In this document: positions 1-64,000 of the stretch, piece by piece | Layout: each line of letters begins with the position of its first letter | How positions within the stretch are numbered: position 1 is the stretch's first letter | Source of the DNA: Clostridiales bacterium | GTDB lineage: Bacteria > Bacillota > Clostridia > Lachnospirales > Bianqueaceae | Direction: 5' to 3' | Assembly (NCBI GenBank): GCA_024689505.1 | Contig: JAILDJ010000004.1 | Location: 22,368 to 86,367 of the forward strand | Length of the DNA stretch: 64,000 nt | Position numbers and translations under genes: made by a program | Notes under the pieces: generated by a model | What the model was told of the DNA's origin: nothing | What the model saw: only the letters and a program-made list of their open reading frames with translations | Databases searched by the model: none

Positions 1-1
1 C

Positions 2-1351
2 ATGAAAACGATCAACCTTCCGGAAGCAGTTCATGAGATCATCCGTGCGCTGGGTCAGGCCGGATTCGAAGCCTACATCGTTGGTGGCTGCGTCAGGGAT
101 TCATTGATGGGACGCAAGCCGAAGGACTGGGATATCACTACCTCAGCCCGCCCTGAGGATGTCAAGGCTCTTTTTCCGTATACTTTCGACACGGGGATCA
201 AACACGGAACGGTCACGGTACGGCGCGGCGGCGAGAGTTATGAGGTCACCACGTATCGGGTCGACGGAAACTATTCCGACCATCGGCGGCCGGACCAGGT
301 GGCGTTTTCTTCCAATCTCAAAGAGGATCTGCTGCGGCGTGATTTTACCATCAATGCCATGGCTTACCATCCGGATACAGGTCTGGTCGATATGTACCAG
401 GGGCTGAAAGATCTGGAGCTAGGTGTCGTGCGCTGCGTCGGCAACCCTGCGGATCGTTTTCAGGAGGATGCGCTGCGCATGCTTCGCGCACTCAGGTTTT
501 CCGCGCAGTTGGGTTTTTCCATCGATCCGGTGACCTATCGTGCCATCGGACTGCTCAAAGATCTCATCCGGCATGTCAGTTGGGAGCGCATTCGGGATGA
601 GATGACAAAGATCCTCATCTCAGGGCATCCGGAAGTCATCCGCCAGATCCATGATACCGGTCTGATGCAGTATATCATCCCGGAATGGACGGCCATGGTC
701 GAAACCAGTCAGAACCATCCGTATCATCTGTATACCGTAGCGGAGCATACGGTCCGTACGGTATGCTGCATCGAAGCAGATCCGGTCCTGCGTTGGACCA
801 TGCTTCTGCATGATATCGGCAAACCTTCTGCGCACTCTGTGGATACGAGAGGTATAGATCATTTCGTCGGCCACGTGGAAGAGGGCGTCGTACTTGCCGG
901 CCGTGTGCTGAACCGGCTCAAATTCGACAATAACAGTAAATTCCGGATCCTGTCGCTGATCCGGTATCATGAATCACATCCGGTCCTGAGCCATCGCTTT
1001 ATCCGGCGGATCACAGCGGCGATCGGGCAGGATTTGTATCTGGATCTTCTGAAGGTACAGGAAGCGGATGCTAAGGCCAAAAATCCGGAGTACGGCCAGG
1101 CTGAACTTAAGATCATACAGCAAAGCCGGCTCATGTTTGAAGAAATGATCCAAAACGGGGATCCGGTCAGTCTGAAACAATTGGTTGTCAGTGGCCAGGA
1201 TCTGATCGATCTTGGGTTCGAACGAGGACCCGCGATCGGACGCGTCCTGCAGCTGCTGCTGGAACAGACCTTGGAGGACCCGACGCTGAACCGTCGGGAA
1301 TTCTTGCTGGAGGTGGCGCGGAAGCTTTTGGAAAGCGGCCGTTTCCAATAG
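2..1351 (+). CDS. cca: CCA tRNA nucleotidyltransferase / poly(A) polymerase family with HD domain
   Basis: Nucleotidyltransferase signature YIVGGCVRDSLMGRKPKDWDI, RRDFTINAMAY, HD motif LLHDIGKP. Start lies at the window edge, so the true start is not certain. Confidence 0.93.
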   Translation: MKTINLPEAVHEIIRALGQAGFEAYIVGGCVRDSLMGRKPKDWDITTSARPEDVKALFPYTFDTGIKHGTVTVRRGGESYEVTTYRVDGNYSDHRRPDQVAFSSNLKEDLLRRDFTINAMAYHPDTGLVDMYQGLKDLELGVVRCVGNPADRFQEDALRMLRALRFSAQLGFSIDPVTYRAIGLLKDLIRHVSWERIRDEMTKILISGHPEVIRQIHDTGLMQYIIPEWTAMVETSQNHPYHLYTVAEHTVRTVCCIEADPVLRWTMLLHDIGKPSAHSVDTRGIDHFVGHVEEGVVLAGRVLNRLKFDNNSKFRILSLIRYHESHPVLSHRFIRRITAAIGQDLYLDLLKVQEADAKAKNPEYGQAELKIIQQSRLMFEEMIQNGDPVSLKQLVVSGQDLIDLGFERGPAIGRVLQLLLEQTLEDPTLNRREFLLEVARKLLESGRFQ

Positions 1352-1364
1352 GACTGAAAAAGAT

Positions 1365-1392
1365 TTGAAAAACGACCAGAATATGTTATAAT
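1365..1392 (+). promoter_or_regulatory. putative sigma-A promoter TTGAAA-N16-TATAAT upstream of PEGA-domain gene
   Basis: ttgaaa at 1365-1370, tataat at 1387-1392, ~38 nt before ATG at 1430. Confidence 0.6.
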
Positions 1393-1429
1393 CATATTTT
1401 AGCGATCATGATATAGAAAGGCCAAATCT

Positions 1430-3256
1430 ATGGAGAATGAGCATTGGGCAGCGGATCTGCCCGGTAATGATAAAATCAACGATGAGGAGAACGCGCTGGA
1501 TCTGTTTTCGGGTCTGGAAGAAGAGCCAACGCAGGCGGAGCCGCCTGTAGAAGCTGCAGCGGAACCCGCCGCGGACCTGCCGTCCGAACCCACGATCAAG
1601 ATCGAGGGCGGACTGGACGCGCCTGTCGACACACCGGTCTATATCCCACCGGTACAGGAGCCGGGACCCCAGGTTCCCGAACCGGAAGAGGATGAGGACG
1701 AGGATGATGACTGGGATGATGAGGATCCCGAGGAAGATTCCGGGTCTGAAATGTACAGAAAGCGTCTCAGACGGTTGATCCGAAACCTTTCGATCATCGC
1801 GGCATGTACTTTGGTCGTTGTCTGCCTGATCGTATTTGCGGTCTTCAATCATATGCGCAACGCACAGAAAAACAAGAAGAAACAAAACGCGGCTGAATCC
1901 GCGAGCGAGGTTGCTCCGGAAGAAGTCTATGAGGGTGCGGAAGTCGTCGGTGTCATCGAGCAGATCGATGGCGTGAACGGCAAAGTCACTGTCTATTCAG
2001 CACTGACGGAATCCACTACGGATTTCGACCTCAGCCGTGCCGAAAAGATCACGGACCAGTATGGAACCGAAATCGCCGTCAGCAATCTGCACCGCGGCCA
2101 GATCGTGGATGTCCAGTTCAATGCGGCGAACGGCAAGATCGATCTGTTCCGTCTGACGGCTGAAGCCTCAGAATTGACCAATGCGTACGGCGCTGTGATC
2201 GAGGATCATGTGCTGACGGTTTCCGGTGTCGCCTATTCCATCGATGAGCATGTGGTCTGCCTGTATCAGGGCGAGGATTTCGGGATCCAGAATCTGACGC
2301 AGCAACAGGTATTTACGGCTAAGATCCTGGACGGCCACATCTATACGATCTATGTTACATATAATACGGGTCAGTTGGAGCTGAAGAATACCAGCAGTTA
2401 TGTGGGCGGCATGCTGACCGTTACGTCCGCGACCGGAGCGAAAAGCACGGTACAGGACGTCTCTTCCATCATGGGTCCGGTCGACGTGCTTGAGGGCCTG
2501 AACACGGTCACGATCACGAAAAACGGTTCCACACTGTACACCGCGAAAGTCTTCATCGTCGGCGGAGAGGTACGTACACTGAACCTGCCGGAATCTTCGG
2601 AACGCACCGGAGCGGTCAAACTGGTCGCTGATCCGGAGTCTGCCAGCATCACCATCGATGGTACTTCTTATGTGGCGGGTGAGACCATCGAGCTTGCGTA
2701 TGGCGAGCATCAGTTGGTCGCGACCGCGCCTGGATATAGTGATTATACGAAGGATATCACGGTCGGACAGCCGTATCAGCGCGTTTTGATCCAGATGGTC
2801 AATAGTACGACTTCTGTTTCCATCACGTCCGCCGTGTCCGGATCCGCTGTTTATATCGATGGTTCCTACTATGGTACTGCACCGCTGCGTGCTTCGTTGT
2901 ATCCGGGAACCTACAGTATCACATTGGTCACGCCGGGATACTACGATGTGACCATGAAGGTCACGGTCACCGGCGGTACGCTGGAGCAGGTCGTCTATTT
3001 CTCCGAGTTCTATCCAGAAGAAAAAGAAGAGAGCAGCGAGCCGGAATCCTCAAGCAGTGAGCCGGAATCTTCCAGTGAATCGGAGTCCAGCAGTGAGTCG
3101 GAGTCTTCCAGTGAGTCGGAATCTTCCAGCGAGCCGGAGTCCAGCAGTGAACCGGAGTCCAGCAGTGAACCGGAGTCCAGCAGTGAATCAGAGTCCAGCA
3201 GTGAAAGCATCCCGGACGAACCGGAACCCGATCCTTCTGAAGAGACGGGTGAATAA
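1430..3256 (+). CDS. Membrane protein with PEGA domains and Ser/Glu-rich C-terminal repeat tail
   Basis: Acidic N-terminus, one TM helix (LSIIAACTLVVVCLIVFAVF), PEGA-like segments (ASITIDGTSYVAGETIELAYGEHQLVATAPGYSDY; SAVYIDGSYYGTAPLRASLYPGTYSITLVTPGYYD), then (ESSSEP/S)n tail. Confidence 0.8.
   Translation: MENEHWAADLPGNDKINDEENALDLFSGLEEEPTQAEPPVEAAAEPAADLPSEPTIKIEGGLDAPVDTPVYIPPVQEPGPQVPEPEEDEDEDDDWDDEDPEEDSGSEMYRKRLRRLIRNLSIIAACTLVVVCLIVFAVFNHMRNAQKNKKKQNAAESASEVAPEEVYEGAEVVGVIEQIDGVNGKVTVYSALTESTTDFDLSRAEKITDQYGTEIAVSNLHRGQIVDVQFNAANGKIDLFRLTAEASELTNAYGAVIEDHVLTVSGVAYSIDEHVVCLYQGEDFGIQNLTQQQVFTAKILDGHIYTIYVTYNTGQLELKNTSSYVGGMLTVTSATGAKSTVQDVSSIMGPVDVLEGLNTVTITKNGSTLYTAKVFIVGGEVRTLNLPESSERTGAVKLVADPESASITIDGTSYVAGETIELAYGEHQLVATAPGYSDYTKDITVGQPYQRVLIQMVNSTTSVSITSAVSGSAVYIDGSYYGTAPLRASLYPGTYSITLVTPGYYDVTMKVTVTGGTLEQVVYFSEFYPEEKEESSEPESSSSEPESSSESESSSESESSSESESSSEPESSSEPESSSEPESSSESESSSESIPDEPEPDPSEETGE
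3034..3207 (+). repeat. in-frame degenerate tandem repeat (~18-nt unit) encoding ESSSEP/ESSSES
   Basis: Repeated gagccggagtccagcagt / gagtcggagtcttccagt units inside the 1430..3256 CDS. Confidence 0.85.
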
Positions 3257-3362
3257 CGTCAGACATCCTGCGAGGACTGAAATATGCCGCGCGCAAAAGA
3301 GGAGGCTGGAGAACTCGTCGAGATCCTGTAAAGACGTTATTGACGTGTTCCGTTGATCCATC

Positions 3363-4250
3363 ATGAATCATTTTCAAGAAAAACAGGAATACAGCCGGGG
3401 CTATGCCAAGATCAATCTGACACTGGACGTCGGGCCTAAACGCGAGGATGGGTTCCACGAGGTCAGCATGATCATGCAATCCATCCGTCTTTGGGATGAC
3501 GTGTGGCTCACGCGTACCGAGGGTGACGAGGTCACCATGGAGTGCAACATCCCTTTTCTCGGCGCGGATGACCGCAACATCGCGTATCGTGCCGCCATCC
3601 TTATGAGAGAGCGGTTCGGCCTGGATGGAGGCCTGCATATCCGCATGGAGAAACGCATCCCCATCGCGGCGGGACTGGCCGGCGGCAGTGCTGATACGGC
3701 TGCCGTGATCAAAGGCATGAACCGCCTGTACGGCCTGGGGCTGAAGACCAATCAGCTGATGCAGATCGGCCAGGAACTGGGGTCCGACGTGCCATTCTGC
3801 ATCGTCGGAGGCACATGTTTTGCCCGCGGCCGCGGAGAGGTCATACAAAGGCTGAAAGTGCCCATGCCCTTCGCCTATGTGATACTGGTCAAACCGTCCT
3901 TCGGTATTTCTACACCCTGGTCCTATCAAATGTTCGATCAGCAGATCATTACCCGGCGCCCGGATGAACAGGCCATGGAACAAGCCATCGCGGCCGGGGA
4001 CCTGGATGCGGTCGGCAGGGAAATGGTCAATCTTCTGGAACCGGCAGCGTTGGAAAAGTTTCCAATCCTGGTCTGGCTGAAAGAGCGCCTGCGCAGTCAT
4101 GGTGCTCAAGGGGTCATGATGAGTGGAAGCGGGCCAACAGTGTATGCCTTGTTCCGGGAGAAGAAGACAGCAGTCGAGGCACTCAAGGACTTGCGCAGCA
4201 TCTGTCCGAAACGATATCAGGTACTGTTTTCCCAGATCCTGAACCGATGA
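3363..4250 (+). CDS. ispE: 4-diphosphocytidyl-2-C-methyl-D-erythritol kinase
   Basis: GHMP kinase motif KRIPIAAGLAGGSADTAAVIKGMNRLY; AKINLTLDVGPKREDGFHEVSMIMQSI; GSGPTVYALF. Confidence 0.95.
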   Translation: MNHFQEKQEYSRGYAKINLTLDVGPKREDGFHEVSMIMQSIRLWDDVWLTRTEGDEVTMECNIPFLGADDRNIAYRAAILMRERFGLDGGLHIRMEKRIPIAAGLAGGSADTAAVIKGMNRLYGLGLKTNQLMQIGQELGSDVPFCIVGGTCFARGRGEVIQRLKVPMPFAYVILVKPSFGISTPWSYQMFDQQIITRRPDEQAMEQAIAAGDLDAVGREMVNLLEPAALEKFPILVWLKERLRSHGAQGVMMSGSGPTVYALFREKKTAVEALKDLRSICPKRYQVLFSQILNR

Positions 4251-4386
4251 AATGATAAGATCAAGTGCTCCTCATCGATCAAAGGGGCACTTTGTATTAT
4301 GTTGCTATTGCGAAAACAATATGATATAAACATAATAAAGAACTTCTGATGAAAAGTTCTGATCAGACTAAAAGGAGAATTGATTT

Positions 4387-4800
4387 ATGAAACGTATTAC
4401 CACGTTCACATTAGTGACCCTTCTTATGGTTGCTGTGCTTGCAGGCTGCAGCAAGAGTTCCAGTGCTGCCGGCACCTATATCGTCAAAACGATCGGCGGA
4501 CAGACTGTCGAAGAAGCTTTCACAGAAATGTTGGAACAATATGGTGACGGCACGACTTTGGATGATCTTCTCGCCATGTTCGGCATGAAATCGATCGACG
4601 AGTTCATGATCCTCGAACTGAAGGAGGACGGTACTGCTGTCATGAAACTGGCGGGAGAAGATGATGAGTCCGGTACTTGGAAAGAAGAGGGTGACAAAGT
4701 CACCATCACATACGATGACGAGCCAACCGTATTCACCCGCAAAGGAAATGAACTTTCTTATCAGGCAGACGGACAGGACTATGTCTTCATAAAGAAATAA
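4387..4800 (+). CDS. Small lipoprotein with lipocalin-like beta domain
   Basis: Signal peptide and lipobox LAGCSKSS; GTYIVKTIGGQTVE...SGTWKEEGDKVTITYDDE. Confidence 0.7.
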   Translation: MKRITTFTLVTLLMVAVLAGCSKSSSAAGTYIVKTIGGQTVEEAFTEMLEQYGDGTTLDDLLAMFGMKSIDEFMILELKEDGTAVMKLAGEDDESGTWKEEGDKVTITYDDEPTVFTRKGNELSYQADGQDYVFIKK

Positions 4801-4818
4801 ACGGTTTTCAGATCATGA

Positions 4819-4850
4819 GGAGTTGTTCCATCGAACAGCTCCTTTTTTAT
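4819..4850 (+). terminator. intrinsic terminator
   Basis: GGAGTTGTTC-catc-GAACAGCTCC followed by TTTTTTATT. Confidence 0.85.
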
Positions 4851-4878
4851 TGCGGATATGGCACAGTTATGTTATAAT
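4850..4878 (+). promoter_or_regulatory. putative promoter TTGCGG-N17-TATAAT
   Basis: ttgcgg 4850-4855, tataat 4873-4878, upstream of CDS at 4931. Confidence 0.6.
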
Positions 4879-4930
4879 AACTCTGTATGCACATTACGAA
4901 ACACCAAAGGTTTCGGGATAAGGAGGAGAC

Positions 4931-6055
4931 ATGAAGATCATCAAAAGGCCAGTCGTTCTGATGGCTGAAGAAAAGGCGGAGTGGCTGGAACACATCGCAC
5001 GTTTGGGTGATCCGGAGAAGGTCTTCTTCATGGATATCGAGACCACGGGTTTCAGCCGTACCTACGACAGCGTGTATCTGACAGGATTCCTGTATTATGA
5101 GGGCGGTCAGTTCTTTTTGGAGCAGCATCTGGCCTCTGATCTGCGGGATGAACCCGAGATCATCGATGCGTTCTGCGGCCGTCTCAGCGATGCGGACCGG
5201 GTCGTGACGTTCAATGGGGATATGTTCGATTTTCCCTTCATGGAGAGCCGTCGGAAGATGATGCATAGCACGGCGCCGTGGCCTGCGGTGGAGTCCGTCG
5301 ATCTGCTGCGCAGATACCGCCCCTATCAGACCCTTTTCGGATGGGAGAACTGCCGTCTGAAGACCATCGAGCGTGCGATCGGTGTCGATCGGGAGGATGT
5401 GTTCAGTGGAGGAGAATTGATCGAAGTCTTCGAAACGTACGCGCTGCAGCAGGATCCGGATCTGGAAAAGGTCCTGCTCCTGCACAATTATGAGGATATC
5501 CTCAATATCCCGCGTCTGCTGCGGATCGATGCTTTTCTGGATCGGTTGCAGAAAACGGCAGTGGAAGAGATGTCCGTATGCGGGACCGGCGTGGACACGC
5601 TGAAACTGCGGATCGTGCTGGCGGAAGCGCTGCCTCTGTCTTTGGAGACGGATCTGCCTCTGGATAAGAAAGGGACCGACGTGCTGCACTTCAGGACCGA
5701 GGCCTTCAGCCCGGTATTGTTCCTGACGGTCCCGGTGATGCATCGCCTGCTGTTCCATTATCTGTCGGATCCGGAGCAGTATTATTATCTGCCTGAATCA
5801 GACTCCATCATCCACAAGTCCCTGGCTGATACGTTGGGACCTGTAAAAAAGCGAAAAGCAACGGCTAAAAACTGCCGTATCCCCAAAGAGGGCGACTTCC
5901 TGCCTGGACGGATGGAGCAGGAAGGCCTGCACACGTTCCGGACCGAGAAGAAGGAACCGGTCGTGTATTATGACAAAGAAGAATTTACACACTGGCTGGA
6001 GACCTGCTGCATAGAACAAAAGACCGGTTTCCTGCGCAGTGTATTACAACTATAG
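4931..6055 (+). CDS. YprB-type ribonuclease H-like (DEDD exonuclease fold) protein
   Basis: FFMDIETTGFSRTYDSVYLTGFLY; VVTFNGDMFDFPFMESR; family-typical length. Confidence 0.8.
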   Translation: MKIIKRPVVLMAEEKAEWLEHIARLGDPEKVFFMDIETTGFSRTYDSVYLTGFLYYEGGQFFLEQHLASDLRDEPEIIDAFCGRLSDADRVVTFNGDMFDFPFMESRRKMMHSTAPWPAVESVDLLRRYRPYQTLFGWENCRLKTIERAIGVDREDVFSGGELIEVFETYALQQDPDLEKVLLLHNYEDILNIPRLLRIDAFLDRLQKTAVEEMSVCGTGVDTLKLRIVLAEALPLSLETDLPLDKKGTDVLHFRTEAFSPVLFLTVPVMHRLLFHYLSDPEQYYYLPESDSIIHKSLADTLGPVKKRKATAKNCRIPKEGDFLPGRMEQEGLHTFRTEKKEPVVYYDKEEFTHWLETCCIEQKTGFLRSVLQL

Positions 6056-6067
6056 AAAGAGACGTAT

Positions 6068-7504
6068 ATGACGATCGACATGACACGCCCGGCGCCCGAA
6101 AAAGAGCCGGAGCGGCAGTATCATTTTATGGACCTGCTCAAGGAGGCACTGGAGCAGGAGCAAACAGAGTCTGGTAAGACCCGCACCTACAGCATCACCA
6201 CCATGGGCTGTCAGATGAACGCCCGTGATTCTGAAAAACTGCGGGGGATCCTGGAGTACATCGGATACCGTGAAGCTGCAAGAGAAAAAGATGCGGATCT
6301 GGTCATCTACAACACCTGCTGCGTCCGGGAAAACGCGGAGCAGAAGGTATATGGCAAGCTGGGCTATCTGAAGGGGTTCAAAAAGCAGAATCCGAATCTG
6401 AAGATCTGTCTGTGCGGCTGCATGATGCAGGAGGACGCAGTGCTGGAGAAGATCCAGAAATCTTATCCGCAGGTGGACTTGATCTTCGGCACGCATAATA
6501 TCTACAAATTCGCGGAATTGCTGGCGACCATGGAAGAAAGCGGCAGCCGCATCATCGATATCTGGCAGGCACATGGTGAGATCGTGGAGGACCTGCCCTC
6601 GCTGCGCAAATTCGGTTTCAAGGCATCGGTCAATATCATGTTCGGATGCGACAATTTCTGCACATACTGCATCGTTCCCTATGTACGCGGGCGGGAGCGC
6701 AGCCGGAAGCCTGAAGAGATCCTCAAGGAGATCCGGGACCTGGCGGCGGACGGTGTCAAGGAGATCCAGCTGCTGGGGCAGAATGTCAATTCCTATGGCC
6801 GCGGCCTGGAGGAACCTATCACCTTTGCAGAACTATTATACAAGATTGCCGAGATCGAGGGGATCGAGCGGATCCGCTTCATGACGTCCCATCCGAAGGA
6901 TCTCTCTGATGATCTGATCCAGGCCATGCGGGACATTCCGCAGCTGATGCCGCACTTTCATCTGCCGCTGCAGTCCGGCAGTTCGGAACTGCTGCACCGC
7001 ATGAACCGGCATTATGATAAAGCGCGGTATCTGGAACGGGCGGAAGCATTGCAGGCCGCCGTGCCCGGCATATCTCTGACGACCGACATCATCGTAGGCT
7101 TCCCAGGTGAGACCGAGGAGGATTTTGAAGAAACGTTGGATGTCGTGCGCAAGGTCGGATTCGACAGCGCTTTCACCTTCATCTACTCACCCCGTATTGG
7201 TACACCGGCTGCCGTCATGGAACAGGCGCCGGAGGAAGTGACCAAGCCGCGGTTCGACAGGCTGCTCAAAGTGCTGGAAGAAGTCATCGAGGAAAACAAC
7301 CAAAAGCGTCTGCATCAGACCTATCACGTCCTTGCAGAAAGCGTCAGTAAAAACGGTATGTTGACCGGCCGCACCGAGACCAACCAACTGGTGCACTTCG
7401 AAGCGCCGGAATGCATGATCGGGCAGATCGTACCGGTCACGCTGGACGAATCCAAGATCTATTATTTCATCGGACATTTAGAAAGAACATGCATCATCGC
7501 ATGA
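6068..7504 (+). CDS. miaB: tRNA-2-methylthio-N6-dimethylallyladenosine synthase
   Basis: MTTase N-terminus TTMGCQMNARDSEKL; radical SAM CDNFCTYCIVPYVRGRERSR; TRAM domain. Confidence 0.95.
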   Translation: MTIDMTRPAPEKEPERQYHFMDLLKEALEQEQTESGKTRTYSITTMGCQMNARDSEKLRGILEYIGYREAAREKDADLVIYNTCCVRENAEQKVYGKLGYLKGFKKQNPNLKICLCGCMMQEDAVLEKIQKSYPQVDLIFGTHNIYKFAELLATMEESGSRIIDIWQAHGEIVEDLPSLRKFGFKASVNIMFGCDNFCTYCIVPYVRGRERSRKPEEILKEIRDLAADGVKEIQLLGQNVNSYGRGLEEPITFAELLYKIAEIEGIERIRFMTSHPKDLSDDLIQAMRDIPQLMPHFHLPLQSGSSELLHRMNRHYDKARYLERAEALQAAVPGISLTTDIIVGFPGETEEDFEETLDVVRKVGFDSAFTFIYSPRIGTPAAVMEQAPEEVTKPRFDRLLKVLEEVIEENNQKRLHQTYHVLAESVSKNGMLTGRTETNQLVHFEAPECMIGQIVPVTLDESKIYYFIGHLERTCIIA

Positions 7505-7535
7505 TTGCAGAAAGATGATGTATGAGATGCATGAA

Positions 7536-7570
7536 AAATCGCTTTCAGCGATTTCGAAAGCATTCTGAAA
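7536..7570 (+). other. hairpin(s) in miaB-mutS intergenic region
   Basis: AAATCGCT-ttc-AGCGATTT (7536-7554); overlapping alternative GCTTTC(7541)/GAAAGC(7556) and TTTCAG(7543)/CTGAAA(7565). Confidence 0.55.
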
Positions 7571-7580
7571 GGGATATACT

Positions 7581-10250
7581 ATGGCGGGTAAACTTACACC
7601 CATGATGGACCAGTATCTGGAGGTCAAACAACAAAATCCGGATTGTCTGCTGTTCTTCCGCCTGGGTGATTTTTACGAAATGTTTTTCGAGGACGCGGTC
7701 ACGACCTCTCGGGAACTGGAGCTTACGCTGACCTCCCGCAGCTGCGGACAGGATGAAAAAGCGCCTATGTGCGGTGTACCGTATCATGCAGCGGAGACCT
7801 ATATCCAGCGCCTGGTGCAGAAGGGTTACAAGGTCGCGATCTGCGAACAGATGGAGGATCCGCGGCTGGCCAAAGGCCTGGTCAAGCGGGAGATCACCCG
7901 CATCGTGACGCCGGGTACCACCATGAATCCCGAAAACGCGGATCAGGATCAGAACCATTACATCCTCTCGGTCAACCGTATCGAGGATGAGATCGGTATT
8001 GCGGTCTGCGATGTGACGACGGGTGCGTTCATGGTCACGGAATTCAGTGAGGAAGAGCGTTTCATGGATGAGATGGCCAAGTTCCGGCCGCAGGAGATCC
8101 TGGTCAACGCGGATCTGCTGGGGCTCGCCGGCCTCAACTTCGAGGAAATGAAGCGCCTGTACGATATCTATATCAACGCCTATGAGCCCTATCATTTCCA
8201 ACTGGAACGCTGCAAGGAGCAGATCCTGAACCATTTTAAGGTTTTATCGCTGGAAGGGCTGGGCCTTGGCGAAATGCCGCTGGCTGTCACGGCTGCCGGG
8301 GCTTTACTGGAGTACCTGCTGGATACGCAAAAGCGTGATCTGACGCACATCAGCCGCATCGATATCTATTCCGTGCAGCAGTTCATGATGCTGGATGCGT
8401 CGACAAGACGCAACCTGGAGCTGACAGAGACCATGCGGGACAAAAGCCGCCGAGGGTCGCTGCTCTGGGTACTGGATCATACCCATACGGCCATGGGCGG
8501 CCGTATGCTGCGCCGCTGGTTGGAACAGCCTCTGATCGAAGAGAAGGCTATCCAGGAGCGTCTGGACTGTGTCGAGGCCGTGGCGAACGATCCTATGCTC
8601 AGTGAGGAACTGAAGGAAGCCCTGGACGGAGTCTATGACATGGAACGGCTCATGGGCCGTGTCTGTTATGGATCTGCCGGTGCCCGGGATCTCATTGCTC
8701 TTAAGAATTCATTGGGCTGTCTGCCTGTGATCAAAGAGCTGCTGAAAGATCTGCCGGCCGATCGGTTTGCGGCCTTAGGCAGAGACATGGACACGCTGTC
8801 GGATCTTTTCGACCTGTTGGAAGCGTCCATCTACGAGGAACCGCCGATCACGCTGCGGGAAGGACATCTGATCAAGTCCGGATACAATGAGACGGTGGAT
8901 ACCCTGCGCAGCGCATCCACGGAAGGCAAAACCTGGCTCATGGATCTGGAGCAGAAGGAGAAGGAAGCCACTGGCATCAAAAACCTCAGGGTAGGTTACA
9001 ACCGTGTTTTCGGGTATTATATCGAAGTCAGCAAGGGCAATATGCCTCTGGTCCCGGATCGCTATATCCGCAAACAGACCCTGGCCAACGGGGAACGGTA
9101 TATCACTGAAGAACTGAAGAAGATCGAGGATACGCTGCTCGGCGCGCAGGACAAGGTCGTGGAGCTGGAATATCAGCTGTTCACAGAGATCCGCAGCCGT
9201 GTGGCCGGTGAACTGGTACGGATCCAGAGGACGGCGGATGAAGTAGCCGCTGTGGACGCGCTCCGTTCCCTGGGCGAGACCGCGTTCCGCAACCAGTATA
9301 CAAGACCCATAGTGCGGTATTCGATCAAAGAGGGCAAGAATGAGGGCATCCTGCGCATCAAAGAAGGCCGCCATCCGGTGGTGGAGAAGATGCTGGGCGA
9401 GGAACCCTTCATCGCGAACGATACCTACCTGGACAACGGCGACGATCGCACGGCCATCATCACCGGCCCCAATATGGCCGGTAAATCCACCTTCATGCGA
9501 CAGGTCGCAGTGATCCAGCTGATGGCGCAGATCGGTTCTTTCGTGCCGGCGGAGTCGGCGGAATTGTCGATCGTGGACCGCATCTTTACCCGCGTCGGTG
9601 CCAGTGACGACCTGGCCGGAGGACAAAGCACCTTCATGGTCGAGATGTCCGAGGTCTCCAACATCCTGCGTCATGCCACATCCCGCAGCCTGCTGATCCT
9701 GGACGAGATCGGCCGCGGTACGTCCACCTTCGACGGCCTGTCCATCGCCTGGGCAGTGGCGGAATACATCAGTGACCGTAAGATCATCGGGGCGAAAACG
9801 CTCTTTGCGACACACTATCATGAGCTGACCCAGATCGAGGGGCAGCTGGATGGTGTCAAGAACTACTGTGTGACCATCAAAGAAAACGGCGACGACGTCA
9901 TCTTCCTGCGCAAGATACTGCGGGGCAGCGGCGATCAGAGCTATGGTATCGAAGTCGCGAAACTGGCGGGTCTTCCCGCGGCTGTCGTGGGCCGTGCGCA
10001 TGAGATCCTGGACGAACTGCTGGACCAGGATATCGCGAAGCGCGCCGGCCAGATCAAAGCCAAGCGGCGCGGCCGTGCCGAGAGGAAAGAACCTATGGAG
10101 GATCAGATGTCTCTGTTCATGCCGCAGGCGCCGGAGGAGAATCCTGCGCTCGCGAAGCTGAAGGAACTGAAGATCCACGAAATGACGCCGATGCAGGCTA
10201 TGAACGCATTGTATGAACTGCAGCAGGAAGCACTGAAAGAACGGGGGTGA
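7581..10250 (+). CDS. mutS: DNA mismatch repair protein MutS
   Basis: LGDFYEMFFEDA; Walker A GPNMAGKSTFMRQVA; DEIGRGTSTFDGLSIAWAV. Confidence 0.97.
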   Translation: MAGKLTPMMDQYLEVKQQNPDCLLFFRLGDFYEMFFEDAVTTSRELELTLTSRSCGQDEKAPMCGVPYHAAETYIQRLVQKGYKVAICEQMEDPRLAKGLVKREITRIVTPGTTMNPENADQDQNHYILSVNRIEDEIGIAVCDVTTGAFMVTEFSEEERFMDEMAKFRPQEILVNADLLGLAGLNFEEMKRLYDIYINAYEPYHFQLERCKEQILNHFKVLSLEGLGLGEMPLAVTAAGALLEYLLDTQKRDLTHISRIDIYSVQQFMMLDASTRRNLELTETMRDKSRRGSLLWVLDHTHTAMGGRMLRRWLEQPLIEEKAIQERLDCVEAVANDPMLSEELKEALDGVYDMERLMGRVCYGSAGARDLIALKNSLGCLPVIKELLKDLPADRFAALGRDMDTLSDLFDLLEASIYEEPPITLREGHLIKSGYNETVDTLRSASTEGKTWLMDLEQKEKEATGIKNLRVGYNRVFGYYIEVSKGNMPLVPDRYIRKQTLANGERYITEELKKIEDTLLGAQDKVVELEYQLFTEIRSRVAGELVRIQRTADEVAAVDALRSLGETAFRNQYTRPIVRYSIKEGKNEGILRIKEGRHPVVEKMLGEEPFIANDTYLDNGDDRTAIITGPNMAGKSTFMRQVAVIQLMAQIGSFVPAESAELSIVDRIFTRVGASDDLAGGQSTFMVEMSEVSNILRHATSRSLLILDEIGRGTSTFDGLSIAWAVAEYISDRKIIGAKTLFATHYHELTQIEGQLDGVKNYCVTIKENGDDVIFLRKILRGSGDQSYGIEVAKLAGLPAAVVGRAHEILDELLDQDIAKRAGQIKAKRRGRAERKEPMEDQMSLFMPQAPEENPALAKLKELKIHEMTPMQAMNALYELQQEALKERG

Positions 10251-10254
10251 ACCT

Positions 10255-12084
10255 ATGTCTGAGATCCGCATGCTGAGCCAGGAAACGATCAATCAGATCG
10301 CCGCCGGCGAAGTGATCGAACGACCGGCGTCCATCGTGAAAGAACTGGTAGAGAATGCCATCGATGCCGGTGCGTCCATGATCCATATCGAGATCCGAGA
10401 AGGTGGGATCAGCTATATCCGCGTGACGGACAATGGCTCAGGGATCCCTGCCGACCAGATCCGCCTGGCCTTCAAACGACATTCGACCAGCAAGATTCGG
10501 GATGCAGAGGATCTGACGAACATCGGGTCATTGGGCTTCCGAGGAGAAGCTTTGGCCAGTATCGCCGCTGTCAGCCGTGTCGAAGTCTTGACACGTACAC
10601 CTTCTTCGATCACCGGTACCCGCTACGTCATCGAGGGCGGGGAAGAGAAGCGCATGGAGGAGATCGCCGCGCCGGTGGGCACGACCTTCCGTGTGGAGAA
10701 CCTGTTTTTCAATACACCGGTGCGAAAGAAATTCCTGAAGAAGGAGAACGCGGAGGCATCCGCGGTCAGCGACTATGTACAGCGCATGGTCATGGGCCAT
10801 CCGGAGATTTCCTTCCGTTTCGTCCGCAATGGGAAAGAGCCATCCATCCACAGCCCCGGCAATAATCAGCTGAAGAACAGTATCTTCGCGGTGTATGGCA
10901 AGGACGTGCTGTCCGAGATGATCGAAGTCCGTGCGGACGGCCCTGTGCGCATCCGCGGCTACATCTCCAAACCGCAGCAGACGCGCGCCAGCCGCAATTA
11001 TGAGAACTATTATCTGAACGGCCGTTATATCCGCAGCAAGATCATCGAGAACGCGATCGATGATGCATATCGGGATTATGTGGTGCCAGGCACCTTCCCG
11101 GTCGTGGTCCTGCAGATCGATATGGACCCGGCGGAACTGGATGTCAACGTCCATCCGACCAAGATGCAGGTGCGATTTACCCGGGAACATGACGTGGGGA
11201 CCGTGCTGTATGAGGTGCTGTTGAGCCGACTGAAAGAACTGGATCTGACGGCCCGGTTGTCCGGTGCCGCGCAGCTGAAGCCCACGGTGGACGAAAGCGC
11301 TCCCGCATCTTTTGCGCTTCCGCCGACAGGAGCCGTTTCCATATCTCGGCCGGAAACGCCGGTACAGCCGGAACTGTCTCACCCAACGATACCACAGATA
11401 GACTATCGGCAGGAAGAGATCCTGGTACCACAGCCGTCTCCTGTACCACAAGTTTTGAAGGAGCCGGCGGCGCCTTATGAAGCTGAAATACCATCGGAAG
11501 CACCGATCCCGCAGGAAATGCGATTGGTCGGACAGCTGTTCCGAACGTTCTGGATCGCGGAACAGGGTGAGACCGCATATCTGATCGATCAGCATGCCGC
11601 CCATGAACGCGTATTGTACGATCGATTGAAGGAAAAGTTGTCCAAAGGTGCTTTGGATGCGCAGATCCTGTTGGAGCCTTTGATCGTTACCCTGGCGCCG
11701 CAGGCCTATCAGCGTGTCATGGAAGAAAAAGCCGTCTTCGAACGGTTGGGCTATAGTATCGACAGCTTCGGCGAGGATAGCGTGATCATCCGTGAGGTGC
11801 CGTATATCTTCAATGGCGGCCTGGGACAGGAGGACTTCCAGACGATGGTAGACCTGCTGCTCGAAGGCACGCGCCGCGTGGATCAGACCGTCCTGATCGA
11901 CCGCATGGCCACGATCTCCTGCAAAGCCGCGATCAAGGGCAATGACGCGATCTCTTTTGAAGAGATGCAGAGTCTGCTGGAACAGTTGATGGCGTCCCCC
12001 AATCCTTACAACTGTCCGCACGGCCGTCCGACCATGCTGACCATGACCCATCAGGAACTGGATCATCGGTTCAAACGGTCTTAG
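10255..12084 (+). CDS. mutL: DNA mismatch repair endonuclease MutL
   Basis: QETINQIAAGEVIERPASIVKELVENAIDAGA; GFRGEALASI; C-terminal DQHAAHERVLYD and CPHGRPTML. Confidence 0.97.
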   Translation: MSEIRMLSQETINQIAAGEVIERPASIVKELVENAIDAGASMIHIEIREGGISYIRVTDNGSGIPADQIRLAFKRHSTSKIRDAEDLTNIGSLGFRGEALASIAAVSRVEVLTRTPSSITGTRYVIEGGEEKRMEEIAAPVGTTFRVENLFFNTPVRKKFLKKENAEASAVSDYVQRMVMGHPEISFRFVRNGKEPSIHSPGNNQLKNSIFAVYGKDVLSEMIEVRADGPVRIRGYISKPQQTRASRNYENYYLNGRYIRSKIIENAIDDAYRDYVVPGTFPVVVLQIDMDPAELDVNVHPTKMQVRFTREHDVGTVLYEVLLSRLKELDLTARLSGAAQLKPTVDESAPASFALPPTGAVSISRPETPVQPELSHPTIPQIDYRQEEILVPQPSPVPQVLKEPAAPYEAEIPSEAPIPQEMRLVGQLFRTFWIAEQGETAYLIDQHAAHERVLYDRLKEKLSKGALDAQILLEPLIVTLAPQAYQRVMEEKAVFERLGYSIDSFGEDSVIIREVPYIFNGGLGQEDFQTMVDLLLEGTRRVDQTVLIDRMATISCKAAIKGNDAISFEEMQSLLEQLMASPNPYNCPHGRPTMLTMTHQELDHRFKRS

Positions 12085-12093
12085 GAGCAGGTC

Positions 12094-13032
12094 ATGGAAA
12101 AGCAGAAGTTGTTGGTGATCGCCGGGCCGACTGCCTCCGGGAAATCTTCTCTGGCGGTCCAACTGGCGAAACGGTGGAACGGCGAGGTCATTTCAGCCGA
12201 TTCCATGCAGGTCTACCGCCGGATGGATATCGGTACGGCCAAAGTAACACCAGAAGAAACGGAAGGGGTCCCGCATCACCTGATCGATGTGCTGGAGCCG
12301 ACGGAGGAGTGGAACGTGGCCATGTTCCAGGAACAGGCCGGAGCGGCGATCCGGGATATCGCGTCCCACGGCAGGCTGCCGATCCTCTGCGGCGGCACCG
12401 GCTTCTATCTGCACGCGTTGTTATATGATACACAATTTGAGGAAGAGCCGGAACAGCGGGAGATCCGTCAGCAGTTGGAAGCGCGGATGCGGACCGAGGG
12501 ACCGGAAACGATGCATGAAGCGCTGCGTGCGGTCGATCCGGAAGCAGCCGAAAGCATCCATCCCCATAACGAAAAGCGTGTCATACGTGCGCTGGAGTAT
12601 TATCAGATCCATGGCACGCCCATCAGCCGGCATAACCAGGAAATGCGGCAGAAAGAGTCGCCGTACGATCTTTGCTGTCTGGCCTTGTCCATGGACCGCC
12701 AGCGGCTTTACGACCGCATCGACCTGCGTGTGGATCAAATGATCGAGCAGGGACTGGTCGAGGAAGTGCGGGCATTGGTCGCGGAAGGCCTTTCTGCTGG
12801 AATGACGGCGATGCAGGGCTTAGGGTATAAGGAGATCCTGCCCTATCTGGAAGGCCGTTGTACCCTGGAGGAAGCGGTGCGGATCCTGAAGCGCGATACC
12901 CGTCATTTTGCCAAGCGCCAGCTGACCTGGCTGCGGGCGGAGAAGGACATGCGATGGATCGACGCGGGGCAGGGACCGGAGGAACTGCTGCGGCAGGCAG
13001 AGGACCAGATTCGCCTGGTTTATGGCAAATAA
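12094..13032 (+). CDS. miaA: tRNA dimethylallyltransferase
   Basis: IAGPTASGKSSLAVQLAKRWNGEVISADSMQVYRRMDIGTAKV. Confidence 0.96.
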   Translation: MEKQKLLVIAGPTASGKSSLAVQLAKRWNGEVISADSMQVYRRMDIGTAKVTPEETEGVPHHLIDVLEPTEEWNVAMFQEQAGAAIRDIASHGRLPILCGGTGFYLHALLYDTQFEEEPEQREIRQQLEARMRTEGPETMHEALRAVDPEAAESIHPHNEKRVIRALEYYQIHGTPISRHNQEMRQKESPYDLCCLALSMDRQRLYDRIDLRVDQMIEQGLVEEVRALVAEGLSAGMTAMQGLGYKEILPYLEGRCTLEEAVRILKRDTRHFAKRQLTWLRAEKDMRWIDAGQGPEELLRQAEDQIRLVYGK

Positions 13033-13035
13033 AGC

Positions 13036-13064
13036 TTGAAAATACAGACGAAATCAAGTACAAT
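13036..13064 (+). promoter_or_regulatory. putative hfq promoter TTGAAA-N17-TACAAT
   Basis: ttgaaa 13036-13041, tacaat 13059-13064, 40 nt before hfq ATG. Confidence 0.6.
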
Positions 13065-13103
13065 CGACTATATATAGATATATAAGCACTATAGGAGGTT
13101 AAC

Positions 13104-13343
13104 ATGAACAAACAAATCAATCTCCAGGATACATTCCTGAACATCCTGCGCAAAGAGCGCAGTGAGGTGACCATCATCCTGACGAACGGTTATCAGCAGA
13201 AGGGTGTCATCAAAGGATACGACAATTTCGTAGTCATGCTGGATTCTGACAGCAAGCAGATGATGATCTACAAACACGCGATCTCCACGATCGTGCCGCT
13301 TCGGCCGGTATCTTTCAATACCATCCGGGAGGAGCAGGAATAA
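13104..13343 (+). CDS. hfq: RNA chaperone Hfq
   Basis: [41 protein letters not shown]...[10 protein letters not shown]. Confidence 0.95.
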
Positions 13344-13349
13344 AAGCAG

Positions 13350-13388
13350 CAATCCACAGGGCCGACGCATAGAGGCTTCTGTGGATTG
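13350..13388 (+). other. 10-bp inverted repeat downstream of hfq
   Basis: CAATCCACAG / CTGTGGATTG separated by ~19 nt; no T-tract, so terminator status uncertain. Confidence 0.45.
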
Positions 13389-13415
13389 TTCGGGTTTATG
13401 GAAATGAGGACAGGT

Positions 13416-14699
13416 ATGTCATATATAGAATCTTTGCAGCGGATGGGCATCTCCGAAGAGGTCGCATCCTTCTGTTTCGGTGCGGAAGAACGGCTGGCGG
13501 AGCGCTTCCGCGAGGTCGATCGTATCCAGGATGAAAACCAGTGGAAGGTCCTTGCGGCGATGCAGGAGCACATGGTCTCCGAGCGCCATCTGGAGGGCAG
13601 TACCGGTTACGGCATCGTGGATGATGGACGCGACACATTGGAAGCGGTCTATGCCGCGGTCTTCGGGGCTGAGGATGCGTTAGTGCGCGCGCAGATGATC
13701 TCCGGCACGCACGCGTTGACGACGGCCTTGTTCGGCTGCCTGCGTCCCGGGGACGAAGTCCTTTTCGCGACCGGTGCACCGTACGATACGCTGCAGGGGG
13801 TGGTCGGGATCCGGCCGGAGATCGGTTCTCTGGCAGAATTCGGCGTGACATACCGTATCGTGGAACTGACGAAAGAAGGCTTACCGGATATCGAAGCCAT
13901 CTGCGCTTCCATCGATCCGAAGACCCGTATGGTCGCGATCCAGCGTTCCAAGGGCTATGCGTTCCGGCATTCCCTTTCCGTTGAAGAGATCGGGCAGATC
14001 ATCGCGGCGGTACGCACGGTGCGTCCGGATGTTATCGTCATGGTGGACAACTGCTATGGCGAATTCGTGCAGACCATCGAGCCGGGGCAGGTCGGCGCGG
14101 ACCTGACTGTCGGTTCATTGATCAAGAACCCCGGTGCAGGACTTGCACCAGTGGGCGGCTATATCGCCGGCCGCAAGGATCTGATCGAGCGCTGTGCCGC
14201 ATGGCTGAACGCGCCGGGCATCGGAAAAGAGGGCGGCCCGTCCCTGAATATCAATCGCACATTCTATCAAGGTTTGTTCCTGGCGCCGCAGGTCGCGGCC
14301 AATGCCGTGAAAACGGCCATGCTGGCGGCGGAGGTCTTCCATAGTCTGGGCTTCGCCGTTTCACCGGCGGTGGAAGAGACACACTACGACATCGTCGAAG
14401 CTATCGCGCTCGGTGCGCCGGAACGGGTCCTGGCCTTCTGCCGGGGCATCCAGGCCGCCGCTCCGGTCGATAGTTATGCTACCCCTGAACCCTTTGATAT
14501 GCCGGGTTATGACTGCCAGGTCATCATGGCGGCAGGCGCCTTTATTTCCGGCGCTTCCATAGAACTGTCGGCGGATGCGCCGATGGTGCCGCCGTATACC
14601 GTCTATTTCCAGGGCGGCTTGACCTATAGTCATGGGAAATACGGTGTGATGAAGGCACTGCAAGCGCTAGTGGATCAGCATCTGGTGACACTGCCATGA
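13416..14699 (+). CDS. PLP-dependent methionine gamma-lyase family protein (YnbB / 'aluminum resistance' family)
   Basis: Adjacent to hfq as in many Firmicutes; IQRSKGYAFRHSLS, VDNCYGEFVQTIEPGQVGADLTVGSLIKNPGAGLAPVGGYIAGR. Start set to 13416 (MSYIESLQRMG). Confidence 0.88.
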   Translation: MSYIESLQRMGISEEVASFCFGAEERLAERFREVDRIQDENQWKVLAAMQEHMVSERHLEGSTGYGIVDDGRDTLEAVYAAVFGAEDALVRAQMISGTHALTTALFGCLRPGDEVLFATGAPYDTLQGVVGIRPEIGSLAEFGVTYRIVELTKEGLPDIEAICASIDPKTRMVAIQRSKGYAFRHSLSVEEIGQIIAAVRTVRPDVIVMVDNCYGEFVQTIEPGQVGADLTVGSLIKNPGAGLAPVGGYIAGRKDLIERCAAWLNAPGIGKEGGPSLNINRTFYQGLFLAPQVAANAVKTAMLAAEVFHSLGFAVSPAVEETHYDIVEAIALGAPERVLAFCRGIQAAAPVDSYATPEPFDMPGYDCQVIMAAGAFISGASIELSADAPMVPPYTVYFQGGLTYSHGKYGVMKALQALVDQHLVTLP

Positions 14700-16072
14700 T
14701 GCGGCTGCCCGAATCCTATATCGAACGCATGCGCATCCTTCTCGGTGCGGAGTTCGAGTCCTATCTGGCTTCGCTGGATCGGGAAGTGTATAATGGCATG
14801 CGGACCAATACGTTGAAACTGAGTCCGGAGGCGCTGGCGGAGGCGCGCGGCCTACAGGCCGATCGTGTGCCGTGGTGCCCGGAAGCTTTTTACACCAAGA
14901 CCGGGGATCAGGCATCGCGGCATCCCTACTACTACGCCGGTCTCTACTATCTGCAGGAACCCAGCGCCATGCTGCCGGCGGCGATGCTGCCGGTCCATCC
15001 CGGCGATCGTGTGCTGGACCTGTGTGCCGCGCCGGGCGGCAAAAGCACGCAGCTGCTGTGCCGACTGCAGGGAAAAGGGCTTCTTGTCTCCAACGATATC
15101 AGCCCGTCCCGGGCCAAAGCTTTGTTGAAAAATCTGGAATTGTTCGGCGGACGGAATTATGTGATCACAACAGAAGGACCCCATAAACTGAAGGAGCGTT
15201 TCGAGGGATTTTTCACGAAGATCCTTGTCGATGCGCCTTGTTCCGGTGAAGGGATGTTCCACAAGGAGCCGCAGATCGTCCGCAATTGGGAGCAGTACGG
15301 CAACGCCTACTATGCGGCGCTGCAGAAAGAGATCCTGGAGCATGCGGCCGCCATGCTTTCTCCAGGCGGGCAGCTTCTGTATTCCACCTGTACTTTTGCG
15401 CCGATGGAAGATGAGCAGACGATCCAGAACTTCCTGGAGGGGCATCCGGACTTTCATCTGATCCCGATCCTGCAGCAGGAAGGGTTCGATCATGGCCATC
15501 CGGAATGGATCGAGAAGGGGGATCCATCCTTGGTGAACTGCGCGCGTCTGTGGCCGCACCGCGTGCGCGGAGAAGGGCATTTCGCCGCCCTTCTGGAACG
15601 TGACGGCCGTGCGCCAGAGTGGGAGGCGCCGCGGCAACGCAGCGCTGTGCCGGAGCCGATCACGTCCTGGTGCAAAGAAAATCTGAAAACACCTTTGGAA
15701 CAGATCCTTCCGGAAGGGGCTTCGATCCGCTTGCAAGGCGAATATGCCGTGGCGGAGCTCCTGCCACAAACGTATCTGAAGGGACTTCGGGTGCTGCGCA
15801 GCGGATTGCTGCTGGGCACGTTGAAAAAAGACCGGTTCGAACCTTCGCAGGCACTGGCTATGGCTTTGACCATGCAAGATGCCGCACACACGTTGGATCT
15901 TCCGGCGGACAGTGACACCGTCCTGCGGTACCTCAAGGGTGAGACTTTGAGCGGGGACTTCCACAAAGACTGGTTCTTGGTCGGTGTGGACGGGCATCCC
16001 CTCGGATGGGGCAAAGGTGCCGATACATTGCTGAAAAACAAGTATTTGAAAGGTTGGAGATACCTCTCGTAG
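14696..16072 (+). CDS. RsmF-like rRNA (cytosine-C5) methyltransferase (RsmB/NOP family)
   Basis: VLDLCAAPGGKSTQLLCRL; DAPCSGEGMFHKEP; YSTCTFAPMEDEQTIQNFL. Confidence 0.9.
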   Translation: MMRLPESYIERMRILLGAEFESYLASLDREVYNGMRTNTLKLSPEALAEARGLQADRVPWCPEAFYTKTGDQASRHPYYYAGLYYLQEPSAMLPAAMLPVHPGDRVLDLCAAPGGKSTQLLCRLQGKGLLVSNDISPSRAKALLKNLELFGGRNYVITTEGPHKLKERFEGFFTKILVDAPCSGEGMFHKEPQIVRNWEQYGNAYYAALQKEILEHAAAMLSPGGQLLYSTCTFAPMEDEQTIQNFLEGHPDFHLIPILQQEGFDHGHPEWIEKGDPSLVNCARLWPHRVRGEGHFAALLERDGRAPEWEAPRQRSAVPEPITSWCKENLKTPLEQILPEGASIRLQGEYAVAELLPQTYLKGLRVLRSGLLLGTLKKDRFEPSQALAMALTMQDAAHTLDLPADSDTVLRYLKGETLSGDFHKDWFLVGVDGHPLGWGKGADTLLKNKYLKGWRYLS

Positions 16073-16095
16073 ACATACAGACAGGAGGCTATCAT

Positions 16096-17232
16096 ATGTA
16101 TGATCTGATCATCGCCGGAGCGGGGCCGGCCGGAAGTACACTGGCGCGCCGCATCGGCAAGGACCGTAAGGTCTTACTTTTAGATAAACGCGATCTGTCC
16201 GGCGCGGTACATTTCACAGGAGCAGCTGAGAAATGCTGCGGCGGTCTGCTGAACCCGCAGGCACAGGACGCATTGACAGAACAGGGCATCGCTCTGCCCA
16301 GAAGGATCCTGGAGGATCCGCAGCTGTTCTCGGTACGGGCGATCGATTTCGATAATCATATGGAACGCGTGTACCCCAAGCGCTACGTCAACATCGACAG
16401 GGTCGCCTTTGACCGCTATCTGATCGAATTGGCCGAAGAGCAGCCCGGGGTCACCTTGATGGAAAAAACACTGTTGCAGGATTTTGAGCAGCTGGAGGAT
16501 CGTGTGCGCGTCCGTGTGCTGCATAAGCCAAGCGGCGAAGTGCGGTATCTGGAGGCCAAGATCCTTGTCGGAGCGGATGGGGCGGCTTCCATCGTGCGGG
16601 AACGCATGAAGGAACGGTATCTGATCCCGGTCTCCGGCAATGTTTTGAGCGGCGCTGCAAAGGAATATGCTTGCCTGCAGGAACATTTCACGATGCCGGA
16701 GGGCTTCACGATGCCTTGGCATGCGGCCATATTCGACCGCTATGTCACAGACTTTTATAGCTGGATGATCCCGAAGGAAAACAGGTTGATCCTGGGTTCG
16801 GCGATCCCGGCAGGAGAGGATCTGCGCCTTAGGTTTTCCCGGCTGAAGGCAGAGCTGATCGATCTGGGATATCCACTGCAAGGTGCTCCCATCTACCGCA
16901 GCGGCGCCAAACTGCTCAGACCGCGCATGTTCGGCAGTGTCATTTCCGGCAAGGACCGCATCTTCCTTTGCGGCGAAGCGGCCGGGCTGATCAGCCCCAG
17001 TTCCGCGGAGGGCATCAGCTACGCGATCCGGAGCGGATCCATGCTGGCCGATGTACTGGCAAAGCCGGAGCAGGGCCGTCATAAAGCCTATGATCGGGCT
17101 TTGTGCGGATTGAAAAAGGAGATCGCAACGAAGAGTTTAAAATCACCAGTAATGTATGAACCCGCGCTGCGCGGACCGGTCTTTGTCAGCCGCCTGCTCA
17201 GCCTCAAGGTAAAGGATGTGCATCATGGCTGA
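16096..17232 (+). CDS. FAD-dependent oxidoreductase (geranylgeranyl reductase-like family)
   Basis: DLIIAGAGPAGSTLARRI; ILVGADGAASIVRERM; FLCGEAAGLISPSSAEGISYAI. SD aggagg immediately upstream of 16096. Confidence 0.8.
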   Translation: MYDLIIAGAGPAGSTLARRIGKDRKVLLLDKRDLSGAVHFTGAAEKCCGGLLNPQAQDALTEQGIALPRRILEDPQLFSVRAIDFDNHMERVYPKRYVNIDRVAFDRYLIELAEEQPGVTLMEKTLLQDFEQLEDRVRVRVLHKPSGEVRYLEAKILVGADGAASIVRERMKERYLIPVSGNVLSGAAKEYACLQEHFTMPEGFTMPWHAAIFDRYVTDFYSWMIPKENRLILGSAIPAGEDLRLRFSRLKAELIDLGYPLQGAPIYRSGAKLLRPRMFGSVISGKDRIFLCGEAAGLISPSSAEGISYAIRSGSMLADVLAKPEQGRHKAYDRALCGLKKEIATKSLKSPVMYEPALRGPVFVSRLLSLKVKDVHHG

Positions 17233-18631
17233 CTATCGGATGAATGACCGCCGCCGCACGTCCTCCAACCGCAGACCGCCGCAGGGGAACCGACCTGCCT
17301 ATGGGCGTCCTGCCGAGAGACGGCCTGCTTCGGGCAGACCTGGGATGAGACCTGCGCCTTCGGGTACAGGCGCGCCAAGAAGGCCTCAGGGAAAAGCCCG
17401 CTATCGGATCGAGAAGCCAGGCCGCCTGATCACAGCCGGTCTGATCCTGGTCCTTCTGATCTTCTTGCTCAGCAAGCTGGGCGGAGGTCACAAAACGGCT
17501 GAACCGCAGACGGCGGAATCCTCACAGGATACGGCGGATCGCGATGAGACCTACCGTAAGTCACAGGAGGAAAGCGCGGCCGCAGAAGAAGAAAAGGAAC
17601 TTGGAACAGGACAAAGGGGCTTGTATTCAGGCTATAAGACGACGGTCAGTGAGCTGGACGATCAGGTCATGGGCTTTATGAGCGGTATGATCCTGGCCCA
17701 TATCGACAATCATGCAAAGGATCCGGACCAGCAGCTGAGCGTGCAGAAAGTCCGTTACAATTACCATGTCGTTATCGATCCGGCCCATGGCGGGGAAGAC
17801 GTTGGTTTCATGGCCGGAGATGTGTCTGAAAACCGTCTGAACCTGATCTTCGCCCAGAAGATCCAGGGTAAAGTGCGGGAACTGGATCCGGCGATCGACG
17901 TGGTCCTGACCCGTGACAACGATGTGTTCGTTGAATTGGCAGACCGCGTCAGTTTGGCGAACAACCGCGATGCGGATCTGTTCGTCAATATCCAGTGTGC
18001 CTCCAATGAAGAGGATCCGGAAGCCAACGGCCTCGGCGTCCTGTATTGGGACAGTGAAGAGGGCACACCGCGCGGCAAGGAATCCTTGCACATCGGGATG
18101 AAGATCTCAGAAGTGGCTGCCGAGGCGCTGGGACTGAAAGACCGCGGTGTCCGCAGCGATATGATGGAAGTCCTGTACGAGACAACGATGCCGGCCCTTT
18201 CCATCAAACTGGGATATCTGACCAACGAACAAGATCTGGCGGCACTGACGGATGAAGTCCTGCAGGACCGCATGGCGGAAGCAGTGGCGAAAGTCATCGT
18301 GGAAGCGGTCAACCAGCATGAACCCCACGTAGACGTGAACATCCCCGAAGTGACCACGGCGAAGGATGACGATAGTGCATCCTCCTCGGATGCACAGACG
18401 GATTCTTCCGAGACATCGTCGGAAGATAGCTATGAAGAAGAAAGCTATACGGAAGACAGCTACGAAGAAGATAGCTATGCTGAGGACAGTTACGAAGAGG
18501 AGAGCTACGAAGAAGACGGTTACGAGGGCGACGGCTACGAAGGTGATGGTTACGAGGATGGGGACGGCGATGGCGATGGCCAGGAAGACGTCGGAGAAGT
18601 TGATGGTTATGACGAGGACGAGGACGAGTAG
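17225..18631 (+). CDS. Amidase_3-family (N-acetylmuramoyl-L-alanine amidase-like) membrane protein, catalytic residues apparently degenerate
   Basis: Basic N-terminus, TM (LITAGLILVLLIFLLSKLG), VVIDPAHGGEDVGF, SENRLNLIFAQKI; canonical SIHxN is NIQCAS; acidic SYEED tail. Confidence 0.85.
   Translation: MADYRMNDRRRTSSNRRPPQGNRPAYGRPAERRPASGRPGMRPAPSGTGAPRRPQGKARYRIEKPGRLITAGLILVLLIFLLSKLGGGHKTAEPQTAESSQDTADRDETYRKSQEESAAAEEEKELGTGQRGLYSGYKTTVSELDDQVMGFMSGMILAHIDNHAKDPDQQLSVQKVRYNYHVVIDPAHGGEDVGFMAGDVSENRLNLIFAQKIQGKVRELDPAIDVVLTRDNDVFVELADRVSLANNRDADLFVNIQCASNEEDPEANGLGVLYWDSEEGTPRGKESLHIGMKISEVAAEALGLKDRGVRSDMMEVLYETTMPALSIKLGYLTNEQDLAALTDEVLQDRMAEAVAKVIVEAVNQHEPHVDVNIPEVTTAKDDDSASSSDAQTDSSETSSEDSYEEESYTEDSYEEDSYAEDSYEEESYEEDGYEGDGYEGDGYEDGDGDGDGQEDVGEVDGYDEDEDE
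18421..18590 (+). repeat. in-frame degenerate repeat (~15-nt unit) encoding SYEED/GYEGD tail
   Basis: agctatgaagaagaaagctatacggaagacagctacgaagaagat... within the 17225..18631 CDS. Confidence 0.8.
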
Positions 18632-18642
18632 GAGGATGCGTC

Positions 18643-19701
18643 ATGGCAGTCATGGTATATAAATGCCCACACTGTGGTGCGGCTCTGGAATTCGATGCTG
18701 AAGCCCAGAAACTGACCTGCGATTATTGCAAATCGGAGTTCACACCTGAACAGGCTTTGGCGGTCGAACAGAATGTCGAGCCACAGGATATCCGTGAGGA
18801 GACACCGGAGGATTCCGAGTTCTTCAACGGTCATATCAAGGCATGGCATTGCCCGGAATGCGGGGCGGACATCGTGGCCGATGCCAATACGGCAGCGACC
18901 TTCTGCCGTTTCTGCGGTGCGCCTACATTGATCGAGACCAACCTGACCGGGGATTATCGTCCTGTACGGCTGATCCCGTTCAAGATCTCTAAAGAGGAGG
19001 CCAAAACGGCGTTCCTGAAATGGTGTCATAATGGTAAGATCACGCCAAAGGATTTTGCCAGTGAACAGCAGCTGGAAAAGATCACCGGTATGTACGTGCC
19101 TTTCTGGCTTTTCGATTGCCAGGTCGAAGGTCTCGCCAGCGGGATCGGTACCCGCCGCAGGTCCTGGATCCATGGAGATATAGAGTATACCAATACACAA
19201 TACTTCCGCATCCGCCGCCGGGCCAATCTGCATTTCATGAAAGTGCCGGCGGACGGTTCCAAGGGCATGGACAATCAAATGATGGACTATCTGGAGCCCT
19301 ATGATTATACCCAGCTGATCGAGTTCGAGATGCCCTATCTGGCGGGTTATATAGCCGAAAAATATGATGAGTCGCACGAGGTGGTGTACCCGCGGATCCA
19401 GGAGCGGATCGACAAGTATACCTATGCGCAGCTGCGCGATACGATCTCTGAATATCAGTCTGTGCAGATGGATGGACATAAGACGATCTTCCATAAGAGC
19501 GATGCCATGTATTCCATGCTGCCGGTCTGGATGCTGACCTATCGTTATCAAGGGAAAAACTACCTGTTCGCCATGAATGGGCAGAATGGTAAGGTCGTGG
19601 GCGATCCACCCAAGGATCACCGTAGGATCCTGTTCAGGTCCGGTGTTTTGGGCGTCATCATCTACGTGATCCTTTTCTTGATCGGAGGGTTCCTGTTATG
19701 A
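18643..19701 (+). CDS. Membrane protein with two zinc-ribbon motifs (TFIIB-type zinc ribbon family)
   Basis: CPHCGAALEFDAEAQKLTCDYCKSEF; CPECGADIVADANTAATFCRFCGAPT; C-terminal TM. Confidence 0.8.
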   Translation: MAVMVYKCPHCGAALEFDAEAQKLTCDYCKSEFTPEQALAVEQNVEPQDIREETPEDSEFFNGHIKAWHCPECGADIVADANTAATFCRFCGAPTLIETNLTGDYRPVRLIPFKISKEEAKTAFLKWCHNGKITPKDFASEQQLEKITGMYVPFWLFDCQVEGLASGIGTRRRSWIHGDIEYTNTQYFRIRRRANLHFMKVPADGSKGMDNQMMDYLEPYDYTQLIEFEMPYLAGYIAEKYDESHEVVYPRIQERIDKYTYAQLRDTISEYQSVQMDGHKTIFHKSDAMYSMLPVWMLTYRYQGKNYLFAMNGQNGKVVGDPPKDHRRILFRSGVLGVIIYVILFLIGGFLL

Positions 19702-20513
19702 GACATATGAATCTGATCCGGATCCTCACGTGCCTGTTCACTGTACTGCTGTTGCATCCGATTTTCCTGCATGCGGAAGTGACCGGCCAGCGCGTCTACG
19801 ATGAAGCGGACATCCTGAGTGAAGAAGAAGAGATCCGTCTGGAACAGCTCTGCAAATCCTATGCGGATGAGACCCATATGGATTTCGTGATCCTGACGAC
19901 CGACGATGCACAGTCCAAGACGTCGGAAGCCTTCGCGGATGACTTCTACGATGAAGGCGGTTTTGGTTATGACAAGCCGCAGGGGAACGGCGTCCTGTTC
20001 TTGATCGACATGGACAACCGGGAGATCTGCATTTCCACGTGCGGTGATGCGATCTATTATATGACGGACAAGCGGATCGACGAGGTCCTGGAAGCGGTCT
20101 ATGAATCGGTCTCTGTGGGAGATTACGGTGGCGGCTGCAAGACCTTCTTGCAGAAGACGGCGGCGTTCCTGAAAAGCGATCCCTACGCGCGGCCTACGCT
20201 CAAGCAGCGGATGCTTGCGTCGTTGAAACGCAGTCCGATCTACATCGCGATCGCTGCGGTCGTCGCGTGTGTGTATGGCGGCTCTTTGAAGAGATCCCGC
20301 GCGTACAGAAACACTACGAATTTCACGACCTATCAGGATCGGGGCAATTTCCACCTGGTCCAGCGGGAAGACTTCTTCCTGCGGGAGACGACTACGACGC
20401 GCAGGATCGTCACGGATACGGGACGTGGAAGCGGCGGAGGACACAGCGGCGGTTCATCCACCCATGTATCATCCGGCGGTGTCACCCATGGCGGCGGCAG
20501 CATGAAATTCTAG
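19698..20513 (+). CDS. TPM domain-containing membrane protein
   Basis: Signal peptide, VYDEADILSEEEEIRLEQLCKSYADETHMDFVILTTDDA; Gly/Ser-rich C-terminus GRGSGGGHSGGSSTHVSSGGVTHGGGSMKF. Confidence 0.8.
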   Translation: MRHMNLIRILTCLFTVLLLHPIFLHAEVTGQRVYDEADILSEEEEIRLEQLCKSYADETHMDFVILTTDDAQSKTSEAFADDFYDEGGFGYDKPQGNGVLFLIDMDNREICISTCGDAIYYMTDKRIDEVLEAVYESVSVGDYGGGCKTFLQKTAAFLKSDPYARPTLKQRMLASLKRSPIYIAIAAVVACVYGGSLKRSRAYRNTTNFTTYQDRGNFHLVQREDFFLRETTTTRRIVTDTGRGSGGGHSGGSSTHVSSGGVTHGGGSMKF

Positions 20514-20549
20514 TTAACGAATAAATATTATATACAGGGAGGTTTTTCT

Positions 20550-21998
20550 ATGACCCAGCAGTGGGATGTATTGATTGCGGGCGGCGGTGTGATCGGCGCC
20601 TCGATCGCGCGGGAACTGTCCCGATATGAACTCAAGACAGCACTGGTCGAAGCAAACAGTGATCTTGCTTTAGGTACTTCCGGCGCCAACTCCGGTATCG
20701 TTCATGCCGGCTACGATGCCATGCCCGGCACACTGATGGCCGAATTGAATGTGCGCGGCAATGCGATGTATCCGGAACTATGTTCCAAACTGGAGATCCC
20801 CTTCGAGCCCATCGGTTCGCTGGTGCTGGCCTTCGATGAGGACGATGAGACCACGATCCGCAAACTGTACGAGCGCGGTCAGGTCAACGGTGTACCGGAT
20901 CTTAAGATCCTGAGCGCGGAAGAGGTCAAAGCGATGGAGCCGCATGTGACAGAGACTGTGCGCGGTGCACTTTACGCGCCGACAGCCGGTGTCGTCTCTC
21001 CATATGAAGCGACGATCGCGATCGCTGAAAATGCGGCGGAAAACGGCGTTTCCTTCTATCTGGAACATCCGGTAACGGCTGTGCGCAAGACGGAAGACGG
21101 TTTTGTCGTAACAGCCGGCGGTGAGGAATTCTCCTGCAGGATCCTCATCAACTGCTGCGGCGTGCATGCGAATGAACTCAGCCGCATGGCCGGTGGCGAA
21201 CCCTTTGAGGTGACGGGCCGCAAGGGTGAGTACATCCTGTATGATAAAAACCTCGGTGGATATGTCAGTCACGTGCTGTTCCAGCCGCCAAGCAAGATGG
21301 GCAAAGGTATCCTGGTCACGCAGACAGCCGAAGGCAACATGCTGATCGGTCCCAGCAGCGTCGATGTCGATGATATCGACGACACAGCGACGACCCAGGA
21401 AGGTCTGGACGGCGTCCTGGCAACTGCCCGCCGCTCCTGCCCGAATCTGCCTGCCGGAGGCGCGATCACCACATTCGCCGGCATGCGTGCCGTTATTGGC
21501 GAAGATTTCATCATCCGGTATTCTGACCTCGTAGATGGCCTGCTGCAGACAGCGGGTATCTGCTCTCCGGGTCTCACCGCGGCACCCGCGATCGCGGAAA
21601 AGGTGGCCGGTCTGGTGAGTGAGCGTTTGGAACTGAAAGCCAAGGCGCAGTGGAAAGACACGCGCGAGGGGATCCCGCCGTTCAATAAGCTGGACTGGGA
21701 TGCCCGACAGAAACTGATCGAGCAGGATCCGGCCTATGCCCGCATGGTCTGCCGTTGTGAAACGGTGACCGAGGGACAGATCGTTAAGGCGCTGCATTCT
21801 CCGATCCCTGTGTATACCATCGACGGTGTGAAGCGTCGCTGCCGCGCCGGCATGGGACGCTGTCAGGGCAGCTTCTGCACACCGCGTGTCATGGACATCA
21901 TCGCAAGAGAATCCGGCATTCCGTTCGCGGAAGTCAGCAAGAACGGGGCAGATGCAAAACTGATCACTGGAACATTAAAAGGAGGTGCCGCAGAATGA
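20550..21998 (+). CDS. GlpA-like FAD-dependent glycerol-3-phosphate dehydrogenase with BFD-like [2Fe-2S] domain
   Basis: DVLIAGGGVIGASIARELSRYELKTALVE; C-terminal CRCETVTEGQIVKAL...CRAGMGRCQGSFC. Confidence 0.87.
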   Translation: MTQQWDVLIAGGGVIGASIARELSRYELKTALVEANSDLALGTSGANSGIVHAGYDAMPGTLMAELNVRGNAMYPELCSKLEIPFEPIGSLVLAFDEDDETTIRKLYERGQVNGVPDLKILSAEEVKAMEPHVTETVRGALYAPTAGVVSPYEATIAIAENAAENGVSFYLEHPVTAVRKTEDGFVVTAGGEEFSCRILINCCGVHANELSRMAGGEPFEVTGRKGEYILYDKNLGGYVSHVLFQPPSKMGKGILVTQTAEGNMLIGPSSVDVDDIDDTATTQEGLDGVLATARRSCPNLPAGGAITTFAGMRAVIGEDFIIRYSDLVDGLLQTAGICSPGLTAAPAIAEKVAGLVSERLELKAKAQWKDTREGIPPFNKLDWDARQKLIEQDPAYARMVCRCETVTEGQIVKALHSPIPVYTIDGVKRRCRAGMGRCQGSFCTPRVMDIIARESGIPFAEVSKNGADAKLITGTLKGGAAE

Positions 21999-23257
21999 AC
22001 CGTAAGATCGATACTTTGATCGTAGGCGGCGGTCCGGCCGGACTGGCGGCTGCCTGTGCCTGTTATGACGGCGGTGTCCGTGATATCCTGATCGTAGAGC
22101 GTGACGTGCATCTGGGCGGCATCCTGCAGCAGTGCATCCACAACGGATTCGGCCTGCAGTGGTTCAAAGAAGAACTGACCGGCCCCGAGTACGCGCAGCG
22201 TTTCGTGGACGAAGCTGCAAAGCGTGAGATCCCCTATATGACCGAGACTATGGTCCTGGAGATCACCAAAGATAAAAAAGTATATTGTGTCAACCCGGAA
22301 GAGGGCGTTGTTGTTTTTGAATGCAAGACCATCATCCTGGCCATGGGCTGCCGTGAACGCGTCCGTGGTAATCTGAAGATCCCCGGGACCCGTCCCGCCG
22401 GCGTGTATTCTGCCGGCCTGGCACAGCGCCTGGTCAACCTGGAAGGCGTCATGCCGGGCAAAGAAGTCGTCATCCTGGGCTCTGGTGATATCGGCCTGAT
22501 CATGGCCCGCCGCATGAAGTGGGAAGGTGCTGACGTCAAGATGGTCTGCGAGATCATGCCGTATTCTTCCGGACTGGCCCGTAATATCCAGCAGTGCCTG
22601 AAGGACAATGACATCCCGCTGCACCTGAACACCACGGTCGTCAAGGTCCACGGCAAGAAGCGTGTAGAAGGCGTCACCATCGCGAAGGTCGATGAGAACC
22701 GCCGGCCCATCAAGGAAACAGAGCAGTTTGTGCCTTGTGATACGCTGATGCTGTCGGTAGGTCTGCTGCCGGAGAACGAGCTGTCCCGCGGCATGGATCT
22801 GGTCATGGATCCGGTCACCGGCGGTCCGGCTGTCGATGAGAACCGTCAGACGTCTGTGCGCGGCGTGTATGCCTGCGGCAATGTCCTGCACGTCCATGAT
22901 ATCGTCGACTTTGTTTCCAAGGAAAGCATGATCGCAGGAGCAGCTGCGGCAGAGTACGTCAAGAACGAGCCGGAGCAGGAGACCAAAGCCGTGACGATGC
23001 AGCCAGGCACCAACGTCCGCTATATCGTACCGCAGCGCTTGGTCGCGCCGGAAGCCTGCAGCCTGTACTTCCGTGTCGGCGCCCCGCTCGGCGCTGGAGA
23101 GATCCGTTTGACAGCCGATGGTGAGACGCTTCTGACGCGCAAGTTCATCCGTGCGGTCCCCGGCGAGATGGAAGAACTGCCCTTGAAACAGGAGATCGCC
23201 GAAAAGCTGTATAACGCCAAAGACGTCGTCGTTTCGGCAATAGAGAAGGAGGCCTGA
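21995..23257 (+). CDS. NAD(P)/FAD-dependent oxidoreductase, partner of GlpA-like protein
   Basis: DTLIVGGGPAGLAAACACYDGGVRDILIVERD; VVILGSGDIGLIMARRMKWEGADVKMVCE; overlaps previous CDS by 4 nt. Confidence 0.87.
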   Translation: MNRKIDTLIVGGGPAGLAAACACYDGGVRDILIVERDVHLGGILQQCIHNGFGLQWFKEELTGPEYAQRFVDEAAKREIPYMTETMVLEITKDKKVYCVNPEEGVVVFECKTIILAMGCRERVRGNLKIPGTRPAGVYSAGLAQRLVNLEGVMPGKEVVILGSGDIGLIMARRMKWEGADVKMVCEIMPYSSGLARNIQQCLKDNDIPLHLNTTVVKVHGKKRVEGVTIAKVDENRRPIKETEQFVPCDTLMLSVGLLPENELSRGMDLVMDPVTGGPAVDENRQTSVRGVYACGNVLHVHDIVDFVSKESMIAGAAAAEYVKNEPEQETKAVTMQPGTNVRYIVPQRLVAPEACSLYFRVGAPLGAGEIRLTADGETLLTRKFIRAVPGEMEELPLKQEIAEKLYNAKDVVVSAIEKEA

Positions 23258-23260
23258 ACC

Positions 23261-23620
23261 ATGAGAGTTGAAGAAATGGTCTGCATCCTGTGCCCGCGCG
23301 GCTGCCATCTGACAGTCACGCAGGATGGTGATGATATCCAGGTGACAGGCAATACCTGTCCCCGCGGCAAACAGTATGGTATCAATGAATTGACGCATCC
23401 GATGCGTACGGTCACGACCTCTGTATATGTGGAGGATCCGGGACGCGACAAAATGCTGTCGGTCAAAACGAACCAAGCCGTTCCGAAGGAAAAGATCGAA
23501 GAAGTTTTGGCCATCGTCAAGACCGTCAAGGCGAAGACGCCGGTCAAGGTCGGTGACGTGCTGGTCGCCGGGATCGCCGGCACAGAGGCGGATCTGGTTG
23601 CGACCCGCAACATAGACTAA
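23261..23620 (+). CDS. DUF1667 domain protein
   Basis: CILCPRGCHLTVTQDG...GNTCPRGKQYGINELTHPMRTVTTSV; immediately downstream of the oxidoreductase pair. Confidence 0.87.
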   Translation: MRVEEMVCILCPRGCHLTVTQDGDDIQVTGNTCPRGKQYGINELTHPMRTVTTSVYVEDPGRDKMLSVKTNQAVPKEKIEEVLAIVKTVKAKTPVKVGDVLVAGIAGTEADLVATRNID

Positions 23621-23623
23621 AAA

Positions 23624-23670
23624 GAAAGAAGCTTCTTTCTGGCACAAATGCCTGAGAAGCTTCTTTTTTT
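23624..23670 (+). terminator. intrinsic terminator after DUF1667 gene
   Basis: AAAGAAGCTTCT...AGAAGCTTCTTTTTTT. Confidence 0.85.
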
Positions 23671-23763
23671 GCGGGTCCTTGGGATCCGTATGGGTAACGC
23701 CTGATGGTTGCGTGGATGGACCTGGCGCGCGTTCCTCCATATCAAATGACAAAATCCCCAGTA

Positions 23764-24090
23764 TTACAAAAGAATATCACGCAGAAGTGTTACTGCAAAT
23801 TGTTGTTCAGTACGCGATAGAGAACTAAAAAGCCGACCGATCTCATTCATGGATCCCGCCGGCTCCTCGTAAGACTCGATTCCCGCGAATAACTCGGAGA
23901 ATGTGATATCTAAAGCCTTTGTGATGTGTTCCAATGTCGTGAGTGTAGCACATTTGACGCCTCGCTCCACGGCACTGATATACACTGGATGCAGATCAGC
24001 GCGTTCGGCCAGCTGCTCCTGCGTCATGTGATGCGCCAGCCGTTGGTTCTGGATGCGCACACCTAATTCTTTGATAAGAAGCTGGTTCAT
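23764..24090 (-). CDS. XRE-family HTH transcriptional regulator
   Basis: LGVRIQNQRLAHHMTQEQLAERADLHPVYISAVERGVKCATLTTLEHITKAL. Confidence 0.85.
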   Translation of the reverse strand: MNQLLIKELGVRIQNQRLAHHMTQEQLAERADLHPVYISAVERGVKCATLTTLEHITKALDITFSELFAGIESYEEPAGSMNEIGRLFSSLSRTEQQFAVTLLRDILL

Positions 24091-24156
24091 AGGCCCTCCT
24101 TTCTTTCAGGAGGACCACGTGCAGGCAAATGACAGCATCCTCAGGCGGGACCGTCC

Positions 24157-24486
24157 TTATCTGCCGGTATGCTCGATGGCTGTCAGATCGTCGACCAGAG
24201 CCCGGATATGTTCCAATTGTCTTTCATTCAGCGTTTTCAGTTTTTCGACCAGGTCGGAGAGCTCGGCAGGATATGAGATGTTCATTTCCAAAAAGGCGCC
24301 GGGCGTAATGTCCAGGTATTCGCAGATCTTCAGGAACATCGGAAGAGAAGGCAGTGATTTGCCACATTCGATGTCGTGGATATATCCCTGATTTTGGTCG
24401 AGCGCGACGCTCATGGTCCTGGCAGAAACGTTTTTTCGCTCCCGCAGGCGCATCAAGCGTTGCCTGAAATCATATTCAAATGCCAT
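24157..24486 (-). CDS. XRE-family HTH transcriptional regulator
   Basis: RLMRLRERKNVSARTMSVALDQNQGYIHDIECGKSLPSLPMFLKICEYLDI. Confidence 0.83.
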   Translation of the reverse strand: MAFEYDFRQRLMRLRERKNVSARTMSVALDQNQGYIHDIECGKSLPSLPMFLKICEYLDITPGAFLEMNISYPAELSDLVEKLKTLNERQLEHIRALVDDLTAIEHTGR

Positions 24487-24587
24487 AGGATCCTCACTTC
24501 CTTTATGCTTGATCAGATGGAGACCGTATCAGTATTATATCCGATATCGAGACACAAAAGGGTGGACTGGAACCTTTTTTTATGCAG

Positions 24588-24625
24588 AAGCATCGGAAGA
24601 AATCCTGCGAAATCTTCCGATGCTT
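24588..24625. other. 13-bp perfect hairpin between carbohydrate-binding lipoprotein gene and XRE gene
   Basis: AAGCATCGGAAGA / TCTTCCGATGCTT, 12-nt loop; no U-tract on the transcribed (minus) strand. Confidence 0.6.
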
Positions 24626-24659
24626 TGGATATTATCATATTTGTGTGAAGGGGGATCGT

Positions 24660-26426
24660 TCAACGGACTTTGGGCCCTTGCATGCCGCCCATGCCACCCA
24701 TCATGCCGCCTTGGCCATACAAGGCTTCTGTCATTTCGATCTCCACGGAGGTCTGGCCTATCGTCAGTGTATATGTCGAACCGACCTGGATCGCCGGATC
24801 ACTGAGTACAAGGGAAGAGAAATCTTTTTGCGGAGTATAGCTGAGGATCTCCTTGCCGGAACTATCAGTCAGGGTGATCGTGGTACCGGCACTGACAAGG
24901 CCGACATTGTATAGGATCGAACCCTGACCTTCCGCAGCGGAGAGGTTCAAGGCCATGCCGGAGGGTCCAACAGCGATCAGCTGGCCACCCGTGATCACAG
25001 CCTGACCGTCATAATCCAAGGCCGCATTTCCTTCGTTGACCGGTCCGTCTACGATCACAACACCTCCCGTAATGTACATAGAACCGTTGGAATCCAGTCC
25101 ATCTCCCGAAGCATCGACATACAGTGTACCGCCGGAGATCGTCAAAGTGGGAGAGCCGCTGCCGGCAGCATTGACACCGTCATCATCAGCATTCAAAGTC
25201 GTGTTGCCGCCCGCGATAGTGATCTTATAACCCTCCAGTCCTTCGTGGCAGGAAAGGATCTCGATCTCTCCATCCTGGATCGTCAGAGCCTGTTCCGCAT
25301 GCAGCGCATCGTCCCCGGCGGCGATCATGAAGGCACCGTTTTCTAAGGTCAGATCTCCATCCGTGTGCAGGGCGTCGTCCGCCGTGTTGATGCGGAACGT
25401 TCCGTTCTGGATCAGGATCCCTACGTCGGATTTGATCCCTTTCAGCGATGTCTCGTCGTCGGTGGAACCATTGTTTTTCTGGGTGCTGTTTTCATAGCCT
25501 CCGCCGCTCAGGATACTGAGGGCTCCATCCAGGATCGTCACCTGCCCGGAGGCATCGATGCCATCACCTGCCTCCGCGGACAGGTTGACGGTCCCACCGC
25601 TCATATAGAACCATCCTTGAGAAGCGTCATCTGTATTTTCGATCTGGATGGCGTCCTTGCCGCTGGTGATATCCAAAGTACCGGCCGCGATACGGACACT
25701 GTCGTTGACATCCAGTCCTTTGCCGGCGGCGGTGATCGAAAGGCTGCCTGCGGTGATCTTCAGATCGTCTTTGGCAGCGATCCCATGCCCGGTCTCGCAG
25801 GTAAGGGTAAGAGTGCCATCCCCGTTGATCGTTAGATCCTCTTTGGCATAGATGGCCGCGTCGATCTTGTCATCTGTAAACGTACCAGTGGATGAGAGGG
25901 TGTTGCCCGTGCCGGCGGCCAAAGTCAGGAAGACCTTGTCAGCGCTCTTGATGTACAAGGCAGCGCTGTTTTCACAGGTCACGGAAGCATTGTCCAGCAC
26001 CAGCTGGATCTTGGCGGTCTCGGTGGTATCGATGATGATCTGGCCGTTGGACAGGGTCCCGGACAGTACATAGGTACCTTCTTTGCTGATCAAAATGGTA
26101 TCCCCATCGATCTGCACACCGGCACCGTCCGCGGTAGAAGCACCATCGGATAAGGTGATGTGGGTGTCAGCTTCATAAGAGGCGTCTAGATCCCGTTCCG
26201 TGAAGTACTCGTCGGCCTGGGCGGATTCTGTATTCGCAGACACAGCTTCCGTGGTGCTTTCTTCCGATGCGTCTTCATTGGATGCCGGTTCCGTGGAGCT
26301 TTCTTCGGAGACGATCGCTTCAGGGGCTGCCTTGCTTTGATCCACGGTATTCGTGGCGGAAGAGCAGGCGGTGAAGATCGTACTGAGTAGTAAGAACATA
26401 GGGATCAATATCGAATAGAGTTTCAT
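24660..26426 (-). CDS. Carbohydrate-binding domain-containing (DUF4353-like) lipoprotein, beta-repeat protein
   Basis: Lipobox IFTACSSATN; many repeats such as DGTLTLTCETGHGIAAKDDLKITAGSLSITAAGKGLDVNDSVRIAAGTLDITSGKDAIQIENTDD. Start at 26426 with SD gaggtgc. Confidence 0.82.
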   Translation of the reverse strand: MKLYSILIPMFLLLSTIFTACSSATNTVDQSKAAPEAIVSEESSTEPASNEDASEESTTEAVSANTESAQADEYFTERDLDASYEADTHITLSDGASTADGAGVQIDGDTILISKEGTYVLSGTLSNGQIIIDTTETAKIQLVLDNASVTCENSAALYIKSADKVFLTLAAGTGNTLSSTGTFTDDKIDAAIYAKEDLTINGDGTLTLTCETGHGIAAKDDLKITAGSLSITAAGKGLDVNDSVRIAAGTLDITSGKDAIQIENTDDASQGWFYMSGGTVNLSAEAGDGIDASGQVTILDGALSILSGGGYENSTQKNNGSTDDETSLKGIKSDVGILIQNGTFRINTADDALHTDGDLTLENGAFMIAAGDDALHAEQALTIQDGEIEILSCHEGLEGYKITIAGGNTTLNADDDGVNAAGSGSPTLTISGGTLYVDASGDGLDSNGSMYITGGVVIVDGPVNEGNAALDYDGQAVITGGQLIAVGPSGMALNLSAAEGQGSILYNVGLVSAGTTITLTDSSGKEILSYTPQKDFSSLVLSDPAIQVGSTYTLTIGQTSVEIEMTEALYGQGGMMGGMGGMQGPKVR

Positions 26427-26451
26427 AAAGTGCACCTCGTTTCTTTTTCTA

Positions 26452-27123
26452 TTATAAGTTTTCATCGGACTGCGGCCGAAGAGAGAGGCTGATCTCCAGA
26501 TTCCCGTTGCGCGTGCGGAGTTCGTCGATGAAGGATTTTTCCGTTCCGGGTTTCTGCAAAGTGATATCATACGTGAGTCGGTTGAGGCTTCCTAAGTTGG
26601 TGGTCTTGACCTGGCGCAGATGAGCTTCAGAGGTGAAGCGGTCGAACAGGTCATCGAACATACCATTGTATTCCAGGTCTTCCGGTACCAGGATGCTCAG
26701 CCGACGTTCCTGGACCGGTTCTTTGCGCGTCCCGAATCCAATCGCATTGTACACGATCATGACAAGGCAGATGATGAGGGTGAACAGGACGGCGAACCCG
26801 ATATATCCCATACCACAGGCCAGGCCGATCGCCATGGCCAGGAAGATAGCACCGATCTCACGGGCTGTGCCGGGTGCGGAGCGGAAGCGGACCAGAGAGA
26901 AGGTGCCTGCGACCGCTACACCGGCCCCCAGATTGCCGCTGACCATCATGATCACGACGCTGACCATGGCCGGCAGCAACGCCAGGGTCTGGGCGAAACT
27001 GCGGGTGTACTGGGAGCGGAACATGTAGATGAGAGCAACGATAGAGCCCAGAAGCAGGGCGGAGATAAGACAAACAGCAAAGATGGTCGGTGTCAGAGAG
27101 GAAGAAATGATGGAATCAAACAT
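26452..27123 (-). CDS. DUF4956 family membrane protein
   Basis: Multiple TMs and GNLGAGVAVAGTFSLVRFRSAPGTAREIGAIFLAMAIGLACGMGYIG; overlaps the VTC-domain gene. Confidence 0.85.
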   Translation of the reverse strand: MFDSIISSSLTPTIFAVCLISALLLGSIVALIYMFRSQYTRSFAQTLALLPAMVSVVIMMVSGNLGAGVAVAGTFSLVRFRSAPGTAREIGAIFLAMAIGLACGMGYIGFAVLFTLIICLVMIVYNAIGFGTRKEPVQERRLSILVPEDLEYNGMFDDLFDRFTSEAHLRQVKTTNLGSLNRLTYDITLQKPGTEKSFIDELRTRNGNLEISLSLRPQSDENL

Positions 27124-27874
27124 AGCATAAACCTCGGCTTTCTATAGGATATGTAGAGGGGATGGCGGACCGGTGTGTCCGGATGCCGGTCGTGTACACT
27201 GTTCCGTATTTGGAGAAGGAGACCTGGTGGATCTTCAGTTCGCTCAGTGTATGGCACAGCCAGAGTGGCATGGCGGAAGCGGCTTTGATCTCCAGAAGGG
27301 ACTGGCCTTCCTCCAGCAGCTGCCGGCCGGAAACCGCCTCCGTCAGAGAAAGATGATCGCGGGACCATAAGATGTTGCGGTCCAGGGTGATCCTTAAGTC
27401 CGGATCGACGTTGGAGAAATACGCGGTGCGGTCGTAACAAAGGCGGACCACAGGGATCAGATCTTTATAATACCGGCGGAAATACTCGATCTCCCGTCCG
27501 ATCTGACTTTGATCCGGCAATGATGTACCTTTTTGAAAGCAATCGTCTACCTGTGCTTCCGGCAGTTCGATGCGCCTTTTATATACAACGGAATCATACT
27601 TTTTCTTAAGTTCGACGAATACGGGTTGCTCCGGCCGGACTGGACCATAACTGCGGACGCGCAGTTTTTCTTTGTAGGCCGGCTTTTCCAAAGATCGACG
27701 GATCAGCCTGAAATCCGGTGTATCATAATAGATGTTGCAGATCGTGCTCTCACCGTGCGGATCCGGGATCGTATGATCCATAAGGATCTTTGTCAGAGCA
27801 GTGCGCTGTGCTTCATTGATCAGGTATTTGACCTCGTGCCGTTGAAAAACGGCAGGTGTTTGGATCTCTGCCAT
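27116..27874 (-). CDS. VTC-domain (polyphosphate polymerase) protein
   Basis: RHEVKYLINEAQRTAL; NIYYDTPDFRLIRRSLEKPAYKEKLRVRSYG; VFVELKKKYDSVVYKRRIELP; LLEIKAASAMPLWL; FSKYGTVY. Start at 27874 with SD aggaggtg. Confidence 0.88.
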   Translation of the reverse strand: MAEIQTPAVFQRHEVKYLINEAQRTALTKILMDHTIPDPHGESTICNIYYDTPDFRLIRRSLEKPAYKEKLRVRSYGPVRPEQPVFVELKKKYDSVVYKRRIELPEAQVDDCFQKGTSLPDQSQIGREIEYFRRYYKDLIPVVRLCYDRTAYFSNVDPDLRITLDRNILWSRDHLSLTEAVSGRQLLEEGQSLLEIKAASAMPLWLCHTLSELKIHQVSFSKYGTVYTTGIRTHRSAIPSTYPIESRGLCYV

Positions 27875-27997
27875 GGCGGCACCTCCTTTTCTCTTTGTAT
27901 GAGACAAGTGTAACGTCCAAAAATGTCAAAAGTTTGAATGCGACGCAAAGAAAATGTGGATACGGTAAAGGAATTGTAAACAACACATTACAACTGT

Positions 27998-28026
27998 TTG
28001 ACAACGACTGGTAAGGAGATTATAAT
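27998..28026 (+). promoter_or_regulatory. consensus sigma-A promoter TTGACA-N17-TATAAT upstream of gntR
   Basis: ttgaca 27998-28003, tataat 28021-28026. Confidence 0.85.
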
Positions 28027-28035
28027 GAACGCAGC

Positions 28036-28055
28036 ATTGAATACATGGATACAAT
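28036..28055. promoter_or_regulatory. candidate operator palindrome
   Basis: ATTGAATACATGGATACAAT, 16/20 positions match its reverse complement, just downstream of the -10 box. Confidence 0.55.
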
Positions 28056-28070
28056 AGAACGGAAAGAACG

Positions 28071-28733
28071 ATGGAAACAAAGGAAACAGCCCGAAGCATC
28101 AACTTGACAGAACGGGTCTATCAAGAACTGCGTGAAAATATCCTCTCCGGCAAATATAAGGAAGGCGAAGCGCTTACAGAACTCGGTATCGCGAAAACAT
28201 TGGACGTCAGCCGAACGCCGGTACGCGAAGCGCTGCACCAGTTGGAGCAGGAAGAATTGGTCGAACTGCGGCCGAACCGTGGCGCGATCGTCAAAGGGAT
28301 CACGATCGACGATATCCGCGATATCTACGAGATCCGGTCTTTGATCGAAGGCCTTGCAGCTGCCCGTGTGGCAGAGCAGGCAACGGCAGAGGAGCTGGAT
28401 CAGCTGGAAGAGACGTTGGATCTGACGCAGTTTTACTTGGAACGTGAGAACTACGAAAAACTGGAGTCCATGGATGGGCGTTTCCACCAGCAGTTGTATG
28501 AGTTGTGCCGCAGCCGCATGCTGCGCCGTATTCTGAAAGATCTTCATAATTATGTGGGACAGTCCCGTGGCGCTTCTTTAAAGACCGAAGGACGGGCGCA
28601 GGAATCCATCAAGGAACATCGCAGAGTATTGGAAGCCATGCGGGCCCATGACCCGGAGCTGGCCAAGGAGCGTATGACGGAGCATGTGCTCAATACCCGG
28701 GCGAACCTTCAGAGGATCTACCAGGACCAGTGA
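28071..28733 (+). CDS. GntR family transcriptional regulator (FCD-type C-terminal domain)
   Basis: LTERVYQELRENILSGKYKEGEALTELGIAKTLDVSRTPVREALHQLEQEELVELRPNRGAIVKG. Confidence 0.92.
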   Translation: METKETARSINLTERVYQELRENILSGKYKEGEALTELGIAKTLDVSRTPVREALHQLEQEELVELRPNRGAIVKGITIDDIRDIYEIRSLIEGLAAARVAEQATAEELDQLEETLDLTQFYLERENYEKLESMDGRFHQQLYELCRSRMLRRILKDLHNYVGQSRGASLKTEGRAQESIKEHRRVLEAMRAHDPELAKERMTEHVLNTRANLQRIYQDQ

Positions 28734-28753
28734 TCTAACTCGGTATATAAACA

Positions 28754-28794
28754 GAAAAAAGTGGCATCGGAAGTGTGTTCTGATGCCACTTTTG
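28754..28794. terminator. bidirectional intrinsic terminator
   Basis: AAAAAAGTGGCATC-ggaagtgtgttct-GATGCCACTTTT between convergent gntR and ung. Confidence 0.85.
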
Positions 28795-28807
28795 GTATGA
28801 TCCAGGA

Positions 28808-29485
28808 TCAGATGTTTTCGATCTGCCAGTCGATAGGCGTCTTGCCGATTTGCTCGAGCATTGCGTTGGCTTTGGAGAAATGACGGCATCCGAAGAAGCC
28901 GTTGTAGGCGGACAGTGGGCTTGGATGCGCGGCTTCCAGGATGAAATGCCGCGGATTTGTGATCAATTTGATCTTATCCCGCGCATAACGGCCCCACAGC
29001 ATGAAGATCACCGGATCCTCCCGATCGTTCAGAAGCGAGATGATATGATCGGTGAAAGTCTCCCAGCCTTTGCCCCTATGGGATCCGGCCTGGCCGGCCC
29101 TCACTGTCAGCACGCTGTTGAGCATCAGGACGCCTTGGTCGGCCCATTTCTTCAAATATCCATTATTAGGGATATAGCAGCCCAGATCGCTTTGGAGCTC
29201 CTTGAAGATGTTGACCAAAGAGGGAGGAGCTTCTACGCCAGGCCGCACGGAGAAACTGTATCCATGGGCTTGACCAGGTCCGTGATAGGGATCCTGTCCC
29301 AGGATCACGACCTTGACGTCTTTATAGGCGGTCCCATGCAGACATCCGAAAATATCATACATATTCGGATAGACCGTCTGGGTTTTATACTCTTTGGCTA
29401 GAAAAGCGCGCAGTTCTTTATAATATGGTTTCGCGAATTCAGGGTCCAGAAGCGTCTGCCAATCGTTTTCAAATATCGCCGCCAT
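28808..29485 (-). CDS. ung: uracil-DNA glycosylase
   Basis: [49 protein letters not shown]. Start at 29485 with SD ggagg. Confidence 0.96.
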
Positions 29486-30716
29486 GGGGCTCCTCCGCTT
29501 TTGTGACGGTCTTCTGGCTGTCAAAGCCCCGGATCGGTTCCGGAAGGGTTTCTTCTTCGGACAGAGTGGAGTAGACGATCTCGCCGCGGATCAGGGTCAT
29601 GACAGGTTCTGCCTGCATATCCTCGATCGGGTCGCCTTTCCAAATCGCAAGGTCGGCCTGTTTACCGGTTCGGATGCTGCCCAGGATCTCATCGAGCCCA
29701 AGGATCGTCGCGGCGTTGATCGTGATCGCGGCACGTGCTTCTTCTGTAGGAAGACCGGCTTTGGCGGCCAGGGCGGCACACAGCGGCAACTGGCAGCAGG
29801 GGATCACAGGATGATCCGTCATGATGGCAACATGCAGCCCGGCCTTGTAGAGGGCAGCAGGGGTCTCGAACGTTTTATTGGTCAGCTCGAATTTGGAGCG
29901 GCTGCCGAAGGAGGGACCGATGATGGCCCGGACCTGTTCCTTCGCAAGCGCGTCGGCGATCAGGTGGCCTTCTGTGCAATGATCCAGTGTGATATCCAGA
30001 TCATATTCCTTCGCGATGCGCAGCGCGGTGAAAATATCATCTGCACGATGTGCATGTGCTTTCAGAGGGATCTCACGGTCCAGGACCGGCAGCAGCGGTT
30101 CCATCTGGAAGTCGATGGCGAAATCCGGATCCGCACCGTGGGCCTTCTTTTTGGCCTGATAATTCCGTGCTTTATTCAGTGTTTCGCGCAGGACCGCGGC
30201 CGTGCCCATACGGGTCATCGGCATACGGCTCTTACTGTTATAGACCCGTTTGGGGTTTTCGCCAAAAGCGATCTTCATGGCCAGCGGGGCTTTGATGATC
30301 ATATCATCGACCCGGCATCCGGCGGTACTGAGGGCGGCGAACTGGCCTCCCACGACGTTGGCAGAACCGGGACCCGTCGCGACGGTGGTGACGCCATGTT
30401 CCCTGGCCTCCCGTACCGCGATGTCCATCGGGTTGAAACCATCGATCGCCCGCATCTGCGGTGTGACAGGGTCGGTCATCTCGTTGATGTCATTGCCTTC
30501 GAAGCCGATGCCTTCTTCGCCCATACCCAGGTGACAGTGCGCATCGATGAAGCCGGGATAGATGTTGTACCCGGTGAGGTCCGCCGTCTGCCAGGCAGGC
30601 TCGGTCTCGATATGAGGGGCGACCTGAAGGATCGTGCCTTCCGAGATCAATATATCGCCAACGAAAGGTTCATCTCCTTCCATCGTAAAGATCTTGCCAT
30701 TTTGCAAAAGCAGCAT
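29469..30716 (-). CDS. amidohydrolase family protein (imidazolonepropionase-like)
   Basis: [46 protein letters not shown]. Overlaps ung by 17 nt. Confidence 0.87.
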
Positions 30717-30771
30717 ATGTGCACCTTCTTTCTGCATTTGTTTGGCAAAAGTATACCACGCGGCCGGGCCC

Positions 30772-30800
30772 TTGACAATTAAAAAAGCATTCGATATAGT
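30772..30800 (+). promoter_or_regulatory. putative promoter TTGACA-N17-TATAGT
   Basis: ttgaca 30772-30777, tatagt 30795-30800. Confidence 0.7.
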
Positions 30801-30854
30801 ACAGATGTATCATTCTGTGATTCAAAGGATTTCCAACCAAGGAGGGACCGGAAC

Positions 30855-31736
30855 ATGAAACAGATCCATATCGGGACCTGCATCCCGGGAACGCAGGCGG
30901 AGGCCTGGCTGCCCCATATGGTACAGGCCGGCTTTGAATGTGCCGCCATCAATTTCCATATGTCGCTGGAAGGCACCGATCTGAAAGAGCAGGCGGCTCG
31001 TGTGCGTGATCTTCTAGACGGCACAGGCGTCTATGTGTCTACGTTGGGATATTATTGTAATCCCTTGATGTATGAAGAGCATAAGGAGACGTTGAAGTAC
31101 GTGATACGTTCGGCGGCGGCATATGGTGCTGCAAACGTTGGGACTTTTGCCGGAGCGTTTGAAGGAGAGTCTGTGGACGCGGCCATGCCGAAATTCAAAG
31201 AGGTATTTACAGAGCTTGCGGCCGTGGCGGAAGATGAAGGCGTGCGTCTTGTCATCGAAAACTGCCCCATGGGCGGTACCTGGCGGCACACCACGTGCAA
31301 CATCGGATTCAATCCGAAAGCATGGGAGCAGATGTTCGATCTGGTGCCTTCTGAAGCGCTGGGTCTGGAGTGGGAACCCGGCCATCAGCAGATCCAATTG
31401 ATCGATCCGATCGCGCAGCTGCGTGAATGGGCGCCGAAGATCTATCATATGCATGGAAAAGATGCCAGTGTCGACATGGATGCCGTGCGCCGTTATGGCG
31501 TTTTTGGAGCAGTCGAATTCGCACCGCAGCGTACCCCTGGCTTTGGTGACCTGAACTGGAGAGATATCTTCTCCATCTTGAGAGAGAATGGGTATGAGGG
31601 CGACGTCTGCGTGGAAGGATATCATGATCCGATCTATCGTGGAGACTGGGAGATGACGGCGCAGCTGCACGCGCTTCAGTACCTGAAGTGGGCACGCGGC
31701 GGAGAGTTCGTACCGAATCCCTGGGATCAGAAGTAA
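30855..31736 (+). CDS. sugar phosphate isomerase/epimerase (xylose isomerase-like TIM barrel)
   Basis: VRLVIENCPMGGTW; LGLEWEPGHQQIQLIDPIAQLREWAPKIYHMHGKDASVD; VCVEGYHDP. Confidence 0.85.
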   Translation: MKQIHIGTCIPGTQAEAWLPHMVQAGFECAAINFHMSLEGTDLKEQAARVRDLLDGTGVYVSTLGYYCNPLMYEEHKETLKYVIRSAAAYGAANVGTFAGAFEGESVDAAMPKFKEVFTELAAVAEDEGVRLVIENCPMGGTWRHTTCNIGFNPKAWEQMFDLVPSEALGLEWEPGHQQIQLIDPIAQLREWAPKIYHMHGKDASVDMDAVRRYGVFGAVEFAPQRTPGFGDLNWRDIFSILRENGYEGDVCVEGYHDPIYRGDWEMTAQLHALQYLKWARGGEFVPNPWDQK

Positions 31737-31751
31737 CAAAGCAGTCAGAAC

Positions 31752-31795
31752 AAGTCAGCCTTGCCTTCGGAAACGGACGGGGCTGATTTTTTTGT
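31752..31795 (+). terminator. intrinsic terminator
   Basis: GTCAGCC...GGGGCTGATTTTTTTG. Confidence 0.8.
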
Positions 31796-31810
31796 GCAAT
31801 CGTGGATGCG

Positions 31811-31839
31811 TTGACGAAAATGTTTTTTTACATTATAAT
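31811..31839 (+). promoter_or_regulatory. putative promoter TTGACG-N17-TATAAT
   Basis: ttgacg 31811-31816, tataat 31834-31839. Confidence 0.7.
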
Positions 31840-31881
31840 GATCATGATATATTATTGTGGTTGTTTTGAAGGAGTTTTTTC

Positions 31882-32547
31882 ATGGCTACAGCAAAAGAAG
31901 TAAAGTATTTGTATTTCCCTTCTTGTAACTTTACTCGATTGTTCCCTGACGTTTCCGAGAAACTCAAGAGCTTCCTTGCATCGCGGGGCGTAGAGATCGC
32001 AGGTTGCTGCAGGAAAAGCTATGATCGCCTCCCGGAAGATATCGTACCGCTGACGATCTGTCAGACCTGTGCGATCATTATCGGAGAGAACAATCCCGAG
32101 CAGCCGCCGGTCAGCATCTTTGAATATCTGGACGCGCTTTCGGATCTGGACCTGCCGGATCATACAGGGGAGAGGATCGTGCTGCAGGATTGTTTCCGGG
32201 CCAGGACACATATGGCAGAGAAGAAGGCTGTGCGCAGTCTGCTGCAGAAGATGGGTTTCGTCATAGAAGACGCACCGGATCAGGAGGGTTTCGACGGCCG
32301 GTTCCTCATGCGTCCGATGATGCCGGGCAATCTCAAACTGGCACCGAAAACATTCAGCATTCTGGAAACATATGCGGATCCTTGTGCTCCAGAGGAAGGA
32401 CTGCGCCGGCTGCAGGCCTATGCTTCCGGAATCGGGCAGGATGCGGTGGTCAGCTATTGCAGTGCTTGCTGGCAGGGATTACGGGAAGGGCTTCCGGAAA
32501 GTGCCCGGTGCCTGCATATCGCCCAACTCTTGACAGAGCACATGTAA
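31882..32547 (+). CDS. Cys-rich protein resembling CCG-domain / HdrB-like Fe-S proteins
   Basis: YFPSCNFTRLFP; GCCRKSYDRLP; TICQTCAIII; VLQDCFRAR; YCSACWQGL. Confidence 0.45.
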   Translation: MATAKEVKYLYFPSCNFTRLFPDVSEKLKSFLASRGVEIAGCCRKSYDRLPEDIVPLTICQTCAIIIGENNPEQPPVSIFEYLDALSDLDLPDHTGERIVLQDCFRARTHMAEKKAVRSLLQKMGFVIEDAPDQEGFDGRFLMRPMMPGNLKLAPKTFSILETYADPCAPEEGLRRLQAYASGIGQDAVVSYCSACWQGLREGLPESARCLHIAQLLTEHM

Positions 32548-32607
32548 AAACGGATATACTCCCACTATGGTCGGGAATATCATAAATACAAATTTAGGAG
32601 GAGACCA

Positions 32608-34440
32608 ATGAAACACAGAAAGTTGGCAGCCTTGTTCGCGCTGCTTCTGGCTGCAGCCCTGGTCGTATCGGGCTGCGCCAAGAAGGATGCCGCGCCTGAA
32701 ACGCCGGCCGCGTCTGAAACTGAGAAAGAAAGCGCCGCGGAAGAAGCGCCGATCGCGGAAGAAGAATCCGCGGAAGAAGCGCCGGCAGAGGAAGAAGCGC
32801 CTGCAGAAGAGGCCGGAGCAGCCCTTCCGAGCCAGGAAGAATTCAGTACCAACCTCTCAAACACCATGAGTGCCCTGGGTGATTTCAACCAGACATCTGC
32901 TGAGGAGAGCACTCCTGTAAACAGTGATGCACAGGTCATTTCCGGCATCAACATGATGCGCCGCGGTTTCATCCCTGAGATCCAGGTCGTCGAGCCGGAA
33001 ACGCTGACAGAAGACGAAGAGAATCAGATGGATCGTGCCATGCGTGCTTATACGCCCGGCAGCGATACTCTGATCATCAATAATTCCACTTACTACTATT
33101 TCTATGATCAGCTGACGCCCGAGATGCAGGACATCTACGACGCGATCTACCTGGTCGCCATGGATCCGACCACGAAGGACAATATCGTTACCCTGTATAC
33201 GGACAAGGATCCGAACAGTGATGCTTTCGCAATGGATTATTATACCGCTCTGGCAGCGATCAGCTACGACCATCCGGAGCTGTGGTGGATCTATCCCTGG
33301 AACGGTGCTTACGGTATCGATGCGTACATCGGTAAGCCGGCCAATGGCCACAATATCATTTACCTGCAGATGAGTGCACCATACGATGGCTTCGAGACGG
33401 ACGTTACCGCATTCAATACCGCGGTCGAGCAGTTCCTGGCCGACATCGATACCACGAAATCTGACGCGGAGATCGCGCTGCAGGTCCATGACAAGCTGAT
33501 CGGCATGGCCACCTACGATAATGAAGTCCTGGAAAAGAACCTGAACGATTATGCGCATACTGCGTTTGGGCCTCTGGTCCGCAATTCCCGCGGAGCTGCA
33601 AATACCTGCGTCTGCGATGGCTATTCCCTGGCGTATGAATATCTGCTGGGACAGCTGGGCATTCCGGCGACGGTCGCTACCGGTATGGCAGGCAACGCCG
33701 GCGCGGACGGCGGTCTGGGCGGACATGCCTGGAGCTTGGTCCAGCTTGGCAACAAGTGGTATGAAGTCGACGCTACCTGGGACGATCAGACCGATCTGGA
33801 AGACATGATCAAAGCACAGTTCACTCCGGATTCTTTGGAATACCAGGTCTATATGGAAGTCGTTTCCGATACCGAGTATATGGATCGTGTCTATCATGCT
33901 ATGTATTGCCTCATGACTGCGGACATCAACAATTACGTCGCACCCGCGGAAATGATCTACTACACCAAGGATGGTCTGTATCAGGTGACATTGGTCGGTG
34001 ATTCCATGCGTGAGCGTTTCTGTGATTATAAAGACAGCAAGGATACCTTCCAAGGCGCGATCACGCGCCTGCTGCCTGTGGCTGATGGTTCTCTGATCGA
34101 TGCGGCTGCCGGCACAGCCGAGGAGACACCGGCGGAAGAGGAGCCTGCGAACGATCTGGTCGGCACCTACTATGTCAGCGAGTACAACGGCTACACCGAG
34201 GCGGAGCTGACCGAAGCCTACGGCGCGAAATACTATGAGAGTCTGATCATGTTCCAGCTGGATAACGGCGGCAGCGGCCAGGTCATGCTGGGCGGAGCCT
34301 CTATGCCGATCACCTGGGAATTCGATGGTTCCATCTTGACGCTGAGCACCAGCGAGGGCGTGATCGTTCTTCCGCAGGTCGATGGTCAGTTCTATTGTAC
34401 GGACGTTGACGGCAATATCTACGTTTTCTCCAAAATGTAA
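32608..34440 (+). CDS. transglutaminase-like domain lipoprotein with acidic Ala/Glu linker
   Basis: Lipobox VVSGCAKK; NTCVCDGYSLAYEYLLGQLGIPA...GGHAWSLVQLGNKWYEVDATWDD (Cys-His-Asp). Confidence 0.85.
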   Translation: MKHRKLAALFALLLAAALVVSGCAKKDAAPETPAASETEKESAAEEAPIAEEESAEEAPAEEEAPAEEAGAALPSQEEFSTNLSNTMSALGDFNQTSAEESTPVNSDAQVISGINMMRRGFIPEIQVVEPETLTEDEENQMDRAMRAYTPGSDTLIINNSTYYYFYDQLTPEMQDIYDAIYLVAMDPTTKDNIVTLYTDKDPNSDAFAMDYYTALAAISYDHPELWWIYPWNGAYGIDAYIGKPANGHNIIYLQMSAPYDGFETDVTAFNTAVEQFLADIDTTKSDAEIALQVHDKLIGMATYDNEVLEKNLNDYAHTAFGPLVRNSRGAANTCVCDGYSLAYEYLLGQLGIPATVATGMAGNAGADGGLGGHAWSLVQLGNKWYEVDATWDDQTDLEDMIKAQFTPDSLEYQVYMEVVSDTEYMDRVYHAMYCLMTADINNYVAPAEMIYYTKDGLYQVTLVGDSMRERFCDYKDSKDTFQGAITRLLPVADGSLIDAAAGTAEETPAEEEPANDLVGTYYVSEYNGYTEAELTEAYGAKYYESLIMFQLDNGGSGQVMLGGASMPITWEFDGSILTLSTSEGVIVLPQVDGQFYCTDVDGNIYVFSKM

Positions 34441-34456
34441 TACCAGAAATACCAGC

Positions 34457-34497
34457 AAGAGCCTTCCCTTGACAAGGGGAGGCTCTTATATTATAAT
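34457..34497 (+). terminator. intrinsic terminator overlapping a consensus promoter
   Basis: AAGAGCCTTCCCTTGACAAGGGGAGGCTCTTATATTATAAT. Confidence 0.75.
34469..34497 (+). promoter_or_regulatory. consensus sigma-A promoter TTGACA-N17-TATAAT embedded in terminator hairpin
   Basis: ttgaca 34469-34474 (hairpin loop), tataat 34492-34497. Confidence 0.75.
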
Positions 34498-34503
34498 CTT
34501 GTC

Positions 34504-34727
34504 AAAACAAGAGCAAAGGTTGGTGAATTTTTCGTGGACGACGGTCCTTACCGAGAATGTTCCAAAACTGAATAATCCTATTTCAGACGGGGTGCGAATG
34601 TATCCGGTCTGCTTTTGTTTACGCAGCATGCTTGGATATGTCTATCATTTGCGGCATATGAAAAGCACATAGTATGGCTCTGCCATATGAAATATAGTTA
34701 CGATAAGGAGTTTTAAAGCACGCATCT
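34504..34727 (+). other. long (~225-nt) putative 5' leader of CorC-family gene
   Basis: Non-coding between predicted TSS and ATG at 34728; includes hairpin TATGGC-tct-GCCATA (34673-34687). Confidence 0.4.
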
Positions 34728-35987
34728 ATGGATACGACCATGATCATTGTGATCATTCTCATGATCCTTTTGTCCGGGTTCTTCTCAGCCACGGAAACGG
34801 CCTTCACAGGGGCCAATTATATACGTTTGAAAAGCATGTCACAGGATGGTAATAAGAGGGCAGCCAAGGTATTGGATCTTCTGGAACAGTACGACCGGCT
34901 GATCTCTACTTTGCTGATCGGCAATAACGTCGTCAATATCATCGCCAGCACGCTGGCTACCGTTCTGTTCACGCGCTGGTTCTTGCACAATGGACCGGTC
35001 TGGTCCACGATCTGCATCACGCTGCTGGTCCTGTTCTTCGGAGAGATCACACCGAAGACCATCGCCAAGCAGATCCCTGAGAAATTCGCCTGTGCAGTCG
35101 TGCGTCTGGTACGTCCTATGGTCATTTGCCTGACACCGGTCAATTTCCTGATCAGCCACTGGCAGAAAATACTGGCAAAGGCCTTTGGCAACGAGGAAGA
35201 ACAGGCCGTCACCGAGGACGAGCTCATGACCATGATCGACGAAGTCGAAGAGGATGGCATCCTGGATGAGCAGGAGAGTGATCTGATCCGCTCCGCGATC
35301 GAGTTCCATGATGTGACAGCGGAGGAGATCCTGACACACCGTGTCAACGTCATCGGTGTGGAGAAAAACATGACGATGGAAGAAGTAGGTCAGGTCTTCA
35401 GTGAGCACAGTTTCTCACGCCTGCCGGTCTACGAAGAAACCATCGATGAGATCATCGGCATCCTGCACGAGCGGGATTATATGCACTGCCTGCTGCACCA
35501 GGAGACCAATTGGACCGATAAGATCCAGCCGGCTGCCTATTTCCCCGAAAACATCAAGATCCAGAATCTGCTGGAAGAACTGCGGCAGAAGCAGAGCCAC
35601 ATGGCGGTCATCGTGGACGAATACGGTGGCACGCAGGGTATCGTGACGATGGAAGATATCCTGGAGGAACTGGTGGGTGAGATCTGGGACGAGCACGACA
35701 AGGTGGTGGTGGACCATCGCCAGGTCGACGACAAGACCTTCGTGATCTCCGGTGCCATGGATCTGGATGAGTTCTTCGAACTCCTGGATGAGGAGGTCGA
35801 CGAGGACGAATACGAGTCTACGACAGTCAGCGGCTGGGTCAGCGAAATGTTGGAGAAGATGCCGGTGGCTGGTGATACATTTGAATTCCGCAACCTGACA
35901 CTGTTGGTCCAGGTCGTCGCGGACCGTAAGGTCGAACGGCTTCTGGTCGTGAGGAAGGAAGCGGCGGAGGAGAAAGAAGATGCCTGA
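34728..35987 (+). CDS. HlyC/CorC family (CNNM + CBS domains) transporter
   Basis: [84 protein letters not shown]. Confidence 0.93.
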
Positions 35988-36828
35988 TGTATGGTTTCCC
36001 CATCTGGGGATCAAGATCGCCCATTTAAGCAGGACTGCCTTTACGATCTTCGGCCTGGAGATCGCCTGGTATGGTCTGATCATTGCTTTAGGCGTGGCTG
36101 CAGGCCTTGGGCTTGCTTGTCTGATCGCGAAGAAAACGGGACAAAAATCTGAAACATATACCGATTTCATCATCTACGCATTGATCTTTTCGATCCTAGG
36201 CGCACGGATCTACTATGTGATCTTTTCCTGGGACTATTATGCCGACAATCTGATGCAGATCTTCAATCTGCGCGGCGGCGGATTGGCCATCTACGGAGGT
36301 GTGATCGGCGCGGTGGCCACGGCGCTGATCTACTGCAAGATCAAGAAATACGATACATGGCTGCTCATCGATACGGCGATCCCGGGCCTGGCCTTGGGAC
36401 AGGCCATCGGCCGCTGGGGCAACTTCTGCAACCAGGAAGTTTTCGGCGGTTATACCGACGGGCTGTTCGCCATGCGGCTGAACGTGGAGACCGCAGCTTA
36501 TACTACACCGGAGCTAATGGAGAAGGCCATCACTGAGGGCGGTGTCACCTATATCCAGGTACAGCCCACGTTCTTATATGAATCCGCCGGCAACCTGTTG
36601 CTGGTCATACTTATGCTGCTGCTTTGGAAGAAGAGAAAGACTCCTGGTGTCATCTTCTGTACGTACCTGATCGGCTATGGACTCCTGCGGTTCGTCATCG
36701 AATATATCCGCACGGATCAGCTGATGCTGTGGGGGACGAATATCCCGGTCTCCATGGCGCTGTCCGCGGTGCTGGTCGTCGGAGGCATCATATTGTACAT
36801 CGTGCTTCGAAAACGAAACAAAGCCTGA
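35980..36828 (+). CDS. lgt: prolipoprotein diacylglyceryl transferase
   Basis: [43 protein letters not shown]. Confidence 0.95.
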
Positions 36829-36857
36829 CCGTCTCTGTTCTGAGACGGTCTTTTTTT
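36827..36857 (+). terminator. intrinsic terminator after lgt
   Basis: GACCGTCTC-tgttct-GAGACGGTCTTTTTTT. Confidence 0.9.
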
Positions 36858-37036
36858 GTGCCGTCATATCGTGGAAAAAGCACACCACATCGCTCCACCG
36901 GTCCGAAGAACATGGAAAATTGTGGTCGAAAACAGCCACCATACAATATATAGTGAAAGGCCTTTTGAGGCCTCTTTTTTGTATGCGAACATACGTTTTG
37001 GAGTGAAAATTTTTTCCAAAAATTTAAGAAAAAGTG

Positions 37037-37065
37037 TTGCAAAACCGCAATATAGGCCTTATAAT
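37037..37065 (+). promoter_or_regulatory. putative dcw/mraZ promoter TTGCAA-N17-TATAAT
   Basis: ttgcaa 37037-37042, tataat 37060-37065. Confidence 0.75.
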
Positions 37066-37081
37066 GGAATCACTTTGGAGG

Positions 37082-37101
37082 GAAGTGGTGCGAAGTGGTG
37101 C
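37082..37101 (+). repeat. perfect 10-bp tandem repeat GAAGTGGTGC x2 (candidate MraZ boxes)
   Basis: ggaagtggtgcgaagtggtgcaca. Confidence 0.7.
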
Positions 37102-37142
37102 ACATCGGATCCTGACACTTGCAGAAAGGTGGTGAGAGAAGC

Positions 37143-37589
37143 ATGTTCTACGGAGAATATCATCAGAATATCGATGATAAAGGCCGCGTGATCATTCCGG
37201 CCAAATTCAGACAGCCGTTGGGCACAGTCTTCTATATCACCAAGGATCTGTGGAACCAGGAAGATGAGCGCTGCCTGTGCATCTATTCTCAGGAAGAGTT
37301 CGACAAGCTTCGTGAAAAACTTGCCGGTCTCTCCCGCGGCCCCAAACAGAGCCGTGCCTTAAGCCGTGTATTCTATGCCAGTGTGCAGGACAGTTCCATA
37401 GACAAACAAGGACGCGTCCTCATCAGTGCGGATCTAAAAGACCATGCGGGACTGAACAGAGAGATCGTTTTCGTAGGTGTGGATGATCACATTGAGATCT
37501 GGAATCAGGAGAAGTGGGAACTTTACAATGAAGAATCCTTCGAGACGGACGATGAACTGGCCGAAAGACTGGGACAATTGGGAATCTGA
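37143..37589 (+). CDS. mraZ: division/cell wall cluster transcriptional regulator MraZ
   Basis: MFYGEYHQNIDDKGRVIIPAKFR; SIDKQGRVLISADLKDHAGL. Confidence 0.95.
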   Translation: MFYGEYHQNIDDKGRVIIPAKFRQPLGTVFYITKDLWNQEDERCLCIYSQEEFDKLREKLAGLSRGPKQSRALSRVFYASVQDSSIDKQGRVLISADLKDHAGLNREIVFVGVDDHIEIWNQEKWELYNEESFETDDELAERLGQLGI

Positions 37590-37614
37590 TCGTTAAAACG
37601 AGGGTGAGACTAAG

Positions 37615-38553
37615 TTGAGCGAGTACAAGCATGTATCCGTCTTACGTGAGGAGAGCATTGAAGGATTGCTGGTGACCGGCACCGGCACCTACGTCGATGG
37701 GACGCTGGGCGGTGCCGGACACAGCAAAGAGATCTGCCTGCGATTGAACGAGGGTGGCAGGCTGATCGGGATCGATCAGGACGAGGAAGCGATAGAAAAC
37801 GGGAAAATAAAACTTGCTTCCTTCGGTGACAAAGTCACATTGGTGCGTGATAACTTTAAAAACATAAACGCCATCCTGGACGATCTGAACATCGAGAAAG
37901 CTGATGGATTCCTGCTGGACCTGGGGGTTTCCTCCAGACAGCTGGATGAAGCAGAACGGGGCTTCTCGTACATGCAGGACGCGCCGCTGGATATGCGGAT
38001 GGACCAAAGACAGACAAAAAGTGCATACGAGGTCGTCAATACATATCCTGCCGCCGAACTGGAACGGATCCTTCGCGACTACGGGGAAGAGCGTTGGGCC
38101 CGCCGCATTGCCGAATTCATCGTCGATGCAAGAAAAGAAACACCGATACAAACGACCGGCGCGCTTGTGGAGATCATAAAAAAAGCCATTCCGAAAAAAG
38201 CGCGGGAAACCGGTCCACATCCGGCCAAAAGAAGCTTTCAGGCGATCCGCATCGAGGTCAACGGGGAATTGACTATACTAGAAAAAGCGATCTCGGACAT
38301 GGTCGACCGCCTGAACACGGGGGGACGCATCTGCGTCATCACATTCCATTCCTTAGAGGACAGGATCGTAAAGCAAACATTCAAGACATTAGAAGATCCA
38401 TGTATTTGTCCCAAGGAGTTTCCGGTCTGTGTCTGCGGCCGCAAGCCGAAGATCAGGATCATTACAAAAAAACCGATCCTGCCGGGAACGGAAGAGCTCG
38501 AGGACAATCCGAGAGCCCGCAGTGCCAAGCTGCGCATTGCGGAAAGAATATAG
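37615..38553 (+). CDS. rsmH: 16S rRNA (cytosine(1402)-N(4))-methyltransferase RsmH (TTG start)
   Basis: [50 protein letters not shown]. Confidence 0.95.
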
Positions 38554-38597
38554 AGAGATAACAAGCAGCGAAAACGGGTAACAGGGAGGTGAGCAGC

Positions 38598-39152
38598 GTG
38601 GCGGAATCGAATGCAGTAGAAGCATTGGATAATTTTTTTGAAGATTGGGTTTCGGATATAGAGTACAATATCCTGCAGACTTCAGCCGTACCGGAACCGG
38701 TAGAGATACCGGGCCGCCCGGAGCCGAAACGTCGGGAACGTAAGGCGCCGCAGCGTAAAGTTCGGATCAGAACGCTGCCTGACAACAGACCTGTCAGAAG
38801 GACAGGCCGTGACAGAAGCAAAGGGCTGTTCCTGATCAGCGCATTCATCCTGCTGATCGGCGCTCTTAGCATCGTCGCATCCTACTCGGAGGTATATTCC
38901 AGAAAGGCCCGCGTCTCCGCTTTGAAAGAGGAGATCGAGGAGACCCGCCTGAGTACCGCGGCTGATGTCATCCGCGAGAATCCGATGCAGGATATGAGCG
39001 CACTGTATACGTACGCTGTAGATGAATTGGGCATGCAGGAAGCAGACAGTACTCATACGGTCTTTATCACCTTGCCGCAGCAGAGCTACACAGAACTGCC
39101 GGCGGGACCGCAGGAGCAGACCTCCAGAGTCCGATTCCACTGGTTTTCATAA
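38598..39152 (+). CDS. FtsL-like single-TM cell division protein (GTG start)
   Basis: Position between rsmH and ftsI; one TM LFLISAFILLIGALSIVASYSEV followed by coiled-coil-like VSALKEEIEETRLS. Confidence 0.7.
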   Translation: MAESNAVEALDNFFEDWVSDIEYNILQTSAVPEPVEIPGRPEPKRRERKAPQRKVRIRTLPDNRPVRRTGRDRSKGLFLISAFILLIGALSIVASYSEVYSRKARVSALKEEIEETRLSTAADVIRENPMQDMSALYTYAVDELGMQEADSTHTVFITLPQQSYTELPAGPQEQTSRVRFHWFS

Positions 39153-39157
39153 AAATC

Positions 39158-39187
39158 AAGCCGCTTTAGGACAAAGCGGCTTATTTT
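39158..39187 (+). terminator. putative intrinsic terminator/attenuator inside the dcw cluster
   Basis: AAGCCGCTTT-aggac-AAAGCGGCTTATTTTA. Confidence 0.6.
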
Positions 39188-39214
39188 ACATATTTACACC
39201 TTGGAGGCACTTTC

Positions 39215-41083
39215 ATGATCAGAAATAGAAACGAAGAAAAAGAGCTGCGCAATCTGCGATTGATCATTGCTCTATTGATCATCAGCATGGGCGCTCTGTT
39301 CCTTCGTGTCGCCTGGATCAAGGCGGTACATGGCTCGGAATACGAGATCGCGGCAGAACAGCAGCAGATCCTGCAGACAGACACGACGATCCCTGCGCTG
39401 CGAGGCACGATCCAGGATATCAACGGTCAGACTCTGGCGAAGAGCGAACGGGTCTACAACGTCATCCTGGACTGCAAAATGATCCGTGAAGCGGATACGG
39501 CCTTGTTCAATTCTACGGTCGAAAAGATCGCGGAGATCCTGGAGGTGCCGGAATCCACCATCGACAAATTCCTGACGGAAGAATATGCAAACACCCGTTA
39601 TAAGCGTTTTGATGAGGGTATGCGCATTCCCTATTCCAAGCAGCAGCAACTGCAGCAGGCGATCGAGAAAGGCGACGTTACCGGTATCTGGTTCGAAGAG
39701 GACGAACAGCGTTCGTATATCAATGGATCGCTGATGGCACACGTGCTGGGCTTCAACGGCAGTTATGGGGTCGAGCAGGAATATGAGGCAAACCTGCGCG
39801 GCGTCGATGGCAGACAGATGGTCGTTTCCAATAACGCCGGCAGCTTTGTGGAAGAGTACGCGGCGGCCAAGGATGGGGATACCATCACGCTGACGTTGGA
39901 CAGTACGCTGCAGTACTATATGGAGCAGCGCCTGCAGGCCGGGGTGCAGCGTTATGAAGCGATCTCCGGATGCGCGGTCGCCATGAATCCCAAAACAGGT
40001 GCGATCCTGGGACTGGCGGTGGTTCCGACCTTCGATCTGAACAACGCACTTACGGCGATCGGTGTGACCCCCGCGTTCACAAAGGAATACGGCACACCGG
40101 AAAGCAACGAAGAATATTATCAGTATATCTGGAAGAATTACGCCATCAGTGATGCGTATGAACCGGGTTCGACCTTCAAACCGATCTTTGCTTCGGCGGC
40201 CTTGCAGGAAGCGGTCCTGGGCGTCACCACGACCTTCTACTGCGGCGGTAAGATCGATTTCTGGGACACGACGATCCAGTGCGCGTATGAAGAGAATCAT
40301 GGGATCGAGACCGTTCAGGATATCATCCAGCATTCCTGCAACATCGGTATGACACAGATCAGCGTATTGATGGGTGTCGACCGTTGGATGGAGTATCAGG
40401 ATGCGTTCGGTATTGGCCACCGGACCGGGATCGATCTGCCGGGTGAGACCAGTGCTTCACCGCTTGTCTACAACATCGACACCATGGGGCCGGTCGAACT
40501 GGCGACCACTTCCTTCGGACAGGGCTTCAACGTGACGCCGATGCAGCTGATCACCGCGTTTTCCGCCGTTATCAATGGCGGAGATCTGGTCACGCCGCAT
40601 GTGGTCGATCATATCACGGATCCCTACGGGAACCTGGTCCTGAGCAATACCAAGGAGATCAACCGAGAAGTCATTTCACGGGAAGTCTCGGACACGATGC
40701 GCAGCTATCTGGAGACCGTCGTTGCCCGCGGTACAGGTCAGGCCGCACAGGTCGAAGGTTATTCGATCGGCGGTAAGACCGGTACGGCGCAGAAGCATGG
40801 TGATGATGGTACTTACAAAAAGGACGCCTATGTTTGCTCCTTCATCGGCTTTACACCGGTCGAGGATCCGGAGATCGTCCTGCTGGTCATCCTGGATGAG
40901 CCCAATGATGGATCCAGTACCTCACCTTCGGCGGTCGCGGCGGAAATGTTTGCGGATATGCTGCCATATATGAACATCTATCCGGTGACGGAAAAACCGG
41001 AAGATGCAACAACAGACGAAGTACAGACGGATGAGTCTGCTGATGAAACCATAGAAACAACAGAAACAACAGACGAGGAGTAA
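39215..41083 (+). CDS. ftsI: penicillin-binding protein (FtsI/PBP2-type transpeptidase)
   Basis: SxxK in EPGSTFKPI; SCN in IIQHSCNIGM; KTG in GGKTGTAQK; no PASTA domain; acidic Thr/Glu tail. Confidence 0.9.
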   Translation: MIRNRNEEKELRNLRLIIALLIISMGALFLRVAWIKAVHGSEYEIAAEQQQILQTDTTIPALRGTIQDINGQTLAKSERVYNVILDCKMIREADTALFNSTVEKIAEILEVPESTIDKFLTEEYANTRYKRFDEGMRIPYSKQQQLQQAIEKGDVTGIWFEEDEQRSYINGSLMAHVLGFNGSYGVEQEYEANLRGVDGRQMVVSNNAGSFVEEYAAAKDGDTITLTLDSTLQYYMEQRLQAGVQRYEAISGCAVAMNPKTGAILGLAVVPTFDLNNALTAIGVTPAFTKEYGTPESNEEYYQYIWKNYAISDAYEPGSTFKPIFASAALQEAVLGVTTTFYCGGKIDFWDTTIQCAYEENHGIETVQDIIQHSCNIGMTQISVLMGVDRWMEYQDAFGIGHRTGIDLPGETSASPLVYNIDTMGPVELATTSFGQGFNVTPMQLITAFSAVINGGDLVTPHVVDHITDPYGNLVLSNTKEINREVISREVSDTMRSYLETVVARGTGQAAQVEGYSIGGKTGTAQKHGDDGTYKKDAYVCSFIGFTPVEDPEIVLLVILDEPNDGSSTSPSAVAAEMFADMLPYMNIYPVTEKPEDATTDEVQTDESADETIETTETTDEE

Positions 41084-41088
41084 CACAA

Positions 41089-42483
41089 ATGATCCCAACC
41101 CGTATTGGAGAACTGGCGAAGGCTGCAGGCGGACGTGTCATCCCAGAGAGGATGGCGGATGCCTATGTGCGTTCTGTCGAGATCGATTCCCGCAAGATCA
41201 TGCTGGGATCGCTCTTCATTCCCATCATCGGGGAACGTGTCGATGGGCATGATTTTATCGAAAAAGCATTCTCGCAAGGGGCGACCTGCGCACTGATCCG
41301 GGAGGATCATCTTATGGCGCATGAGGATCAACTGCCATACTGCAAGGCGTTGATCGTGGTCCAGGACACCGAGGCGGCATTGGAAGACATGGCCGCCTGG
41401 TACCGCAGCTGCTTTCCGATCCCCATCGTTGGCGTGACGGGCAGTGTAGGCAAGACCAGCTGCAAGGATTTCGTCGCCGCCGCGTTGTCGGGCGGACGTA
41501 AAGTATTGAAGACACTGGGCAACCACAACAACAATATCGGTATGCCCTTGACATTGTTCGAATTGGATGAGACTTACGAGGCTGCCGTGACAGAAATGGG
41601 TATGGATCACTTCGGTGAGATCACCCGTCTGTCACGGACAGCCCGGCCTAAAGTCGGGATCATTACCAACATCGGCATTTCTCACATGGAGAATCTGGGC
41701 AGTCGGGAAGGGATCCTCAAAGCCAAACTGGAGATCACCGACTATCTGGATCCGGAGGGCATCCTCTTCCTCAACGGTGATGATGAGAGACTTTATGGCC
41801 TGAAGGGGAAACGCCCGGAAACCATCGAGTATTTCGGCTGGCAGGAAGCCTGTGAAGGGCGGATCCTGGCGGCGGAGAGTCTGCCGGATGGACGTCTGTA
41901 TTTCAAAGGCACGTATCATGGCGAGACCTATGAGACCGTGCTGCATACACCGGCGCGTCACATGGCCTATAATATCATGCCGGCCATCATGAGTGCGTGT
42001 TTCCTGGGGCTGACGAAGGAAGAGATCCTGCGGGGCCTGGATTCGTACGAGTCCGCGGATGGACGCATGCATGTACTGAATGGCGCTGGGTGTACCGTGA
42101 TCGATGATTGCTATAACGCAAGCCCGGATTCCATGACAGCCGCTCTCGAAACGCTGGCAGCCTGGCCGGGTTCCGGACGCCATTTCGCTATCCTGGGCGA
42201 TATGTTTGAACTGGGTGCCATGGAAGAAGAGGGGCATCGCGCTGTAGGCCGTGTGGTTGCGGAGAAGTCCGGTATCGACGTACTTTGGACTGTTGGTACG
42301 CGTGCGCGCTGGATCCAGGAAGAAGCCAGTCGTTCTGCCGCTGTATGCCGCCATTTCGATACGGTCGAAGATCTGATAGAAGCGCTGGCAGGCGAAGTGC
42401 GGACTCAGGACGTGATCCTGGTCAAGGCGTCCCACGGCATGGCGCTGGAACGAATCGTACGAACTTTAACAGAAACCAAATAA
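41089..42483 (+). CDS. murF: UDP-N-acetylmuramoyl-tripeptide--D-alanyl-D-alanine ligase
   Basis: VGVTGSVGKTSCKDFVAAAL; GNHNNNIGMPLTLFEL; VIDDCYNASPDSM. Confidence 0.94.
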   Translation: MIPTRIGELAKAAGGRVIPERMADAYVRSVEIDSRKIMLGSLFIPIIGERVDGHDFIEKAFSQGATCALIREDHLMAHEDQLPYCKALIVVQDTEAALEDMAAWYRSCFPIPIVGVTGSVGKTSCKDFVAAALSGGRKVLKTLGNHNNNIGMPLTLFELDETYEAAVTEMGMDHFGEITRLSRTARPKVGIITNIGISHMENLGSREGILKAKLEITDYLDPEGILFLNGDDERLYGLKGKRPETIEYFGWQEACEGRILAAESLPDGRLYFKGTYHGETYETVLHTPARHMAYNIMPAIMSACFLGLTKEEILRGLDSYESADGRMHVLNGAGCTVIDDCYNASPDSMTAALETLAAWPGSGRHFAILGDMFELGAMEEEGHRAVGRVVAEKSGIDVLWTVGTRARWIQEEASRSAAVCRHFDTVEDLIEALAGEVRTQDVILVKASHGMALERIVRTLTETK

Positions 42484-42496
42484 GGGGAAGAAACAA

Positions 42497-43444
42497 ATGA
42501 AATCCTATATCCTGCCTGCTTTGATCGCCTTTGCACTGCAAATGGTCGTCTGTCCGGTCTTGATCCCGCTGCTGCACAAACTGAAATTCGGACAGTATAT
42601 CCGGGAGGAAGGACCGGCTGCACATCAGAAAAAAGCCGGTACGCCGACTATGGGCGGTATCGCGATCCTGCTGACGTTCACGATCGCTGCCCTGTTTTTC
42701 CTGAAAGGCAACAAGGGTACGATCCCGTTGATCCTGCTGACGTGGGGCATGGGCCTGATCGGTATGGCAGATGATCTGCTGAAGATCGTCTTCAAAAACA
42801 ACGATGGTTTGAAAGCCTGGCAGAAGTTCGGCATGCAGATCCTGGTGGCCATTGCCTTTGTCATTTATCTGGGCGTCTCCGGCGTCGGCACCAAGATCCA
42901 GATGCCCTGGTCCGACAAGATGCTGGATCTGCATTTCCTGTATTATATTCTGGCGGTGCTGCTGATCGTAGGATTCGATAATGGATCGAATTTCACCGAT
43001 GGCCTGGATGGACTGCTGACCAGCGTTACATCCGTGATCGTGACGTTTCTTGCCATTGCCGCGTTGGGAGAGGGTGGAAAGATCACGCCTGCCTGTTCCG
43101 CCATGCTCGGTGCGCTTCTGGGCTTCCTGGTCTTCAATACCAACCCTGCCAAAGTCTTCATGGGAGATACCGGATCTTTGGCGCTGGGCGGTTTTGTGAC
43201 AGGTGCGGCGCTGCTGTTGAAGATCCCGATCCTGGTCTTTGTGATCTGCTTTATCTATCTGGCTGAGGTCTGTTCGGTGATCATCCAAGTCTTGTATTTT
43301 AAAAAGACCGGCGGCAAGCGGTTCTTCCGCATGGCTCCGATCCATCATCATTTTGAATTGGGCGGCTGGAAAGAGACCAAAGTCGTAACGATCTTCACCA
43401 TCGTGACGGCACTGCTTTGCCTCGTCGCTTTGTGGATGCTGTAA
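42497..43444 (+). CDS. mraY: phospho-N-acetylmuramoyl-pentapeptide transferase
   Basis: EGPAAHQKKAGTPTMGGIAIL; DNGSNFTDGLDGL; MAPIHHHFELGGWKE. Confidence 0.96.
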   Translation: MKSYILPALIAFALQMVVCPVLIPLLHKLKFGQYIREEGPAAHQKKAGTPTMGGIAILLTFTIAALFFLKGNKGTIPLILLTWGMGLIGMADDLLKIVFKNNDGLKAWQKFGMQILVAIAFVIYLGVSGVGTKIQMPWSDKMLDLHFLYYILAVLLIVGFDNGSNFTDGLDGLLTSVTSVIVTFLAIAALGEGGKITPACSAMLGALLGFLVFNTNPAKVFMGDTGSLALGGFVTGAALLLKIPILVFVICFIYLAEVCSVIIQVLYFKKTGGKRFFRMAPIHHHFELGGWKETKVVTIFTIVTALLCLVALWML

Positions 43445-43459
43445 GAAAAGGGGATTGTC

Positions 43460-44845
43460 ATGGAATACCAGAATAAACAGGTTTTGATCATCGGGCTGGC
43501 GCGCAGCGGTCTTGGTGCAGCCCGTCTGTTACTGCAGCATGGTGCGATGGTCACGATCTGCGACAGCAAGAAAGAAGAGACGATCAAGGCCGACGTGCTC
43601 AACGAAGCGGCAGAACTGCCCGTACGGCTGTTGTTTGGCACAACACCGGATGAGGAACTTCTGGCACGCTACGACCTGATGATCCTGAGCCCCGGCGTTC
43701 CGACGGACCTGCCGTTCGTACTCAAAGCACGCGATCTGGGCCTGACCGTTTGGGGTGAGGTCGAACTGGCCTATCGCTTCTGCAAAGCTCCGATCATCGG
43801 GATCACGGGTACCAACGGAAAAACTACGACGACCGCGCTGACCGGCGAGATCATGAAAGCCGCGTATCCCGGGACGGAGGTCGTGGGTAATATCGGCATT
43901 GCTTTCGCATTGCGCGCGGAAGTGCCGACCGAGAACGATTATGTGGTCGCGGAGCTCTCCAGCTTTCAGTTGGAAACGATCGAAGCCTTCCATCCCCATA
44001 TCAGTGCGGTGCTGAATATCACGCCGGATCATTTGAACCGGCATCATACCATGCAGGCCTATATGGAGGCGAAACAGAACATCTACCGCAATCAGACGGA
44101 AGAAGATTTCTGTGTACTCAATTTCGATGATCCGGAGTGCCTGCGCATGGCGGGAGAACTGGAGCACAAGCCCCATGGCCCTCGGGTCATCGGGTTCAGC
44201 CGTAAGACCCAACCGGAGGGCGGGATCTGGACAGAGAATGGACAGATCATCAGCGCCATTGGTGGAGTGCGTCGGCCGATCGTAGGCATCGAAGAAATGC
44301 AGATCTTCGGTGCGCATAATGAAGAAAACATGCTGGCGGCCATCGCCTGCTGCCTATGTGCCGGCCTGGATCCGGAAGTGATCCGTAAGGCGGCGGTGCA
44401 GTTCAAAGGCGTTGCCCACCGGATCGAATACGTGGGCACTGTCAACGGTGTGCCATATTACAATGATTCTAAGGCGACCAATACCGATGCGGCGATCAAA
44501 GGTTTGCTGGCCATGCGGTCACAGGTGGTCCTGATCGGTGGAGGTATGGACAAGAAGATCCCCTTCGACGACTGGACGGATCTGATGCCCGGCCGGGTGC
44601 GTAAACTTCTCCTGATCGGTGAGACTAAGGAGATCATTCGGGATGCGGCCCTTCGTTCCGGCCTGGAAGAGAGCAGGATCGAATTCTGCAGCACCTTGGA
44701 GGAGACTGTAGAAAAAGCACGAAGGTATGCGGAACCGGGAGATTGTGTCCTGCTTTCGCCGGCCTGTGCCAGCTGGGATATGTTCGATAGCTTTGAACAG
44801 CGCGGAGATCTGTTCCGCGCGGCAGTCCAGGCGATGGAAGTTTAA
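43460..44845 (+). CDS. murD: UDP-N-acetylmuramoyl-L-alanine--D-glutamate ligase
   Basis: VLIIGLARSGLGAARLL; IIGITGTNGKTTTTALTGEI; YNDSKATNTDAAIKGL. Confidence 0.96.
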   Translation: MEYQNKQVLIIGLARSGLGAARLLLQHGAMVTICDSKKEETIKADVLNEAAELPVRLLFGTTPDEELLARYDLMILSPGVPTDLPFVLKARDLGLTVWGEVELAYRFCKAPIIGITGTNGKTTTTALTGEIMKAAYPGTEVVGNIGIAFALRAEVPTENDYVVAELSSFQLETIEAFHPHISAVLNITPDHLNRHHTMQAYMEAKQNIYRNQTEEDFCVLNFDDPECLRMAGELEHKPHGPRVIGFSRKTQPEGGIWTENGQIISAIGGVRRPIVGIEEMQIFGAHNEENMLAAIACCLCAGLDPEVIRKAAVQFKGVAHRIEYVGTVNGVPYYNDSKATNTDAAIKGLLAMRSQVVLIGGGMDKKIPFDDWTDLMPGRVRKLLLIGETKEIIRDAALRSGLEESRIEFCSTLEETVEKARRYAEPGDCVLLSPACASWDMFDSFEQRGDLFRAAVQAMEV

Positions 44846-44855
44846 GGAGGTCTGT

Positions 44856-46421
44856 ATGGCAAAACAACGATCTGCCAGAGACCGGAACGCTGAGATCCGC
44901 AGACAGCAGCAGAAACTGTCGGAGGAGAGAAGGAACCGGTCTTTGCGGCAGGAAGATTTCGGCTTCATCGACGAACCGATGACGCCGCGGCGGGATGCGG
45001 AACGGGTACAGTTCCGCAGCATGGATTCTGCCCCGCGTCCCACAGATGAGGAGCGGGTAGAGGCTGTCCGTCCGCGGGAAGGCCGACGCAGGATACGAAA
45101 GCCGAAACAGGCGCGTGTACAGCGTTCTGCCGCAGCTCCTGCAATGCAGGATGCCCCTGTTGAAAAGCGTCGTGAGAAACGTCCCAGAGAGAAGACTCCC
45201 TTGGCGGACCGGATCGCACGGCCCCTTGCTCGGGTCCATGAGAGTGATTTCGCCATCATGGCCGCGATCATCTTGTTGTGCTTCATCGGCTTGGTCATGA
45301 TCACCAGTTCCAGTTATTATTACGCGTATAACAATATGGGCGACCCGCTGTATTTCCTGAAGCGGCAATGTATGGCGCTGGTCATGGGATTCGTCGGACT
45401 GATCGTCGCCATGTATTTCTCGATGGAACTGTTCCGTAAACTGGCCTGGGCGGCATACTTCGTTTCCTTAGCAGCTGCGGTAGCGGTGCTGGCGTTCGGC
45501 GTCAGTGTCAACGGTTCCTCCCGTTGGCTCGCCATCGGACCGATCCAGTTCCAGCCTGCGGAACTCGTCAAACTAGGTGTGGCCTTGTTCATGGCGGTCA
45601 AGGTGGATCAGTACCAAAAGCATATCGAGGAACGAAAGACGTTCTTTAAGCTGCTGCTCCTGCTGCTGATCCCCACGGGACTCGTCGCCTATCAGAACCT
45701 GACGAGTGGTATCATCATCATGATGATCGGTCTGACGATCATGTTCATCGGCGGCTGCCGTTGGCGGTACTTTTTGTTGATCGGCCTGTTCGGCCTTGCG
45801 GTCATAACGGTCTTCGTCATTCTTCCGGTCTATGTGCCGCTGAGCAAGTTCCCGGGCTTCATCCAGCCTTTCATTGAAAAGTTCATGTACCGCGCCAACC
45901 GCGTCAAAGCTTTCATGGATCCTTTCCGGTATGCCCAGAACGAAGGGTATCAGATCGTACAATCCTTATATGCGATCGGTTCCGGTGGATTTTTTGGCAA
46001 TGGCCTGGGTGAAAGTATTCAAAAACTGGGTTTCATCCCTGAAGCCTATAATGATATCATCTTCGCGATCATCTGCGAAGAGCTGGGCCTGCTTGGCGCC
46101 GGTATGGTGATCCTGCTGTTCGGCGTCATCGCATGGCAAGGATCCAAGATCGCGGTCAAAGCACCGGATGGTTTTACGACCTATCTGGCGGCCGGCTTGG
46201 TAGTCCAGGTCGGACTGCAGGCGGTGCTCAACATAGCGGTCAGTACCAATTCGATCCCGGCGACCGGCGTCAGCCTTCCCTTCATCAGCTACGGCGGTTC
46301 TTCCATACTGTTCCTCATGATCAGTATGGGCTTGCTGCTCAATATTTCCCGCCGTACTTATACGGAAGCGCCTGCGCAAGCTTCAGAACCTGCGGATCCG
46401 AGGCGTCTGGCCGACCGCTGA
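44856..46421 (+). CDS. ftsW: FtsW/SEDS-family peptidoglycan glycosyltransferase with long basic N-terminal extension
   Basis: SEDS motifs GSSRWLAIGPIQFQPAELVKLGVALFMA; NSIPATGVSLPFISYGGSSILFLM; ~130 residues of Arg/Lys-rich sequence before TM1. Confidence 0.92.
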   Translation: MAKQRSARDRNAEIRRQQQKLSEERRNRSLRQEDFGFIDEPMTPRRDAERVQFRSMDSAPRPTDEERVEAVRPREGRRRIRKPKQARVQRSAAAPAMQDAPVEKRREKRPREKTPLADRIARPLARVHESDFAIMAAIILLCFIGLVMITSSSYYYAYNNMGDPLYFLKRQCMALVMGFVGLIVAMYFSMELFRKLAWAAYFVSLAAAVAVLAFGVSVNGSSRWLAIGPIQFQPAELVKLGVALFMAVKVDQYQKHIEERKTFFKLLLLLLIPTGLVAYQNLTSGIIIMMIGLTIMFIGGCRWRYFLLIGLFGLAVITVFVILPVYVPLSKFPGFIQPFIEKFMYRANRVKAFMDPFRYAQNEGYQIVQSLYAIGSGGFFGNGLGESIQKLGFIPEAYNDIIFAIICEELGLLGAGMVILLFGVIAWQGSKIAVKAPDGFTTYLAAGLVVQVGLQAVLNIAVSTNSIPATGVSLPFISYGGSSILFLMISMGLLLNISRRTYTEAPAQASEPADPRRLADR

Positions 46422-46441
46422 GTCGGTAAAGGAGGGCGCAT

Positions 46442-47188
46442 ATGGGCAAAGTCGTTGCAACGAATATCAAGAAGCGGAAAAGGCCAAGGCGCAAATGGCC
46501 GATGGTCGTCGGTGGGATCCTGCTGATCTTCGTGATCCTGCTGTTGACGGGATTTTTTGACGTCGAACATCCCACGATCGAAGGAAACGAGCGCGTGACC
46601 GACGAGATCGTCATGGAAAACCTCGATATGCACGAGGACATGAACCTGATCTGGTATGCATTGACCCATTACAACACGAAATTTGAACTGGATCCGCTGA
46701 TCCTGTCCGCGGAAGTGTTCATCAAGTGGCCGCATAACATACTGGTCAAGATCGTGGAAAAGAAGGTCATGGGATATCTGCCCTATATGGGCATGTACCT
46801 TTGCATAGATACGACCGGCAGTGTACTGGACAGTGTACACGAGATCGATGAAGATACGCCGATGCTGACAGGAATCCAGGTCCAGAGCTTCAGCCTCGGA
46901 GAAGCGATCGACACGGAGGATACGGAACGCTTCACGATCATGCTGGATTGCCTGAATGTATTGGAGAAATATGAATTATTGGCAATGACAGATGAGATCT
47001 CAGTCGCTCGGGCAGAAGACGTGCACTGGAGGATCGATGGCCTTGATGTCAGTATCGGGACGACGACGGATCTGGACCGCAAAGCTGCGGCACTCAAAGA
47101 GATCCTGAAGGATACGAACCATGGTTCCGGGATCCTGCACTTGGAGGATCTGAATAACCAGATCTACATCGAAAACACAAATTCGTGA
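46442..47188 (+). CDS. ftsQ: cell division protein FtsQ/DivIB
   Basis: Single TM, POTRA-like FDVEHPTIEGNERVTDEIVMENL; position before ftsZ. Confidence 0.8.
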   Translation: MGKVVATNIKKRKRPRRKWPMVVGGILLIFVILLLTGFFDVEHPTIEGNERVTDEIVMENLDMHEDMNLIWYALTHYNTKFELDPLILSAEVFIKWPHNILVKIVEKKVMGYLPYMGMYLCIDTTGSVLDSVHEIDEDTPMLTGIQVQSFSLGEAIDTEDTERFTIMLDCLNVLEKYELLAMTDEISVARAEDVHWRIDGLDVSIGTTTDLDRKAAALKEILKDTNHGSGILHLEDLNNQIYIENTNS

Positions 47189-47196
47189 CAAAAGGC

Positions 47197-47234
47197 TTGA
47201 TTTATCTTGCAAAAAAAGGTATGATAAACATAAT
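47197..47234 (+). promoter_or_regulatory. putative ftsZ promoter(s)
   Basis: TTGATT(47197)-N17-TATGAT(47220) and overlapping TTGCAA(47207)-N16-CATAAT(47229). Confidence 0.5.
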
Positions 47235-47257
47235 ATGGCTAAATAGGAGGAAATTCT

Positions 47258-48421
47258 ATGTTAGAGTTTGATTTTAATGAAAAAGATCTCGATACAGCAC
47301 GTATTCGCGTAGTTGGCGTTGGCGGCGGCGGAAACAATGCTGTTCAGCGTATGATAGAAGATGGTCTGCAGGGTGCGGATTTTGTTGTCGTCAATACCGA
47401 TAAGCAGGTCCTGATGCGGGCCAACGCAGAGGAAAAGATCCTCATCGGCGAGAAACTTACCCGCGGCCTTGGCGCCGGCGGACGTCCCGAAGTTGGCGCG
47501 AAAGCCGCTTCTGAAAGTGAGGACGAGATCCGTGCCATGCTGCAGGATACCGATATGGTCTTCGTTACCGCTGGTATGGGCGGCGGCACCGGTACCGGAG
47601 CAGCGCCGATCGTAGCGCGTATCGCGAAGGATATGGGCATCCTGACGGTTGGTGTCGTTACCAAGCCGTTCCGTTTTGAAGGCGCGAAGAAAATGCGCTC
47701 CGCAGAAGCCGGTATCGCCGAGCTGAAGCAGAACGTCGACACGCTGATCACCATCTCCAACGATCGCCTGCTGACCATGGCCGACAAGCGTACCACCATG
47801 CAGGAAGCCTTCCGTATGGCAGATAGTATCCTGCGTCAGGGCGTACAGGGCATTTCCGATCTGATCACCCGTCCCGGTGTCATCAACCTGGACTTTGCTG
47901 ATGTCCGTTCCACTATGGAAAACAAGGGCCTGGCCCACATGGGTATCGGCCGTGCTTCTGGTGACGATCGTGCGGTCAACGCTGCGCAGATGGCCATCAA
48001 TTCTCCGCTGCTCGATACCAGTATCGAAGGCGCCGGCCAGATCCTGATCAACGTCTGCGGCGGCCCGGATATGGGTATTCTGGAATATGAAGAGGTCATG
48101 GATTCCATCACGAAGATGGCAGCTCCGGATGCAGATATCATCATCGGTACCTCTACAGACGAGAACCTGGAGGACGAGCTGCTCGTCACCGTGATCGCGA
48201 CCGACTTCCACAACGACCGCAACACGCGCATCCCCACGCCCGAGACGTTCGCACCGCAGCCGCAGCCCGCACGTCCGCAGGCGCCTCAGTATCAGCCTGA
48301 AGTGCCGAAGGCTCCGCAGGCGCCGGTTCCGGATACTTCTTACTCACAGCAGCGTCCGGCGGAAAGCGTCGACATGCCGATCGACATTCCCATGTTCCTG
48401 CAGAATCGCAGAAAAGACTGA
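47258..48421 (+). CDS. ftsZ: cell division protein FtsZ
   Basis: [34 protein letters not shown]-terminal peptide [15 protein letters not shown]. Confidence 0.98.
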
Positions 48422-48443
48422 TATAACGCTGATCAATCAAATA

Positions 48444-48479
48444 AAGCCTTCCAAAGTCTGAGCTTTGGAAGGCTTTTTG
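48444..48479 (+). terminator. intrinsic terminator after ftsZ
   Basis: AAAGCCTTCCAAAG-tctgag-CTTTGGAAGGCTTTTTG. Confidence 0.9.
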
Positions 48480-48499
48480 TATGTGATCGCGCTTCGGTC

Positions 48500-49621
48500 C
48501 TATAGGACCTGAGAAACAGCATCGATGTGTGGATCCGGAGCGAGGAGGATGTTCCAGCACAAGGCGGCACCATCAAAACCATGATCTTTAATGGCAGTCA
48601 GTGATCGTGTAATGTAAGCCGGGTCTGTCTTCGCGATATCTGCACGGTAATTGATCTCGATCCCAGGATATTTTGCGCAGGAGACCCTTTGGATCGCTTC
48701 CAACTGAGTGTTCAGAAACGTTCCATTCATGGAGAGTTCCATACGGCCTTTCGCTGCAGGGGCGGATGACTCGAACAGCGCGTATTCATACCCGATACCC
48801 GCCGGTGCAGTCGTTTTTCGATATAACATAGGCTTGATGAAGTCGGCATACTGCGAGAGCGCAGTGTAATTCTGACCGACGAACCGACTGACGACGGGTG
48901 CGAACAGATCGAGACCGACGATCATATCCTTGCTTTTGAAATACCGGCTGAGATCCGCGACGGCATCGGTGATGATCTCTTCCTTGATTGCAAAAAACTG
49001 CTGTGCCAGAGGATCCTTCAGCTGAAAGGCTCCATCCATAGGATACCCGGCCATATCAAAGAAAGCATCTTTTTTCATTTGATACCGTTCTGTGACGAGA
49101 TCCGGATCCAGTCCCTTCTGTTGGTAGATCCTTCTGCAGCGGGGGCAACCGCAGCTCAACACACCGGATACGCCGGCAACAAAAGACTGGCTGCGTATCT
49201 TGTCCAGGAATACCCCGTCGAAACAGCAGCCGCTGAAATATGTTTCGTAGATGTTTTTGACGGCCTGCAGATTATGAGAAGAAGAGGGACAGCAGAAGAG
49301 GAAATCTTCACCTTCCTGATGGATCGGAGCAACGATCTGATCCCCGAATAGATCTACCGCCGTTTCCGGCTCTGCGATATCGCTGATCTCGGAAAAGACC
49401 GGCAGCCAAAGCAGCATTCGGATACCGGCGCTATGTAAAAAGGCGCCGACTTTCTGGTAGAGAGAGGCGTCTGTGTTCCATCCGATGATGACGGATTCCA
49501 CCGGGATCCTGGCGGATACGGACTCGATCTTCCGGATGATTTCTTCCGGAGCAGGGTGCGATTCCTGCCAGGGACCGGTAAAGATCTGAAGTATATATTT
49601 CATAGTGACACCTGGCATCAT
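48500..49621 (-). CDS. uncharacterised protein, possible TIM-barrel glycoside-hydrolase-like
   Basis: PVESVIIGWNTDASLYQKVGAFLHSAGIRMLLWLPVFSE; CCFDGVFLDKIR; CGCPRCRRIYQQKGLD. Start at 49621 or internal (MKYILQ). Confidence 0.55.
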   Translation of the reverse strand: MMPGVTMKYILQIFTGPWQESHPAPEEIIRKIESVSARIPVESVIIGWNTDASLYQKVGAFLHSAGIRMLLWLPVFSEISDIAEPETAVDLFGDQIVAPIHQEGEDFLFCCPSSSHNLQAVKNIYETYFSGCCFDGVFLDKIRSQSFVAGVSGVLSCGCPRCRRIYQQKGLDPDLVTERYQMKKDAFFDMAGYPMDGAFQLKDPLAQQFFAIKEEIITDAVADLSRYFKSKDMIVGLDLFAPVVSRFVGQNYTALSQYADFIKPMLYRKTTAPAGIGYEYALFESSAPAAKGRMELSMNGTFLNTQLEAIQRVSCAKYPGIEINYRADIAKTDPAYITRSLTAIKDHGFDGAALCWNILLAPDPHIDAVSQVL

Positions 49622-50031
49622 GAACCATAAGCAGGGCTCTGGGGAGGCTGCCAGAGAAAAAGCCCTTCACTGGCGGCCAGGACCTTAAGCAGGTCCAGCA
49701 ATGGCCCGTCGGGATTGAATATGGTCATGCACGTATCGTCGGGTTCGGAAAGGATCATGGCGCCCCCGACCATGATATAGACGTATCGGTCCTTCATCAC
49801 GGCTTCGATTTGTTCCGGTGCGGGGTTTTTTACGTCTTCCATCTCGATGGCGTGGTAACAGTTCAGTTTCAATATCACGTCGATATGTTTCTGCTTGATC
49901 TTAAGGATCCGATGTTTCAGCAGATGATCCTCGATGGTGAAATACTGGCCGGGCGCCCCTGCAGGAACTTGTTCGGGCAGGATATCGATGACCCAGTACG
50001 GGGCATCCAGAAGTTCTTCGATGCGGCTCAT
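49618..50031 (-). CDS. hypothetical protein
   Basis: ORF MSRIEELLDAPYWVIDILPEQVPAGAPGQYFTIEDHLL...; 4-nt ATGA overlap with downstream CDS. Confidence 0.6.
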   Translation of the reverse strand: MSRIEELLDAPYWVIDILPEQVPAGAPGQYFTIEDHLLKHRILKIKQKHIDVILKLNCYHAIEMEDVKNPAPEQIEAVMKDRYVYIMVGGAMILSEPDDTCMTIFNPDGPLLDLLKVLAASEGLFLWQPPQSPAYGS

Positions 50032-50047
50032 AGATCGGTCTTCTTTC

Positions 50048-50971
50048 TTACATCCATTTTTTCTTTTTGAAAAGAATGAGACAGAATATGACGATGACGA
50101 TGCTCAGAACGATCACGATGGGGTAGCCGGCACGCCATTCCAGTTCCGGCATATAGCGGAAGTTCATGCCGTACCAGCCCGCGATGAGCGTCAGCGGCAT
50201 GAAGATCGTTGTAACGACGGTCAGCAGTGTCATGATTCGGTTCTGACGGACTTCCAGCTGTGCGTTGTACAGATCGCGCACCTGTATGGTATGATCCCGC
50301 AGTGCGATGGCGGTGTCATGCCGCCGGGCCATGAGATTCATGAACAGGTGGATATAGCGCAGATTTTCTTCTTTGAAAAACCCGTTTTCGTTTTCCTCCA
50401 GCTCCTGCGTCATATCGATGATCTGCTCATAATGGACGAGGAGTTCCCGGATATCGCTGCGGATCTCATTGACACGCATCAGATCGCCCTGGCCTTCGGT
50501 CTCTAGGATGGTATCCTCGATCCGGTCCAGTTCGGATTCATAACGCTCCATGATGGACAGATCGCGGTCCACGATCTGCTCCAGAAAATCATAGAGGAAA
50601 CGTTCCAGGCTCGGCTCCCGCCAACGCTTTGTGCGGCGGATGATGCCGATCATTTCTTCCACCTTGCCGGTGTCATCGATGAATACGATGCCCTTTTCAT
50701 CCAGGGCGAAAGCGAAGCGGTAATCATGGCCGGTGATGTCGTCACGGTCGGGCAGCTGGAACGTCCCGGTCAGAGAATCAAAATTGACTTCCGCTTTGGT
50801 GTTGTGGATATCGCCTGCATTTGGCTCCAGCTCGATGCCCATGTCGAAACGTTCACGCTCCTGGGCCCATTCCGTGCTGGTGAGCACGGCCACATACTGA
50901 CGGCCTGTCCGATCGAGCAGATCCTCAGAGGCGCAGGGCTGTATCGTTTCCTGCAAAAGATAAAAGCTCAT
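50048..50971 (-). CDS. CorA family magnesium/divalent cation transporter
   Basis: C-terminal LTLIAGWYGMNFRYMPELEWRAGYPIVIVLSIVI (GMN motif). Confidence 0.9.
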   Translation of the reverse strand: MSFYLLQETIQPCASEDLLDRTGRQYVAVLTSTEWAQERERFDMGIELEPNAGDIHNTKAEVNFDSLTGTFQLPDRDDITGHDYRFAFALDEKGIVFIDDTGKVEEMIGIIRRTKRWREPSLERFLYDFLEQIVDRDLSIMERYESELDRIEDTILETEGQGDLMRVNEIRSDIRELLVHYEQIIDMTQELEENENGFFKEENLRYIHLFMNLMARRHDTAIALRDHTIQVRDLYNAQLEVRQNRIMTLLTVVTTIFMPLTLIAGWYGMNFRYMPELEWRAGYPIVIVLSIVIVIFCLILFKKKKWM

Positions 50972-51006
50972 AGATCGATCTCCATTATTTCATCGTTATT
51001 GTGTAT

Positions 51007-52398
51007 TCAGGAGGCGCTGATCTCGTCCCGCGTGATGTTCTTTACCCATTTTCCTTTACGATAATGCAGATAGCAGGGGCCCATCTTGAAGAATTCATCC
51101 AGCATCAGAAAGAAATAGACCCAAATGGGCGGCAGTTTCAGGACGAAAGCCAGGAGGAAGCCCAAGGGGATCATCCAGCACCAAAGGGTGATGGCATCGA
51201 CCCAGAATCCGAAACGAGCGTCGCCGCCGGATCGGAAGATGCCACTGAAGAAGGTGATATTGATGGCCATGCCGATCACATAGTAGGACTGGATCAGGAC
51301 CATGATCCTGAGGTAGGCAGCTGCCTGTCCTTCCAATTGGCTGACGTTCACGATGACCGGCCGCAGCAGGATCATGATCAGGCCGCCAAGAGCGCCGAAG
51401 ACCGCTGCCAGCTGCAGGGATTTTTTCGCGTACTGCCTTCCCAGGTCTAGCTTGTTCTCGCCCAGCGTTTTGCCTATGATGATCGCACAACCGTGGGCGA
51501 TACCGAATGCGAAGACGCTGCCGAACTGTCGTGCGACCACCGCGACCGAGTTGGCGGCCACGATATCGCTGCCCAGATGCCCCATGATGACCGAATACAT
51601 GGAGAAGCCGAAGGAGGCGACCACGTCGTTCATCAGAGCGGGGACAGCATATTTGGTGAAATCACGGAACAGCAGCTTGTTGCGTTCAAAGATGTAAGGA
51701 ATGCGGATCTTGACCAACTTGTTCCGCAGCGAATCGATGATACAGCAGCATAGTTCGAAGAAGCGGGCGATCAAGGTCGCGACCGCGACGCCGATCAGTC
51801 CCAGTTTGGGGAACGGGCCAAGCCCGAAGATGAAGCAGGCGTTCAGGACCACATTGATCAGCAGTGAACTGGTCATGACGAAGGTCGAAAGCTTGACGCG
51901 CTCGATGCAGCGCTGCACGTTGAGATACATCTGCGTGATGGCGGAGAAGAGCATGGTCACGCTGATGATGCGCATGTAGGAGACACCGGCGTTGATGACG
52001 TCGGTCTCACTGGTGTAAATGCGCATGACGAACCGCGGAAAGAAGAAGGCCGCGACGAAGAACAGGATGGCAAACCCTAAGGCGATCCGCAGGGCAATGC
52101 CAAGGATGCGCTCGATGGTGCGGGTATCCCTGCGGCCCCAATACTGTGTAGCCATGATGGCCATGCCGGAAGAAACACCGTAGTAAATGAAGCCTACGAT
52201 GTTGAAGGGCTGGTTGGCCAGTGCCGAAGCCGACAGAGCGGTCTGGCTGACGTACCCCAGCATGATGATGTCCGCCGCGTTGACGGCGGTATTGATGATG
52301 TTCTGGATGATGATCGGAACGACGAGCGTGCCGATGAGACGGTAGAAGCTTTTCTCCTGCGGCGCCTGTGAATCTTTTTTAGAAGTCATGCTGCTCAC
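51007..52398 (-). CDS. MATE family efflux transporter
   Basis: 12-TM profile; PIIIQNIINTAVNAADIIMLGYVSQTALSASALANQPFNI. Confidence 0.92.
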   Translation of the reverse strand: MSSMTSKKDSQAPQEKSFYRLIGTLVVPIIIQNIINTAVNAADIIMLGYVSQTALSASALANQPFNIVGFIYYGVSSGMAIMATQYWGRRDTRTIERILGIALRIALGFAILFFVAAFFFPRFVMRIYTSETDVINAGVSYMRIISVTMLFSAITQMYLNVQRCIERVKLSTFVMTSSLLINVVLNACFIFGLGPFPKLGLIGVAVATLIARFFELCCCIIDSLRNKLVKIRIPYIFERNKLLFRDFTKYAVPALMNDVVASFGFSMYSVIMGHLGSDIVAANSVAVVARQFGSVFAFGIAHGCAIIIGKTLGENKLDLGRQYAKKSLQLAAVFGALGGLIMILLRPVIVNVSQLEGQAAAYLRIMVLIQSYYVIGMAINITFFSGIFRSGGDARFGFWVDAITLWCWMIPLGFLLAFVLKLPPIWVYFFLMLDEFFKMGPCYLHYRKGKWVKNITRDEISAS

Positions 52399-52880
52399 TC
52401 CTTATCCCGATGGAACTGGTACAGATGGAAAACGATGAAAAGGCCGCACAGCGCCGTGGTGGCTCTGAGGATGTGGCCGGCAGCCGCGGAGAATGTTTCC
52501 AGTGGCAGGATGGCCAGGGTCGCGGCAAAGATAAAGAACATGGCCGTCCGCAGCGTTTTGATCTTCAGGTCCGCGTCTTCAGTTGGTACATCGGGGCATA
52601 CGGCGGTAAGAAACATACGGCCGAGAATCAGAACCAGGAGGGCGTCCAGCAGGTACAGGATCAGCATGGGAATCAGTGTGAGATCGGGAAGAAAGCCTGC
52701 CGCCTGGACCAGCAGCTGCACCAACAGAACGAGAGCAAAGCGCAAGGACAGCCAGCCCTTGCCACGTTCGATCAGGAAACCAGGGATCATCAGCAGATAG
52801 CCGATGAGATCCGGAACCACGTCCACACTGCCTACGAAAATATCGATATATACGATCAATAGACCGATCAAGATCAACAT
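52395..52880 (-). CDS. small multi-TM membrane protein
   Basis: MLILIGLLIVYIDIFVGSVDVVPDLIGYLLMIPGFLIERGKGWLSLRFALVLL; overlaps MATE gene by 4 nt. Confidence 0.6.
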   Translation of the reverse strand: MLILIGLLIVYIDIFVGSVDVVPDLIGYLLMIPGFLIERGKGWLSLRFALVLLVQLLVQAAGFLPDLTLIPMLILYLLDALLVLILGRMFLTAVCPDVPTEDADLKIKTLRTAMFFIFAATLAILPLETFSAAAGHILRATTALCGLFIVFHLYQFHRDKE

Positions 52881-52950
52881 AAAAAAGAGTCCTTTGTATT
52901 AGTGTCGTTTCACAGTATAATACGGGCTCTTCGAGATGTCAAAGTTCTTT

Positions 52951-53325
52951 TTATTCCCGCAGATACAGATCGACCAGGCGCCAGAAGCGTTCTTGCTTTC
53001 GGGGATCCAGCCGTTGGACCATCTGCAGCAGGCGCACGCTCTCCGGTTCCAGACCGGGATCGGTAAGAAAAGTTTGATCCAGACTGACCTCCAGGACCTT
53101 ACACCAGAGGATCATCAGATCCCGTCCGGGGACGGCCTGACCGCGCTCGACCCGGCTGATATGCGTAGGGCTCGTATTCAGGGCTTCCGCGAGCTGTTCT
53201 TGTGTCAGGTGCAGCTCTTTTCTGCGGGCTTTCAGCTGCTGTCTCAGCTGCTCATAGTGATCAGGGGTGGGTTCCATCGACAGGCTCCTTTTCCATGGGG
53301 TATATCTGTATGCATATGGTACCAT
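52951..53325 (-). CDS. XRE-family HTH transcriptional regulator
   Basis: LRQQLKARRKELHLTQEQLAEALNTSPTHISRVERGQAVPGRDLMILWCKVL. Confidence 0.83.
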   Translation of the reverse strand: MVPYAYRYTPWKRSLSMEPTPDHYEQLRQQLKARRKELHLTQEQLAEALNTSPTHISRVERGQAVPGRDLMILWCKVLEVSLDQTFLTDPGLEPESVRLLQMVQRLDPRKQERFWRLVDLYLRE

Positions 53326-53405
53326 TATAAGGTGAAAAGAAGGGCATAGAAGAATCCTTCGGATTTAGAATCCTGCCTGTCCGTACATAGAATGTCCGAT
53401 CCGCA

Positions 53406-53433
53406 TTGCTATTTTCACAAAAAAGATTATAAT
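53406..53433 (+). promoter_or_regulatory. putative promoter TTGCTA-N16-TATAAT
   Basis: ttgcta 53406-53411, tataat 53428-53433. Confidence 0.55.
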
Positions 53434-53469
53434 AGGATTCAAATCATATGAGTCACAAAGGGTTTATTT

Positions 53470-54411
53470 ATGAAAGAGAATCTGCTTATCGCTTTGGAAG
53501 TCGTCCTTCCATTGTTCTTCTGCATGGCACTGGGGTATGGACTGCGCGGGATCCGCTTGGTCGACGAGCCGTCGCTGAAGGTCATGAACAAGCTGTGTTT
53601 CAAGGTGTTTCTGCCGATCCTGTTGTTCCGCAATATCTATACGACGGATCTGAAAGAGGCCTTCGACGTGAAATTGATCGGCTTCTCGCTGGCGGCGCTC
53701 TTGATCTGGTTCCTGGTGTTGCTTCTGATCGTGCCCCGCATCGAGAAGGAGAACCCCCGGCGCGGTGTTTTGATCCAAGGCATGTTCCGCAGTAATTATG
53801 CGTTGTTCGGTCTCCCGGTCGCAACGACACTGTGTGGAGAAGGCAATATCGGAGCCACATCGCTTCTGCTGGGCATCGTCATACCGTTTTACAATGTGCT
53901 GGCTGTGATCACCCTGGAGATCTTCCGGGGCGGAAAGCCGGATCTCAAGAAGATCCTTCTTGGTATCATTAAGAACCCGCTGATCATCGCATCGGTCCTG
54001 GGTATCATCTTTTATGCCCTTAAGATCCAATTGCCGAAGCCTGTGGATAAAACGGTCCTGGACCTGTCCCGCGTCGCGACACCGCTGTCTCTGGTCGTAT
54101 TGGGGGGCTATTTTACTTTCAGTTCCATAGCGGCCTATCGCAAGCAATTGGCCTTGGGCGTGATCGGGAAACTGGTGGTCTGTCCGCTGGTGGTCCTGCC
54201 GTTTGCGGCTGCCATGGGGTTCCGTTCAGAAGCTATGGTCGCCCTGATGATCATGTTCGGAGCGCCGATCGCCGTTTCCTCCTTTACCATGGCGCAGGAA
54301 ATGGACGGGGATGGGGATCTGGCCGCACAGCTGGTCATCTTTTCGACCTTCTTTTCTATCTTGACCATCTTCCTGCTCGTATTCATACTGAAAACACTGC
54401 AATTGCTGTAA
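53470..54411 (+). CDS. AEC family transporter (auxin efflux carrier-like permease)
   Basis: FFCMALGYGLRGIRLVDEPSLKVMNKLCFKVFLPILLFRNIY; NYALFGLPVA; FGAPIAVSSFTMAQEM. Confidence 0.9.
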   Translation: MKENLLIALEVVLPLFFCMALGYGLRGIRLVDEPSLKVMNKLCFKVFLPILLFRNIYTTDLKEAFDVKLIGFSLAALLIWFLVLLLIVPRIEKENPRRGVLIQGMFRSNYALFGLPVATTLCGEGNIGATSLLLGIVIPFYNVLAVITLEIFRGGKPDLKKILLGIIKNPLIIASVLGIIFYALKIQLPKPVDKTVLDLSRVATPLSLVVLGGYFTFSSIAAYRKQLALGVIGKLVVCPLVVLPFAAAMGFRSEAMVALMIMFGAPIAVSSFTMAQEMDGDGDLAAQLVIFSTFFSILTIFLLVFILKTLQLL

Positions 54412-54426
54412 GGGAAAGGCTGACGT

Positions 54427-55509
54427 ATGCAAAATCGTGGAGCACAGTGGGGCTGGGTCCTGTATGAGGGAGCGGCAACGTTTCTCCTGATCGCTATAAT
54501 CGCGGCAGGCCGGTTGGAAAGCCTGATCTGCGTGATCTTGCTCATGGCTGTGCTGTCTCCGTTCCTGGGGCCTTTGGGAGACGGCAAAGGCCATAAGAAA
54601 AAAGAGTTCCTGGTCTGCCTGATGATGGGACTTCTGGGTGCAGCTTTGGTCGCATGGACAGGGCTTCCGGCCTTGTATATCCTGGCCTTGTTCGGGTTTT
54701 CTGCTGCGGGATTGCTGCACAGTGCCTTCCTTACGGACGTCAGTGACATAGCGCACTTTGAGCGGGTCTCCGCTTTAGGAAGCCTTTGTTTCCTGGTATG
54801 CAGCGCCTGTGCCTTGTGGCTCGTCCCGGAACTTTTACAGCGAGCGATGGATCTCAGGCGCACGATAGGCCTTGCGGTCGTGTGGGCTGCTGCCTTTTCC
54901 ATCCCGTTCCTGATCTATGTACGGCATCGGCATGAGGCACTGCCTTCTACCTATCGGCTGCCCAAAGAAGTGCTTGGTTCGATCCGCAAGAGCGGGGTGT
55001 CGATGGCGAAGAACCGGAAGATCCGGTCGTTGGTGCTGGCCATGTTCTTATGTTCCGCCGGGATCAGCACGGTCCTGGTACATGGCGTAGCCAGACTCTC
55101 TTTGGATATCCGAAACATGTGGTGGATCGTCCTCCTGTCGCTTGCGTGTACGATGCTCAGCAGCCAGGCCGGCAGAAAGTGGCGCGGTGTTCAGATCCTT
55201 CTGGCATGGTTCAGTTTGTGCTGCCTAGGATGTCTTCTGGATCTGTTACTGCCGGGCAGCGCCTTAGGTGTCGTAGGCATCACCTGCTGCGGGATCCGGG
55301 CACTGGTGCGCGCCGGTTTTGCCAGGATCATCCCGCGGGATCAGTCCGCTGCGTATTTTGGAATCTTCTACTGTCTTGGATATGTGGGAGTACTGCTGGG
55401 CATCGGGATCGGTCTTATCTCTTTCGCAAATGTCCTTGCAGGGGTCTTGTTCCTGATCAGCGGAGCGATCCTACTGTATCAGCGCCGACGATTCGTCTTT
55501 CTGGGCTGA
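54427..55509 (+). CDS. multi-TM membrane protein, possible divergent MFS (Atg22-like)
   Basis: WGWVLYEGAATFLLIAIIAAG; about 10-11 hydrophobic segments. Confidence 0.5.
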   Translation: MQNRGAQWGWVLYEGAATFLLIAIIAAGRLESLICVILLMAVLSPFLGPLGDGKGHKKKEFLVCLMMGLLGAALVAWTGLPALYILALFGFSAAGLLHSAFLTDVSDIAHFERVSALGSLCFLVCSACALWLVPELLQRAMDLRRTIGLAVVWAAAFSIPFLIYVRHRHEALPSTYRLPKEVLGSIRKSGVSMAKNRKIRSLVLAMFLCSAGISTVLVHGVARLSLDIRNMWWIVLLSLACTMLSSQAGRKWRGVQILLAWFSLCCLGCLLDLLLPGSALGVVGITCCGIRALVRAGFARIIPRDQSAAYFGIFYCLGYVGVLLGIGIGLISFANVLAGVLFLISGAILLYQRRRFVFLG

Positions 55510-55526
55510 AAGACTGCGGTATAAAT

Positions 55527-55580
55527 GAAACACCTTCCATAGCCACTGGTATGTAGGGACTATGGAAGGTGTTTTTTATT
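55527..55580 (+). terminator. intrinsic terminator
   Basis: AACACCTTCCATAG...CTATGGAAGGTGTTTTTTATT. Confidence 0.85.
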
Positions 55581-56958
55581 TTCTGCGGTGCGGCTGCCGG
55601 TTCCTGCGTTGTGGCTGCGGCTGCGGTCGGTTCAGATCATCGACCTGTTCGGGTGTCGTACCGATCTTGAGCATGAAGAGGGCAGCGGCGATATCTGTCG
55701 CTTCATAGCCTTCATTCTCCAGACGCAGGGCGATGCGTTGGTAATGATCCAGTTGATGGGTGAAGGAATTGCGGTCGATCAGGCTTCGGACTTCCTCCAC
55801 CAGGTCCTGGGTCCGTTTGCTTTCGATCTCGGCCAGCGTGGGAAGAGAGGCTTCCCGGATCGTTTCCCCGGTATATGCCATGATGGATGCCAACCGCTCA
55901 CTGTCACGGCCGACCACGAAGGTGTAAGCCTTTCCGGTCTTTCCGGCACGACCGGTACGGCCGATGCGGTGCACATAGATCTCATCCTGCTCGGGCACAT
56001 CATAATTGAGGACCAGATCGATGTCATGGACGTCGATGCCGCGGGCAGCGACATCGGTAGCGATCAGCAGATGGGTCTCGTGCTGACGGAACTGCCGCAT
56101 GACCACGTCCCGGGCCTGCTGGGTCATATCTCCATGCAGGGCAGAACAGGTGATACCGTTCTCCTTCAGTGTCTGATACAATTCGTCGACCCGGCGCTTG
56201 GTATTGCAGAAGACCAGCATGCTGTCCGGATGCTCATATTCCAGGATCCGGGCGAGGGCTTCCGGCTTGAGTTTTTCTTTTAAGGTGAAATACAATTGAT
56301 CAACAGAGGCGGCGGCAAGTTCATGCTCGCCGGCGTGGATGAATTTCGGATCCCGAAGATACCTTGCAGTCAGCGCTTTGATGGGTTCCGGCATGGTCGC
56401 AGAAAAGCAGACGGTCTGGCGTTCACCGGGCATGCCGTTCAGTATGGTCTCGATATCTTCACGGAAGCCCATGTTGAGCATTTCATCGGCCTCATCCAGC
56501 ACGACAGTCTGCACGTTTTTGAGTTTCAATGTGTGCCTGCGCAGATGATCGATAAAGCGGCCGGGCGTACCGACGACGATCTGTACACCCCCGCGCAGGG
56601 ACTGGATCTGCTTATCGATGGGCTGACCGCCATAGACCGCGGCCACACGGATCGAAGCATGATATTTCAGAAACTTACGAAGCTCTCCCGCCACTTGCAT
56701 GCACAATTCACGCGTCGGACACAGAACGACTGCCTGCAGGGAACGATCCAATGTTTCGATCCGCTCGATGAGGGGAAGTCCGAAAGCGGCGGTCTTACCG
56801 GTACCGGTCTGTGACTGGCCGACCAGGTCATAGCCCGACAGCATAAGATCTATAGTTTCGGACTGGATCGGCGTAGGCTGGGTATATCCCAGGTCGCCCA
56901 AGGCGCGTAAAGTCTCCGCGGATAAAGGGAAAGCGGAGAAGGAATCTGACTGTGCCAT
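55576..56958 (-). CDS. DEAD/DEAH box RNA helicase
   Basis: GQSQTGTGKTAAFGLPL; VVLDEADEMLNMGF; HRIGRTGRAGKTGKAY. Confidence 0.95.
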   Translation of the reverse strand: MAQSDSFSAFPLSAETLRALGDLGYTQPTPIQSETIDLMLSGYDLVGQSQTGTGKTAAFGLPLIERIETLDRSLQAVVLCPTRELCMQVAGELRKFLKYHASIRVAAVYGGQPIDKQIQSLRGGVQIVVGTPGRFIDHLRRHTLKLKNVQTVVLDEADEMLNMGFREDIETILNGMPGERQTVCFSATMPEPIKALTARYLRDPKFIHAGEHELAAASVDQLYFTLKEKLKPEALARILEYEHPDSMLVFCNTKRRVDELYQTLKENGITCSALHGDMTQQARDVVMRQFRQHETHLLIATDVAARGIDVHDIDLVLNYDVPEQDEIYVHRIGRTGRAGKTGKAYTFVVGRDSERLASIMAYTGETIREASLPTLAEIESKRTQDLVEEVRSLIDRNSFTHQLDHYQRIALRLENEGYEATDIAAALFMLKIGTTPEQVDDLNRPQPQPQRRNRQPHRRK

Positions 56959-57038
56959 ATGATACCTCTTTCTCGAAATACAATGTTTGTATTATATCGT
57001 TTCGGCCGGAAATGGTCAAATGGTATTTTTGAAAAACA

Positions 57039-57067
57039 TTGCAAAAAGAGCGGAAGAATGGTATACT
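57039..57067 (+). promoter_or_regulatory. putative promoter TTGCAA-N17-TATACT
   Basis: ttgcaa 57039-57044, tatact 57062-57067. Confidence 0.6.
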
Positions 57068-57110
57068 CTATTTTGTATGAGTATGCAAATAAAGGAGTGA
57101 TTTTGTCATC

Positions 57111-57587
57111 ATGATTCGCATAACTATGAAAAACGGCAAAACGATCGAATTGGAACTGTATCCGCAGTATGCGCCGATCACGGTCGAGAACTTTATCAAA
57201 CTGGTAAAAGATGGTTTTTACGATGGTCTGACGTTCCACCGTGTCATTTCCGGCTTTATGATCCAGGGCGGCTGCCCGCTGGGCAACGGGACCGGCGGCC
57301 CCGGCTATGAGATCAAAGGGGAATTCGCGCAGAACGGTGTCGATAATCCGCTGAAGCATACACGCGGCGTCATTTCCATGGCACGTTCCATGATGCCCGA
57401 TTCAGCCGGTTCTCAGTTCTTTATCATGCATCAGGACGCTCCGCATCTGGACGGCGGCTACGCGGCGTTCGGAAAGGTCACCAAGGGGATCGAAGTGGTC
57501 GATGAGATCGCGTCCACGCCGACCGATTGGAGAGACAAGCCAGTGGAACCGCAGGTCATGGCCAAGGTGGAATACATTGAAGAATAA
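57111..57587 (+). CDS. cyclophilin-type peptidylprolyl isomerase
   Basis: [62 protein letters not shown]. Confidence 0.95.
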
Positions 57588-57613
57588 AGACAGATAACAA
57601 GAGGTGAGTCTAA

Positions 57614-59047
57614 ATGGAAAAAAAGAACAATCAAGTGATCACGGCGCTGATCTTGGGTGTTTTGGCGATCGCGGCCGTGGTGGCAGTCGTCTTTGGAGTC
57701 ATCAAGCCATTCGGCGGCAGTCAGGACGCGGGCAGGTCACAGACGTCGGAAGCATCGAAGGAGGACTCCGAAAAGACGGAGCCCAGCAATATCTTCGATA
57801 ACGACACCTCCAAGGAGGAGCCGAAGAACGAGCTTAAGGACCGCCTGGATGCAGTCAAGGCAGTCGACCTCAGCAAGACCGATGCGCTGACGCAGGAAAA
57901 GGCCATCCTGGATGAGTTGATCAACCAGGCGGAAGCAGCCGTCAAGGACGGTGACGAAGCCAAAGCGGAACCGCTGATCGTGCACTGTGAGAACGTGCAG
58001 AAAGCGCTGACCGGCCAAAGCTCCGGACTGACGCTCGGCAAGGTCCAGCAGTTGGTCAAGGGCGGTCTGACGGTCGATGCGAAGCTTGCCGGCGATATCG
58101 TCGATACCGAGGAGCCTGTTTTCAACGTGTATGAAAAGGCCGGCGAAGCAAAGGAATATACTTGGGTACCGCGGGTCAGTGTCGAGAAAGGTACGGACGG
58201 GTACAAACTGTCTTTCACTCCGACTGCGGAAGAGGACGGCAGCATCAAAGCATCCTATATCGTTACCTGTCAGGGCGATATGACCTATGCCCGCGCGAAA
58301 GCGGACTTCACTGCGGCAGCTGCGCAGGAAGCCAAGGAAGAAAAGGAAAAGGACGATTCTTCCGAAAAGGAGAAGGAATCCAAGAAGGATAAGGATAAGG
58401 ACAAAGACAAGGACAAGAAAGAGGAGAAGAAGGAAGAATCCTCCGAGTCCAAAGAAGAGTCCGAGGCCTCCATTGAGACAGACACCGGTGACTGGTCGCA
58501 GATGCTCTATGGCACCGATACGTACTACCTTGTGGAATCAGATATAAATTATCTGACACCATGGCAGCTGATGATCGGCCGCAACGAGATCTACGCGCGT
58601 CATGGCCGTCTGTTCAACGATCCGGAGATCCAGGAATACTTTAACGGTAAAGCCTGGTATAAGGGCTATATCAAGCCGGAGGATTTCGACGATTCTGTCT
58701 TGTCCGATGTCGAGAAATACAACCTGAAACTGATCTATGAAGTAGAGAAGGGCGGATCAGAACCGGAACCGGAGCCGGCGAAGGATTCGAGCTATATGAT
58801 CAGCGGCAGTTCGGACCGCTATCTGACCGACAGCGATGTCAAGGGACTGTCTTCCTGGCAGCTGATGATCGCTCGTAACGAGATCTATGCCCGTCATGGC
58901 CGTAAATTCAATGATAGTGAACTGCAGGAATACTTCAATGGCAAGTCCTGGTACAACGGCACCATCGCACCGGAGAACTTCAATGCCGATGCGATCCTGT
59001 CCGATATCGAACAGGCCAATCTGAAACTGATCCATAAGTACGAATGA
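57614..59047 (+). CDS. membrane-anchored protein with two YARHG domains
   Basis: N-terminal TM; Lys/Glu/Asp linker; LTPWQLMIGRNEIYARHGRLFND... and LSSWQLMIARNEIYARHGRKFND... Confidence 0.88.
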   Translation: MEKKNNQVITALILGVLAIAAVVAVVFGVIKPFGGSQDAGRSQTSEASKEDSEKTEPSNIFDNDTSKEEPKNELKDRLDAVKAVDLSKTDALTQEKAILDELINQAEAAVKDGDEAKAEPLIVHCENVQKALTGQSSGLTLGKVQQLVKGGLTVDAKLAGDIVDTEEPVFNVYEKAGEAKEYTWVPRVSVEKGTDGYKLSFTPTAEEDGSIKASYIVTCQGDMTYARAKADFTAAAAQEAKEEKEKDDSSEKEKESKKDKDKDKDKDKKEEKKEESSESKEESEASIETDTGDWSQMLYGTDTYYLVESDINYLTPWQLMIGRNEIYARHGRLFNDPEIQEYFNGKAWYKGYIKPEDFDDSVLSDVEKYNLKLIYEVEKGGSEPEPEPAKDSSYMISGSSDRYLTDSDVKGLSSWQLMIARNEIYARHGRKFNDSELQEYFNGKSWYNGTIAPENFNADAILSDIEQANLKLIHKYE

Positions 59048-59094
59048 TCATAGCGAGCCGCGGCTATACATGAAGCGTGGCAGAAAGGACAATC

Positions 59095-60597
59095 ATGAAA
59101 CTGGCAAAGTACCTGGAACAGAAGGAACAATTTGAACAGCAGGGCTTTTTGCTGCCGCAGTATGACCGCGACGCGGTCGTCCGCAGTACAAAAGAGGCAC
59201 CAGCATGGGTACATTTCGGCGCGGGAAATATTTTCCGCGCCTTTGCCGCACATCTGCAGCAGATCCTCTTGAACCAGGGGCTGACAGATACCGGCATTAT
59301 CGTAGCCGAAGGTTTCGATGAGCAGATCATCGAAAAAGCGTACCGTCCGTTTAACGAACTCAGCATGTATTGCATGCTGAAGGCTGATGGATCCGTCGTC
59401 AGCGAAGTCATCGGCAGTGTTACAGAATCTTTGATCGCCCGTCCTGGTACAGAAGACTGGGCAAGGCTCGTCGAGATCTTTGAGGCTCCGACCTTGCAGA
59501 TGGCAAGCTGTACGATCACGGAAAAAGGCTATGCATCTTCAGCGCCTGGCACCTTGATGGACGGCATCACACAGCTGCTGTACAAGCGCTATAAAGCCGG
59601 CAAAGCTCCACTGGCTCTGGTCAGCATGGACAATTGCTCCCATAATGGCGAGAAGTTCCAGAATGCCGTCTGTGCGGCAGCAGAACGTGGCATCGCGGAA
59701 GGCGCCTATGAACCGGCATTTGCAGAGTACATCGCAGAGAAGGTCTCTTTCCCCTGGTCTATGATCGACAAGATCACTCCGCGTCCGGATCAGGCCGTTG
59801 TTGCCATGCTGGAGAAGGCGGGCTTCGAGGATACAGAGATCATCGTTACCGACAAGCATACCTGGACGGCGCCGTTCGTCAATGCCGAGCAGGCGGAATA
59901 TCTGGTCATCGAGGACAGCTTCCCGAATGGCCGCCCGCCGCTGGAAAAAGCCGGTGTCATCTTCACTGACCGCGAGCACGTCAATATGACGGAGCGTATG
60001 AAAGTATGTACCTGCCTGAACCCGCTGCATACTGCACTGGCCATTTTCGGCTGCCTGCTGGGGCAGAAGAAGATCTGCGATGAGATGCAGGATGAGGACC
60101 TCAAAGCCATGGTATATAAGCTGGGCTATGTCGAAGGCATGCCAGTGGTGACCGATCCTGGCATCATGGATCCGAAGCAGTTCATCAAGGACGTTTTGGA
60201 ACTGCGCCTGCCGAATCCCTTCATGCCCGATACACCGCAGCGTATCGCTACGGATACTTCGCAGAAACTCTCCATCCGTTTTGGAGAGACGATCAAATCC
60301 TACCTTGCATCTGATGTTCTGAATGTGCAGGATCTTACGATCATCCCCATGGTCCTGGCCGGCTGGCTGCGCTATCTGAGCGGTATCGGCGATGACGGAC
60401 AGCCCTTTGAGATCAGTCCGGATCCGCTGCTGGCGGAAGTCCAGAACAAGCCCGCGGAAGAGATCCTGAAAGATACAACGATCTTCGGCCTGGATCTGGA
60501 TGCAGCCGGGCTGACAGAAAAGATCCTGGCATCCTATGCCCGCATGAATGAAGGTCCCGGCGCTGTACGTGCCGAGATCCGGAGGAACCTTGCATGA
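59095..60597 (+). CDS. mannitol dehydrogenase family protein (fructuronate/tagaturonate reductase-like)
   Basis: [62 protein letters not shown]. Confidence 0.85.
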
Positions 60598-61385
60598 GTT
60601 TATATGATGTACAATACCTGGATATCGTAGAACGGATCCTGAAAGACGGATATTACGACAATAACCGTACCGGGATCTCTACATACAAACTGCCGCACCA
60701 GATCATGCAGTTCGATCTGCAGAAGGAGTTTCCGATCCTCACCACCAAGAAAGTGGCTTTCAAGACCGCCGTCAAGGAGATCCTTTGGATCATGAAGGAT
60801 CAGTCCAACGATGTCCGTCTGCTGCAGGAGCAGAACTGCCACGTCTGGGATGAGTGGATGCAGGAGGACGGAACGATCGGTACGGCCTACGGCTGGGTCG
60901 TGCGGGAGTATGATCAGATCAACAAGTTGATCCATACGCTCAAGACCAATCCGCAGGACCGCCGCATGATGATCAATCTTTGGCAGATCCCACATCTTGC
61001 AACCGGTGCTTTGCCGCCATGCTGTTTCCTGTCCATGTGGGACGTGACAGGCGACAAGCTCAACTGCATGTTGATCCAGCGCAGCGGTGATATGGGCCTC
61101 GGTGTACCGTTCAATACGACACAATACGCGGTACTCGTGCATATGATCGCGCAGGTGACAGGCCTCAAACCGGGTCTGTTCACCCATGTGATCAACAATG
61201 CGCACGTATATGAAAACCATGTGGAAGCCATGAAAGAGCAGCTGTCCCGCAGGGATGAAGCCTATCCGGCACCGCAGTTCTGGCTGAATCCGGAAGTCAA
61301 GGATTTCTACGATTTTACAGTCAAAGATGTGAAACTGATCGGTTACAAGCATCATGACAAGATCAGTATGGAGGTTGCGGTATAA
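60594..61385 (+). CDS. thyA: thymidylate synthase
   Basis: [66 protein letters not shown]. Confidence 0.97.
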
Positions 61386-61882
61386 TGTTATCCTTGATCG
61401 TTGCGATCGGCCGCAATCGGGAGATCGGCAAAGATGGCCGCATGCCCTGGCCTACGCTGTCGCAGGATTTCAAACATCTGCAGGAGAAGACCATGGGCAA
61501 AACGCTGCTCATGGGTCAGAAGACCTTCGAGTCTCTGCCGGGCGTCCTGCCGAAGCGTTTCCACATCATCGTGAGCGATGACCTGAACTTCCATAAAGAG
61601 CATAAGCGGGTCCGCGTCGTGCGGGATCTTAAGCAGATCCTGGAAGAATGCCGGGCCGCGGAGGAGGAGATCGTCGTCTTCGGCGGCGCCAGCATCTATC
61701 GGGCGTCTTTGCCATACGTGGAGCGGATGTACATCACGAAGATCGATGCGGAATATGATGCCGACACCTATTTCCCGGAGTGGAATGAGGAAGAGTGGAC
61801 CGTTACGGCAGATGGAGAGCCCATCACAGAGAATGGTCTGACTTATCAGTTTTTTACTTATGAACGGAGCAGCCGGACATGA
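61385..61882 (+). CDS. folA: dihydrofolate reductase
   Basis: [64 protein letters not shown]. Confidence 0.95.
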   Translation: MLSLIVAIGRNREIGKDGRMPWPTLSQDFKHLQEKTMGKTLLMGQKTFESLPGVLPKRFHIIVSDDLNFHKEHKRVRVVRDLKQILEECRAAEEEIVVFGGASIYRASLPYVERMYITKIDAEYDADTYFPEWNEEEWTVTADGEPITENGLTYQFFTYERSSRT

Positions 61883-62991
61883 AAATGGTCATCCCAACGT
61901 TGTTCGGCCTGGAAGGGATCGTCGCTGACGAATTGAAGTGGCAGAAGTTCCAGTACGTCCAGGCCGACAACGGCAAGGTCTATTTTGAAGGTGACTTCAA
62001 AGATATGGCGCGGGCCAACCTTTGGGTCCGCAGCGGAGAACGCGTCCAGATCCTTTTGCGGGAGTTCGACGCGTTTTCTTTTGAGGAATTGTTCCAGAAC
62101 GTCAAAGCCATCCCTTGGGAGATGTATATCGGACAGCAGGACAAGTTCCCCGTGAAAGGCTCTGCGCTGCATTCGGTATTGCACAGCGTTCCGGACTGCC
62201 AGAGCATCATCAAGAAAGCAATCGTGGAGCGGCTGAAAGAGCGCTATCATATCGAGTGGTTCGAGGAGACCGGCGCTTTGTATCAGATCCAGTTCACGAT
62301 CATGAAAGATCATGTGCAGATCCTGCTGGATACGTCCGGGCCGGGCCTGCATAAGCGTGGGTATCGCAAGAACGCCAATGCGGCGCCGATCCGTGAAACA
62401 TTGGCAGCCGGCATGGTCGATCTGGCTCGTGTGCATGCGGACTCTCTGTTGGTGGACCCGTTCTGCGGATCCGGTACGATCGCCATCGAAGCGGGTTTGA
62501 AAGCGCTGAATATCGCCCCCGGCCTGTTCCGCAAGTTCACCTGTGAGGATTGGGCACTGCTGCCGAAGAACACCTTCAAGCAGCTGCGGGAAGAGGCAAT
62601 GGACGTGATCAAGAAAGATGCACCGTTCAAGGCCTATGCCTACGATATCGATCCGGCCGCCCTGGAACTGACAAAGGAAAATGCGAAAAAAGCACACATC
62701 GCCGGACGGATCCATGTAGCGCAGCGGGACGTGAAGGATTTCAAACCGGACGCGGAGCGGCAGATCACGGTCTGCAACCCGCCGTATGGCGAGCGCCTGC
62801 TGGAAGTCAAAGAGGCGGAACGGATCTATAAGACCATGGGTGAGGTCTTCCATCCCGGTGATGGAATGACTTTTTTTGCGATCACGCCGCATGAGCGTTT
62901 TGAAAGCTTGTTTGGGCGGAAAGCTGACAAGAAGCGCAAGCTGTACAACGGTATGATCAAGTGTAATTATTATATGTATTTTAAAGGGTGA
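61879..62991 (+). CDS. class I SAM-dependent RNA methyltransferase (THUMP domain, RlmL/YpsC family)
   Basis: PTLFGLEGIVADELKW; GPGLHKRGYRKNANAAPIRETLAAGMV; VDPFCGSGTIAIEAGL; VCNPPYGERL. Confidence 0.93.
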   Translation: MKMVIPTLFGLEGIVADELKWQKFQYVQADNGKVYFEGDFKDMARANLWVRSGERVQILLREFDAFSFEELFQNVKAIPWEMYIGQQDKFPVKGSALHSVLHSVPDCQSIIKKAIVERLKERYHIEWFEETGALYQIQFTIMKDHVQILLDTSGPGLHKRGYRKNANAAPIRETLAAGMVDLARVHADSLLVDPFCGSGTIAIEAGLKALNIAPGLFRKFTCEDWALLPKNTFKQLREEAMDVIKKDAPFKAYAYDIDPAALELTKENAKKAHIAGRIHVAQRDVKDFKPDAERQITVCNPPYGERLLEVKEAERIYKTMGEVFHPGDGMTFFAITPHERFESLFGRKADKKRKLYNGMIKCNYYMYFKG

Positions 62992-63000
62992 GAACGTAAA

Positions 63001-64000
63001 TGAAACGACGTATCACAGTGGTGTTGCTGGTATTGGCGCTGCTGGCGGCAAGTACCGCCTGCGGCCATTCCGGAAAGGCATCGAAACCTTTGACGCCGGT
63101 GGATCATAGTAACTTCGCAGAAGATGAAGGCGTTTTGCTGGAGATGGATTTTCCGGACTATACCGGTAAGGAAGAATGGACGTACAGCATCTTGTCCAAT
63201 GATACAGAAAAGGCAGTGCCCTATGGCCTTGCGCAGCTGGAGGTGTGCAAGGATGGTGTCTGGTACTGCGTCCCTGAAAAGGAAGGTATCGGTCATACAG
63301 ATGAACTGCCCGTGATCCCGTCCGGTAGCCGCGGCGCGATCCAGGTGGTTTTCACGAATTATGAGTATGACTTTCCTTTGGGCCAGTACAGAGTCGTAGT
63401 ACCTTATTCCTTTGATGATTATGACGCGAGCAAAGGTTGGGATCATATCGCGATGGCAGAATTCTCCATCGTGAAAAAGGCGAAGCGTACGGAATATCAG
63501 CCCTTCGTCGGTCAGATCTACGAGCCGGACAAAGCGGTCAAAGGCGGTGTTATCGCTTTCAGTGGTGACAAGATCTACGGTGAAGATATCCTGGAGACCT
63601 TTTTCTATAAAGCACTCTCCGGAGTGCCCTGTGAAATGCGCATCGTCTATCCAGAACTGGATCTGTGCGAGCACTATGTTTATACAAAAGGCTGCTATAC
63701 GATCCAATCTTACGAGAGACGGGCTGTAACGACGCGTTGTTATAGTTATCTGTACATGGATCCTGTGACGGAGGATCTGACGTTCAGCAATTATGTGGAC
63801 CCGGATCAGGCCGCGGCAGAAGGATTCGTCGTAAGTGAACCGGAGGAAATATTTGCCCTGAACTCTGTCAGCGAGGAGATCCGGGAGGACGTGCAGAGAG
63901 TGCACGATCATGCCATGGACAGTGGCACGATGATGCGCGTTTTCCTGTTCGGTCCGGACAGAAGCGTCATGCTTGTCAAAGTGGACGATACATATATGAT
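63001..64000 (+). CDS. lipoprotein, partial at window end
   Basis: Open frame from ATG 63001: MKRRITVVLLVLALLAASTACGHSGKASKP..., lipobox STACG, no stop before 64000; therefore absent from the ORF track. Confidence 0.75.

Follow-up and report, generated by a model that had tools for sequence, protein, structure and literature searches.

In a family of uncultured gut and rumen bacteria, we found a gene at a fixed genomic spot that probably encodes a membrane-anchored pseudo-amidase, an Amidase_3 protein that has lost catalysis while its fold is selected for a non-catalytic role in the envelope, a reading to which we assign a probability of roughly two in three. The gene lies in a 64,000-nucleotide stretch of contig JAILDJ010000004.1 of a Clostridiales bacterium (the window), and its features are collected in Table 1.

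Table 1. Features of the gene and of its predicted product, numbered by position in the window
Feature	Position	Strand	Basis or remark
CDS, predicted anchored pseudo-amidase	17225..18631	+	468 aa ORF
Arg/Pro-rich N-terminus, predicted cytoplasmic, aa 1-66, net +14	17225..17422	+	ends in conserved juxtamembrane motif
Single TM segment, aa 68-86	17426..17482	+	hydropathy
Helical segment preceding the domain, aa 135-178	17627..17758	+	predicted helix, pLDDT about 60
Amidase_3 domain, aa 182-358	17768..18298	+	PF01520 profile match, AlphaFold model
H188 (CAT), first zinc ligand position, kept	17786..17788	+	alignment
E202 (GAA), second zinc ligand position, kept	17828..17830	+	alignment; invariant in 18/18 orthologues
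Q257 (CAG), replacing the third zinc ligand His	17993..17995	+	alignment
K328 (AAA), replacing the catalytic Glu	18206..18208	+	alignment
Acidic tail, aa 363-468, net -45, 10 Tyr	18311..18628	+	sequence composition
15-bp tandem repeats coding SYEED/GYEGD units	18422..18555	+	repeat analysis; unit x 8 at 18422-18542

Results

The gene and the upstream FAD-oxidoreductase gene overlap by 8 nt, and AAAGG lies upstream of the start codon, so that co-transcription and translational coupling of the two genes are probable. By the positive-inside rule, the basic N-terminus of the product is predicted to lie in the cytoplasm and the Amidase_3 domain outside the membrane. The juxtamembrane motif that closes the N-terminus reads [KR]-[YWR]-x-[LI]-x-x-P-x-[RK]-[LF] (KARYRIEKPGRL), with P65 invariant in 17 orthologues, and a Ser/Glu linker joins the TM segment to the helical segment. 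We rejected the idea that this motif is common to other membrane proteins, as the weak extra matches in G002, G003, and G007 were TM segments and Ser/Glu-rich linkers only.

Both sequence and structure assign the domain to the Amidase_3 family, as the first-pass annotation had done. The Pfam profile search gave PF01520 at 126 bits (cut-off 27) as the sole match of the protein, and no LytM (M23) domain was found among the Pfam profiles. The AlphaFold model of the domain, with pLDDT mostly above 90, adopts the canonical Amidase_3 fold, and Foldseek aligned it to CwlV (1JWQ) with a TM score of 0.92 and an rmsd of 1.5 Å; over the catalytic domains of CwlV, 4RN7, and AmiC2, TM scores by target length were 0.90-0.92 at rmsd 1.5-1.6 Å and 30-35% identity. 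Against the equivalog model for the spore amidase CwlD (NCBIfam TIGR02883), the protein scored 56.5 bits, below the cut-off of 221.6. A phage endolysin was rejected because phage matches were confined to the domain at about 32% identity, and a defence gene because PADLOC gave nothing.

Two of the four positions that make up the site of zinc-dependent N-acetylmuramoyl-L-alanine amidases (His-Glu-His plus a catalytic Glu) are lost, the window protein reading H188, E202, Q257, and K328. The first-pass annotation had described exactly these two replacements, codon for codon, together with a retained first zinc-ligand motif and Glu region, and both retained residues are indeed present. A shifted His or Glu that rebuilds the site was rejected: the alignment to the solved enzymes CwlV 1JWQ, 4RN7, and 5EMI runs without gaps at both lost positions, and hence no loop shift restores either residue. 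For comparison we used 24 non-orthologous Amidase_3 proteins (19 proteins from other families of the order, plus 5 paralogues from genomes of the window family); the H/E/H/E site is intact in all 24, and the losses in the window protein are therefore not family-wide noise. Thirteen columns are invariant in this set, of which five are altered in the window protein (G187A, S255N, H257Q, N259A, and E328K), all of them in active-site motifs, and none of the six outside these motifs (D185, G194, R230, R241, G269, and R307) has changed. The claim that the rest of the domain is intact thus holds outside the pocket and fails within it, where G187, S255, and N259 have changed too. Gly10, His11, Glu46, His101, and Glu176 of Rv3717 have been named as conserved among structural homologues (PMC3852659), and three of these five are replaced in our alignment. 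We infer that the window protein is without peptidoglycan amidase activity, while residual or unconventional activity would be compatible with its sequence.

An orthologue is present in all 19 family genomes examined, one of them cut by a contig end; in other families among 295 genomes of the order, the full-length architecture was not found and matches were to the domain only. Synteny is kept in 17/17 family neighbourhoods, apart from occasional lost or inserted genes, in the order mutL, miaA, methionine gamma-lyase, rsmF, FAD oxidoreductase, pseudo-amidase gene, zinc-ribbon, TPM, and oxidoreductases (names by Pfam). The FAD-oxidoreductase gene of other families sits on separate contigs or far from the Amidase_3 matches. 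Downstream of the gene in the window lies a pair (18643-20513) that encodes a TFIIB-type zinc-ribbon membrane protein and a TPM-domain protein, and the same pair adjoins the gene in g1, g2, g4, 2/3 g3 genomes, and one g5 genome.

We placed the catalytic positions on a species tree built from eight neighbouring genes, ((g1,(g3,g4)),(g2,g5)), in which g1 is the genus of the window protein and the main branches are strongly supported, g3 alone standing at 81. At the positions of H188, E202, H257, and E328, g1 has H/E/(Q or N)/(K or R), g2 the intact H/E/H/E, g3 and g4 C/E/H/E, and g5 (A, R, G, V, or H)/E/(A, C, R, or H)/Y. Only 2 of the 18 whole-domain orthologues, both from g2, retain the full site; each of the other 16 lacks one or more catalytic residues, and in 11 the missing residues include the catalytic Glu. 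Since g2, g3, and g4 still have this Glu, its losses in g1 and g5 are independent wherever the root is placed, and on the tree used it was lost separately in two branches, to Lys or Arg in g1 and to Tyr in g5. The change of H188 to Cys in g3 and g4 is a third one. All five g3 and g4 orthologues (L013, L016, L019, L033, and L034) have this Cys in a DPGCGG motif and keep the other His and both Glu, which possibly gives them a Cys-Glu-His zinc site absent from the comparison enzymes; because Cys may still bind zinc, we call these proteins altered rather than dead. All seven g5 orthologues (L014, L015, and L035-L039) have Tyr for the catalytic Glu and freely varying residues at the zinc-ligand His positions, as if the Glu had been lost first and the ligands then freed. 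None of the 18 has changed E202, which is presumably kept for a structural purpose.

The replacements are conserved among related species. The Q/K pair, whose conservation the first-pass annotation had suggested checking, is common to three species of the window genus, and a fourth has N/R. We rejected a sequencing or assembly error because the three Q/K congeners are separately assembled MAGs from rumen or sheep that differ in synonymous codons (CAG/CAA, AAA/AAG) and the fourth carries N/R, and we rejected MAG contamination because synteny with the congeners is conserved. Within the genus, at a dS of about 1, the domain evolves with a dN/dS of 0.063; the helical segment (SGYKTTVSELDDQVMGFMSGM...), modelled at low confidence, shows 0.008 to the nearest congener and is, at 98% identity, the best-conserved part of the protein within the genus. 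Several of the dS values are saturated. The domain value is similar to those of the neighbouring genes rsmF (0.066), miaA (0.087), and tpm (0.057), and two dead orthologues of another genus gave 0.032 at an unsaturated dS of 0.22. Reading frames are intact in 18/18 orthologues with a whole domain. The Amidase_3 domain is thus under strong purifying selection at housekeeping level, and the proposal of selected loss instead of decay is supported by the shared Q/K or N/R in four species, a dN/dS of about 0.06, synteny, and the independent losses in sister genera.

Discussion

We propose that this single-pass membrane protein would present its Amidase_3 fold on the external side of the membrane. 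There the domain, held by its anchor, and the helix in front of it would together form a binding module through which other envelope proteins are controlled or positioned; the basic juxtamembrane and N-terminal part would face the cytoplasm. The membrane anchor and the acidic, Tyr-rich tail pointed out in the first-pass annotation are both there, as one TM segment behind a strongly basic N-terminus and a strongly acidic repeat tail, and its suggestion of a regulatory or scaffold role is plausible. Its further suggestion of a peptidoglycan-binding sensor is weakened by charge. Positive charge has been discussed as an aid to wall binding (PMC3852659), whereas the window domain carries a net charge of -19, where the comparison enzymes average near -5, and the tail adds -45. 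Direct attraction to the anionic wall is thus unlikely, and binding to a protein partner would be more probable than a wall-sensing role. Domain charges of -18 to -25 occur throughout g1, g2, and g5, unusually acidic even in the intact genus. The role is probably one of regulation through partner binding. It may be shared across the family; the proposal does not require this, since the g2 proteins may still be enzymes, and perhaps so may those of g3 and g4, where Cys could act as a zinc ligand.

The candidate partners include the active amidases that remain in the cell. The sole other PF01520 match in the genome is a 521 aa membrane-anchored protein on contig C46, outside the window (L002:991-2553 and L211:8138-9700, both minus strand), which keeps the zinc ligands while its catalytic Glu is replaced by Thr (ACT); the same position has Thr (ACC) in G003 and Glu (GAG) in G002, and the two Thr copies compare at a dN/dS of 0.07. 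A full site is thus missing from both Amidase_3 proteins detected in the window genome, in an assembly about 93% complete from which an intact one could be absent, and Amidase_2 proteins are present in 3 copies. The first-pass annotation named an amidase activator among the possible roles. A specific activator or restrainer of these Amidase_2 enzymes, resembling EnvC/NlpD or ActH, would fit the finding that G000, G001, and all g5 genomes yielded no full-site Amidase_3 protein and yet have Amidase_2 enzymes, and control of amidases by partner proteins is established (PMC8496864). We nevertheless consider so specific a task unlikely, as G002 and the g3 genomes have the pseudo-amidase orthologue but no Amidase_2 match, and we saw no hydrolase gene linked to it either physically or in the genome.

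A domain that acts as a passive spacer or display scaffold, with selection falling on the anchor, the helix, and the acidic tail, would account for the helix showing the strongest constraint of any part within the genus and for every orthologue having an acidic tail. The tail is, however, the least conserved and fastest-changing part, its length and repeat differing between genera (one congener has SWTEE repeats, and other genera have short tails), and the specific YEED repeat is hence unlikely to be a conserved functional element. In the L006 tail (the G002 orthologue), an SWTEE run replaces SYEED and the acidic-aromatic periodicity is kept. With the amidase domain itself at housekeeping-level constraint, we regard a passive domain as quite improbable.

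There is, similarly, only a slim chance that the protein is still a hydrolase with a divergent site in which H188 and E202 work with other residues, and which might function only where a partner provides metal or residues. Both residues are kept in the window genus, and partner-dependent amidases exist, such as CwlD of C. difficile, which needs GerS to hold its zinc (PMC8496864). Against this, the exchange of the catalytic Glu for Lys or Arg reverses the charge in the pocket, S255, N259, and G187 have changed as well, the alignment shows no conserved His or Glu in the vicinity, and the sister clade g5, of the same architecture, no longer shares any one set of zinc ligands. Recent relaxed decay of a redundant amidase on its way out is the least credible account and was already disfavoured, for while the free variation at the g5 ligand positions (A/R/G/V/H and A/C/R/H) is as expected once catalysis is lost, the frames and synteny are preserved, dN/dS is low between dead copies too, and the replacement states are themselves conserved (K/R in 4/4 g1, Y in 7/7 g5).

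Returning to a selected, non-catalytic envelope role, we consider the odds about even for a broader version of it, namely that one orthologous gene lost catalysis independently in several genera under strong purifying selection and represents an extracytoplasmic counterpart of CwlM whose job has been non-catalytic since the common ancestor. If true, the essential job was non-catalytic already in that ancestor, and the family would contain a class of envelope regulators not described before in Firmicutes. Repeated catalytic loss with lasting constraint makes the use of amidase folds as envelope regulators or binding modules testable, and it cautions that neither these genes nor the second Amidase_3 gene of the genome should be annotated as amidases. 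Amidase-fold pseudo-enzymes are known chiefly from one cytoplasmic case, CwlM, and we found in the open-access literature no extracytoplasmic pseudo-amidase of this fold and none beyond CwlM.

Among known systems, CwlM is the nearest in concept, and LytH of S. aureus, which is membrane-anchored, is the nearest in topology. LytH (activator ActH, 7TJ4) has an extracellular Amidase_3 domain that the window domain matches in sequence and fold. It is active and depends on ActH (PMC8496864), whereas two of the catalytic residues are gone from the window protein, a difference that also separates it from the intact soluble catalytic domains of CwlV, 4RN7, and AmiC2. The degenerate LytM regulators of the EnvC/NlpD type are likewise homologues of peptidoglycan hydrolases that lost catalysis, and they regulate amidases (PMC4946905, PMC8594824), but they have the M23/LytM fold instead of Amidase_3. 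CwlM (Rv3915) is a mycobacterial Amidase_3 homologue with degenerate zinc-binding residues and an essential function that is regulatory, and its orthologues across Actinobacteria have intact or degenerate sites (PMC4946905). The window protein resembles it as an Amidase_3 homologue with degenerate ligands, its non-catalytic function being suggested by selection, and the analogy to CwlM drawn in the first-pass annotation thus holds only in principle. CwlM is cytoplasmic, with homologues that have no secretion signal, and is phospho-regulated to activate MurA (PMC4946905), the phosphorylation being due to PknB, while the protein from these uncultured Clostridia has an N-terminal TM segment, a domain predicted to lie outside, and an acidic repeat tail, and thereby departs from the defining feature of CwlM.
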